Assembly: GCF_003851125.1 (NCBI RefSeq)
Contig: NZ_BGOW01000030.1
Coordinates: forward strand, 1 to 47,447
Length of the DNA stretch: 47,447 nt
Source: Sulfuriferula multivorans
GTDB lineage: Bacteria; Pseudomonadota; Gammaproteobacteria; Burkholderiales; Sulfuriferulaceae
Direction of reading: 5' to 3'
Below, in pieces: positions 1 through 47,447 of this stretch. The stretch's first letter is position 1; every line of letters starts with the position of its first letter. A program made the translations under genes and the position numbers. The notes beneath the pieces were generated by a model, which saw only the letters and a program-made list of their open reading frames with translations, had not been told where the DNA came from and ran no database searches.

Positions 1-90
1 GAGATGTCATGTCTTTGATAGGCCTCAGCCATTCGCGTCCACCGCAGTTTATGTAAAAAACTATTTTAACATATCACGTGACGACACTGT

Positions 91-105
91 CTAGTGTCCG
101 GTTAA
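91..105 (+). repeat. IS left terminal inverted repeat
   Basis: CTAGTGTCCGGTTAA, exact reverse complement of 1396-1410. It lies just beyond the 3' end of the transposase reading frame. Confidence 0.9.
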
Positions 106-1270
106 GAATTGAATAGATTCAGTTGGTTGCTGAAATCGGTGTTTTCTGCCCGACCGCTGACGCCCTGCAAGGCTTGCTGGATGGACATTTTCTCGAACAG
201 CGTGACCGACAGTATCTGTAGCAAAGTGTAGAGCGAAGCGTCCAGATCGAGACGTTTTTTGATGATGGCGACGAGTACGTAAACAGACACGGCGATCCAG
301 ATTTGCGACTTCACCCATTCTCGGATGTGCCATAGAAACGTTGGATACGAAGATGCTGCTTGATCCATTTGAAGAACAACTCCACCTGCCAGCGGCTCTT
401 GTAGAGCGAGCAGATCGTTGCCGCAGGCAACGTAAAGTTGTTGGTCAGAAACACCAGCGTCTTGCCGCTTTCCGGGTCTTTGAAACGGATGCGCCGCAAC
501 GGCACGGGGTAGTCCCGTTGGGTGTAAAACCCATCGAGCGCAATCGTCTGGTCACAGACGATGCCTATGCTCCGGTCCGTCTTGGCGGAGTATATCCGGT
601 GCGCATCGAGATTCGACTTGGCGCGAGTCACGAAGAACGCACCAGCCAGATGCAAGCGATGCAGACGCACGAAATCGACATACGCACGATCCATGACGTA
701 GATGGCGCCCGGTTCCGGGATCAGCAAGTCGAGCGCACGCACGTCGTGCATCTTGCCATCCGAAACATGAATGAAGCTGGGAATGCTGCCGCGCAAATCC
801 AGCAGGGTATGCATCTTCACCGCGGCCTTGGTCGTTCTGAAATGCGCCCAGGGAAACACCGACAGGCACAGATCGATGGTGGTCGAATCCAACGCATACA
901 CCGTATTGGTCAAGTCCAGCCCCATGTCTTCGCTGGCGTAAAGCGTACGGGCTTGGGCAATCAAACGGTGGGCGAATTCGGCATAGATACGCCAGTCGCG
1001 TCCCTCGTTGGCATCGGCCAGCGTCGAACGAGATACCGCGCTGCGGATGCCTATGTGGTACAGCTTGGCGGACTGCGCCGACAAGCAGGCTTCGATGTCG
1101 CGCAAACTCTCGCGATAGGTGAGTTGAGCGAAGGCCAGAATACGGAAGTGTTCTGCACAGGGCAGGGTTCTGACGCGATAGTCGCCTCCATGCCGGGCTA
1201 CGATGCGGTGAAAGGTCTTCCATGGCAGGAAGTCCATAACTTGGGCGAACAAGGGCTTGCCAACGTACAT
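102..1270 (-). pseudogene. IS4-family transposase, broken by a 1-bp deletion
   Basis: DDE transposase of the IS4 family. Reading from 1270, the first frame gives 319 residues. It starts with the usual FAQVMDFLPW-type N-terminus and contains the catalytic context ALDSTTIDL (first Asp), YVMDRAYVDF (second Asp) and YKSRWQVELFFKWIKQHL (Glu). That frame stops at 311 after FYGTSENG. The expected continuation (VKSQIWIAVSVYVLVAIIKK) is present in the neighbouring frame and ends at 102. The join is explained by loss of one base near 316-319, turning an expected Ala codon (GCG or similar) into GG. The DDE residues are intact, but the C-terminal 70 or so residues are out of frame. IS4 transposases are normally a single frame, so this is read as inactivation, not programmed frameshifting. 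Confidence 0.88.
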
Positions 1271-1395
1271 CGCAATCTCCGGCAGCAGGAAAGCTGCCAG
1301 ACTGCACGAAGGCTGGTTCGCCGTTCAAGTCAGAGACACTATAAAAATCTCCGAATGCAGCATCAGATAAGGATTCCAGAGTCATGGGGTCGTTT

Positions 1396-1410
1396 TTAAC
1401 CGGACACTAG
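1396..1410 (-). repeat. IS right terminal inverted repeat
   Basis: TTAACCGGACACTAG, exact reverse complement of 91-105, upstream of the transposase start. Confidence 0.9.
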
Positions 1411-1471
1411 TGTTGTATATCATAAAAAAATAAGCTTGCTGAGATTCCGGAATTTGTCCTGTGTCCAGTTC

Positions 1472-1754
1472 GATGACGTTGTGTATGGCCACTCCTCCCA
1501 CCACGTGAAGGGTATTGAGGTGTACCGCGAAAAACCCGTGCTGTATGGCTGCGGCGATTTCCTCAACGACTACGAGGGCATCAGCGGCCACGAACAATAC
1601 CGTGGCGAGCTCGCCTTGATGTATTTCCCCACCCTGGAAGCAACCCGGCTGATAGGCATCTTGACCGACGGCGACGCTGAACCGGGAGGGGCGACAGTTC
1701 GGCACGCGGGTGGTCAGGCTGGCGGAGCAGGATTTGTTGCTTGATTGGCGCTAG
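1472..1754 (+). pseudogene. CapA-like (poly-gamma-glutamate synthesis type) C-terminal remnant
   Basis: Translation from about 1472 gives VYGHSSHHVKGIEVYREKP followed by YGCGDFLNDYEG and LALMYF. This is the characteristic C-terminal part of the CapA/PGA_cap metallophosphatase-like family, including its GHSSHH metal-site motif. After about 1640 the frame loses similarity. A family-like tail (LNREGRQFGTRVVRLAEQD...) reappears in another frame from 1677 and ends with TAG at 1752-1754. The N-terminal two thirds of the family are absent: the sequence runs into the insertion sequence at 1410, and nothing CapA-like is seen at 1-90. This is a decayed fragment, with an internal deletion or frameshift, and not a functional gene. 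The family assignment is from motif memory. Confidence 0.75.
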
Positions 1755-1761
1755 CGGCGGT

Positions 1762-2769
1762 TCATGCGTCCTGTTGCGGCGGGATGCCAGACCTGAAATG
1801 CGCTTCCAATTCCGCCTGCAGCAGCGCCTCCTGCCCCTGATAGATGGGCGAATGGTGAAACGGCACTACCGATTTCACCCCGGCCTGATGCGCGAGCCAG
1901 CCCGCCTGGGCGGCGGTGAGGTGGTATCTGTCCCGGGCACGCGCGGCCAGTTCCTGTGCGAACACCGCCTCGATGAACAGCTTGTCGGCGTCTCGGGCCA
2001 ATGCCTCGATACGCTTAGCATTACGCTCGTGATAGACCGCGTCAGTCACGTAAGCGAGCTTGAACCCGGGGGTAAGCCGTAGGCACGGCATGAGCTCGCC
2101 CAGTGTGATCAACCGGCCTTCCGGGCCCGCGATCTGGCTGTCCGGCGCACGGCCTTCCAGCACCGCCCGCTTGAGTCCCTGCAGCCACGGGCCTACCGGC
2201 AGCCCCCGCTCGGCCAGACAGTTTTTCCAGACGTTGACATGCTGCTTCTCCTCCAGGACGAAGGCGAGGCAGGGCGTGTGGTGGTCGAGGAAGGTGCAGC
2301 GCACGCGAAAGCCGGGCGCATCGAGCAGGATCCAGTCGTTCAGGCTGAGCTGTGCCTCCGCCTCGCGCCGGAAGGCATGGCGAACGCGGAATACCGCCTG
2401 TCGCGCGGCGCCATCCTCCGCCAGCTCGGTCGCGGTGATGGAAAAGTCGTTGTCGTAGCGATGCACCAGATTCCAGGTATAGGCCGAGAGCTTCGCCTGC
2501 ACCTGATCCAGAAAGCCCGGTGGGCCATACAGACGCACGTTGCGCTCGCGCCCTAGGCAGATGCGCAGGAACCAGTCGAAACCCATGAAGTGATCCATGT
2601 GACAGTGGGAGACAAAGATGTCGGACACGCGCAGCAGCTTGCGCGGCGGCAAGGCGTGGATATCGCCGAGGTCGAACAGCAAGGCACTGCGCTCGAACAG
2701 AAAATCCACGAACAGCGCGGGATCGCCGAAGGGATCGTTGACGAGATAGGGATGAAACGCAGGCCGCAT
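1762..2769 (-). CDS. Metallo-beta-lactamase fold hydrolase, RNase Z-like
   Basis: 335-residue metallo-beta-lactamase superfamily protein. The zinc signature SHCHMDH is at residues 54-60 (His55, His57, Asp59, His60), followed by GFDWFLR. Further metal-ligand candidates are the Asp in YVTDAVYH and the late His in VVPFHHSP. The spacing and the long insert between the first motif and the C-terminal histidine resemble the RNase Z/ElaC branch, whose classical role is 3' processing of tRNA precursors. The fold is certain, the substrate is not: many such proteins are annotated only as MBL-fold hydrolases. It is the first intact gene after the degraded IS/CapA edge and is transcribed towards it. Its ATG at 2769 faces the plus-strand flavin reductase gene across a 184-bp gap. 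Confidence 0.8.
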   Translation of the reverse strand: MRPAFHPYLVNDPFGDPALFVDFLFERSALLFDLGDIHALPPRKLLRVSDIFVSHCHMDHFMGFDWFLRICLGRERNVRLYGPPGFLDQVQAKLSAYTWNLVHRYDNDFSITATELAEDGAARQAVFRVRHAFRREAEAQLSLNDWILLDAPGFRVRCTFLDHHTPCLAFVLEEKQHVNVWKNCLAERGLPVGPWLQGLKRAVLEGRAPDSQIAGPEGRLITLGELMPCLRLTPGFKLAYVTDAVYHERNAKRIEALARDADKLFIEAVFAQELAARARDRYHLTAAQAGWLAHQAGVKSVVPFHHSPIYQGQEALLQAELEAHFRSGIPPQQDA

Positions 2770-2953
2770 TCAAATCTCCAGCAGTTTCCTCGCCCAGGCC
2801 GGGACAGGCTCAGGATTGGCCAGGTCATTATTGCTTAAGGCCGCTGCAATGAACAATCTGGTCTAAACTTTTAGCATAGCCGGTGCAGAAACCGCCGGGT
2901 GGTCAAGACCGCACAAGCAAACCTGCTGCAACGCGGCAAACGGAGGTGCCGGA

Positions 2954-3490
2954 ATGTCCAAGCGCTCGCTTCCCCTGTCCAAGGTCTACGGTCTGCTCGA
3001 ACCGGGACCGGTAGTGCTGCTCACCACGGCACACAAAGGCAAAATCAACGTGATGACGATGTCGTGGCACACGATGATGGAGTTCGAGCCGCCGCTGGTG
3101 GGTTGCGTCATCAGCGGCCGCGACTTCAGCTTCACCGCCCTCAAGGCGACGCGGCAATGCGTGCTCAACATCCCGACGGCGGAGCTGGCGGCAAAGGTGG
3201 TGGGCTGCGGCAATACCTCCGGCCGTCTCGTGGACAAGTTCGAGACCTTCGGCCTGACGCCGCTACCGGCGGCGCTGGTCGGCGCGCCGCTGATTGCCGA
3301 ATGCTACGCCAACCTGGAATGTCGTGTGGTCGATACGCGCCTGGTAAATCGCTACAACTTCTTCGTGCTCGATGTACTCAAGGCCTGGATCGACCCGGCC
3401 TGCAAAGACCCGCGCACGCTCCATCACCGCGGGCAAGGCGTTTTCATGGTGGCCGGCGAGACCATCAAGCTGCCATCGAAGATGAAGTAG
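2954..3490 (+). CDS. Flavin reductase-like FMN-binding domain protein
   Basis: 178 residues that fit the flavin-reductase-like family (FMN-binding split barrel). The N-terminal segment GPVVLLTTAHKGKINVMTMSW is followed by PPLVGCVISG, then FTALKATRQCVLNIP, the usual succession of FMN phosphate- and ring-contacting strands. Members either reduce flavin with NAD(P)H or simply bind FMN; nothing here decides which. The ATG at 2954 has a strong ribosome site (CGGAGG, about 7 bases upstream). It is a single gene, divergent from the RNase Z-like gene, with a possible terminator at 3601-3629. Confidence 0.82.
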   Translation: MSKRSLPLSKVYGLLEPGPVVLLTTAHKGKINVMTMSWHTMMEFEPPLVGCVISGRDFSFTALKATRQCVLNIPTAELAAKVVGCGNTSGRLVDKFETFGLTPLPAALVGAPLIAECYANLECRVVDTRLVNRYNFFVLDVLKAWIDPACKDPRTLHHRGQGVFMVAGETIKLPSKMK

Positions 3491-3877
3491 CTGCCGCCGT
3501 CGGCGTTTGTCGCCGATGATGAAAAACAGGGTGCCGGGGAACTGGCCGGTGGGGTGGTAATCATTGAGGCTGTAGTAGTTCTGACTTGATCTGACATAAG
3601 GGTCAGCGCAAGCTGGCCTTTTTCTTTTTCATCTGTTGCGCCATTTCTGCGCCACTGGGTCTCCAGCCAGGGGGCTGCATTGTCACACCTCCGCAAACGT
3701 GCCCAGCCAAGTCCGGCACCAAAGTACTATCAACTCGCATACCCAGTGCCTCACATACACCGTATTTATGTGTAAAATAGCCAGCTGTTCGCCGCCCTGG
3801 CTGACTTCAAAATACTTCATCCTTGCCAATAGACTAACCAAGTTTCGCAAGAACACCCCTCAGGAGAGATACCAGAC
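3491..3877. other. 387-bp intergenic region
   Basis: No convincing gene. It holds a GC hairpin with a T-rich tail (3601-3629). There is also a short inverted repeat, CACATA-N9-TATGTG, in the stretch before TGTAAAATAG (about 3750-3777), which may be part of the promoter or operator of the stress-protein operon. Short translated frames here have no recognisable family character. Confidence 0.6.
3601..3629 (+). terminator. Probable intrinsic terminator
   Basis: GGTCAGC-GCAA-GCTGGCC hairpin (7 pairs including one G-T) followed directly by TTTTTCTTTTT. It lies 110 bp after the flavin reductase stop codon and would end that transcript. Confidence 0.65.
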
Positions 3878-4393
3878 ATGACTTCTACGGGAACGATTCT
3901 CGTCGCTATCGACGGCTCCAAGAATTCCATCATTGCAGCGGGGGCCGCAGCCCAAATGGCTAAAATGCTTAATGCCCATCTTGGCCTGCTACATGTCCTC
4001 GATTCTCCACCCTTCGCTTTCTGGGCGGGTGTCCAGGAACAGATGAAAGATGATATCCGGCATCAGGCTGAGGCCACGCTGAAAGACATCTCCGAGAAAA
4101 TCAGCGCAAGCTGCCATATCATTCCCGAGTTCTACCTTATGGATGGCGTACCCGAAGAAGAAATTCTGCGCGTCGTCAATAAAGATGAAAAAATTCTTAT
4201 GGTTGTCATCGGACGCGCAGGCATTGCCACCGAGAAAAAAGCCCATCCCAGCCTTAGAAAAGCTTCCGGTCGTCTGGGTATGCGACTTTCCGAATTGTTG
4301 CCTATTCCGGTGGTAATTATTCCTCCTGATATTGCACTCAACCGGATTTGCCCGGATATGGCTTCCAAGGCTGGCGAATCCGATAAAGCATAG
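3878..4393 (+). CDS. Universal stress protein (UspA family)
   Basis: 171-residue UspA-type protein. It opens with ILVAIDGSKNSIIAAGAAAQMAK (strand 1 and the Asp of the nucleotide pocket), has LGLLHVLD, and ends with the typical LPIPVVIIPP strand. The usual ATP-binding GxxG-(9)-G(S/T) signature is only partly present around VVIGRAG, so nucleotide binding is uncertain. The family helps cells survive stress and often modulates partner proteins. The start at 3878 has an AGGAG site. It is first in an apparent operon with a TauE-type exporter (30-bp gap) and a TIGR02186 protein, suggesting a role linked to that transporter. Confidence 0.85.
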   Translation: MTSTGTILVAIDGSKNSIIAAGAAAQMAKMLNAHLGLLHVLDSPPFAFWAGVQEQMKDDIRHQAEATLKDISEKISASCHIIPEFYLMDGVPEEEILRVVNKDEKILMVVIGRAGIATEKKAHPSLRKASGRLGMRLSELLPIPVVIIPPDIALNRICPDMASKAGESDKA

Positions 4394-4423
4394 ATCAAAT
4401 TTAAAATAACAGGCATACAGCTT

Positions 4424-5350
4424 ATGGACATTTTCCTTCCTATCGCACACATGGATGTCAACCTCTGGTTGATCCTGTTTTTTGGCGGCATTGTCGGATT
4501 TCTTTCAGGCCTGGTCGGTGTTGGTGGCGGTTTTCTGATTACCCCCCTGCTCATCTTCGTGGGCGTACCGCCCATCGTTGCAGTCGCTACCGGTGCAGCA
4601 CAGATCGCAGGCACGTCAGCGGGTGGCAGCTACGCCCACTGGCGCCTGGGAAATATCGACTTCAAAATGGGGATCTTCCTGCTTTGCGGTAGCTGGATAG
4701 GTGGTGGCGGTGGCGTGTACCTCGCCAAACTGTTACAGGAGAGCGGGCAGTTCGGCAACATTGTGACTTTTCTGTATGTCGGTTTGCTCGGCTTCATCGG
4801 TTCCAGCATGCTGGTCGAATCCATCAGTGCAATCCAGCATGCCGGCAAACCGGTCAAGAAAAAAGAAGGCGGCCTGGGTGCCAGGCTTGCCATATGGCTG
4901 GAAAATCTGCCTGGTCAGATGGATTTTCCGGCTTCGCAGCTACGCGCCTCGGTAATTCTTATTTTCATTTTGGGCGCTGCCGTAGGTGTACTGACATCGC
5001 TGATGGGCGTCGGCGGGGGGTTCGTCATGGTACCGGTGATGATTTATATGCTCAAAATGCCCACTAAAGTCGTCGTCGGTACGTCGCTATTCCAGCTGCT
5101 CTTTACGACGGCAGCCGTGGCGGTCATGCAAGCGGGCGTCAATCACGCGGTGGATCCGTTCCTGGCCCTGATTCTTATTTTCGGGTCGGCATTTGGTACG
5201 CAATGGGGTACAAAAATAGGCATGCGGCTTCCCGGTGAGAAACTGCGGCTGATCCTGGCACTAGTGGTAGTCGCTGTAGCCGTGAAAATGCTGATTGGGC
5301 TTTTGATTACTCCCCATGAGGTTTATTCCATGACGAGGTCTGCAGTATGA
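4424..5350 (+). CDS. Sulfite exporter TauE/SafE family membrane protein
   Basis: 308 residues with about eight hydrophobic segments arranged as two TauE/SafE repeats. Each repeat has the family signature: GFLSGLVGVGGGFLITPLL near residues 25-43 and GVLTSLMGVGGGFVMVPVM near residues 188-206. The family exports small sulfur-containing anions (sulfite, sulfoacetate, organosulfonates) across the inner membrane. The substrate here is not shown. A cytoplasmic loop near residues 140-170 separates the halves. The stop overlaps the start of the next gene by ATGA (5347-5350), which implies translational coupling with the TIGR02186 protein. Confidence 0.88.
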   Translation: MDIFLPIAHMDVNLWLILFFGGIVGFLSGLVGVGGGFLITPLLIFVGVPPIVAVATGAAQIAGTSAGGSYAHWRLGNIDFKMGIFLLCGSWIGGGGGVYLAKLLQESGQFGNIVTFLYVGLLGFIGSSMLVESISAIQHAGKPVKKKEGGLGARLAIWLENLPGQMDFPASQLRASVILIFILGAAVGVLTSLMGVGGGFVMVPVMIYMLKMPTKVVVGTSLFQLLFTTAAVAVMQAGVNHAVDPFLALILIFGSAFGTQWGTKIGMRLPGEKLRLILALVVVAVAVKMLIGLLITPHEVYSMTRSAV

Positions 5351-6105
5351 AGCACTTTACCCTGGCTATCGCTTTTATGGTTTTCTTGCTGCAGGCAGAT
5401 TTTTCAGCAGCCGAAGACAATCTCATCACCCAGCTTGACTCGGATCATGTCGACATCACAGCTCATTTTACCGGCGAGCAAATACTGGTATTCGGAGCCA
5501 TTGCCAACAAAGGCGACGTGATCATCAAGGTGACCTCACCGGCACAAAGCGTGGCCATGTCGCAGAAAGTTCAAAGCGGACCGATTTGGCTCGATAGCGG
5601 AAATATTACCGTCAAAAACACACCGGGCATCATGTACCTGCTGTCCAGCCACCCCATCGTTCAGATTGTGGCGCCGCAGGAATTGAAGAAATATGGCTTA
5701 AGCCTGGAAAGCGGGTTGGAAGGCAGCGTGCTTGAGGGATCGACGCACGGCATGGAAGACTGGCGGACGGCTTTTTTACGGCTCAAGCAATCCAAAAAAT
5801 ATTACAAGGAATTCGATAACGCCGTGACTGTAGTTGGCGATCGGCTTTTCTTTTCCAAGCTCACGCTGCCGGCCAAGCTGCCATTGGGTGAATATGCGCT
5901 GGACACGTACCTGGTGCGAGGTGGAAAAGTCACGGCGCACCAATACAGCAAACTGGAAGTGCGCCAGGTACAGTCAGAACTGTGGGTATCCAATTTTGCC
6001 CATCAGAATCCCTGGGTGTATGGGGCTTCATTCACGCTTCTGGCCATCGCCATAGGTTTGGCGCTGGGAATCATGCTACGCCGCAACAGCAATACGGACG
6101 ATTGA
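5347..6105 (+). CDS. TIGR02186-type exported, membrane-anchored protein
   Basis: 252 residues: an N-terminal signal peptide (about 1-22, ending FSAAED), a beta-rich extracytoplasmic domain, and a C-terminal transmembrane helix around residues 222-244 (WVYGASFTLLAIAIGLALGI) followed by a short basic tail. The sequence (TAHFTGEQILVFGA near the N-terminus) matches the conserved family TIGR02186, which recurs beside TauE/SafE exporters and has no established biochemical role. Coupling by a 4-base overlap to the exporter suggests it is an accessory subunit facing the periplasm. The function is inferred from context only. Confidence 0.78.
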   Translation: MKHFTLAIAFMVFLLQADFSAAEDNLITQLDSDHVDITAHFTGEQILVFGAIANKGDVIIKVTSPAQSVAMSQKVQSGPIWLDSGNITVKNTPGIMYLLSSHPIVQIVAPQELKKYGLSLESGLEGSVLEGSTHGMEDWRTAFLRLKQSKKYYKEFDNAVTVVGDRLFFSKLTLPAKLPLGEYALDTYLVRGGKVTAHQYSKLEVRQVQSELWVSNFAHQNPWVYGASFTLLAIAIGLALGIMLRRNSNTDD

Positions 6106-6151
6106 TTTAGCAGGTGTCGAACAAGCTTTGCCGCACCGCGACTGGCATCGG

Positions 6152-8077
6152 TTACTGAGCAAAAAAGCTCAGCACTTCGGTGAGTTCGCGACTGCGCCGC
6201 ATTGGCGGCAGGCTTTGCCAGATGCGCCGTCCGTAAGGTTTGGAAAGCAGCCGCGGATCGCAGATCATCAATACGCCGCGGTCAGCTTCGTCGCGAATCA
6301 ATCGGCCTGCTCCCTGTTTGAGGGTAATCACCGCATGGGGAAGCTGATATTCCATAAAGGCGTTCCCTCCGGATTGATTGATATGGCTGATACGCGCGGC
6401 CAGCACCGGATCATCCGGTGGTGCAAAAGGCAGCTTATCGATCACCACCAGTGACAGCGCCTCCCCCTTGACGTCCACACCCTCCCAGAAACTCTGACTG
6501 CCAAGCAATACGGCATTGCCAAGCTGACGAAAACGCTCGAGCAGTTCGGTGCGGGATTGCTCGCCCTGCATGAGAATGGGATATTCCAGCCCCCTTTGTT
6601 CGAAGGCCTGTTGCAACAAACCATGTGCCTCTTTCATCGCGCGTAACGAGGTAAACAGCAGAAAGGCCCTGCCTTGACTGGCGGCAATTACCGGCAATGC
6701 CGCCTCGACTACGGCACCGGTATAAGCCGGCGTGTTAGGCTCGGGCATATCCGTGGGGACATAGAGCATAGCCTGTTGGTCATAATCGAATGGACTGTCC
6801 CAGGACACGCTGGTCGCTTCCATGAGCCCGAGTTGCTTGCGGTAGTGGGCAAAATCACCTTTTACAGACAGCGTTGCTGAAGTAAAAATCCAGGCGCGTG
6901 CACTCCCCTCGATCTGCTTTTTGAATATCTCTGCCACCGACAGCGGGGTGGTATTGAACCCCAATGCGTGACTGAATACTTCCACCCAACGCACACTCTC
7001 TGCAGGGGTTGGCTCCTGCCACTTGGCATACATGTTTACCAACTCGCGTGCGCGCTGCCAGCAGCTCTCCAGGCCCGGTGCACGTTGCGCTTGCGTTTCC
7101 AGGTGCGCCACCAGTTCATCCAGAGCAGCGCCCGCCTCGACAAAAGCCGCTTCAAACCCGCTGCGGTCGCGCACTTTCTCCAGCGGCCAGCGTCCGCTAT
7201 CCTCACTGAATATCAAACGCAAATCGCGTGCTGCCTTGTCCAGCTTTTTCGCTGCCTCGGGGAGTGCCGCGTAATCCTTGCACGACTGCACCGCTTCCAA
7301 CCGTGCATCCCGTGCCAACTCGACTAACTGGCCGGTAGTCAGGGTTTCACCAAAGAATAACCCGGCAGTTTCAGGCAGCTGATGTGCTTCATCGAATATT
7401 ACTGTATTGCATGCCGGTAGCAGTTCGGCCACACCTTCATCACGCAGCCAGACATCCGCAAAAAACAGATGATGATTGACCACGACAATATCTGCCTCAA
7501 GCGCTTTTTTGCGCGCTTCCAGCACAAAGCATTTTTTGTGATGCGGACAATCACCGCCCAGGCAATTTTCCCGGCTTGAAGTGACGTAACGCCAGATGTT
7601 GGCATCTTCGGCCACGCCATGCAGTTCTGCCTTGTCACCACTGCGACTGGATTCAGCAAAACGGTTCACTTGCTCGAGATGCGCCACATCTTCGCGCGAC
7701 ATGAAGCGACCTTCTTCACGTGCACGTTCCAGGTGGTAGTGACAGACATAATTGGCCCGACCCTTGAGTAGTGCCACAATGGCAGGCACTTTAAGAGCAT
7801 TCCGCACATTAGGCAGATCGCGCCGATAGAGTTGGTCTTGCAGGTTTTTAGTGCCGGTAGAAATGATGACTTTGCCGCCATGCAGCAATGCAGGGGCAAG
7901 GTAGGCGAGGGTTTTTCCGGTCCCGGTGCCGGCTTCGGCGATGAGTACGCCACGAGACTCGATGGTCTGTCCAATGGCCTTGGCAAGCTCCAGTTGTTGC
8001 GCGCGTTCCCGGTAACCTGGAATTGTTGCTGCAAATACGCCCTCGGCGCTGAATACGGTTGCCAGGTCGTTCATCAT
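6152..8077 (-). CDS. dinG: DinG/YoaA-type ATP-dependent DNA helicase
   Basis: 641-residue superfamily 2, XPD-like helicase. Walker A is EAGTGTGKT near residue 49 and the DEAH box is in VIFDEAHQLPETAG. C-terminal helicase motifs include LLGSQSFWEGVDVKGEAL and QGAGRLIRDEADRG. Four cysteines suited to a 4Fe-4S cluster are seen: one in NYVCHYHL and three in CLGGDCPHHKKC, as in DinG and YoaA. Such enzymes unwind DNA 5' to 3' and act on R-loops and damage intermediates. Length is closer to E. coli YoaA (about 640) than to DinG (about 716), so the symbol is tentative. The start is ATGATG at 8077/8074. It lies downstream of fliA on the same strand, separated by 163 bp. Confidence 0.85.
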   Translation of the reverse strand: MMNDLATVFSAEGVFAATIPGYRERAQQLELAKAIGQTIESRGVLIAEAGTGTGKTLAYLAPALLHGGKVIISTGTKNLQDQLYRRDLPNVRNALKVPAIVALLKGRANYVCHYHLERAREEGRFMSREDVAHLEQVNRFAESSRSGDKAELHGVAEDANIWRYVTSSRENCLGGDCPHHKKCFVLEARKKALEADIVVVNHHLFFADVWLRDEGVAELLPACNTVIFDEAHQLPETAGLFFGETLTTGQLVELARDARLEAVQSCKDYAALPEAAKKLDKAARDLRLIFSEDSGRWPLEKVRDRSGFEAAFVEAGAALDELVAHLETQAQRAPGLESCWQRARELVNMYAKWQEPTPAESVRWVEVFSHALGFNTTPLSVAEIFKKQIEGSARAWIFTSATLSVKGDFAHYRKQLGLMEATSVSWDSPFDYDQQAMLYVPTDMPEPNTPAYTGAVVEAALPVIAASQGRAFLLFTSLRAMKEAHGLLQQAFEQRGLEYPILMQGEQSRTELLERFRQLGNAVLLGSQSFWEGVDVKGEALSLVVIDKLPFAPPDDPVLAARISHINQSGGNAFMEYQLPHAVITLKQGAGRLIRDEADRGVLMICDPRLLSKPYGRRIWQSLPPMRRSRELTEVLSFFAQ

Positions 8078-8183
8078 GTATGGCTATTCGGATAAGCATG
8101 CATGTTAGCACGCCGTATACCCAACTTCACCTGCCAATGCGCCTTTGGCACATATGAAAACCCGGCTAAATTTGGGAAACCGT

Positions 8184-8225
8184 CTACAGATTCGGGACAA
8201 ACCCCGGTTGAAGCAAAATCTGTAG
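8184..8225 (-). repeat. Inverted repeat between fliA and the helicase gene
   Basis: A perfect 9-base stem (CTACAGATT at 8184-8192 with AATCTGTAG at 8217-8225) encloses a second small stem (CGGG at 8193-8196 with CCCG at 8203-8206). It sits just past the fliA stop codon in transcript sense. No T-run follows, so it is not a standard intrinsic terminator. It may protect the fliA 3' end or form a regulatory RNA structure. Confidence 0.6.
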
Positions 8226-8240
8226 TTGTTACAGACACCC

Positions 8241-8972
8241 TTAAATATCGGCAACCCAGGTCTGGATACGCAGCATGGCGCGGATGCGTGTGACTGCCTG
8301 ACCATGTAACTGGCATACCCGCGATTCGGAAACACCCATTACCACGCCGATTTCCTTGAGGTTCATTTCCTGCTCGTAATAGAGCCCCATCATCTGTTTT
8401 TCGCGTTTTGGAAGGCGTCCGATGGCGTCAATTACCGCGCCACGAAAACCATTATCGATCATGCTTTGCAGGGGGTCGCTGGAAGTATCCATATGATTCC
8501 GGTCGAGGAAATTGGAGTGTCCTCCGGCTTCATGGAAATCTTCGTAATAGAGCAATTGGTGCCCACCGCCTTCGCACAGCATAAGCTGGTACTCGGCCAG
8601 GGTCAGCTTGAGATGCTTGGCAATTTCGGTCTCGCGCGGAGCCCGTCCAAGACGTTGCTGCAGCGCGCTGATTGCCACTTCGATTTTGCGCATGTTCTGA
8701 CGTGCGGTACGCGGCATCCAGTCATTACTGCGCAGCTCATCCAGCATGGCACCGCGAATACGCTGCACGGCATAGGTTTCAAATTGTGCGCCGTTGGTTT
8801 CTTCGTAGCGGTTCACCGCATCCAGCAGGCCGATCATTCCGGCCTGTACCAAATCGTCCATTTCGACGCTGGGCGGCAATTTCGCTTTCATGTGATAAGC
8901 CAGGCGCTTGACCAATAAGGCATGCTGCGCAATATGGTTATTTTTGCTGGCGATTTCAGTGATGGCTGGCAT
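8241..8972 (-). CDS. fliA: RNA polymerase sigma factor for flagellar genes
   Basis: 243 residues with the group 3 sigma layout: region 2 (VEMDDLVQAGMIGLLDAVNRYE, then FETYAVQRIRGAMLDELR, typical of FliA), region 3 (DWMPRTARQNMRKIE) and region 4 (LPKREKQMMGLYYEQEMNLKEIGVVMGVSESRVCQLH). It directs polymerase to late flagellar and chemotaxis promoters and is normally held by FlgM. The start at 8972 is chosen because GAGGGAGG sits 8 bases upstream; an in-frame longer start at 9005 lacks such a site. No flagellar or chemotaxis genes are found anywhere in this window, so it is separated from the usual fli/flh neighbours. Confidence 0.9.
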   Translation of the reverse strand: MPAITEIASKNNHIAQHALLVKRLAYHMKAKLPPSVEMDDLVQAGMIGLLDAVNRYEETNGAQFETYAVQRIRGAMLDELRSNDWMPRTARQNMRKIEVAISALQQRLGRAPRETEIAKHLKLTLAEYQLMLCEGGGHQLLYYEDFHEAGGHSNFLDRNHMDTSSDPLQSMIDNGFRGAVIDAIGRLPKREKQMMGLYYEQEMNLKEIGVVMGVSESRVCQLHGQAVTRIRAMLRIQTWVADI

Positions 8973-9274
8973 GATTAAATCCTCCCTCTGGATTAAATCG
9001 GACACAGATCAGGGCTGGGGTAAAATGATAGAATGTCGTTAGCACGCTACTGGCAGCACAAACCATACGGTGCACAGCGTGGTGTATCGCATTCAGGATC
9101 ATTTCCGTCCCCCCTTACACGTCTCGATTCAGTTTGCCAGTGGGTTCACTGGTTGTATGAATATTGACGTTAATCCCCGGAACTGCAAATCAGCGTAGCT
9201 CGGTATTTTTCGTAGGTAACAGCGGCGGTCTTCCTGTAAGTGTTTGTCTTACATTGTCAGTATTTTTGGCCGCC
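8973..9274. other. 302-bp intergenic region between thrC and fliA
   Basis: No gene seen. Contains a small perfect hairpin CCAGTG-GGTT-CACTGG (about 9139-9154). A TATCAT element upstream of fliA on the minus strand (about 9028-9033) could be a -10 box, but without a good -35 box. Confidence 0.5.
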
Positions 9275-10714
9275 TCAATTCACCGCATGCAACGCTACAT
9301 AACTTTTTATTATTTCCACATCCGCCGCCATTACTTCAAAACGCTGCGGCAGGCGTTCCAGGTCTTCCATGCTTGCCGGGCGTTCTGGATTACGCCCAAG
9401 CGCCTCTTGTATGGCGTCTTCGAATTTGGCTGGCAATGCAGTTTCCAGACACAGCATCGGCGTGCCCGGCTCATGATATTCCAGCGCGACCTTGAGACCA
9501 TCTGCGGTATGCGTATCAATCATCACGCCGTATTTTTCCCAAGTATCGCGAATGGTTTCCATACGGCTTGCGTGATTGCTGGAACCGGATACCAGCCCGT
9601 ATTCTGCCACCTTTTCGAACAAACCTTCCTGGTTCAGATCAAATGCGCCGCCCTGGTCCACCTCACCCCACCACTTACGCAATTGGGTTCCGTCGCGCCC
9701 GCTCAGGTCGGCGACAAAACGCTCGAAGTTGGAGGCCTTCGAGATATCCATGGACGGACTGCTGGTATGGTAGGTGTTCGCTGCACCGCGTGGACGATAG
9801 ACACCGGTTTTGAAAAATTCATCGAGGACATCGTTTTCGTTGGTGGCCACAATCAGGTGCTTGACCGGCAGCCCCATCATGCGAGCAATATGCCCTGCGC
9901 AGACATTGCCAAAGTTGCCCGACGGCACCGAGAAATTCACTTGCTGGTCGTTGCTGTGAGTGGCGGCAAAATAGCCTTTGAAGTAGTACACGATCTGCGC
10001 GGCCACGCGCCCCCAGTTGATGGAATTGACCGCACCGATTTTATATTGTGCCTTGTAGGCATGATCGTTGGACACTGCCTTGACGATGTCCTGGCAGTCA
10101 TCAAACACACCCTCAACGGCAATATTGAAAATATTCTGGTCTTGCAGCGAAAACATCTGTGCAGTCTGGAAACGGCTCATCTTGCCGTGCGGCGACAGCA
10201 TGAACACACGGATGCCGTGTTTGCCGCGCATGGCGTATTCGGCCGAGGATCCGGTATCGCCGGAAGTAGCCCCGAGAATATTGATGTTCTGGCCAGCTTT
10301 ATCGAGCACATACTCGAACAGGTTGCCCAGCAATTGCATGGCCATGTCCTTGAACGCCAGTGTAGGACCATTGGACAGGCATAGCAGGTGCAAACCGGGT
10401 TCCAGGGTATGCAACGGTGTGATGTCTGCAGCGTTTTCGTCTGGGCGTGTGTTGCAGTACACCTCGGCGGTGTAGGTCTTGTTGATGATGGCGCGCAGAT
10501 CTTCAGCGGGAATGTCGTCGGCATAACGCGACAAGATTTCGAACGCCAGTTCGCGGTAACTCATACCGCGCATGCGTTCCAAATCATCGAGAGAAAACTG
10601 CGGATAGGTCTCCGGCAAATACAAGCCTCCATCCGGCGCGAGACCGCCCAGCAATATTTCGGTAAATGTTTGTGCAGGCGCTTTGCCGCGCGTGCTGATA
10701 TAACGCATGACCAT
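9275..10714 (-). CDS. thrC: Threonine synthase
   Basis: 479-residue PLP enzyme that converts O-phospho-L-homoserine to threonine. The N-terminus MRYISTRG is family-typical. The PLP lysine lies in LAFKDMAMQ (Lys122), and the phosphate-binding loop is GATSGDTGSSA. The length suits the long (E. coli/yeast-like) class. ATG at 10714 is preceded by GAGGT with 7-base spacing; the second ATG two codons later is the more conserved family start. It lies 39 bp downstream of hom and completes alaA-hom-thrC, making threonine from aspartate semialdehyde. Confidence 0.95.
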   Translation of the reverse strand: MVMRYISTRGKAPAQTFTEILLGGLAPDGGLYLPETYPQFSLDDLERMRGMSYRELAFEILSRYADDIPAEDLRAIINKTYTAEVYCNTRPDENAADITPLHTLEPGLHLLCLSNGPTLAFKDMAMQLLGNLFEYVLDKAGQNINILGATSGDTGSSAEYAMRGKHGIRVFMLSPHGKMSRFQTAQMFSLQDQNIFNIAVEGVFDDCQDIVKAVSNDHAYKAQYKIGAVNSINWGRVAAQIVYYFKGYFAATHSNDQQVNFSVPSGNFGNVCAGHIARMMGLPVKHLIVATNENDVLDEFFKTGVYRPRGAANTYHTSSPSMDISKASNFERFVADLSGRDGTQLRKWWGEVDQGGAFDLNQEGLFEKVAEYGLVSGSSNHASRMETIRDTWEKYGVMIDTHTADGLKVALEYHEPGTPMLCLETALPAKFEDAIQEALGRNPERPASMEDLERLPQRFEVMAADVEIIKSYVALHAVN

Positions 10715-10753
10715 GGAATTTACCTCAGAAGCCCTTTTGCCAGTCTTGCGAAA

Positions 10754-12082
10754 CTATTTGCCCAGTTGTTCTACGCGAATCCGTGCAATTTTTCCGCAAA
10801 TCGCCGGGAGTGCCTCGATTTTAGCCATCGCTGCGTTGATGTTCTTCTCCATACTTTGATGCGTCAGCATGATGATGTCCACTTGCTCCTCACCCTCATG
10901 CGGCTCTTTTTGCATCATCGCATCGATCGAGATATCCAGATCGGCCAGAATGCGCGTTACATCGGCCAGCACCCCTGGCTTGTCCAGCGCGCGCAGACGC
11001 AAGTAATATGCAGTGCGCACTTCATCCATCGGCAGAATGGGCTCGTCGGAAAGTGCGTCCGGCTGAAACGCCAGGTGCGGCACGCGATTATGCGGATCGG
11101 CGGTATGCATGCGGGTAACGTCAACCAGATCGGCTACCACCGATGAGGCCGTAGGCTCAGCCCCGGCTCCGGCACCATAGTACATCGTCGCTCCCACCGC
11201 ATCGCCTTTGACCAGAATGGCATTCATCGCGCCATCCACATTGGCGATCAGGCGTCGTGCCGGGATCAGCGCGGGATGGACGCGCAACTCGATACCCTTG
11301 GCGGTACGTTTGGTAATGCCCAACAGCTTGATGCGATAGCCCAGTTGTTCGGCATACTTCACGTCATCGCCGGTGAGTTTGGTAATGCCCTCGATGTAGG
11401 CACGGTCGAATTGCATGGGAATGCCGAACGCAATCGCCGACATGATGGTGAGCTTGTGTGCGGCGTCCACACCTTCCACGTCAAAGGTGGGATCCGCCTC
11501 GGCGTAGCCCAGGCGTTGCGCTTCTTTCAACATTTCGTCGAAGCCGGCTCCCTTGTCGCGCATCTCGGTCAGGATGAAATTGGTTGTGCCATTGATGATT
11601 CCGGCTATCCATTCGATACGATTGGCGGTGAGGCCCTCGCGGATTGCCTTGATGATGGGGATACCGCCACCGACAGCCGCCTCGAACGCGACCATCACGC
11701 CTTTTTTCTGCGCTGCGGCAAAGATTTCTGTCCCGTGATTGGCGATTAGCGCCTTATTGGCGGTGACCACATGTTTGCCGTTTTCGATCGCCCTCAGTAT
11801 CAGCTCTTTGGCTGGGCTGATCCCTCCCATCATTTCGACCACGATGTCGATATCCGGGTTATCCACCACTGCAAACGGATTATCAGTGAGCACCAGACCG
11901 GCCGATGCATAGTGCTTTGCCTTGTCGAGATCTCGTACTGCGGCCATCGTCACACGAATCTCGCGTCCGGCGCGGCGGGTGATTTCTGCCGCATTACGAC
12001 GCAACACGGTAAGCGTTCCGCCACCGACCGTGCCCAGACCGAGCAGGCCTACATTCATTGGTTTCATTACTGTTTTTTCCAT
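10754..12082 (-). CDS. hom: Homoserine dehydrogenase
   Basis: 442 residues. The N-terminal Rossmann motif is GLLGLGTVGGGTL. The catalytic domain contains NGTTNFILTEM and EADPTFDVEGVDAAHK. A C-terminal ACT domain (about residues 355-430, beginning YYLRLRALDKPGVLADV) provides the site for allosteric control, classically by threonine. It reduces aspartate semialdehyde to homoserine with NAD(P)H. The start is uncertain among 12082 and two downstream ATGs (at KPMNVG and MNVGLL); none has a strong ribosome site. It begins 5 bp after the alaA stop, indicating one transcript. Confidence 0.95.
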   Translation of the reverse strand: MEKTVMKPMNVGLLGLGTVGGGTLTVLRRNAAEITRRAGREIRVTMAAVRDLDKAKHYASAGLVLTDNPFAVVDNPDIDIVVEMMGGISPAKELILRAIENGKHVVTANKALIANHGTEIFAAAQKKGVMVAFEAAVGGGIPIIKAIREGLTANRIEWIAGIINGTTNFILTEMRDKGAGFDEMLKEAQRLGYAEADPTFDVEGVDAAHKLTIMSAIAFGIPMQFDRAYIEGITKLTGDDVKYAEQLGYRIKLLGITKRTAKGIELRVHPALIPARRLIANVDGAMNAILVKGDAVGATMYYGAGAGAEPTASSVVADLVDVTRMHTADPHNRVPHLAFQPDALSDEPILPMDEVRTAYYLRLRALDKPGVLADVTRILADLDISIDAMMQKEPHEGEEQVDIIMLTHQSMEKNINAAMAKIEALPAICGKIARIRVEQLGK

Positions 12083-12087
12083 TATTG

Positions 12088-13323
12088 TCAGTTGGCGGTG
12101 CCGTGTTGTTTACGATAGCTTTCGAGGTAACGCGCAATGCGTTCGATGGCTTCGCGCAGATGGTCTTCATGAGGCAGGAAGACCACGCGAAAATGATCTG
12201 GCTGGTGCCAGTTGAAACCACTGCCCTGCACTACCAGAACGCGTTCTTTTTCCAGTAGATCAAGAATGAAATCCTGATCATTCTGAATCGGATAGACCTT
12301 GGGATCGAGACGCGGAAATAGATACAGCGCTGCTTCCGGCTTGACACAGCTCACCCCGGGGATGGCGGTAAGCAGATCCCAAGCCAGGTCGCGCTGACGG
12401 GTAAGGCGACCATCGGGGGCCACCAGATCATTGATACTCTGATATCCACCCAACGCAGTTTGAATTGCATACTGGCCCGGCACATTTGAGCACAGGCGCA
12501 TTGACGCCAGGATGCCCAGGCCCTCGATATAATCCAGTGCATGGCGTTTGTCACCTGATATCACCATCCAGCCCGCACGATAGCCGCAGGCGCGATAATT
12601 CTTGGATAAGCCATTCAATGTGACACACAGCACGTCCTCGGCCAGCGAAGCGATGGAGGTGTGGCTGCGGCCATCATAGAGAACCTTGTCGTAAATCTCG
12701 TCTGCGTAAATGATGAGTTGATGCTGACGGGCGATTTCCACAATCTCCTTGAGCAACTCTGCTGGATAGAGTGCGCCGGTGGGATTGTTCGGGTTGATCA
12801 CTACAATGGCGCGGGTGTTGGGTGTGATCTTGGCGCGAATATCCGCCAGATCCGGCATCCAGCCGGCGCCTTCGTCGCAAATATAGTGACGCGGCGTGCC
12901 CCCGGCCAGACTGACTGCTGCCGTCCACAATGGATAATCCGGGGCCGGCACCAAAACCTCATCGCCCGTATTGAGCAGGGCCTGCATGGCCAGCACTATC
13001 AGCTCGGATGCCCCATTGCCGATGATGATGTCATCAATATGTACCCCGGCGATATTTTTGCCCTGGGTGTAATGCATAATCGCCTTGCGTGCGGCGAACA
13101 ATCCTTTGGAATCGCTATACCCCGATGCATTGGGCAAATTGACGATTACATCCTGGATGATTTCTTCGGGTGCCTCGAAGCCAAACGGCGCCGGATTGCC
13201 GATATTCAGCTTGATAATGCGCTGCCCCTCCTCCTCCATCTGCTTGGAACGGGCAAGCACAGGACCGCGAATGTCATAACAGACATTTTCCAGCTTGGAA
13301 GATTTGCGTACCGGTCGCAGCAT
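12088..13323 (-). CDS. alaA: Alanine/glutamate-pyruvate aminotransferase (AlaA type)
   Basis: 411-residue class I/II PLP aminotransferase very like E. coli AlaA. It shares the N-terminal KSSKLENVCYDIRGPVL and LNIGNPAPFGFEAPEEI, the aspartate/asparagine context INPNNPTGALYPAELL, and the PLP lysine in NGLSKNYRACGYRAGW. It should interconvert alanine and pyruvate with 2-oxoglutarate/glutamate. The start at 13323 is preferred over a longer frame (13437) because the family starts here and AGAGG precedes it. It is the first gene of the alaA-hom-thrC operon. Its neighbours suggest co-regulation of amino-acid supply, and many genomes annotate it simply as a PLP aminotransferase. Confidence 0.9.
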   Translation of the reverse strand: MLRPVRKSSKLENVCYDIRGPVLARSKQMEEEGQRIIKLNIGNPAPFGFEAPEEIIQDVIVNLPNASGYSDSKGLFAARKAIMHYTQGKNIAGVHIDDIIIGNGASELIVLAMQALLNTGDEVLVPAPDYPLWTAAVSLAGGTPRHYICDEGAGWMPDLADIRAKITPNTRAIVVINPNNPTGALYPAELLKEIVEIARQHQLIIYADEIYDKVLYDGRSHTSIASLAEDVLCVTLNGLSKNYRACGYRAGWMVISGDKRHALDYIEGLGILASMRLCSNVPGQYAIQTALGGYQSINDLVAPDGRLTRQRDLAWDLLTAIPGVSCVKPEAALYLFPRLDPKVYPIQNDQDFILDLLEKERVLVVQGSGFNWHQPDHFRVVFLPHEDHLREAIERIARYLESYRKQHGTAN

Positions 13324-13394
13324 GGGTGCCTCTGTAATTTTCAAGGTGATGGCCCGTAATAATCTTTTTCGGATGGGTTCCGAGCGGCGGTGCA

Positions 13395-13422
13395 TTGCTG
13401 CACCAGCTTCAAAATGTATAAT
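13395..13422 (+). promoter_or_regulatory. Candidate sigma-70 promoter of the Mth938-domain gene
   Basis: TTGCTG (13395-13400), a 16-base spacer, and a consensus TATAAT (13417-13422), placed 42 bp before the TTG start at 13464. Confidence 0.5.
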
Positions 13423-13463
13423 CTTACCCGAGCGCAAGCCCCCGCCGCAATTGGAGAACCAGC

Positions 13464-13847
13464 TTGAAGTTCCATCTCACCCAGCCCGAAGGTCTAAACC
13501 TGTTCACAGGCTACGGCAACGACTTTGTCAATATCAATGGTCAGCGTTATGATGCGCCCAGTCTGGTCGTCACGCCCGATGAAATTATTGAGGATTGGCG
13601 CGTAGGTGATTTCGCCCAACTCAATGAAAATCACTTTCAGGCACTCCTCGCTCTCAAACCGGAAATCGCCTTGCTCGGCACCGGCACATCATTGCGCTTT
13701 CCCCACCCCCGTTTATCTGCCTGCCTGACCAACGCAGGTATTGGCCTCGAAGTCATGGACACCGGCGCAGCATGCCGCACTTACAATATCCTTGTGGCGG
13801 AAGGACGGCGCGTGGTGATGTGCCTATTGATCGGCATGAGCGCATGA
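13464..13847 (+). CDS. Mth938-like domain protein (DUF498)
   Basis: 127 residues of the Mth938/NDUFAF3-like family: FTGYGNDFVNING at the N-terminus, LVVTPDEIIEDW, then the hallmark PEIALLGTGTSLRFP and GIGLEVMDTGAACRTYNILVAEGRRV. Relatives include a mitochondrial complex I assembly factor; the bacterial role is not established. The start codon is TTG at 13464, supported by GGAG about 8 bases upstream and by the family N-terminus; no in-frame ATG lies nearby. It diverges from alaA and converges on yrfG with only 23 bp between stops. Confidence 0.85.
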   Translation: MKFHLTQPEGLNLFTGYGNDFVNINGQRYDAPSLVVTPDEIIEDWRVGDFAQLNENHFQALLALKPEIALLGTGTSLRFPHPRLSACLTNAGIGLEVMDTGAACRTYNILVAEGRRVVMCLLIGMSA

Positions 13848-13870
13848 TTCGTGGCAATCGGCTGTAATAC

Positions 13871-14521
13871 TCAGGGCATGATTTCATCAAAACCCGCTAT
13901 CGCACGAAACTCTTCCACATCCTTGCATTCTTCTTTGCTGTCCGGCTTGTATATCGCAAGCAAATGCGCAATGCCGTAACTTTGAGCTGAGCGTAATACC
14001 GGCAAGCTGTCATCCACCAGCAGTGTTCTGGCCGGATCATAAGGTTCAGTGCTTTGTAGCGCGTGCCAGAAATCCGGATGCTCTTTGGGCAGACCGATCT
14101 GGTGAGAGGTAATCATCGCATCGAAATGGATATCGAGGCGGGTGCACTGCATTTTCAAGGTGAGACTTTTATGATGGGCGTTGGTTACCAACGCGACGCG
14201 TTTTCCGGCGGCGCGGATGGCCTGCAAAAACTCCGGGACCTGCGGATGGATTGCAATGAGGTGCTGGACTTCCGTTTTCAGCCTGGCGATATCGAGTTGG
14301 AGTTCGCGGCTCCAGAAATCCACACAATACCAGTTGAGCGTGCCGAGATGTCGCTGGTATCGCCCGGCCAGATCAGCGTGCGCATCGGCCAGCGGAATGC
14401 CATGCAATTCGGCATAACGACGCGGGACATGCTGGCGCCAAAAAAAATTATCGAAGTGCAGATCCAGCAAGGTTCCGTCCATATCAAGCAGGACGGTATC
14501 GATCGCCTGCCAGTCAAGCAT
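13871..14521 (-). CDS. yrfG: GMP/IMP nucleotidase, HAD superfamily
   Basis: 216 residues with HAD motif I LLDMDGTLLDL (residues 11-21), motif II in VALVTNAHH, the catalytic Lys near LPKEHPDFW, and motif III LLVDDSLPVLRSA. Overall it is close to E. coli YrfG, a purine 5'-nucleotidase. The start at 14521 lies 6 bp from the rpoS stop, so it is probably transcribed with rpoS. Substrate is assigned by family similarity only. Confidence 0.82.
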   Translation of the reverse strand: MLDWQAIDTVLLDMDGTLLDLHFDNFFWRQHVPRRYAELHGIPLADAHADLAGRYQRHLGTLNWYCVDFWSRELQLDIARLKTEVQHLIAIHPQVPEFLQAIRAAGKRVALVTNAHHKSLTLKMQCTRLDIHFDAMITSHQIGLPKEHPDFWHALQSTEPYDPARTLLVDDSLPVLRSAQSYGIAHLLAIYKPDSKEECKDVEEFRAIAGFDEIMP

Positions 14522-14527
14522 ACCTGT

Positions 14528-15454
14528 TCACAACAGCGCATCCTTGTTAAAACCGTTGCGTTTCAGCATACGCCGCAATTGGTGCAGGGCTTCCATCTGA
14601 ATTTGGCGCACACGTTCACGGGTGACATCGAGGCTTGCTGCCAGCTGTTCCAAAGTATGTACGTTTTGTCCACCCAGTCCGAAACGACGTTCAATTACCC
14701 AACGCTGCTTGTCATTCAGATCTCTCAGCCACAGACGCACGAAAGTTTCCGTTTCCGCATGCTCGAGCATATCTTCCGGCAATTCACTGTTGTCATCGGC
14801 AATGGCTTCTCCGATAGATAAACTGGGATCAATATCGAGCGGGGCATCAAGCGATGCCACACGGTCATTCAATCGCAGCATGCGCCGCACCTCTTCAATC
14901 GATAGCCCGACCAGATGCGCGATGTCTTCGTCACTCGGGTCGCTGACACCATGCTTTTCCAGATGACGACGCGCTCGCAAAATGACATTGAGTTCCTTGA
15001 TAACGTGCACCGGCAGGCGGATGGTGCGCGACTGATTCATGATGGCGCGCTCGATATTCTGCCTTATCCACCATGTGGCATAGGTCGAAAACCGGAATCC
15101 ACGTTCCGGTTCAAATTTTTCCAGGGCATGAATCAGTCCGAGGTTACCCTCTTCGATCAGATCCAGCAGCGCCAGTCCGCGATTGGCGTAATGCTTGGCG
15201 ATATTCACCACCAGTCGCAGATTGTGTTCGATCATTTTCTGGCGGGCATCAAAATCACCCGCACGGGTAAGCTCGGCCAAATGGCGTTCCTCAACAGGAC
15301 TGAGCAATGCGTTATGGCCAATCTCGTTGAGATACATCTGCGTCACATCCGTATGCAGGTCTTCAGTCAGCCCCGGCTCGATATCCGGCACTTCGGGCTG
15401 GAGTTTGTCCTCCTGGATGCCGCTGTAGTCTTCCTGCTCGCTGTCGTCGTGCAT
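14528..15454 (-). CDS. rpoS: RNA polymerase sigma factor RpoS
   Basis: 308-residue group 2 sigma factor. The N-terminal [21 protein letters not shown] is region 1.2. Region 2 includes [39 protein letters not shown], and region 4 ends [19 protein letters not shown]. It directs the general stress and stationary-phase response. Length and position directly after nlpD (2 bp apart), with pcm and surE upstream, are diagnostic of rpoS rather than rpoD or rpoH. Its main promoter is expected inside nlpD, as in other proteobacteria; I cannot place it here. Confidence 0.95.
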
Positions 15455-15456
15455 CG

Positions 15457-16440
15457 CTATTTTTGTGCCCCGGGAAGATATGTCATCGGATCAATCGGCT
15501 TACCCATTTTTCTGATTTCAAAATGCAGCTCGACTTGATCAGCATCGCTGTCACCCATTTCAGCAATTTTCTGTCCGCTTACAACTGTCTGTCCCTCTTT
15601 CACCAGAACCAGTTGATTGTGTGCATAAGCACTTAAATAAATCGGGTTATGTTTGATAATAACCAGCTTGCCATAACCGCGCAAACCTTCCCCGCTATAT
15701 ACCACTTTTCCTGATGCGGCGGCGAATATGGCTTGACCTGCTTTGCCCGCGATATCCAGTCCCTTGCTGTTTTTGGCCTCGTCAAACCCGGCGATGACCC
15801 GACCTTGTGTCGGCCAGATCCAATCTATACCGCTATCATTGCTTGCGTTGGCTCCCGGGGTCGCTTTGGGTTGCACACCAGCCGCTTCAGCTACCGTACC
15901 AGGGGCAGCACTCGGCGTAGCGGAGGGAGCTGGCTGAGCTTGGCCGGTTTGCTCAAGTTGCGCCAACGCTGCGCTGGAGTAAGGTAATTTGACTGCCTTG
16001 GGCTGAGTAATCAATACTGCGCTGCTTGCTACCTGGGCCTGCGCTAGCGGTTCGATTTTGAGGGGGATAGTCTGAACAGTTGATTCTGTTGAAGTTGAAG
16101 TGGCTGGAGCTGCAGCACTCTCTGGCTGCGGCGGAGTCAGCTTCAATACCTGCCCGATATGGATCAGGGAATTGTCAGGCAATGCATTCCAATTCACCAG
16201 ATCACGATAGTCCAGTCCATATTCCAGTGCAATGCTATAAAGCGTGTCGCCTTTTTGCACGGTGTGGGTAGCTGGTCGGCCACCAGGCAGCCTTGCAATG
16301 CCCACTGAAGACTTGGCAATATTGTTTGCGCCAGTCCGTGTGCCATCTACCACGGGTGCTGACCGTTGCGTGGCGCATCCGCCCAAAATCAGGATCACAG
16401 CAAGCGGATAAACGGGGAACCGAAGCTTGCCAATTAGCAT
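15457..16440 (-). CDS. nlpD: NlpD-type lipoprotein, LysM plus degenerate M23 domain
   Basis: 327 residues. The lipoprotein signal ends in LILGGC (Cys22). A LysM domain ([18 protein letters not shown] onward, about 55-100) precedes a Pro/Ala-rich linker. The C-terminal LytM/M23 domain (about 215-322) lacks the first metal histidine: it reads SKGLDIAG where active enzymes have a His. E. coli NlpD is degenerate in the same way and activates the amidase AmiC in cell division instead of cutting peptidoglycan itself. ATG at 16440 is chosen because it follows the pcm stop by 4 bp and begins the lipoprotein signal; a longer frame from 16473 overlaps pcm. Confidence 0.9.
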
Positions 16441-16444
16441 CACG

Positions 16445-17107
16445 TCAACGCACTCCCGGCAACAGTGGAACAAAATGAACCATTTCCAGAACCTTCTCCT
16501 GAAAACCTTCCGAGGTGCGCTCGATCAGCACCATTTGCTGCGTTTCACCGATGCCGCGCGGCAATACCATCCGTCCGCCTTCCGCCAATTGTTCCAGTAA
16601 AGCCTGCGGCGGTACGGGAATAGCTGCGGCGAGGATAATGCCATCGAAAGGCGCCACATCTTTTAACCCAATGCTACCATCGCCATGTTTAAGTTTAATA
16701 TTGCCGATACGCAGTTCGCGTATGGTACGCCGCGCGCGTCCCAGCAGCGTAGCAATACGCTCAACCGAGTAGACTTCGCGAGCCAGTTTAGCCAGTACTG
16801 CGGCCTGATATCCACACCCGGTACCGACTTCCAGCACACGCTGCAGATCGGCACCGCCACGCAGCACTTCGATCATACGTGCAACGCTATAGGGGCTGGA
16901 AATGGTTTGGCCAAAACCTATCGGCAATGCACTGTCTTCATAAGCCCGAATGGACAATGCCTCATCCACAAAGATATGTCGGGGCACCATCCCCATCGCA
17001 GTCAAGACGTTATTGTCCTTGATCCCCTGTGCACGCAAACGTTCAACCATGCGTGCACGGGTGCGCTCGGAGGTCATGCCAATACCGCTGTGACGCGTCA
17101 CACTCAT
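16445..17107 (-). CDS. pcm: Protein-L-isoaspartate O-methyltransferase
   Basis: 220 residues. The family N-terminus is [19 protein letters not shown], then [10 protein letters not shown] and [15 protein letters not shown], with SAM motif [19 protein letters not shown]. It repairs age-damaged proteins by methylating isoaspartate. The start at 17107 shares ATGA with the surE stop (17104-17107), indicating coupling; a start four codons earlier (17119) is also open. Order surE-pcm-nlpD-rpoS is the classic stationary-phase cluster. Confidence 0.93.
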
Positions 17108-17847
17108 GCCTTCAACCATACCTGCAGGGGTTCCAATTGACTGAACTGGGTGAGATCCATCTGCAATGGCGTGATCGATACACGCTTTTTCGCCACTGCA
17201 TGGAAATCAGTGCCCTTGCCTGCGTCCTGCGCTGCACCAGCCGCGCCTACCCAATACACAGTCTGGCCGCGCGGATTACTTGATCTGACCACTGGTTCGG
17301 CCTTGTGGCGACGCCCGAGGCGGGTGATTTCGGTTCCCTTCAAATCCTGGTAGGGGACATCCGGCACATTCACATTGAGTAGCAGCGGCTCCGCAAAAGG
17401 ACGTGCCATGACGCGCTGCGCGAGCTCACTGGCAACGCGCGCAGCGGTAGCATAATTGCCCGCCGAATAGCTTGCCAGGGATATCGCCAATGAGGGTACG
17501 CCCAGTAAAAAACCCTCGGTGGCAGCCGCTATGGTGCCCGAATAAATTGTGTCGTCGCCCATGTTGGCACCGTGATTGATGCCTGAAATGACCATATCAG
17601 GAAGATGATCCAGCATACCTGTGACCGCAAGATGAACACAATCTGTAGGGGTGCCATTGACATAATAAAACCCCGTGCTCGCCTGTCGCAGCATGAGCGG
17701 ACGATCCAGAGTGAGCGAATTGCTGGCGCCACTACGATCCCGCTCGGGAGCGACTACCGTAATGTCTGCGATGTGTGAGAGGGTATCCGCCAGAATGGCG
17801 AGACCGGGTGCGAAGTAACCATCGTCGTTGCTCAACAAAATGCGCAT
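17104..17847 (-). CDS. surE: 5'/3'-nucleotidase SurE
   Basis: 247 residues with the N-terminal metal site [15 protein letters not shown] (Asp8, Asp9), the SGASNSLTL loop, and [22 protein letters not shown]. SurE is a metal-dependent nucleotidase/exopolyphosphatase made in stationary phase. It is first in the surE-pcm-nlpD-rpoS-yrfG run. A small terminator-like hairpin lies about 40 bp upstream (17887-17903), belonging to the tRNA-Pro transcript. Confidence 0.95.
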
Positions 17848-17885
17848 AGTGGACGATTACTCTGAAATTCCCGTGAATTGCTTTC

Positions 17886-17904
17886 TAAAAAGGTGTGGCA
17901 CCTG
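17886..17904 (-). terminator. Probable tRNA-Pro terminator
   Basis: On the minus strand AGGTG-CCA-CACCT followed by TTTTT, about 12 bases after the tRNA 3' end. Confidence 0.6.
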
Positions 17905-17914
17905 AGTTTGGTTC

Positions 17915-17991
<77 letters not shown>

Positions 17992-18000
17992 AAGGCCGCG

Positions 18001-18024
18001 ATTATAGCAGAGTCTGTAGCGGCA
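18001..18024 (-). promoter_or_regulatory. tRNA-Pro promoter, -10 region
   Basis: A consensus TATAAT on the minus strand (18001-18006) lies 9 bases before the mature tRNA 5' end. A weaker TTGTTG about 18 bases upstream of it may serve as -35. Confidence 0.55.
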
Positions 18025-18046
18025 CAACAAAGCAAAAACTAAAAAA

Positions 18047-18427
18047 TCACAAGTGCAACAACTCTACAATCGCCATCATTTCGCGGCGCAGTTCGGCATA
18101 ATCCGCTGTTAATTTAGTCACGGTGGGTGCTGCCTCGGCGGCATCGGCAGTAGCCAGCACATCCAGGCGATGGCGTGCACCATTGATCGTGAATCCCTGC
18201 TCATACAGCAGTTCGCGGATACGCCGAATCAGCAGCACTTCGTGGTGCTGATAGTAGCGCCGGTTACCACGCCGCTTGACTGGTTTGAGTTGACCGAATT
18301 CCTGTTCCCAGTAACGCAACACATGTGGTTTCACTCCGCACAGTTCGCTGACTTCACCGATCGTGAAGTAACGCTTGGCAGGAATCAGCGGCAGCTGACT
18401 AGTTGGCTGATGTTCCGCCATGTGCAT
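18047..18427 (-). CDS. MerR-family transcriptional regulator
   Basis: 126 residues. The N-terminal MerR helix-turn-helix is [25 protein letters not shown] (about 20-44), and the wing is [17 protein letters not shown] short C-terminal helix follows, without the metal-binding cysteines of MerR or CueR. This is the small MerR protein habitually found just after ihfA in betaproteobacteria; its regulon is unknown. ATG at 18427 follows AGG by 6 bases and overlaps the ihfA 3' end by 29 bp, implying coupling. Confidence 0.85.
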
Positions 18428-18704
18428 CTTCTACCTGCGATTTAAGTTTCTGGCTGGCGTGAAATGTCACCACTCGACGTGCCGTGATAGGCATTTCCTC
18501 ACCGGTTTTTGGATTGCGCCCAGGACGTTGCGGCTTGTCGCGCAACTGGAAATTTCCAAATCCGGAAAGCTTAACGGTATCTCCAGTTTCCAGTGCGACG
18601 CGTATTTCTTCGAAGAACGACTCCACCATGTCTTTGGCTTCGCGTTTATTTAGTCCAACTTTTTCGAACAGCATGTCTGCCAGTTCTGCCTTGGTCAGGG
18701 TCAT
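18399..18704 (-). CDS. ihfA: Integration host factor subunit alpha
   Basis: 101 residues. [34 protein letters not shown], then [28 protein letters not shown] with the DNA-intercalating Pro arm, and [16 protein letters not shown]. It forms the IHF heterodimer that bends DNA. It begins 7 bp after the pheT stop, the same pheT-ihfA arrangement as in E. coli. Confidence 0.96.
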
Positions 18705-18711
18705 GACTACC

Positions 18712-21069
18712 TCAGGAACGTAATTGTGCGTTGAATTTTTGTTTTAACAAATCGGTGAAAATCGCCATGACGGCATCCACCTCAGTGTCTGTGAATGTCT
18801 TTTGAGTATCTTGCAACAGCACCCGGAATGCAAGACTTTTTTTATCAGAATCAATGCCTTTGCCGCGATACACGTCAAACAACGCAATCTCGGCAATACC
18901 CTCGACGCGCGCTGCGTACATCGCATCAATCAAAGTCTGAACCGGTATCGATTCATCAACAATCACCGCCAGATCACGACGCGCACTCTGGAAACGCGAA
19001 ATTTCACCATGCTTCGGCAGCATCCGTCCTAACAAGGTCTGCAGGGAGAGTTCGAATAAAACAGGTGCAGTCGCCAAATCATATTGTTGCGACAACCGTG
19101 GATGCAAGCTACCCAACCAACCTGCATGGACGTCATCCAGCCAAATTTCGGCGCACTGTCCAGGATGCAATGCAGGATGCACCGACTTTTCAAAGCGTGC
19201 ACGCTGCGGCGAATACAGGGCCTCAATGTCAGCTTTGACATCAAAAAAATCCACGTTCCGAGCTGCGCTGCCCCACTGCTCTGACATGGCGTCGCCGTAT
19301 ACCAACCCGGCCAGGCGTTGCGGCTGATCAAAACCCTCGACTGCCGGAAGATAACAACGTCCACTTTCGAAAATTCGCACGCGATCCTGGCGTCGGTTCA
19401 AATTGTTGCGCAGCACATCCATCAAACCGCCCAGCAAAGTTGAGCGCATCACGCCCATCTGGCTGGCGATCGGGTTTTTCAGGGTGACAGGCTGAGCGCC
19501 GGGTGCGAAATCAGCTTCCCATGCCGCATCCACAAAGCTATAGGTAATGACCTCCTGGTAATCACGCGCGGTGAGCAGAGTGCGCAATGCATCCACTCCA
19601 CGCTGGTGCTCTGGTTGCGGCAGCATACTCAGGCGCGCGACCGGGGCCTGCGCAACGATGTTGTCGTAGTCATAGAGCCGTGCCAGTTCTTCAATCAGGT
19701 CTTCCTCGATATTCAGGTCAAAGCGGTAGCTGGGTGGCGTCACGCGATAAACGGCCCCCTCGCGCTGAAAGTTTAAACTCAGGCGGCCCAGCAATTCCTC
19801 CACCCGCGCGTCGCTCAGCGTCACGCCCAACACTTTGCTGGCGCGCGCGCTGCGCAGCACGACAGGTGCACGTTGCGGCAAATCACCGCTGACTTCGGTG
19901 ATTGCGCCTGCCGCGCCACCGCAAATTTCAAGTATCAGTGCCGTGGCCCGCTCCAGCGCATTGCGCGTGGCTGCGTAATCCACCCCGCGCTCAAAACGGT
20001 GCGAGGAATCGGTGGACAAGCCCAGCCGGCGCGCACGTCCGGCAATCGCGTCGGGGTTGAAATAGGCTGCTTCAAGGAAAATTTCCGAGGTATTTTCATC
20101 CACTGCAGTGGCTGCCCCACCCATGATGCCAGCGAGCGCCTGCACACCATTGTCATCGGCGATCACCAGCATGTCGGCTTCCAGCGTCGCACGCTGATCA
20201 TTCAGAAGTGTCAGCGTTTCACCCGCTGCGGCCATGCGCACCTGTATATCGCCAGCCAGCTTCCCCAGATCAAAAGCATGCAAAGGCTGCCCCAATTCCA
20301 GCAACACATAGTTGGTGATGTCTACGACCGGACTGATACTACGCAGACCACTACGGGAAAGCCTCTCTATCATCCAGGCCGGTGTTCGAGCTGCGCGGTT
20401 GAGCTGACTGATGACGCGACCGCAATAACGCGGGCAGCCTTGTTTGGCTGTCACCTGCACTCTGCGGGCAAGGCTGCCGGTGACTGTAGCAGGTACAATC
20501 CGAGGCAAGCTCAACGGACTACCGGTCAGCGCAGCCACTTCACGCGCAACGCCGACCACACTCAGGCAATCGCTGCGATTGGGGGTCAGTTTGAGCGTAT
20601 AAAGTTTGTCATCCAGATGCAGATAATCGCGGATATTCTTACCCACTGGAGCATCGTCCGGCAACAACAGCAGGCCATCGGCTTCTTCTGTCAGTCCCAA
20701 TTCGCGCGCCGAGCACAACATACCCTGCGATTCGATACCGCGCAGTTTGGCTTTCCTGATTTCAAAGCCCGGCAAGCTGGCACCGATCAGTGCGCAAGGC
20801 ACACGAACGCCTTCAGCCACGTTGGGCGCGCCACATACGATTTGCAATGGATTACCGGTTCCCGCCTCCACCTGGCACACGCGCAAGCGATCCGCATCAG
20901 GATGTGGCGCTACCGACAGTACTTGCCCCACCACCACACCGGAAAAATCCGCTGCGACCGGATCCAGCGCTTCGACCTCTAGTCCAGCCATAGTCAAAAG
21001 ATGAGACAGTGCTGCGCTATCCAGCGCCGGATTCACAAGAGTGCGTAACCAGAGTTCAGAGAATTTCAT
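18712..21069 (-). CDS. pheT: Phenylalanyl-tRNA synthetase beta subunit
   Basis: 785 residues, close to E. coli PheT (795). Domains in order: tRNA-binding EMAP-like domain (about 39-150, [23 protein letters not shown]), B3/B4 editing domain (about 210-380), B5 (about 400-470), core synthetase-like domain, and C-terminal anticodon-binding FDX-ACB domain (about 690-784, [21 protein letters not shown]). It pairs with PheS to charge tRNA-Phe and edits Tyr. It is 9 bp downstream of pheS. Confidence 0.96.
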
Positions 21070-21078
21070 GTTGACGGA

Positions 21079-22131
<1,053 letters not shown>

Positions 22132-22183
22132 TCAACCAACACATGATGCATCCATGCATGATTGAATTTTTGGAAGCGCCCAC

Positions 22184-22212
22184 AAAAAAGGAGGCCGACG
22201 GCCTCCCTTTTT
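22184..22212 (-). terminator. Intrinsic terminator between rplT and pheS
   Basis: Perfect 7-base GC stem GGAGGCC-GTC-GGCCTCC followed by TTTTTT on the minus strand, 15 bp after the rplT stop. An A-run on the other side makes it bidirectional in form. Confidence 0.85.
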
Positions 22213-22227
22213 GAAGGATAGCCAGCT

Positions 22228-22587
22228 TTAGACCGCCAATTTGGCTTTGGCCTGCTCGGCAAGCAGCGCGAACGCAGGTTTGTCGAACACCGCCAGATCG
22301 GCCAATACCTTGCGATCCAGCACGATTTCGGCTTTTTTCAGACCGTTCATGAATACGCTGTAACGCATTCCGCACTCACGTGCAGCCGCGTTGATACGCG
22401 CAATCCACAGCGAACGGAACTGACGCTTGCGCTGACGACGGTCACGGTAGGCATACTGCCCCGCCTTCATTACCGCCTGCTTGGCGACACGGTAGACGTT
22501 TTTGCGGCGACCGCGATAGCCTTTGGCCAGGTCGAGAACTTTTTTGTGACGCGCGCGCGCCGTTACACCACGTTTTACTCTTGGCAT
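22228..22587 (-). CDS. rplT: 50S ribosomal protein L20
   Basis: 119 residues: [49 protein letters not shown] and [21 protein letters not shown] are textbook bL20. It is needed for early 50S assembly. L20 represses rpmI-rplT translation in other bacteria; a structured infC-rpmI gap exists here. 12 bp separate it from rpmI. Confidence 0.97.
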
Positions 22588-22599
22588 GTGATCTCTCCT

Positions 22600-22797
22600 T
22601 TATGCGTAGGGCAACATGGCGCGAACGGAACGCATGTTGGTCGCATCGACCATCATCGTGCCACGCAACTGGCGCTTGTTCTTGGTGGTTTTCTTGGTGA
22701 GAATGTGGCGCTTGAAAGCCTGACCGCGCTTTACGCCACCATTCGCCAGCGCCTTGAAGCGCTTGGCCGCACCCGATTTGGTTTTCATCTTCGGCAT
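22600..22797 (-). CDS. rpmI: 50S ribosomal protein L35
   Basis: 65 residues starting [20 protein letters not shown], ending SVRAMLPYA. The start at 22797 is the family start; the frame is open 13 codons further upstream, but without similarity. CAGGAGTAATGCAATG provides the ribosome site. Confidence 0.96.
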
Positions 22798-22864
22798 TGC
22801 ATTACTCCTGTTGGGCAAGACGCCGGGCAGCCTCACAACGAGACATTTAGGAACCCGGACATCC

Positions 22865-22963
22865 GCGAAACATCCGGCGGCATTTACCGCCGGATGGTTT
22901 TCGCCAGATTACAGCGAAAATTCCTCAATCGAACAGGCTGCATTACGATTACGGCCTGTTCGA
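22865..22963 (-). promoter_or_regulatory. Two strong hairpins in the infC-rpmI gap
   Basis: In transcript order: a perfect 10-base stem TCGAACAGGC (22929-22938)/GCCTGTTCGA (22954-22963) with a 15-base loop. Next comes a perfect 10-base stem CATCCGGCGG (22871-22880)/CCGCCGGATG (22887-22896), extended by GCGAAA/TTTCGC beyond a 2-base bulge. Neither is followed by a T-run. In E. coli the region before rpmI is the L20 translational operator; a similar job is plausible but unproven here. Confidence 0.55.
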
Positions 22964-22973
22964 GAATTCTTGT

Positions 22974-23492
22974 TTACTTTTTCTTGGGACCCAGCATCAT
23001 TACCATCTGCCGGCCTTCCATCTTGGGAAACTGCTCGACTACAGCCTGCTCAGCCAGGTCTGCTTCCACGCGCCTTAACTGCGCCAGACCGATTTCCTGG
23101 TGCGCCATTTCACGACCGCGAAAGCGCAAGGTTACTTTCGCCTTGTCACCTTCTTCAAGGAAACGAATCAGGTTGCGCAGCTTGATCTGATAATCACCTT
23201 CGTCAGTATTGGGCCGGAACTTCACTTCCTTGACCTGAATCTGCTTTTGCTTAACCTTGGCCTCGTGCTGGCGCTTGCTTTGCTGATATTTGAACTTGCC
23301 GTAGTCCATCAGGCGGCATACGGGCGGCTTGGCTTGCGGGGCGATTTCCACCAAGTCCACTTCGGCTTCCTCAGCCAGTTTCAACGCTTCGGCAGCGCTG
23401 ACGATACCAAGGGGTTCTCCTTCCAGCCCGACCAAACGAATCTCTGGCCAGGTGATTTCATCGTTGACCCGTGTTTCTTTATCCTGAGCGAT
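22974..23492 (-). CDS. infC: Translation initiation factor IF-3, probable AUC start
   Basis: 172 residues if begun at ATC (23492-23490), giving (M)[12 protein letters not shown] before the conserved [20 protein letters not shown]. Further family motifs are [25 protein letters not shown] and [18 protein letters not shown]. No ATG or GTG lies between the AGGAG ribosome site (about 8 bases upstream of the ATC) and the conserved N-terminus. The first later start (23435) would remove 19 conserved residues. A rare start codon (AUU, AUC or AUA) is the known device by which IF-3 represses its own translation. It follows thrS by 45 bp. Confidence 0.92.
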
Positions 23493-23537
23493 AGCTGCAA
23501 CTCCTGTAAATCAAAAGACAAGAGGAGTGAGAAAACC

Positions 23538-25457
23538 TCACTCCTCGCTTGGTTTGCGCAGCGCTACAGCTTCCTTGAGTTGTGCCATAAACACTTCCAA
23601 AGGCATCTGGCCGAGATCCTGGCCCGTACGCGTACGCACTGCAACCATGCCTGCGGCCATTTCCTTGTCGCCGATGATCAGCTGATAAGGCAGCTTTTGC
23701 AAACTATGTTCCCGAATTTTATAGGTTATTTTCTCATTTCTCAAGTCTGTCGTCACACGCAGGCCTTCCTGACGCATCGCATCACAGACTTTTTGCGCAT
23801 ATTCAGCCTGATTGTCGGTGATATTCATCACCACTACTTGCACCGGCGCCAGCCATAGCGGGAAGTTACCGGCATGATGCTCGATCAGGATACCGATGAA
23901 GCGTTCCATCGAACCGAGAATCGCACGGTGCAGCATTACCGGCGCTTTGCGCGTATTGTCCTCGTCCACGAATTCCGCATCCAGCCGCACTGGCAGATTG
24001 AAGTCGAGCTGGATGGTGCCGCATTGCCATAGGCGTCCAAGGCTGTCTTTAAGCGTAAATTCTATCTTGGGTCCGTAGAAGGCGCCTTCACCCGGTTGCA
24101 GGTCGTATTCCAGGCCATTCTGTTGCAATGCGGCCGCCAGGCCAGCTTCGGCCTTGTCCCAGGTTTCGTCTGAACCCACGCGTTTCTCCGGGCGAGTGGA
24201 CAGCTTGACCAGCATGTCGTTGAAGCCGAAGTCCGCATAGACCTTTTGCAGCATGACGATAAAGTCCGCCACCTCGGATTCGATCTGCGTTTCGGTACAG
24301 AAAATATGCGCATCATCCTGGGTAAAGCCGCGCACCCGCATCAAGCCATGCAGCGAACCGGACGGCTCGTTGCGGTGGCATGAACCGAATTCCGCCAGAC
24401 GCAAGGGCAGGTCACGGTAGCTGCGCAGACCATGATTGAATATCTGCACATGACCGGGGCAGTTCATCGGCTTGACCGCGTACTCGCGGTTTTCCGACGC
24501 GGTGGTAAACATGTTGTCGCGATAATTTTCCCAGTGGCCGGATTTTTCCCACATCTGCCGGTCCATGATCGTCGGTGTGCGCACTTCCTGATAACCGTAT
24601 TCGCGGAATTTTTCGCGCATGTACTGCTCGATCTGCTGCCAGATCACCCAACCGTTGGGGTGCCAGAACACCATGCCCGGCGCTTCATCCTGCATGTGAA
24701 ACAGGCTGAGCTGCTTTGCCAGCTTGCGGTGATCGCGCTTCTCGGCTTCTTCCAGACGATACAGGTAAGCATCGAGGTCTTCCTTTTTCGCCCACGCAGT
24801 GCCGTACACGCGCTGCAGCATTTCGTTGCGGTGATCGCCGCGCCAGTACGCGCCGGCCAGCTTCATCAACTTGAAATGCTTGAGCTTGCCGGTAGACGGC
24901 ACATGCGGCCCGCGGCACAGGTCGGTGAAATCACCTTCGGTATACAGCGACACATCCTCATTCGCCGGGATGGAGGCGATGATTTCCGCCTTGTAGTACT
25001 CACCAAGGCCCTTGAAATACGCCACCGCTTCGTCGCGCGGCAGAACTTTGCGGCTGACCTGGATATCACGCTTGGCCAACTCGGCCATCTTTTTCTCGAT
25101 GGCCTGCAAATCTTCCGGCGTAAACGGGCGCTTATAGGAAAAATCGTAGTAGAAGCCATCCTCGATGACCGGGCCGATGGTCACTTGCGCATCCGGATAG
25201 AGCTCTTTCACCGCGTAGGCCAGCAGGTGTGCGGTAGAGTGACGGATCATGTCCAGGCCATTGGCATCGCGGTCGGTCACAATAGACAGTTGCGCATCCT
25301 GCGCGATGACGAAACTGGTATCCACCAGCGCGCCATCAACTCGACCGGCCAGCGCAGCCTTGGCCAGCCCGGCGCCTATCGAGGCGGCGACTTCAGCCAC
25401 CGTGACCGGCTGGGGGAAACTGCGCACAGAACCATCTGGCAAAGTGACATTCAACAT
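23538..25457 (-). CDS. thrS: Threonyl-tRNA synthetase
   Basis: 639 residues (E. coli 642). An N-terminal TGS domain (1-62) precedes the editing domain with [16 protein letters not shown] (about 72-). The class II core carries [26 protein letters not shown] and [12 protein letters not shown], and the anticodon domain is at the C-terminus (about 535-639). The start at 25457 ([11 protein letters not shown]) follows GGAG by 7 bases. The coding start lies only about 20 bases after a perfect intrinsic terminator preceded by a Thr-rich leader peptide, so transcription is probably attenuated when threonyl-tRNA is plentiful. It heads thrS-infC-rpmI-rplT-pheST-ihfA-merR. Confidence 0.97.
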
Positions 25458-25477
25458 TGATTTCTCCGGCACAAAAC

Positions 25478-25505
25478 AAAAAAGCGCGGATAGCCGCGCT
25501 TTTTT
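25478..25505 (-). terminator. Terminator (attenuator) just before thrS
   Basis: A perfect 12-base stem: AAAAAAGCGCGG/CCGCGCTTTTTT with a 4-base loop, ending in six Ts on either strand. It lies between the leader-peptide stop (25523) and the thrS ribosome site. It is bidirectional in form; its position makes it the 3:4 hairpin of an attenuator. Confidence 0.88.
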
Positions 25506-25522
25506 GACAGATACAAACCTAC

Positions 25523-25579
25523 TCAGGGATTAACGCGATGATAGTGACTGGTTGTGGTCGTGCAAGTTCGCGGTGTCAT
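25523..25579 (-). CDS. Threonine-rich leader peptide of thrS (18 residues)
   Basis: ATG at 25579 to TGA at 25523 encodes [18 protein letters not shown]. Six of 18 residues are threonine, four of them consecutive (codons 7-10, 25550-25561). AAAGG lies 7 bases before the ATG. Downstream, a segment near the peptide's end (TCGCGTT on the minus strand, 25532-25538) can pair either with an upstream ACCGCGA (25568-25574, one mismatch) or with the left arm of the terminator. Stalling at the Thr run would leave it free to disrupt the terminator. This is the classic leader-peptide attenuation layout. Expression and mechanism are inferred. Confidence 0.75.
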
Positions 25580-25624
25580 AACGCTGCCTTTCCGTGTCCC
25601 ATCTATTATCTGTATTGAATCCGT

Positions 25625-25701
25625 TGGTAGGCGCGATTGGACTCGAACCAACGACCCCCACCATGTCAAGGTGGTGCTCTAACCAGCTGAGCTACGCGCC
25701 T
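25625..25701 (-). tRNA. tRNA-Val (anticodon GAC)
   Basis: 77 nt. Acceptor AGGCGCG/CGCGCCT is fully paired, the D arm is GCTCAGCTGGTTAGAGC, and the anticodon arm CCACC-TTGACAT-GGTGG gives GAC. The T arm contains GGTTCGAGTCC, and CCA is encoded. It reads GUC/GUU. It lies 45 bp upstream of the thrS leader peptide on the same strand with no terminator between, so co-transcription into thrS is possible. Confidence 0.95.
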
Positions 25702-25712
25702 GAGGAGGCCGC

Positions 25713-25741
25713 ATTGTACCGGAGTTGCTGCAGGCTTTCAA
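25713..25741 (-). promoter_or_regulatory. Sigma-70 promoter for tRNA-Val
   Basis: Minus strand TTGAAA (25736-25741), 17-base spacer, TACAAT (25713-25718), 11 bases before the tRNA 5' end. Confidence 0.75.
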
Positions 25742-25910
25742 TGTGAAAATCCAAACTCGTCTATATTGAATTGATTGATGCATTGAGTCGATCAGGCTGT
25801 CTTTGTTCAATTTTTTTAAATAATTCGTTCCAAACATTCCGCTATATCTGCAGGAGCGTATTGCATAGACTTGCTTCAATATTTGAACAATTGAATAGAG
25901 GAGCTGAAAT

Positions 25911-26612
25911 ATGATTCAGATACGTAAAGCGGATACGCGTGGACACGCCGAACATGGCGGCTGGCTGGATAGCTGGCATACCTTCTCGTTTGCAAACTAC
26001 TATGATCCCGCACACATGGGTTACAGCGTGCTGCGCGTCATCAACGACGACGTTATCGCACCCGGCGCCGGATTCCCGATGCATGCGCACCAGGACATGG
26101 AAATTGTCACTTATGTACTGGAAGGCGCGCTGGAACACCGCGACAGCCTGGGCAATGGCGACATCATCCGGCCCGGCGATGTGCAGCGCATGAGCGCCGG
26201 TACCGGCATCCGCCATAGCGAATTCAATCCATCGCAAACCGAACCCGCGCGCCTGCTGCAAATCTGGCTACTGCCGCAAAAAACCGGCGTGACCCCCAGC
26301 TATGAACAGACCCGGTTTGATCCTGCGCAACTGCAAGGACAATTTCGGGTCGTGGCGTCACCCGACGGCCGCGACGGTTCCGTGCATATCAATCAGGACA
26401 CCCTGCTTTATGCCACCAAACTCAATCAGGGTGAAACTGCACGCCTGGAGCTGGCGCCGGGTCGACGCGCTTATTTACAAGTTGCGCAAGGCGACGTTGA
26501 ACTCAAGGGTTTTCCGCTGCACCGTGGCGACGGTGCAGAAATCAGCCAAGAAACCGAAATTACCCTGACGGGCATTCATGCCGCAGAAGTGCTCGTGTTT
26601 GACCTTCAATAA
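25911..26612 (+). CDS. Pirin family protein
   Basis: 233 residues, bicupin of the pirin/YhhW type. The N-terminal cupin carries the metal-binding [28 protein letters not shown] with its histidines, and [13 protein letters not shown] follows. The C-terminal cupin-like half lacks these ligands. Relatives show quercetin 2,3-dioxygenase activity in vitro; the physiological role is unknown. The ATG at 25911 follows GAGGAGCTGAA. DoxX follows after 22 bp, suggesting a small operon of redox- or stress-linked proteins. Confidence 0.9.
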
Positions 26613-26634
26613 CTCACAAAAGGGTGATGCGCAA

Positions 26635-27060
26635 ATGACCAGCTTCGAAAAATTCGGCCCTTTGTTTGGGCGCGTGCTGATTGCACAGATATTCCTGATT
26701 GCAGGCTTCGGCAAGATTGCCCACTTTGCACAGACGGCAGGATACATGTCGAGCATGGGACTACCCATGGCGGATGTTCTATTGACACTTACCATAGCGC
26801 TGGAAATCGGAGGCGGACTGATGATCCTGCTTGGCTTTTACACACGGTATGCGGCCATCGCCTTTTTCTTCTGGCTGATACCTGTGACCCTGACATTTCA
26901 TGCGTTCTGGCATGCGGATGCCGCCAGTATGCAAAATCAGATGAACAACTTCATGAAAAACATCGCCATCATGGGTACCATGGTCTATCTGGCTGTGCAC
27001 GGCAGCGGATCGTTCAGTCTGCGTCAGGAATGCCGCAAGGACCAAGCCGAACATACATAA
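26635..27060 (+). CDS. DoxX family membrane protein
   Basis: 141 residues with four hydrophobic segments: around GRVLIAQIFLIAGFGKI, LLTLTIALEIGGGLMILLGF, YAAIAFFFWLIPVTLTFHAF and NIAIMGTMVYLAVHG. These and the FGKI and ARxA-like features fit the DoxX/YqjF-type family. Members include a thiosulfate:quinone oxidoreductase subunit in Acidianus, but most are uncharacterised. The start at 26635 is chosen by family N-terminus and an upstream AAGGGTGATG stretch. Confidence 0.85.
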   Translation: MTSFEKFGPLFGRVLIAQIFLIAGFGKIAHFAQTAGYMSSMGLPMADVLLTLTIALEIGGGLMILLGFYTRYAAIAFFFWLIPVTLTFHAFWHADAASMQNQMNNFMKNIAIMGTMVYLAVHGSGSFSLRQECRKDQAEHT

Positions 27061-27078
27061 CCATAGAAGGGTAATTCA

Positions 27079-27154
27079 AGCCACAGAGAACACAGAGATA
27101 AAGCAACGCTTCGAAAGTCGCGTCATCTCTGCGGTCTCTGTCCTCTCCGTGGCT
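27079..27154. repeat. Palindromic intergenic repeat (CACAGAGA type)
   Basis: AGCCACAGAGAACACAGAGAT at 27079-27099 is imperfectly complementary to ATCTCTGCGGTCTCTGTCC continuing to CGTGGCT at 27125-27154, forming a long imperfect hairpin between doxX and the dsrE-like gene. It resembles the dispersed small mobile repeats common between genes of beta- and gammaproteobacteria; copy number cannot be judged from one window. Confidence 0.6.
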
Positions 27155-27189
27155 AACTGTTTTTTCCAAGATAACTTGAGGAGTACAAC

Positions 27190-27570
27190 ATGAGTGAGCA
27201 AATGCCCAATATAGATTTCGGCATCGTCATGACCAGTGGCCCGGATACCCCCAAGCGCCTGGCATCGCCATTTTTTCTCGCAGCCGCTGCTGCCGCGGAG
27301 GAACGAAGCGTAGTGGTCTACTTCACCGGATTGGGCACTTTGTTGTTGCAAAAAGGTGTGGCGGAAACCGTGTTTCCCAAGGAGGGAGGGAAATCGCTTG
27401 CCGGGTTTATGGACCTGGCACAGAAAAATGGGGCGCAGTTTGTACTGTGCGCCACCTCCATGGATTTACACGACCTCAAACCTGAAGACATGGTGCCGGG
27501 CATCCCGGCGATGAGCGTGGCGGCCGCCCTGCCCTACCTGGAAGCAGCAAAAAAACTGCTGAGCTTTTAA
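27190..27570 (+). CDS. DsrE/DsrF-like family protein
   Basis: 126 residues of the DsrE/TusD-like fold: FGIVMTSGPDTPKRLASPFFLAAAAAAEERSVVVYFTGLGTLLL, and LCATSMDLHDLKPEDMVPG with one cysteine near the position used for sulfur transfer. Family members carry persulfide sulfur in tRNA thiolation or sulfur oxidation; others have no known role. The ATG at 27190 follows GAGGAG. It converges on the S4-domain gene with a 23-bp gap. Confidence 0.82.
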   Translation: MSEQMPNIDFGIVMTSGPDTPKRLASPFFLAAAAAAEERSVVVYFTGLGTLLLQKGVAETVFPKEGGKSLAGFMDLAQKNGAQFVLCATSMDLHDLKPEDMVPGIPAMSVAAALPYLEAAKKLLSF

Positions 27571-27593
27571 CTTGCGCGGTCGCAGGTGGCATG

Positions 27594-27815
27594 CTAGACA
27601 GGGGCTACGACGTTGATGCGCACATCCCCCAGGCTCACCACCTGCCCGGCGCGGATCTTGCAAGTCTTGCGCAGCTCCACCTCGCCGTCCACCGAGACCA
27701 CGCCGGATGCGACCAGCCTTTTTCCGGCACCGCCGCTGTCGCATACACCGGCCAGTTTCAATAGCTGGTTAAGCTCGACGAATTCACCATTTAACGCCAC
27801 TTCTAATTGTTGCAT
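27594..27815 (-). CDS. Small S4-domain RNA-binding protein (YbcJ type)
   Basis: 73 residues, a single S4 fold: FVELNQLLKLAGVCDSGGAGKRLVASGVVSVDGEVELRKTCKIRAGQVV. It is close to the YbcJ family, presumed RNA binding. Targets are unknown. ATG at 27815. Transcribed alone. Confidence 0.85.
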   Translation of the reverse strand: MQQLEVALNGEFVELNQLLKLAGVCDSGGAGKRLVASGVVSVDGEVELRKTCKIRAGQVVSLGDVRINVVAPV

Positions 27816-27970
27816 GCGAACGCTTTCTTAAAATTCCAATGATATCTTACCGTATCAAATAGCCTCGTAATTCCGGTATCAATTCACGGCGTTCCAATTT
27901 AGGCTACATACTTGCATTTAAGACAAGATTGATTGCCTAATAACCAGAACGTGATCGACTAGAGGGCGGG

Positions 27971-28738
27971 ATGATGAAGATAAAGGTTCTGGGTTGCAGC
28001 GGAGGTATCGGCGGTGACCAGTACACTACAGCACTGCTTGTAGACGACGATATACTGATTGACGCAGGCACCGGCGTGAATCGGTTATCGATGGAGGCAT
28101 TGACACGTATCGATCATGTATTCATCACTCATTCCCATATGGACCACATTACCTCCATCCCGCTCATGGTGGATACGGTAGCCAGAATGCGCGACAAACC
28201 TTTAGTTTTGCACGCCACCGAGGCGACGCTCGGCATTCTGCGCGGGCACATCTTTAACTGGGAAATCTGGCCCGATTTTAGCCGCATCCCCACTGCAACA
28301 GCGCCATATATGCGTTATGAAACCATTGCAATCGGCAAACCGGTGCAGTTAGGCCAACGCCGTATCACCGCGCTGCCCGCCAATCATGCAGTTCCCGCCG
28401 TGGGCTACCAACTGGACAGCGGCACAGCCAGCCTGGTGTTTACCGGCGACACAACGACCAACGACCCTTTTTGGGAAATCGTGAATGGCATTGGCAATTT
28501 GCGTTACCTGATCATCGAGACTGCCTTCTCCAACAAGGAGCGTGAAATCGCAGTGCTTTCCAAGCACCTATGCCCAAGCATGCTGCAAGAAGAACTGACC
28601 AAGCTTAAGCTCCCTGTGGAAATGTACATCACACATTTGAAACCCGGGGAGGACGCACTCATCATGCGCGAGATCGATGCATGCATTGGCAACTATCAAC
28701 CGCACAGGCTGATGAACGACCAGGTCTTCGAATTTTAG
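27971..28738 (+). CDS. Class II 3',5'-cyclic-nucleotide phosphodiesterase
   Basis: 255 residues, metallo-beta-lactamase fold. The metal motif is THSHMDHITSIPLMVDTV (about residues 55-72), the class II PDE signature. Later ligands appear to be His in LPANHAVPAVGY, Asp in LVFTGDTT, and His in YITHLKPGE. It hydrolyses cAMP and/or cGMP to the 5'-monophosphate. The start is at 27971 or the next codon, with GAGGGCGGG before it. Its position beside cyclic-nucleotide-binding proteins and a nucleotide cyclase supports a role as the off switch of this signalling island. Confidence 0.87.
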   Translation: MMKIKVLGCSGGIGGDQYTTALLVDDDILIDAGTGVNRLSMEALTRIDHVFITHSHMDHITSIPLMVDTVARMRDKPLVLHATEATLGILRGHIFNWEIWPDFSRIPTATAPYMRYETIAIGKPVQLGQRRITALPANHAVPAVGYQLDSGTASLVFTGDTTTNDPFWEIVNGIGNLRYLIIETAFSNKEREIAVLSKHLCPSMLQEELTKLKLPVEMYITHLKPGEDALIMREIDACIGNYQPHRLMNDQVFEF

Positions 28739-28765
28739 CCATCTCCAAGCAATGAGGTGCCAGCG

Positions 28766-29497
28766 ATGAGACAAAGCGGTAAACCAATATTAGTTATATT
28801 CGCGATACTACTTTGCGCGTTGAGGGCATCCGCGCAAACACTGAGCATCGAAAACACCGATCCGCATTACACCGGGGTCGGTTTCTTCGACATCCATGTT
28901 TGCAACTGGCCAGATCGACCGCCATTTTATATGGCGCTGTTTTCATCCACCCGATACGCCAACATCGCAAGCATCCACATCTATCGCGCGGACGGAAGCA
29001 GCGCCGGAGAACTGAATTTGAACCTTTTCCGATCCGTTCATGATCCCGCCAAAACCGATAAACGCGTGTTTATCACTCAGCTACCTATCCTCAAAGATGT
29101 CACAGATGGCTGGTTCACGGCAATCATAAAAATGAAGGATGGCCGGGAATTTACAGCGAAGGACTATGTAATCCATACCTTGATGCCCATTGCTCACGAT
29201 CCCCTGCCCGCAGACAAAAGCGAGTTGACGGATAGTCCGGTCAGTCTCTCTTGGGCCGCGATTCCCGGTGCGCGATATTACCAAGTGTTCGTTCGTGACA
29301 AGTGGGACGATGATCGGAAAATTTTTACTTCGCCTCTCATCGCAAAGCCAGTGCTAACATTGCCAACCGGTCTGATCAAACGCGGCGGCAATTATAGCTG
29401 GGTCATTCATGCCCGCGACAGCGACGGCACCATGTTGTTAGGCGATTTCAACGATGGATCGCTAAGTGGATCGCTGACATTCTCGGTGGCTCAGTGA
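28766..29497 (+). CDS. Exported protein of unknown function
   Basis: 243 residues. A signal peptide (about 1-23) ends in RASAQ. The N-terminal part (VGFFDIHVCNWPDRPPFYMALFSS) has one Cys and aromatic strands. The C-terminal part (about 150-243) has a fibronectin type III-like character (PVSLSWAAIPGARYYQVFVRD... YSWVIHARDSDG). I do not recognise a family. ATG at 28766 is preferred because GAGGT is 7 bases upstream; an earlier ATG at 28757 has no such site. It follows the phosphodiesterase by 27 bp in the same direction, so the two are probably co-transcribed. Confidence 0.75.
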   Translation: MRQSGKPILVIFAILLCALRASAQTLSIENTDPHYTGVGFFDIHVCNWPDRPPFYMALFSSTRYANIASIHIYRADGSSAGELNLNLFRSVHDPAKTDKRVFITQLPILKDVTDGWFTAIIKMKDGREFTAKDYVIHTLMPIAHDPLPADKSELTDSPVSLSWAAIPGARYYQVFVRDKWDDDRKIFTSPLIAKPVLTLPTGLIKRGGNYSWVIHARDSDGTMLLGDFNDGSLSGSLTFSVAQ

Positions 29498-29529
29498 GCG
29501 GATCGATTATTTGAAAACCCTGGATTGAT

Positions 29530-29997
29530 TCATTTCGGATTGTCGGCGAGATGCCTGGATTTAATCCTGGCATCGTTTGCTTCGCGTAAACGTCCACTTA
29601 AGGCGGCAAGCATCCCGATGCCCAATTCCGGATACGCCTGTAACATGCCATGCAAACGTACCCGACTCAAACTCAGAGCTTCGACTGTCTCCAGTACATG
29701 AACTGTAGCGGAGCGCGGCAGATCATCCAGCAATCCCATCTCACCGAAGCAGTCACCATGTCCCAGCTGTGCGACATATTCCGTACTTTCCGGATCGTCA
29801 TGCAAGACAATACCCACGCGGCCGGACAGCAAAATATACATGCGGTCGCTCGGATCCCCCTTCTCGAAGACACGCTCACCCGAGGCCCAGCCGGCCGGCT
29901 CGAGCATGGGCACGATATGTCGAAGCTGATCGGTACGCAGCAGCGCGAAAAACGGTACCCGCTTCAAAAGGAGGATACGGTCAAACAGGGGTTGCAC
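29530..29997 (-). CDS. Cyclic-nucleotide-binding domain protein (canonical site)
   Basis: 155 residues, a lone cNMP-binding domain without a DNA-binding helix-turn-helix. The phosphate-binding cassette FGEMGLLDDLPRSATV keeps both key residues, Glu86 (ribose) and Arg95 (phosphate), so it should bind cAMP or cGMP. The start at 29997 overlaps the end of the upstream membrane-protein gene by 17 bp, a sign of tight coupling. Without an output domain it may act by touching that membrane protein. Last gene of the minus-strand operon. Confidence 0.85.
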   Translation of the reverse strand: MQPLFDRILLLKRVPFFALLRTDQLRHIVPMLEPAGWASGERVFEKGDPSDRMYILLSGRVGIVLHDDPESTEYVAQLGHGDCFGEMGLLDDLPRSATVHVLETVEALSLSRVRLHGMLQAYPELGIGMLAALSGRLREANDARIKSRHLADNPK

Positions 29998-32569
29998 GGC
30001 TTGTTTCCTCTTCCATTAACGCCGCGCATTGGCGCAGCCACTGTCCACCCTGCCGTTTGCACCAGGCAATCATCTCATTCATATCACGCGGCATATCGGG
30101 CACAGTGTGCTCCCATCTCGCACCATCTTGTGCGGCCTCGATCAAAGGCAGCAGCCATTCCACCAAGGCTTTATTTTCGATGTGGCGCAACGACTCCAAC
30201 GCCTGCGCGCGCAGCCGTCGATCACGGCTGGCGAGCGCTGCACTGATGGCCCGCGCCATCTGCGCCTCATCCAGCAACGCCAGAATATCCAGCGCGATGT
30301 CGATGTGCCGCAGCACTTCTTCATTCAGAACCAGACGTAAAAACCCCGCTTCATCGGCCTGCCTGGCTGATGCCTGCTGCGCAAGCGATAGGGCATGCAA
30401 GGCGACGGACTTTTTATCCCAGGCACGCTGCAAATGCCGATGTGCGATCGCCAGCAATATTGTCTTGCGTTGCGCAAGTTCACTTTGCGCCAGATAGTTT
30501 GTCAGAAGTGATTGCATATGGAAAAAGCTAAAGTAGGTGTCCAGTGCGGCCGCGTATTCAGACTCAGTGATGGGCATGAGCGTTACTGCATTTTTTTCCG
30601 CGGCGCGCTGCACTACAACATCTTCATCCCGCAACGCGCGTGCCAACAGGATCAGACGCTCGCCGACAGCGCCAATTGCCCCGGTGGCAGCGATGGCAGC
30701 AGCTCTCACGCCTGCGTCGGGGTGTTGCAGAAGCGCCCGCACTGCATCGTCTAGTGAAAACAATTTAAGTCCAGGCATTACCGACAGCGCTGCAATGATT
30801 GCGCCCGGCTTTTCTGCGGAGAGCATTGTGCGCAATGTGCGCTCGGCGACTTCATGCAAGACCGGGTCCTGGGCGGCGAAACATGCCTGAGCAGCTACAG
30901 CGCGAATACGCGGATTGGTATGCACCAGCCATCCATGGATGGCTCGCAAGGCATCCACATCGCCACGCTTCGCTAATTCGGTCAAGGCCGTGGCGCGCAG
31001 GTGAGTGTCAACCGAATCCAGGCAGCACCGCATATAATCCTGCCAACCGGGCGGGGCCAATTCAGCAATGCGCGGCAATAGCCGATCTTGTACCTGCGCT
31101 GACTTTCCGGGCAGGGTTTCCAGCAGGATTTTGCCGGCGTCTTGCGGTGCGCCGTGCAGCAGTATCTCCGCATAAGCGACGTAATTATCGCCATCTTCGG
31201 TTTGCTGCAATAGTTGTTTCAGCTCACCCACTACGCGTTCATCCAGGCGACCTATTTCTTCCAATTCCTCGCCGATCCCGGTGTATACCTGTTGCTGGAT
31301 CAAACACGCAAGGCTGGCCGCGTAAATACGATTCTTCACGATTTTGAGATATATATATACGAACGACAGAAGCAAGCCGAAAACGGCCAGCGATTCACCC
31401 ACCGATTCCTTGGGCACCCACATCAGCAGCAGGCCGGAAACCGCGAGTCCCAGCGGCAAAATCAGGCCGATGCTCAACGCCCGCGCTCGGCCCTGCATAT
31501 AGCCCGGCAGTGCACTGTAGAAAAGATTAGCTGATGGGTTGCGAAAGGCCGGCATCATGCCGGTATAGTTGAAACGGCCAATGACGGCAGGCAGGAAGCT
31601 TGCGCTCAGGCCCAGTAGTGCGAAGCTCGCCGCTGTGCTCCAAGGGAAAATCAGGCTGACCAGTTTGAGACCGAAGCGGCGCAGCAATCGATTGGTGGTC
31701 AGAATCTGCAACAGCAATACCGCGAAGTTGGTGAAGGCGGAGAACCAGCCGAAGAAAGCCGCCAGATCACGCTCGTTTTGAAAATGCCGGGTAAGAATGG
31801 TGCTCACCAGATAATCCTGCATCGAAATCAGCACGATCATGACAAACAAACCCAGCCCGGCGATTTGCAACAAGCTCGAGCGCCGTGCAAACTCAAGCCC
31901 CTCGCGAATGTGCACCAGGGGTCTGCCATGTTTCTTAAGCGGTTTTGTTTTGGCACGGATCCGCTGCTCGCCCCGATGGTAAGCGGCAATCAGAAAAAAC
32001 GCCTCAACCAAGGTCAGCGCCCAGACCAAGGCCATGTATTCGGTGGGAAATCGCGAACTAAGCAGCCCGAGCGTCACTCCGCCGACTACGCCGCCCAGGC
32101 GCGAAGCCGCATTGATGAGAGGAGATATGCGCTTCGATTGCGATAGATCCAAAAATCCGGAAGCATACAAATTGGAATGCACCAACAGGATTTCAGAAAC
32201 CACGCCATAACCGAGAAAATACGCTGCGAAAGCGATTTTACTGCCCCCATTCTGCATGGCGCCCCAGACGACCACCAGAAAAATCCCGGTCAAAGCGACG
32301 ATATACTTGAACATCCGCGATGGATGCAGGCGATCCGAGAATTCGGCGTAAACAGCACTGAAACCCACTAGCAGAAAGCTGGTCAGAAAAAACATCTGGG
32401 GTAAAAATTCGACGCCTAAGCGCTTGAATAACAGCGCATCGCTGGAGCTACGACCCACTGCCATACCTGCTCCCAGCGCAAGGTAGAGCAGGGACAGATA
32501 GAGTACGACACGCTCTTCACCGTTTCGGATCAGCAACCAACTGGCCAACTGCCGTTTCAGCACGCTCAA
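29981..32569 (-). CDS. NTT/MFS-like membrane protein fused to HEAT-like repeats
   Basis: 862 residues. Residues about 15-425 hold roughly 10-12 hydrophobic helices with an NTT (ATP/ADP translocase-like) or MFS character (GRSSSDALLFKRLGVEFLPQ near the first helices; INAASRLGGVVGGVTLGLL). Residues about 440-862 are soluble helical repeats of HEAT type (HLRATALTELAKRGDVDALR; PRIRAVAAQACFAAQDPVLH; AGVRAAAIAATGAIG). NTT-like proteins with HEAT repeats occur in free-living bacteria, but transport activity is unproven. The start is TTG at 32569 or GTG at 32563; the latter has AAGG at better spacing. It is flanked within one operon by three cyclic-nucleotide-binding proteins. Confidence 0.8.
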   Translation of the reverse strand: MSVLKRQLASWLLIRNGEERVVLYLSLLYLALGAGMAVGRSSSDALLFKRLGVEFLPQMFFLTSFLLVGFSAVYAEFSDRLHPSRMFKYIVALTGIFLVVVWGAMQNGGSKIAFAAYFLGYGVVSEILLVHSNLYASGFLDLSQSKRISPLINAASRLGGVVGGVTLGLLSSRFPTEYMALVWALTLVEAFFLIAAYHRGEQRIRAKTKPLKKHGRPLVHIREGLEFARRSSLLQIAGLGLFVMIVLISMQDYLVSTILTRHFQNERDLAAFFGWFSAFTNFAVLLLQILTTNRLLRRFGLKLVSLIFPWSTAASFALLGLSASFLPAVIGRFNYTGMMPAFRNPSANLFYSALPGYMQGRARALSIGLILPLGLAVSGLLLMWVPKESVGESLAVFGLLLSFVYIYLKIVKNRIYAASLACLIQQQVYTGIGEELEEIGRLDERVVGELKQLLQQTEDGDNYVAYAEILLHGAPQDAGKILLETLPGKSAQVQDRLLPRIAELAPPGWQDYMRCCLDSVDTHLRATALTELAKRGDVDALRAIHGWLVHTNPRIRAVAAQACFAAQDPVLHEVAERTLRTMLSAEKPGAIIAALSVMPGLKLFSLDDAVRALLQHPDAGVRAAAIAATGAIGAVGERLILLARALRDEDVVVQRAAEKNAVTLMPITESEYAAALDTYFSFFHMQSLLTNYLAQSELAQRKTILLAIAHRHLQRAWDKKSVALHALSLAQQASARQADEAGFLRLVLNEEVLRHIDIALDILALLDEAQMARAISAALASRDRRLRAQALESLRHIENKALVEWLLPLIEAAQDGARWEHTVPDMPRDMNEMIAWCKRQGGQWLRQCAALMEEETSRATPV

Positions 32570-32613
32570 AGCCTTGTCAACGAAGCAGCTGGCGAAGAAT
32601 GGAATTGGGTTAT

Positions 32614-33069
32614 TTAACCAATCAAACCGCGTAAAGCGTCATTGCGGTGCCGAATATCATTGGCGATCTGCCTGGTCACAGCCAACTGGAAATTAAGCGC
32701 AATCGGGGCTGAAGACTTCGCCAATAAATTGTAGGCAACACGCGGCAGTATTCCCACCTTCACCGTTCCGACAGCGACACAACTGGCTGCGGAAGGCAGG
32801 TGATCCATCAGCGAAAGAACACCGAACAACTCACCGACTTTCAGTTCTTTCAACACACACGGTGTACCACTCACTAGATCATAGTGGGTCACTTCCACTT
32901 TACCTTCGATCAGTAGATACAGTTCTTTGCCCTGCTTGCCCTCCTGCACAATGATGGAAGCGTCAGGAAATTCCTGTACGTAAATGGCACGGGACAGTGC
33001 ATCCAGATCTTGTTCATCAGCCAGGCTTTTGAATACCGATTGACTCTTGAGGAAATTTTTTAAAAGCAT
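32614..33069 (-). CDS. Cyclic-nucleotide-binding-like domain protein (degenerate site)
   Basis: 151 residues with the beta-roll of a cNMP-binding domain (VQEGKQGKELYLLIEGKVEVTHYD). In the cassette LFGVLSLMDHLPSAAS the Glu and Arg of the canonical site are replaced by Val84 and Ser93. Cyclic-nucleotide binding is therefore doubtful; another ligand or a protein-interaction role is possible. It begins 1 bp after the neighbouring cNMP-domain gene and is 44 bp before the membrane-HEAT gene. Confidence 0.82.
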   Translation of the reverse strand: MLLKNFLKSQSVFKSLADEQDLDALSRAIYVQEFPDASIIVQEGKQGKELYLLIEGKVEVTHYDLVSGTPCVLKELKVGELFGVLSLMDHLPSAASCVAVGTVKVGILPRVAYNLLAKSSAPIALNFQLAVTRQIANDIRHRNDALRGLIG

Positions 33070-33070
33070 A

Positions 33071-33619
33071 TCAAACCTCTATTCCCGTCAGTTTCTTCAG
33101 CATCGCAATAAGCCAACTATCTTTGATACTCGCCTCATTATTGGCCAGCATGAGCGCGAGTTTCTGCTCACCAACTTGTTCAAACGCCTGGTTGGAATTC
33201 CTCAATCGCCCCGCCATCAACTCCCCGAAATGCTGAATGAGCATACTTGCCAACATGGGATGTCGTGTTTGCGCATCAACAAAATCAGCATGCTTGAGCT
33301 CCAGCACACTGGAATCAACCACTGCATATACCTTGGCTGTGGAAAGGCCATCGCCGGTAAAGTAGGAAACCTCCCCGACCCATTTGCCCTTGCCAAGCTG
33401 ACCCAGCAATAATGATTTATCGCGATTGCTTACCTCGACATTGAATTCGCCGGAGAAAATCAGCATGAAAGCATCTACAGTTGCGCCATCTTCGATTAGT
33501 GTCATTCCTGCCGGAATTTCCCGCAACTGCATCAGGTGTGACAGTTCTGCCGTGTTTTCGCGTCCCAGGAAATGCGCAATATCCGGAAATTCATATTCGA
33601 AATCGATGTTATTTCCCAT
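33071..33619 (-). CDS. Cyclic-nucleotide-binding-like domain protein (partly degenerate)
   Basis: 182 residues. The beta-roll LIEDGATVDAFMLIFSGEFNVEVSN is followed by the cassette WVGEVSYFTGDGLSTAKV. The Glu (Glu83) is kept but the Arg is absent. A helical C-terminus (about 120-182) lacks a recognisable DNA-binding motif. First gene of the minus-strand operon; ATG at 33619 follows GAGGA. It shares the 320-bp divergent region with the beta-barrel gene. Confidence 0.82.
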   Translation of the reverse strand: MGNNIDFEYEFPDIAHFLGRENTAELSHLMQLREIPAGMTLIEDGATVDAFMLIFSGEFNVEVSNRDKSLLLGQLGKGKWVGEVSYFTGDGLSTAKVYAVVDSSVLELKHADFVDAQTRHPMLASMLIQHFGELMAGRLRNSNQAFEQVGEQKLALMLANNEASIKDSWLIAMLKKLTGIEV

Positions 33620-33939
33620 GTCTCTTTATCCTCCCCAAACCAGGAAAACCCGATAACCTGCGAATTCCAAAGTCTAATTATAGTATAGGCTTCAAAGTAA
33701 ATCGGCACTTCAAACATGTTTGAAACGTCGATACGGTGAAAAGTTTTTTGATGCTGGCAAGAAGACCGTCCTCGAGACCTCGTATTTAAAATGACGTTCC
33801 AAAATAAGGGACTGGGCGCGTCCAATCTCGTGAAACTGCATTTCGTTGCACAAAATGGCAGACTCCAGCTATGATTAACTCAAATAAATCAGAATATATC
33901 CCGGCAGATTGACTATCTCATAGTACATGGGAGGGATAA
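33620..33939. promoter_or_regulatory. 320-bp divergent control region of the signalling island
   Basis: No gene. It contains a minus-strand TATAAT (33677-33682) for the cNMP-domain operon with no good -35 box at normal spacing. A perfect 16-bp palindrome, TTCAAACATGTTTGAA (33709-33724), is centred about 46 bp upstream of the expected start. This is the place of an activator site. GGGAGG precedes the plus-strand gene at 33940. Confidence 0.55.
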
Positions 33940-35136
33940 ATGCATTCTATATTGCCGGCGACAACAGCCTTTTTGCTTGCGTTAAGCTCATTGCAAGTAT
34001 GGGCTGCAGATCTTAAAAGTCTAATCCCAGGTCTTTATGGTGGCGATGGCATCACACTCGCACCACCAAGCGGCCCATTTCCGAGTCATGTGGCGCATTT
34101 TTCTGTAGATTCAGCCGCGGCCATCAACCAGCTTAATAACAATATTGCGGCTCAGATCGCAGTTTTTCCATTTCCTTCGATCTCTTCCGGACTCGCTTTC
34201 GAGTTCAATCCCGATCTTGGTACGTTTTTGAAGACACCAGAAAGTCTCGGGCCCATTTTCGCAGAGCGGCCGCGAACTACCGGCGCAGGAAAGTTTACCG
34301 CGAACCTCTCTTTTACGTCCTTTGAATACAATAAATTCGAGGGCAATAGCCTCAACAATCTGGATGCCATTGCCTTGCATGACGCGAATATTTTGCCGCC
34401 GTCCGACGTGCATACTTCATTCGAACTTGACACACTGGACCTGCGAATCAACCTTGGCATCAAAGCGAAAATCCTTGCGCTTGCTGCGACCTACGGCGTT
34501 ACCGACAGGTTTGATATCGGTGTGCTCGTGCCTTATGTCTGGGTCAATATGGACGTGCGCAGTCATGCTCAACTGGTGGTTTCGCCTGGCAACCCTTTTC
34601 CTACAGCACATCGTTTCGGCAGCGAAAGTCCGGACGATGCGGCGCACGGTAGCGCCAGCGGGCTCGGCGACATACTGTTGCAAGCAAAATATCACTGGCT
34701 GAAAACAGACACAAATAATGTTGCCGGCGCGGTGTTGGTCAAGACGGAAACCGGAGATGCGAACAACTTTTTAGGCACCGGCGATACGACCGTGCGCCCC
34801 TACATGATATATGCACGTTCTTTCGGTGCTTTCACACCTCATATCAACCTGGGTTATAAGTTCAATCTCAAAACCTCGGATAAGAACGCCATCGAGTATG
34901 CTATGGGATTCGATTACGGAAATGAAAGATACACGGTAGCCGCGGACGTGATCGGTAGCAGATATACCAACGGCAGCGCCATTGGTGACAACATTATCAA
35001 CGGCGCGCTCGGAGTAAAGTGGAATCCCGATTTTGCGAAAAACCTGATTGTGTCCGCCAATGCACTTTTCCCTTTGAACAACTCCGGTCTGCGCTCCGAT
35101 TTAATTACCACGGTGGCACTGGAATATGGTTTTTAA
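33940..35136 (+). CDS. Outer-membrane beta-barrel-like transporter (MetA-pathway type)
   Basis: 398 residues. A signal peptide (about 1-22) ends in VWAAD. The rest is rich in alternating strands (AATYGVTDRFDIGVLVPYVW, GLGDILLQAKYHWL, TPHINLGYKFNL) and ends with a C-terminal aromatic, YGF, as in outer-membrane barrels. The strands resemble the family annotated as transporter/putative MetA-pathway of phenol degradation. Substrate unknown. ATG at 33940 follows GGGAGG by 6 bases. First of the plus-strand sensory run, 66 bp before the substrate-binding protein. Confidence 0.72.
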   Translation: MHSILPATTAFLLALSSLQVWAADLKSLIPGLYGGDGITLAPPSGPFPSHVAHFSVDSAAAINQLNNNIAAQIAVFPFPSISSGLAFEFNPDLGTFLKTPESLGPIFAERPRTTGAGKFTANLSFTSFEYNKFEGNSLNNLDAIALHDANILPPSDVHTSFELDTLDLRINLGIKAKILALAATYGVTDRFDIGVLVPYVWVNMDVRSHAQLVVSPGNPFPTAHRFGSESPDDAAHGSASGLGDILLQAKYHWLKTDTNNVAGAVLVKTETGDANNFLGTGDTTVRPYMIYARSFGAFTPHINLGYKFNLKTSDKNAIEYAMGFDYGNERYTVAADVIGSRYTNGSAIGDNIINGALGVKWNPDFAKNLIVSANALFPLNNSGLRSDLITTVALEYGF

Positions 35137-35202
35137 TCGGCCCTGGCCTAACACCTCGTTACCGATTGCGTCCCGGTTCAAGCCAAATAAAGGGATGACT
35201 CT

Positions 35203-36123
35203 GTGAGGGTACTATGCCTACTGCGATTCGTTATTATCGTGGCAGTTTCGATATTCCCCCTTTCTGCCATCGGCGCTGGGGATATTGCTGTAATCAGAAG
35301 CCAGGACCTCGACCCCTACAATCAGGCATTCGCCGGTTTTTCGGAGTCGTGTGCCAGCAACGTCAAGCAATATACGCTGGGCGGGAATGGCGCTTCGCAG
35401 CAGCGCATGGCGCAAGAAATCAGCGAAGCAAAACCACGACTGGTCCTGGCGATCGGATTGATGGCCGCAAAGCTTGCCAAAGAATATCTCAAGGATATTC
35501 CGACGCTCTACATCATGGTTTCCAATCCAAAAAAATACGGCCTTATTGGTAATAATATCGCGGGCATCACGTTGAACATACCCGTCGAGGCACAGTTCAA
35601 GACATACAAAACCTTGGTGCCAGGACTTAAATCCATAGGCGTCATCTACGATGCGAATAATTCCGGGGAAATTATTCGGGAGGCAGGGAGCGTCGCGAAA
35701 AAACTTGGAGTTCAGCTTGTTGCGGTTTCCGTTACTTCGCAAAAAGAAGTTCCGGAAGCTTTGCGCAGCATGCTGGGAAAAGTAGATGCAGTCTGGATGG
35801 TGCCGGATGAGACCGTCGTCACGACAGATTCATTCAAGTATTTCCTGGTGACAACCCTGGAAAAGGGTGTTCCGTTCTTCGCGGCGTCGGATATCTTTGT
35901 TGAAGCGGGGGCTTTGGCAGCACTCACACCGGATTACACAGACGTCGGGCGGCAGGGTTGCCAGTTGGCCACTGGATTCACAGACGGTCAGGTTAGCCTG
36001 GCCGAGACTGGCGCCAGGCCGCCGAGAAAAATCAATCTTTCACTCAATTTGAAGACAGCCAGAAAGATTGGCCTGGCCATACCCAAATCGGTCATAGAAT
36101 CGGCAAAGCTGGTTTATCAATAG
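35203..36123 (+). CDS. ABC-type substrate-binding protein, orphan
   Basis: 306 residues. Signal peptide about 1-24 (ending SAIGA). The mature part follows the ABC_sub_bind pattern: KPRLVLAIGLMAAKLAKEYLKDIPTLYIMVSNP, GITLNIPVEAQFKTYKTLVPGLKSIGVIYDANNSG, VDAVWMVPDETVVTTDS and FVEAGALAALTPDYTDVGRQGCQLA. Start GTG at 35203. No permease or ATPase gene is nearby. Instead the sensor kinase follows after 26 bp, so it more likely delivers a ligand signal to the kinase's periplasmic domain than feeds a transporter. This pairing is inferred. Confidence 0.85.
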   Translation: MRVLCLLRFVIIVAVSIFPLSAIGAGDIAVIRSQDLDPYNQAFAGFSESCASNVKQYTLGGNGASQQRMAQEISEAKPRLVLAIGLMAAKLAKEYLKDIPTLYIMVSNPKKYGLIGNNIAGITLNIPVEAQFKTYKTLVPGLKSIGVIYDANNSGEIIREAGSVAKKLGVQLVAVSVTSQKEVPEALRSMLGKVDAVWMVPDETVVTTDSFKYFLVTTLEKGVPFFAASDIFVEAGALAALTPDYTDVGRQGCQLATGFTDGQVSLAETGARPPRKINLSLNLKTARKIGLAIPKSVIESAKLVYQ

Positions 36124-36149
36124 AATGTTTCCTCACCGAAACTGCGCAT

Positions 36150-39137
36150 ATGGATTTTCCAGTTAACAACCCATTCCGGCTTTCGCTCAAGGTCAAGGCG
36201 ATCTCATTCATTGCCTTGATCATTCTGGCGGTGGGAAGCTTTTTAGGCTGGCGATTCTTAAGCCAGTCGGAAGAAATATTGACCTCTGAACTGCAGGACC
36301 GGGCACTAGCATTCAGCAACAACCTGGCCCGCAGCAGCAAATACGGCATTCTGACGGAAGACCCCGAGATCCTGCGCGAAGTGGCTGAGGGTGCCCTGCA
36401 GGAGGAAAGCGTTATCTATGTGCGTATCAGCAATGCGCAGGGGAAAGTGCTCGCCGAGCAGTTTAAATATCCCAGCACAACCAAGTCGCTAGCCGACATC
36501 TTCCGACACATTACATCCATAGATCCGGCGTGGAATAAGCCCTTTATGACCCATCATCTGATCAAGGGCATTGGCATCTATCATACATTTACTCCGGTGC
36601 AGACGATTCGTAACGAAACCAATAGCCGACTTTCCACTGAACTGATACTGCTTGGTGAAGGAAATTCTTCTGTCGGCAATAAGCCAAAAGTCATTCAGCA
36701 GGGCAATGTCCAGATACTCCTGTCAACGGAAAAAGTGCTGGATAAAATTCGCAAAACGCTGCTCAGCGGCATATTTCTGACGCTGGTCATTGTCGGGATT
36801 GCGGTGATTGTGGCGTTTTTTGGCGTGGGCTACATCATCAAACCGGTTCGCGCCATGGCGCGAGCCGCGCTGAATATTTCGCGCGGCGATTTGTCGCAGC
36901 GCGTCCAGGTTCGCTCCAGGGATGAGATCGGCGTGCTGGCAACCGCTTTCAACCACATGACGGATTCTCTGTCCACGATGACGCAGGCACAACAACAACG
37001 CCTGGCAGAACTATCGACTCTTCATGATATCGGTATCGATATGAGTTCGACCCTGGATCAAGAAAGATTATTTGATTTGACACTCAAAGCAGTCGTCGGG
37101 CGGCTGGGCTATGACCGGGCGATCTTTTTCCGGTATAGCGAGGAAAAGCAGGCGCTGGTTGAGGGGAAACTGGAAGGTATATCAAAAGATCTCGAGCAGG
37201 CATTGCAGGGACTGGAAATTCCTCTGGAAGAAAAAAGCGGTTTTTGCGCCACAGTGGCATTGAAGGGCGAGGCCGTGCTGGTTGCGGATGTGAGCACGGA
37301 ACAACCGCATATCTATGGGCCAATGTTACATATTCTAGACGCCCGCTCCTTTCTGGCCGCGCCTGTGAAATTCGAGGGCCACACACTCGGTATCCTGATA
37401 GTGGAAAGCCTCGACAAAGCGCTGACCGATGCGGATCTGAAGCTGATAGCCACGCTTTGCAGCCAGCTTGCGGTAGTCATGGCGAACGCATCCGCGTACC
37501 GGCAAATCGAGCAACTTAATGTCAGTCTCGAACAGAAAGTCGCGACACGAACAGCAGAACTTCAAATGCAGCAAGATAAGCTCAAGGAAGTGAACGAAAG
37601 GCTGAGGCAGGCGACTCAACATAAATCCGAATTCCTGGCAAGAATGTCGCATGAACTGCGCACGCCGCTGAATGCAATTATTGGCTATAGCGAAATGCTC
37701 ATGGAAGAACACGAGAGTCCGGACCAGGAGCCACTAATCAAGGACTTGAAGAAAATTCATTCCTCGGGCAGACATTTGCTGTCGTTGATCAACGATATTC
37801 TCGATTTGTCCAAGGTCGAGGCAGGAAAAATGGAGCTCTACGTTGAGAATGTCGATGTCGGATCACTCGTTAACGACGTGAAGACTACGGTTCGCCCGCT
37901 GGTGGAAAAGAGCGGCAATAAATTTTCCATAATCTGCCCGGCAAAAATGGCTCCGATACGGACCGATATAACCAAGCTACGCCAAATCCTGCTTAACTTG
38001 CTGAGCAATGCAGGAAAATTTACCGACAAGGGCGCAGTTTCCCTGACGGTGAGTGAAATGGATAAGGCAGGCGAGCGATGGTTGAGTTTCGCGGTGGCGG
38101 ATTCCGGAATAGGCATCAGTTCGGCGCAGATGGAGAACCTGTTTCAGGAATTCTCCCAGGCAGATGTATCAACCTCTCGCAAATACGGAGGAACAGGGCT
38201 GGGCCTCGCCATCTGCAAACGATTCTGCGAAATGATGGGCGGGTTTATCGAAGCGCAGAGCCAGGTAGGCCATGGCACCCAAATTACAGTCTGGTTGCCG
38301 GCTGATATTTCCACCGGCAACGCTTCAGTTGAGCAGAATGAAGCCTCTGTTGACCCGATGGACGAGGGCAGCGAAAGCAAGTCGAAATGCACCGTGCTTG
38401 TCATTGATGACGACGCATCCGCGCGGGAAATCATCAGCCGTTTTTTATCCAAGGATGGCTTCCAGGCCGTGTCCGCGCCTAATGGTGAAAGCGGACTCAG
38501 TCTCGCCCGTCAAATTCATCCGACGGCGATCACGCTCGACATCATGATGCCCGGCGTCGATGGCTGGACGGTCCTGGCCGAGTTGAAAGCCGATCCTGAT
38601 CTGGCGGACATACCGATCATTGTCGTCACGATTCTGGACGAAAAAGACATGGGTTATTCGCTGGGCGCTTCGGACTATCTGACCAAGCCTATCGATCGCG
38701 AGCGGCTACTCACAATCGTCAGGAAATATTGCTGCGACGCTCCTCAGGGGCGCGTATTGGTGGTCGAAGACGACGACAATTCGCGGACCATGACGAGTCG
38801 CACACTCGCAAAAGAAGGCTGGACCATCCTCGAAGCGGAAAATGGGCGCGTTGCGCTGGATCTGCTCGCCACACAGGCGCCGCCCCAGATCATTCTGCTC
38901 GATTTGATCATGCCGGTGATGGATGGTCTACAGTTCATAGACGAGCTGCGCAAAAATGCGCAATGGCGAACGATCCCCATCGTCGTTCTGACAGGCAAAA
39001 ACCTGACCCAGGAGGAACGCGTTCGACTGAATATGAATGTCCAGAAGATACTCGAAAAATCCACTGTGAGCCGCGCTGCCCTGTTACGGGAAATAACGGA
39101 TTCGATTGGCGGCGCTTGCAAAGCGGTGTTCCCTTAA
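36150..39137 (+). CDS. Hybrid sensor histidine kinase with HAMP, GAF and two receivers
   Basis: 995 residues. TM1 about 13-36; periplasmic sensor about 37-203; TM2 about 204-230; HAMP about 231-285; GAF about 300-450; short coiled coil; HisKA with MSHELRTPLNAIIGY (His501). The HATPase has N box LLNLLSNAGKF, ADSGIGIS, and GGTGLGLAICK. Receiver 1 is about 747-865 (Asp797 in LDIMMPG) and receiver 2 about 869-985 (Asp918 in LDLIMPVMDG). No histidine phosphotransfer domain is present. ATG at 36150 lacks a strong ribosome site. It likely senses via its periplasmic domain with the preceding binding protein and passes phosphate to the response regulator and/or receiver-cyclase that follow. Confidence 0.92.
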   Translation: MDFPVNNPFRLSLKVKAISFIALIILAVGSFLGWRFLSQSEEILTSELQDRALAFSNNLARSSKYGILTEDPEILREVAEGALQEESVIYVRISNAQGKVLAEQFKYPSTTKSLADIFRHITSIDPAWNKPFMTHHLIKGIGIYHTFTPVQTIRNETNSRLSTELILLGEGNSSVGNKPKVIQQGNVQILLSTEKVLDKIRKTLLSGIFLTLVIVGIAVIVAFFGVGYIIKPVRAMARAALNISRGDLSQRVQVRSRDEIGVLATAFNHMTDSLSTMTQAQQQRLAELSTLHDIGIDMSSTLDQERLFDLTLKAVVGRLGYDRAIFFRYSEEKQALVEGKLEGISKDLEQALQGLEIPLEEKSGFCATVALKGEAVLVADVSTEQPHIYGPMLHILDARSFLAAPVKFEGHTLGILIVESLDKALTDADLKLIATLCSQLAVVMANASAYRQIEQLNVSLEQKVATRTAELQMQQDKLKEVNERLRQATQHKSEFLARMSHELRTPLNAIIGYSEMLMEEHESPDQEPLIKDLKKIHSSGRHLLSLINDILDLSKVEAGKMELYVENVDVGSLVNDVKTTVRPLVEKSGNKFSIICPAKMAPIRTDITKLRQILLNLLSNAGKFTDKGAVSLTVSEMDKAGERWLSFAVADSGIGISSAQMENLFQEFSQADVSTSRKYGGTGLGLAICKRFCEMMGGFIEAQSQVGHGTQITVWLPADISTGNASVEQNEASVDPMDEGSESKSKCTVLVIDDDASAREIISRFLSKDGFQAVSAPNGESGLSLARQIHPTAITLDIMMPGVDGWTVLAELKADPDLADIPIIVVTILDEKDMGYSLGASDYLTKPIDRERLLTIVRKYCCDAPQGRVLVVEDDDNSRTMTSRTLAKEGWTILEAENGRVALDLLATQAPPQIILLDLIMPVMDGLQFIDELRKNAQWRTIPIVVLTGKNLTQEERVRLNMNVQKILEKSTVSRAALLREITDSIGGACKAVFP

Positions 39138-39249
39138 AACCTGGGGACATGAAGCGATTGATCGAGGGGAAGCCATTCTCTAGATGGAGAGACGTGGGCA
39201 ATCGAGGCGAGATATTCCATCCATTGCCCTAATTTTAGGACGAAAGATC

Positions 39250-39627
39250 ATGGTCAAAATTTTGCTGGCGGAAGACAATGAACTGAACCGCGATATGCTG
39301 ATGCGTCGCCTGGAACGCAGGGGGTATCAAGTCGATATCGCGATGGACGGTGAGGAAGCGATCGAAAAAGTGAGGAGTCATGGTCCCGACCTGCTTTTGC
39401 TGGATATCAGCCTGCCCATACTGGACGGCTTTGAAGTGGCAAGGCGCATTCGGGAAGACCCTCAATTGTGCGCGCTGCCGATCCTCGGCCTGTCCGCTCA
39501 CGCCATGCAGGGCGACAGGGAACGGGCGCTTGCGGCCGGTTGTGACGATTACGATACCAAACCAGTCGAGATGGAGCGCCTGCTGGACAAAATTCAATTG
39601 CTTTTGCAAGCTGCAACCAGGCCATGA
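39250..39627 (+). CDS. Single-domain response regulator
   Basis: 125 residues, a bare receiver: acidic pair in LLAEDNELNRD, phosphoacceptor Asp52 in LLDISLPILDG, switch LSAHAM, and Lys104 in YDTKPVE. It lacks an output domain, so it may relay phosphate or act by docking. ATG at 39250 follows AGGA. Its stop overlaps the cyclase start by ATGA (39624-39627), implying coupled synthesis. A longer frame from 39184 has no receiver character. Confidence 0.9.
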   Translation: MVKILLAEDNELNRDMLMRRLERRGYQVDIAMDGEEAIEKVRSHGPDLLLLDISLPILDGFEVARRIREDPQLCALPILGLSAHAMQGDRERALAAGCDDYDTKPVEMERLLDKIQLLLQAATRP

Positions 39628-41063
39628 AATCCGATCCCGGAATGCTGCTGGTCGTCGACGACAATGAAATGAACCGGGATATTCTGTCGCGCCGCTTAAC
39701 CCGGCTGGGCTACGTCGTGATCGTCGCAGAGAATGGGCAAAGTGCGCTCAATATGCTGCTGGAGCACAAGTTCGACCTGGTTCTGCTCGATATCGAAATG
39801 CCGGGCATCGATGGCATAGCTGTTCTCAAGCTGATACGCACGACTTATTCGATGTCCGAATTGCCCGTTATCATGGTAACGGCTAGGGGCGAATCCACCG
39901 ATATCGTTGGCGCCCTCGAGTTGGGTGCCAACGATTACATCATGAAGCCGCTTGATCTCGCTGTAGTGCCGGCGCGAGTGCGAACACAACTCGCGCTCAA
40001 GCGCGCCTCGGATGAAGTCAGAATGCTCGCCAGCCAGCTGGAAGCGCGCAACACGCTCATTCGCAACATCTTTGGGCGCTACGTCGCAAGCGAAGTCGTC
40101 GATAAGCTTCTGGCATCGCCTGAAGCGCTCGAGTTTGGCGGCGAGCTCCGCATGGTCACCGTTCTGGTGGCCGACTTGCGAGGATTCACCCTGATCTCGG
40201 AAGGTCCGTTCACGCCCGTGCAAGTCGTGCATATGCTGAACAATTTCCTCGGCACAATGACTAAAATCATTGCTGATCACCACGGCATCGTCGATGAAAT
40301 TCTGGGCGATGGAATGCTGGCGTTTTTCGGAGCGCCCAGCGAACAACCGGATCATGCGCAACGCGCCGTCGGCTGCGCGGTTGCGATGCAGCAGGCGATG
40401 ACGTCCGTTAATGCGTATAACCAGACACATGGCTTGCCGGAACTCTCCATGGGAATCGGCATTCACACCGGAGAAGCCATTGTGGGAAATATCGGCTCCG
40501 AAACGCGATCGAAATATAGTGTGGTAGGCAAGCATGTCAATCTGGCCGCGCGTCTCGAATCCTACTGTTGTGGAAACCAGATACTGATATCCGAAGCGAC
40601 TTTGTCGCATACGGGAGCCATAGTCAGAATAGATGGCCAATTTATCGTGCATCCGAAAGGCGTCGCTGACCCGGTTACCGTTTATGAAGCTGGCGGCATA
40701 GCCACCTATAATTCTTTCCTGCCTCGTTATACGGATGAGTTGCAGGCTTTGCATCAGGCGATCACTGTTAACTGCGCCATCATCGACGAAAAATCCATTA
40801 GCGAAGAAACATTCGCAGGCAGCCTTACCAGATTGTCTGCCAAGGCCGCAGAAATCGTGACCACCCGAGCAGTATCCCCCCTCACAAATATCGCGATCTA
40901 TCTGCTACCCGATAACTTTACTGATCAGACCACCTGTTTGTATGGAAAAGTCGTCGCTTACGCTGGCGATGTCGACAATTGTGTTTGCGTGCGCTTTACC
41001 TGCATGCTTCCCCAGACCCGGGCGGTACTTGCCGACTTGCTGCATCGCAACAGCCAGAACTGA
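39624..41063 (+). CDS. Receiver-coupled class III nucleotide cyclase
   Basis: 479 residues. Receiver domain 1-120 (phosphoacceptor Asp56, Lys108); signalling helix about 122-150 (LEARNTLIRNIFGRYVASEVV); class III cyclase domain about 172-350; C-terminal about 355-479 extra region I do not recognise. Metal aspartates are Asp184 (VADLRGFT) and Asp229 (LGDGMLAFFG). Transition-state residues are Asn306 and Arg310 (VNLAAR). At the purine-selecting positions it has Glu225 and Ser299 instead of Lys and Asp/Thr. So it is a probable active cyclase of uncertain base specificity, controlled by phosphorylation from the adjacent kinase. Confidence 0.88.
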   Translation: MKSDPGMLLVVDDNEMNRDILSRRLTRLGYVVIVAENGQSALNMLLEHKFDLVLLDIEMPGIDGIAVLKLIRTTYSMSELPVIMVTARGESTDIVGALELGANDYIMKPLDLAVVPARVRTQLALKRASDEVRMLASQLEARNTLIRNIFGRYVASEVVDKLLASPEALEFGGELRMVTVLVADLRGFTLISEGPFTPVQVVHMLNNFLGTMTKIIADHHGIVDEILGDGMLAFFGAPSEQPDHAQRAVGCAVAMQQAMTSVNAYNQTHGLPELSMGIGIHTGEAIVGNIGSETRSKYSVVGKHVNLAARLESYCCGNQILISEATLSHTGAIVRIDGQFIVHPKGVADPVTVYEAGGIATYNSFLPRYTDELQALHQAITVNCAIIDEKSISEETFAGSLTRLSAKAAEIVTTRAVSPLTNIAIYLLPDNFTDQTTCLYGKVVAYAGDVDNCVCVRFTCMLPQTRAVLADLLHRNSQN

Positions 41064-41085
41064 TTATTCGCTTTATGGGGAGGCA

Positions 41086-42405
41086 TCACGCGGCGGGTAA
41101 AATCCGATGCCCACGCAACGCTGCGCGGCGCCCGCGGCGCACATTGATGCCCATCAAAATAACCAGGCCGATCACAAAATAGCTGCCGGTCAGCAACATG
41201 GCGAGACGGTGATCGCCACCCGACACCCAACTCACCACGCCGTAGGTCAGCGGGCCCAGAATCGAGGAAAGCTTGACCGCGAAACCCCACAATCCGAAGA
41301 ATTCGGCCAGCCGCGCGCGCGGACTGAGATAGCCAACCAGGGCACGCCCCGCCGACTGGCTGGCCCCCATGCACAGCCCGGCCAGATTGGCGGCCAGCCA
41401 GAACGCGTCGCGCCCTTCTGCGCTGGCGGCTATCAGCACCATCGCGATCCAGCCCAGCAAAGTCAGCGCAATGGTACGGATATGGCCGATGCGATCCTGC
41501 ACATATCCAAACACGAACGCGCCGATGGCCGCCGTGATGTTGACCACCAGGATCAGTTTGAGCGTGTCCTGTATCTGGAAATGCATGGCCTGTTGCGCAT
41601 AAATGGCGGCCAGCGCAATCACCGCCTGCACCCCGGCCTGATAAAACACGATGCACACAAAAAACCGCGTCAGATCGCGATACTGGCGCAGATGAGCCAG
41701 TGTGTGTCCCAGCCGTGAGAAGGTATCGCGCCACAGGCGCGTATGACGTCCCGGTTGCGGCACGGCGCGTTCGCGTAACCACAAAAAAGTCGGTAGGCTG
41801 GACAAGGCAAACAACCCGGCGGTAATCAGCATGGTTACCGGCACATAATGCGCTGCATCCTGCCCGCTGCTCTGCGCCCAGGTGATGTAGGCCAGCGCGC
41901 AGCCCAGGCTGAGCAGACCGCCCATGTATCCCAGACTCCAGCCCCAGCCCGACACCTTGCCCAGATTGCGCCCCGTTGCCAGTTCTGGCAAAAATGCGGC
42001 AATGACATTCTCGCCGCTGCCGTAAAAGAAATTGCTTAACACGATCAGCAACAGCCCCAGCCACACTGCACCGGGTCCGGCCAGCGCCAGTGCGGCGGTA
42101 AACAGCACGCAACCCACGGTGGTGACAGCCAGCAGTTTTTTCTTGGCGGCGTGGAGGTCGGCATAGGCGCCCAGCACCGGCCCGGTCAGCATGATCAGCA
42201 GATACGACAGTGCCAGTCCGGCAGTCCAGGCAAACGTTGCCCACTCTGCGTTGCCCGCAATGGTGGCGACGAAATACGCGCTGAACACGGCGGTGATGAC
42301 CACCGTGGTGTAGCCGGAATTGGCGAAATCGTACATCGCCCATGCCCAATATTCGCGCCGCTGTACCGGCGCAAACTCAGCCCTTGCGGACGGCTTCGAT
42401 GACAT
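41086..42405 (-). CDS. MFS transporter, UMF1 (Atg22-like) type
   Basis: 439 residues with about 12 membrane helices. The N-terminal WAMYDFANSGYTTVVITAVFSAYF is the hallmark of the UMF1 family, and SNFFYGSGENVIAAFLPELA and SAGRALVGYLSPRARLAEFFGLWGF are further family segments. Substrate unknown; the yeast relative Atg22 exports vacuolar amino acids. The start at 42405 overlaps the 3' end of relA by 29 bp, so it is probably translated from the relA message. It converges with the cyclase gene (22 bp between stops). Confidence 0.87.
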   Translation of the reverse strand: MSSKPSARAEFAPVQRREYWAWAMYDFANSGYTTVVITAVFSAYFVATIAGNAEWATFAWTAGLALSYLLIMLTGPVLGAYADLHAAKKKLLAVTTVGCVLFTAALALAGPGAVWLGLLLIVLSNFFYGSGENVIAAFLPELATGRNLGKVSGWGWSLGYMGGLLSLGCALAYITWAQSSGQDAAHYVPVTMLITAGLFALSSLPTFLWLRERAVPQPGRHTRLWRDTFSRLGHTLAHLRQYRDLTRFFVCIVFYQAGVQAVIALAAIYAQQAMHFQIQDTLKLILVVNITAAIGAFVFGYVQDRIGHIRTIALTLLGWIAMVLIAASAEGRDAFWLAANLAGLCMGASQSAGRALVGYLSPRARLAEFFGLWGFAVKLSSILGPLTYGVVSWVSGGDHRLAMLLTGSYFVIGLVILMGINVRRGRRAALRGHRILPAA

Positions 42406-44563
42406 TGCTCAGGCCTTTGATGCGCGCCAGCGCGCGGTTGAGCGGTTGCAGGCTGGCGCTATGGACATGAAAGTGCATCACCGCCATATCGGTTTTGGAT
42501 TCGGTATTGACGCGTACCACCGCCAGCCGCTCTTTGGCCAGCACCTCGGAAATATCTCGCAACAGGCCGTGACGATCGAATGCAGTGACGCAGATTTCGC
42601 TCTCGAACGCGCTGTCCTCGCCCCACGTCGCCGCCAGCAGACGTGCCTGGCGCTCGCCCGATATGCGCTGAATGTTGGCGCAGTCGCGGCGATGGATGGT
42701 GACGCCGCGTCCTTGCGTGGCATATCCTGCAATCGCATCGGGTGGCGCCGGTTTGCAGCAGCGCGCCAGCGTTACCGGCAGATTGCTCACCCCTTCGATC
42801 AGGATGCCCTCGGCGGGTTTATCGGTCGGCGTCTTGCTTGTCCGGCGCTTGGCCGGCGTCTCCACGGGCAGCGCAGTTTGTTCCTGCAGGGCGCTCGCCA
42901 CCTGATGCGGCGTGATGTCGCCGCGCCCCAGCGCGGCGAGGAACTCATCGACGCGCGATTCGCCGAATTTCTGCGCCAGCTTGTCCTGATTGACCTCCAC
43001 AGCCCCCTGGCGATGCAGTTCCTTGTCCAGAATGGCGCGTCCCTGGGCGACGTTTTCTTCGAAATGCAGATACTTGAACCAGTGCCGCACCTTGGCGCGG
43101 GCGCGCTGGGTGACCAGATAACCCAGCGTCGGATTGAGCCAGTCACGGCTCGGTGCGCCTTCTTTGACGGTAAGGATTTCCACGCGCTGGCCGTTTTTCA
43201 GCGGTGTGTTGAGCGGCACCATCACTCCATCCACCTTGGCTCCCCGGCAGCGATGGCCCAGATTGGAATGCACGTGGTAGGCAAAATCCACCGGGCTGGC
43301 GCCGGCAGGCAGGTCGATCACCCGCCCCTGTGGCGTGAGCACATAAACACGATCCTGAAACAGCTCGTTCTTGAACAGCTCGGCCAGTTCGGCGCTGTCT
43401 GCCACTTCGTCCTTCCATTGCAGAATCTGACGCAACCAGGCGATTTTATCCTCGGCACCGGCGGCGGCGCTACTGCCCTCCTTGTAACGCCAGTGCGCGG
43501 CCACGCCCAGCTCGGCGTGCTTATGCATGTCGAAGGTGCGTATCTGCACCTCCAGCGCCTTGCCTTCAGGGCCGATCACGCCGGTATGCAGCGAACGGTA
43601 GTCGTTGCTCTTGGGCTGCGCGATGTAGTCGTCGAATTCGCCGCTAATCGGCTGCCACAGGTTGTGCACGATTCCCAGCGCGGTATAGCAGTCGCGCAGC
43701 TCCGGCACCAGGATGCGCACCGCGCGGATGTCGTAGAGCTGGTCGAATTGCAGATGCTTGCGCTTCATCTTGTTGATGATGCTGACGATGTGTTTGGGAC
43801 GGCCCGTCACCTCGGCCTGGATGTGAACAGCGTGCAGTTCAGCCTGCAATCTGGCCACCACGTCCTGGATATAACGCTCGCGGTCGAGACGTTTCTCGTC
43901 CAGCAGGCGTGCGATACGCTGGTAATTTTCCGGCTCCAGAAAACGATAGGACAAATCCTCCATTTCCCACTTCAATTGCCACACCCCAAGCCGGTTGGCG
44001 AGCGGCGCAAACAGCTCGCGCACCTCGCGCGCCACCTGGGTTCGCGCCGTTTCGTCGTCGCTTTGCACCAGGCAGCGCAACGCATGCGCGCGCTCGGCCA
44101 GCTTGATCAGCACCACGCGAATGTCCTCCACCATCGCCAGCAACATCTGGCGCAGTCCTTCCACCTGGCTTTGCCCATCACGCCGCGCCGACTCGCCGCC
44201 GCCCACCAGTTGGCCGATTTCGTCCATGCGCGCCACGCCGCGCGCCAGCTTGACCACCTGTGGATTGAGTTGTGCGCTCAGCACATCGTCCTGCCAGGGG
44301 TCAGTCAGGCCAATGAGCAGCGCCGCCGCCACACTGTCGGCATCCAGGTGCAGATCGGCCACCTGCGTGGCGCTGCCGATGGCGTGACTGATACGTGCTG
44401 CACCGAATGCGGTGAGCGTGTCCGGCTCGGTCAGGATCAGTTCGCCGGCGGCGCGAATCAGCGTCGCTCCGCTGGCGTCAAACTGCCCGGCAAGATGCGC
44501 GAGCGCCACATCGGGATCGAGATTGTCGCCACAACTGGCGCTGGGGGTATGCGTGGTAACCAT
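42377..44563 (-). CDS. relA: (p)ppGpp synthetase RelA
   Basis: 728 residues from ATG 44563 (738 from 44593). The N-terminal hydrolase domain has lost the His-Asp pair, which marks RelA rather than SpoT/Rel. Synthetase region: YDIRAVRILVPELRDCYTALG, YRSLHTGVIGPEGKALEVQIRT and MHKHAELGVAAHWRYKEG. TGS domain: VYVLTPQGRVIDLPAGASPVDFAYHVH (about 395-455). C-terminal zinc-finger-like LARCCKPAPPDAIAGYATQGRGVTIHRRDC and ACT domain (about 655-728). It makes (p)ppGpp on amino-acid-starved ribosomes. It follows comEC by 8 bp if started at 44563. Confidence 0.93.
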   Translation of the reverse strand: MVTTHTPSASCGDNLDPDVALAHLAGQFDASGATLIRAAGELILTEPDTLTAFGAARISHAIGSATQVADLHLDADSVAAALLIGLTDPWQDDVLSAQLNPQVVKLARGVARMDEIGQLVGGGESARRDGQSQVEGLRQMLLAMVEDIRVVLIKLAERAHALRCLVQSDDETARTQVAREVRELFAPLANRLGVWQLKWEMEDLSYRFLEPENYQRIARLLDEKRLDRERYIQDVVARLQAELHAVHIQAEVTGRPKHIVSIINKMKRKHLQFDQLYDIRAVRILVPELRDCYTALGIVHNLWQPISGEFDDYIAQPKSNDYRSLHTGVIGPEGKALEVQIRTFDMHKHAELGVAAHWRYKEGSSAAAGAEDKIAWLRQILQWKDEVADSAELAELFKNELFQDRVYVLTPQGRVIDLPAGASPVDFAYHVHSNLGHRCRGAKVDGVMVPLNTPLKNGQRVEILTVKEGAPSRDWLNPTLGYLVTQRARAKVRHWFKYLHFEENVAQGRAILDKELHRQGAVEVNQDKLAQKFGESRVDEFLAALGRGDITPHQVASALQEQTALPVETPAKRRTSKTPTDKPAEGILIEGVSNLPVTLARCCKPAPPDAIAGYATQGRGVTIHRRDCANIQRISGERQARLLAATWGEDSAFESEICVTAFDRHGLLRDISEVLAKERLAVVRVNTESKTDMAVMHFHVHSASLQPLNRALARIKGLSNVIEAVRKG

Positions 44564-44571
44564 AGGCTGAA

Positions 44572-46929
44572 TTATCGCATGCCAGCCTGCCAATATCGCT
44601 GTCGGGTTTGCCGCCAGGCTGCAACACTGGGCGCCTGGCCCGGAACAAAATTCACTTCTACCGCCCCATCGCTGTCAGAGCGCAACAAACGGCTGCCCTG
44701 CCCTGCATAGCGCGCCACGATATCGCCGCGCGGGTGACCAAAGCGGTTGCGATATCCCACCGTGAATACGGTGATGACAGGATGCACGGTAGCAACAAAA
44801 TCCGGCGTAGACGAAGTGCGGCTGCCATGATGCGGGGCGACCAGCAAGGTGGCGGGCAATTGCTCAGGCACGCTGGCCAGCAGTTCGGCCTCATCGCGCG
44901 CTTCGATGTCGGCGGATAACAATGCGCTGCCGCCCGCGGCAGCCACTTTCAGCACGCAGCCGCGATTGTTGTCTTTCAGGCTGGCATTGTCATAGCTGGC
45001 CTGCGTGGGGTGCAGCACGGCAAAATTCACCCCGTCCCATTGCCAGTGCTGCCCGGCCACACAGCGCAGGCTGCGCACTCCGGCTGACAGCGCCGGGTGC
45101 GTGGCGGGCAGCGAACTGGCGAGCCAGCCTGCCGGCACTTCGCGCAGCACCGACAACGCGCCGCCGCTGTGATCATTATCGTCGTGCGACACGATCAGGC
45201 CGTCGAGCCGCGTCACGCCTTCGCCGCGCAGATACGGCACGATGATCCGGCTGCCGCTGTCGGATTCAGCCGTATAGCGCGGCCCGGTGTCGAACAGCAG
45301 GGCGTGATGTGCAGTGCGCACCAGCACTGCCAGCCCCTGCCCCACATCCAGCACGGTCACCAAAAGCGCACCCGGCGCAGGATGCGGCGCTGGCGTCAGC
45401 AGGGCGGGCAGGATCAGCAGCGCCCCCACCCAGCGTGCCGGAAAGCCGCGCGGCAGCAGCAGCCACAACACGCCCAGCAGCGCCAGCATGATGGCGGCGG
45501 CACCCGGTTCGGGCTGTTGCCACAACGCCAGCGGCAGGCGCGCCAGCCAGTCCAGTACCCACACGCACCCGGCCATCAGCCAGTGCGCGGCATACAGCAG
45601 CCAGTCCATGCCCGGCACACTGCCGGCCAGCGCCAGCGGTGTCACGCCGAAACTCACCAGCGGTATGGCAAATGCATTGGCCAGCGGCGAGACCAGCGAC
45701 AGCTGGCCAAACAGCAGCAACAGGACCGGCGCCAATGCCAGCGTCACCGCCCATTGCGTCGCCAGCCAGGCGCGCAGCCAGTGCGGCTTGCCGACCCGTG
45801 CGGTGGTGGCGAACAGCATCGCCGCGACCGCACCGAACGATAGCCAGAATCCCGCCGCCAGCACCGCCCACGGATCAAGCAGCACGACCACCAGCAATGC
45901 CCACAGCAGCACGCGGGTCGGCGCAATCACGCGTCCCGACCACAATGCCACGGCTACTACCAGCAGCATGTAGAGCGTGCGTTGCGCCGGAACCGCAAAT
46001 CCTGCCAGCAGCACATACAGCAGCGCCGTGAACGCCCCTGCCAGCACTGCCGCGCGCCGTGCCGGCAGCCGCAGAGTCAGACGCACGCTGCGCCGCCACA
46101 ACCAGTACACCAGCGCAAACGCCAACCCGGAGAGCATGGTCACATGCAAACCGGAGATGGAAATCAAATGCGTAATTCCGGTGCGCTGGTACAGCGCCCA
46201 TTGCACGGGCGGGATGGCGGACTGATCGCCAATCACCAGCGCCTTCAGCACCCCGGCGTAGGAGTCGCCCGCCAGCACGCGGTCAATGCGCAATGCGATG
46301 GCTTCACGCACTGCCTCCACCGCATAGCCGGGGCGCAGCACGAAGACACGCAAACGCCGGTTATCGGCGCTGTCGCGCACGTTACCAATGGCGCGCAGAT
46401 TACGTTCCAGAAACCAGGCCTCCAGGTCGAACACATGAGGATTGGCGTTGGCGTGCGGACGGCGCAGGCGCACCGTGAAACGCCAGCGCTCACCCGCAAG
46501 CACACGCGGGGCATTGGGTAGCGGCTTGCCGTTGAAGGCCGTGGTGTAAGTGTTGAGCTGGATATGGTGCGGCACCTGCGCACCGGGGGTGATGACTTGC
46601 TCGACATCAAATTCAAAGCGCTGGCCGTGTTCGGTCTTGACCGGCAGGTTGGCCACCACGCCACTGAGAACGATGTCCACGCCTTCCCACGCCGGCGGCA
46701 GCGCGTCCTGCATACGCTGTCCGGCGACCGCCGCGGCAAACAGAAATCCGGCGCCAAACAGCGTGCCCAGCAACAGTCCGCGGCGTATTGCACCAAGCAG
46801 CTGGTGGCGCGGCAACCAGTAGGCAGTAGCCAATAACGGCAAGCCCCACGCCCAAGCCAGATCGGGCAGCAGCGCCTGCTGTTGCAGCAGCCACACGCCC
46901 GCGACGAAGGCAAGAATGCCACTGCGCAT
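44572..46929 (-). CDS. comEC: ComEC/Rec2-type DNA uptake channel
   Basis: 785 residues. An N-terminal membrane segment and OB-like DUF4131 region precede the competence domain, beginning around QRTGITHLISISGLHVTMLSGL. Many hydrophobic helices follow, then a C-terminal metallo-beta-lactamase domain (about 525-785) with LDVGQGLAVLVR, IVSHDDNDHSGG and LLVAPHHGSRTSS. It moves single-stranded DNA across the inner membrane in natural transformation. The start at 46929 follows the P-type ATPase stop by 3 bp. No other competence genes are in view. Confidence 0.93.
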   Translation of the reverse strand: MRSGILAFVAGVWLLQQQALLPDLAWAWGLPLLATAYWLPRHQLLGAIRRGLLLGTLFGAGFLFAAAVAGQRMQDALPPAWEGVDIVLSGVVANLPVKTEHGQRFEFDVEQVITPGAQVPHHIQLNTYTTAFNGKPLPNAPRVLAGERWRFTVRLRRPHANANPHVFDLEAWFLERNLRAIGNVRDSADNRRLRVFVLRPGYAVEAVREAIALRIDRVLAGDSYAGVLKALVIGDQSAIPPVQWALYQRTGITHLISISGLHVTMLSGLAFALVYWLWRRSVRLTLRLPARRAAVLAGAFTALLYVLLAGFAVPAQRTLYMLLVVAVALWSGRVIAPTRVLLWALLVVVLLDPWAVLAAGFWLSFGAVAAMLFATTARVGKPHWLRAWLATQWAVTLALAPVLLLLFGQLSLVSPLANAFAIPLVSFGVTPLALAGSVPGMDWLLYAAHWLMAGCVWVLDWLARLPLALWQQPEPGAAAIMLALLGVLWLLLPRGFPARWVGALLILPALLTPAPHPAPGALLVTVLDVGQGLAVLVRTAHHALLFDTGPRYTAESDSGSRIIVPYLRGEGVTRLDGLIVSHDDNDHSGGALSVLREVPAGWLASSLPATHPALSAGVRSLRCVAGQHWQWDGVNFAVLHPTQASYDNASLKDNNRGCVLKVAAAGGSALLSADIEARDEAELLASVPEQLPATLLVAPHHGSRTSSTPDFVATVHPVITVFTVGYRNRFGHPRGDIVARYAGQGSRLLRSDSDGAVEVNFVPGQAPSVAAWRQTRQRYWQAGMR

Positions 46930-46932
46930 CGG

Positions 46933-47447
46933 CTAGAGCGGTCGCCCGAAACGCTTGAACACCTCGAACCAGGCAACGCTCGCCACCCCCGCCGCCAGAC
47001 ACAGCAACAGATCTTCCGGATGTAACACACCGAAGTGGAACAGCGCACGCAGGCCCGGCACGGCCAGCACCAGCGTCAGTGCCGCGATGGCGCCACCCAC
47101 TACCCACCATAGCGCCGGGTTGGAGTTGCGCAGCGTGGTCAGGGCCGTGTGCGACCAGGAGCGGTTGGCAAAAATCAGGCCGAGATTGGCGACCACCAGC
47201 GCGACGAAAGCCAGAGTGCGCGCCTCATCCCCACCCTGGCCGCGTGCCAGCGCCACGGCATATACGGCAAGTACAATCAGCAGTACGGCGACCCCTTGCA
47301 GCAGGCTGAGCAGCAGTGTGCGCATGCCGAACAGGGGCACTGCCGGGTCGCGCGGGGGGCGGCGCATCAGGTCCGGTTCCTCGCGTTCGGCCTCGAACAC
47401 GATGGAGCAGGCGGGATCGATAATGAACTGCAGAAAAACAATATGCA
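46933..47447 (-). CDS. Cation-transporting P-type ATPase, C-terminal part (cut by window end)
   Basis: The last 170 residues of a gene that continues past 47447. Reading in from the edge gives HIVFLQFIIDPACSIVFEAE, then RPPRDPAVPLFGMRTLLLSLLQG and four further hydrophobic helices, ending FKRFGRPL. The LQF-IIDPACSIVFEAE stretch and following helices (M6-M10 region) are typical of P2-type cation ATPases (Ca2+/Mg2+-like). The catalytic DKTGT and ion-site residues lie outside the window, so ion specificity cannot be judged. Confidence 0.85.
   Translation of the reverse strand, partial: HIVFLQFIIDPACSIVFEAEREEPDLMRRPPRDPAVPLFGMRTLLLSLLQGVAVLLIVLAVYAVALARGQGGDEARTLAFVALVVANLGLIFANRSWSHTALTTLRNSNPALWWVVGGAIAALTLVLAVPGLRALFHFGVLHPEDLLLCLAAGVASVAWFEVFKRFGRPL

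Follow-up and report, generated by a model that had tools for sequence, protein, structure and literature searches.

A putative threonine leader peptide and transcription attenuator upstream of thrS in Sulfuriferula multivorans and other Burkholderiales

Introduction

The T-box before thrS is an RNA element that reads the charging of tRNA-Thr. In Escherichia coli, the synthetase genes pheST are controlled by a leader-peptide attenuator, and the thrL leader, which controls thrABC, also uses Ile codons. Leader-peptide attenuators have been described for cysS in Rhodobacterales (uORFC-8-2; PMC8632094), for leuS and trpS2 in Streptomyces (PMC1262725), for a hisS paralogue in bacilli (PMC2965389) and for alaS in Streptomyces lividans (PMC8079986). 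In the classical cases, codons for the enzyme's own amino acid are followed by alternative antiterminator and terminator structures.

For thrS, several solutions have been described or proposed. The ThrRS of E. coli recognises an element before thrS that mimics tRNA-Thr (PMC8058203), and T-boxes precede thrS in Bacillota (PMC12452182). A leader peptide, also called thrL, was proposed before thrS of S. lividans; it is the peptide MKRVRPFLETTPGFVPAR with two Thr, its transcript is leaderless, and termination is unclear according to PMC8079986.

Here we analyse a stretch of 47,447 nucleotides from Sulfuriferula multivorans (the window), in which thrS is preceded by a short frame rich in Thr codons and by a terminator. 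Sequence comparison makes it very probable that this leader is a transcription attenuator, which would give more enzyme when charged tRNA-Thr is scarce. It would control the same gene as the E. coli operator, which acts by protein binding and at the level of translation (PMC8058203, in part). In the T-box the RNA binds tRNA directly; the leader described here is likewise proposed to read tRNA-Thr charging. As for S. lividans thrL, a small frame with Thr codons is proposed here to attenuate thrS, but that leader belongs to a different phylum and shows no evident common core (PMC8079986). The present frame comes with a ribosome site and a clear terminator, and its relatives are many. The order of own-amino-acid codons and alternative structures is that of the classical synthetase attenuators; what differs is the amino acid and gene, a near-constant CGA-ACT, the spread over many families of one order and the frequent position behind tRNA-Val.

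Leader-peptide attenuation of synthetase genes is thus already known. In the main text of open-licence papers, PMC11109978 and PMC4603805 among them, we found no report of a thrS leader peptide for Burkholderiales. If the proposal is correct, ThrRS control would be defined for many families of a large order, and might extend to the genes behind thrS (infC, rplT, pheS and pheT).

Results

Architecture of the thrS leader

All features given below lie on the minus strand. The gene for threonine--tRNA ligase, thrS (23538-25457), was identified with NCBIfam TIGR00418 (768.7 bits, cut-off 383.65) and is followed by infC, rplT, pheS and pheT (NCBIfam, above cut-off). Upstream, ARAGORN and Rfam place a tRNA-Val (GAC) at 25625-25701, and a consensus scan gave a promoter-like TTGAAA-17-TACAAT at 25713-25741 (10 of 12 matches); one such element was seen against 0.6 expected, which by itself is no evidence of function. 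Because this element precedes tRNA-Val, tRNA-Val and thrS probably form a single transcript, including the leader, and it is possible that transcription starts there.

Between tRNA-Val and thrS we found a Shine-Dalgarno sequence, GGAAAGG (25587-25593), with similar purine-rich sites in relatives, and a frame of 18 codons (25523-25579; ATG at 25579, TGA ending at 25523). Having a ribosome site and codons for the amino acid of the regulated enzyme, the frame has the make-up of a leader peptide gene and is presumably translated. An intrinsic terminator lies between frame and thrS, as in an attenuator: reading and a terminator scan agree on a 12-bp stem with a CTAT loop and a T run at 25478-25505, AAAAAAGCGCGG(CTAT)CCGCGCTTTTTT, separated by 20 bases from the thrS ATG (25457). 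Direct reading confirmed the positions at which the initial annotation had placed the ribosome site, frame, terminator and thrS ATG. The run of four Thr codons that it reported is present at codons 7-10; the frame also has Thr2 and Thr5, so that six of its 18 codons are for Thr.

Rfam searches of the window at the gathering threshold found only tRNAs, and no T-box match was obtained at or below that threshold. A full-length match to RF00506 (Threonine operon leader) scored 17.6 bits, below the threshold of 55 (E 0.36). This family, that of E. coli thrL, has a terminator as the present leader does; the likeness is not a family-level match.

Further downstream, reading by eye shows in the rplT-pheS gap (22099-22240, minus strand) a frame of 11 codons, one of them for Phe, as well as a terminator-like hairpin. 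The E. coli leader pheM is Phe-rich; no Phe-rich leader of this kind was seen by eye in the gap.

We then asked how unusual the site is. The window contains 734 frames that start with ATG and span 8-40 codons. Among these, no other than the leader frame combines six or more Thr with a Thr share of 30% or more, and TTTT occurs in just one other. The sequence ACNACNACNACN occurs four times in the window against 0.63 expected, and therefore the Thr run alone proves little. The terminator is the only one found by the scan across 25440-25900 (0.4 expected), and a 15-base core occurs once in the organism's own genome when one mismatch is allowed. The whole leader folds no better than shuffled sequences (z -0.51), and the antiterminator of the window, taken alone, is not above chance (p 0.36). 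The case for a leader is made by its relatives.

Conservation of the leader among relatives

The sample of the order comprised 399 genomes, of which 387 gave a thrS match. From the most similar thrS listed, 100 places in the order were picked by hand for spread, not at random, and 14 regions from the genus, the window among them, were added; one of the 114 was too short, leaving 113 usable regions. In 45 of the 113 regions, from 14 of 34 families, thrS is preceded by a short frame that reads CGA-ACN (Arg-Thr) in phase after its first 2-4 codons. Four more families (f8, f10, f32 and f49) were found by motif, giving 18. One region (L012) was left out of the 45 and may be a true variant; L193, L206 and L275 were left out as unrelated, and frames reading MVGVVGSSPIAPTTT were ignored as tRNA sequence. 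The remaining 68 regions have no CGA-ACN leader as scored, although in six of them there is a plausible Thr frame that does not fit this pattern (e.g. MTTTRTTTFFNLG, MLKTDTTTLMISG). Five regions that lack the CGA-ACT core still hold frames with 3-6 Thr, e.g. MTTTRTTTFFNLG, MLKTDTTTLMISG and MRPPTTFTRGDRH.

Searches that started from the leader led back to thrS. Allowing up to three mismatches, the motif matched 85 of the 399 genomes; this search is noisy, and a reversed control also matches many. Thirty loci were fetched, and thrS lay downstream in all 26 that bear the core. When public genome contigs were scanned for the ribosome site together with the core, at least 119 loci matched. Among the matches listed, thrS starts 122-268 nt past the leader ATG in 117 of 119, and the remaining two loci end 43 and 347 nt after it, too short to show thrS. 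Variovorax, Acidovorax, Rhodoferax, Massilia, Janthinobacterium and Herbaspirillum are among the genera in the matches listed.

Within the genus, AGCGTTATGACACCGCGAAC stands ahead of a terminator in nine of 14 readable thrS upstream regions. In these nine leaders the MTPRT core is conserved, with both Thr2 and Thr5; the other five lack an MTPRT-type core, and two of the five have other Thr-containing frames. A check proposed in the initial annotation, for loss of ATG, frame or Thr codons in relatives that keep the terminator, has a mixed outcome: ATG, frame and Thr5 are kept in nine genus leaders, and the Thr run is lost, as is the core in five members. The leader of the closest genome (95% ThrRS identity), MTPRTRAAAHDNYRRVNP, has no Thr run at codons 7-10. 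We rejected this run as a conserved sensor, since it is missing from most genus leaders and its codons vary freely. The initial annotation placed the stalled ribosome at codons 7-10; the run there is absent even from the nearest species, and the constant codon is Thr5. Between families, the sole constant Thr is that of CGA-ACN, and the peptides vary widely (MFRTTTTTGK, MSFRTTTTGTLNLG, MFKRTTTTRTSR, MNFRTCTILVQKA, MSPRTCFSVRG, MTPRTCFFLR).

Threonine signal and codon use

The codons after the core played no role in the selection of sequences. In 168 distinct leaders, 300 of 1472 of these codons (20%) are for Thr in frame, compared with 22 and 50 of 1304 (2-4%) in the other two frames of the same stretches. 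Codon 6 is Thr in 81 of 106 distinct peptides from the pattern loci among the matches listed. The core itself (Arg4-Thr5; 25565-25570, minus strand, in the window) is conserved also at the level of bases: the third base of the ACT, which was outside the selection, is T in 150 of the 168 distinct leaders, whereas thrS itself seldom uses ACT: over its first 400 codons at 111 loci, this codon accounts for 117 of 2049 Thr codons. The in-frame Thr excess together with this ACT bias suggests selection at the amino-acid level as well as on the bases of the core. The number of Thr codons can be small: among the 45 anchored leaders, six carry a single Thr and 21 carry two. With so few such codons a Thr sensor would have little to read, which counts against the attenuator reading.

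The ACT bias and the leaders with a single Thr would also suit a leader that senses slow decoding of the rare CGA, Arg supply or general translation stress in place of charged tRNA-Thr. CGA is indeed rare in thrS (58 of 2740 codons for Arg over the initial 400 codons), but in the leaders it was part of the selection. We hold sensing of this kind to be highly improbable, as the gene controlled is thrS, Thr is enriched after the core (only Thr was counted, not Arg) and Thr frames persist in the five regions that lack CGA-ACT.

Conservation of the core at the base level could, alternatively, mark a protein site, with ThrRS, as in E. coli, binding the leader RNA to repress thrS, and the frame being incidental. 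An E. coli-type operator mimic of tRNA-Thr was found by a strict rule in none of the 113 regions of this order, where 1.4 were expected by chance. The Thr excess is specific to one reading frame, and five regions drop the core yet keep Thr frames. In addition, the same leader fronts a divergent group of ThrRS that are only 61-63% identical to that of the window (12 of 87 compared; L062, L067, L069, L092, L096, L102, L103, L106, L133, L136, L152 and L156, all behind an MTPRT leader); 73 of the 87 have 68-87% identity. Repression by ThrRS thus seems to us highly improbable here. In other orders of Gammaproteobacteria, where 52 genomes had thrS and the loci of 29 were examined, a hairpin like the tRNA-Thr anticodon arm precedes thrS in 11 of 29 under the same strict rule (0.3 expected); the loops of such hairpins (L281-L309, upstream of thrS) carry CGU or GGU. 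The difference between orders suggests that one essential gene is under unrelated control principles in related groups.

Of 183 leaders examined for a tRNA in the preceding 400 nt, 77 have a tRNA-Val there and 105 gave no tRNA hit. The latter count and the 61-63% identical ThrRS indicate that the leader depends neither on the version of ThrRS nor on a tRNA. These numbers also bear on a simpler explanation, in which the terminator is the leaky end of the tRNA-Val gene and the intervening frame has no regulatory role. Several families (e.g. f25, f35, f15 and f37) do have a terminator directly after tRNA-Val with no room for a leader. Since, however, the 105 leaders without a nearby tRNA keep the leader and, with few exceptions, the terminator, and since the Thr excess is frame-specific and the pairings co-evolve (see below), we regard a mere tRNA-Val end as quite improbable.

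Predicted alternative pairings of the leader RNA

The attenuator reading predicts that the terminator has a competing partner. A terminator-like hairpin was found by a loose rule in 185 of 188 leaders. From these 188, the pairing analysis took the 165 distinct peptides for which a terminator had been detected. The best partner of the terminator 5' arm is centred between -10 and +20 nt of the leader stop in 149 of the 165. Compared with shuffled spacers, this antiterminator has a mean z of -1.26 (-1.0 in the 45 anchored leaders), and p is 0.1 or better in only 70 of the 165.

For an alignment-free test between families, one leader per family was drawn 100 times from 71 family-labelled leaders of 18 families, and the fit of each segment to its own family's partner was compared with the fit to partners from other families. 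Pairing of region 2 with the terminator 5' arm was 1.25 kcal/mol better than expected (median p 0.003), so that an antiterminator is found at the family level, against p 0.36 for the window alone. Region 1, the leader start that holds the control codons, fitted region 2 by 2.54 kcal/mol better than expected (median p 0.001), as would a pre-emptive pairing. Region 1 showed no such fit to the terminator 5' arm (0.00 kcal/mol, median p 0.46), and a direct pairing of the two was rejected. Eight shuffled controls gave median p values of 0.08-0.92, seven of them above 0.37. Coordinated changes can be seen in single leaders: UAGCC in region 2 with GGCUU in the arm (L219), UGGCC with GGCCU (L232) and GUCG with CGAC (L254). 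Such matching of leader start, stop region and terminator 5' arm is the signature predicted for leader-peptide transcription attenuation.

In the window, region 2 (25538-25532, UCGCGUU, minus strand) would form the antiterminator with 25500-25494 (AGCGCGG). The initial annotation had proposed the same strand; the pairing with the first arm of the terminator involves G-U wobbles and not the bulged G that it described. For the pre-empting stem it had proposed 25568-25574 with 25532-25538, and here a better partner was found. The strongest predicted duplex of region 1 (25577-25562) is with 25522-25506, just past the leader stop (-14.6 kcal/mol), and could form if no ribosome covers region 1. Region 2 lies inside this duplex, and the antiterminator would have to cross it; pseudoknots aside, only one of the two can form. 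The stem that pre-empts the antiterminator thus probably uses bases just past the stop codon. Leader-peptide attenuation of thrS, as originally suggested, is supported comparatively by the conserved ATG, frame and ribosome site, by the Thr excess and by the 1:2 and 2:3 pairings, the numbers denoting region 1, region 2 and the terminator 5' arm.

Predicted effect of ribosome position

We folded only the RNA through the terminator loop, a stage at which the 3' arm has yet to be transcribed. The mean probability that the arm is held upstream was 0.83 with a ribosome at Thr5, 0.54 with a ribosome at the stop codon and 0.63 with no ribosome; with shuffled spacers it was 0.69 at Thr5 and 0.61 at the stop. 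The mean drop from Thr5 to stop was 0.29 in real leaders and 0.08-0.11 in shuffled ones. A drop of more than 0.3 was predicted for 72 of 165 real leaders, compared with 23-34 of 165 in ten shuffled sets, and for 21 of the 45 anchored leaders, compared with 9-14; the other 93 of the 165 show no such drop. As the leaders are related and not independent, Wilcoxon values for arm holding overstate the certainty. For the window the values were 0.93 at Thr5, 0.33 at the stop and 0.82 without a ribosome. In a textbook attenuator the state without ribosome terminates; the modelled value of 0.82 is a departure from this.

Proposed mechanism

The co-evolving segments in 18 families, and the established behaviour of leader-peptide attenuators for stalling and read-through, lead us to infer the following course of events. 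RNA polymerase would start, probably before tRNA-Val, and transcribe the short frame, which would be translated. When charged tRNA-Thr is plentiful, the ribosome would reach the stop codon and cover the nearby region 2; the terminator could then form, and thrS would not be transcribed. When charged tRNA-Thr is scarce, the ribosome would stall at Thr5 (or at Thr2, and in the window also at Thr7-10) and cover region 1. Region 2 (UCGCGUU) would then be free to pair with the terminator 5' arm (AGCGCGG), thrS would be transcribed and charging would be restored.

A bolder extension, which we offer tentatively and consider rather doubtful, is that in Burkholderiales the attenuator replaces the ThrRS-binding tRNA mimic of many other Gammaproteobacteria, and that its sensor is the near-invariant CGA-ACU dicodon. 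A slow CGA in the P site would sensitise the single Thr codon that follows, while additional Thr runs come and go. A near-constant CGA-ACU with as few as one Thr raises the question of how little leader peptide is needed to sense charged tRNA.

Two minor observations concern tRNA-Val. At L189, L190, L251, L263, L273 and L277-L279, a terminator-like hairpin sits only a few bases past tRNA-Val and thrS comes next, which leaves no space for a leader. In the nearest relative (L002), upstream of position 1377, the 5' half of tRNA-Val looks broken, possibly at the junction of a mobile element, and the search gave no tRNA there, while its leader, terminator and thrS remain intact.
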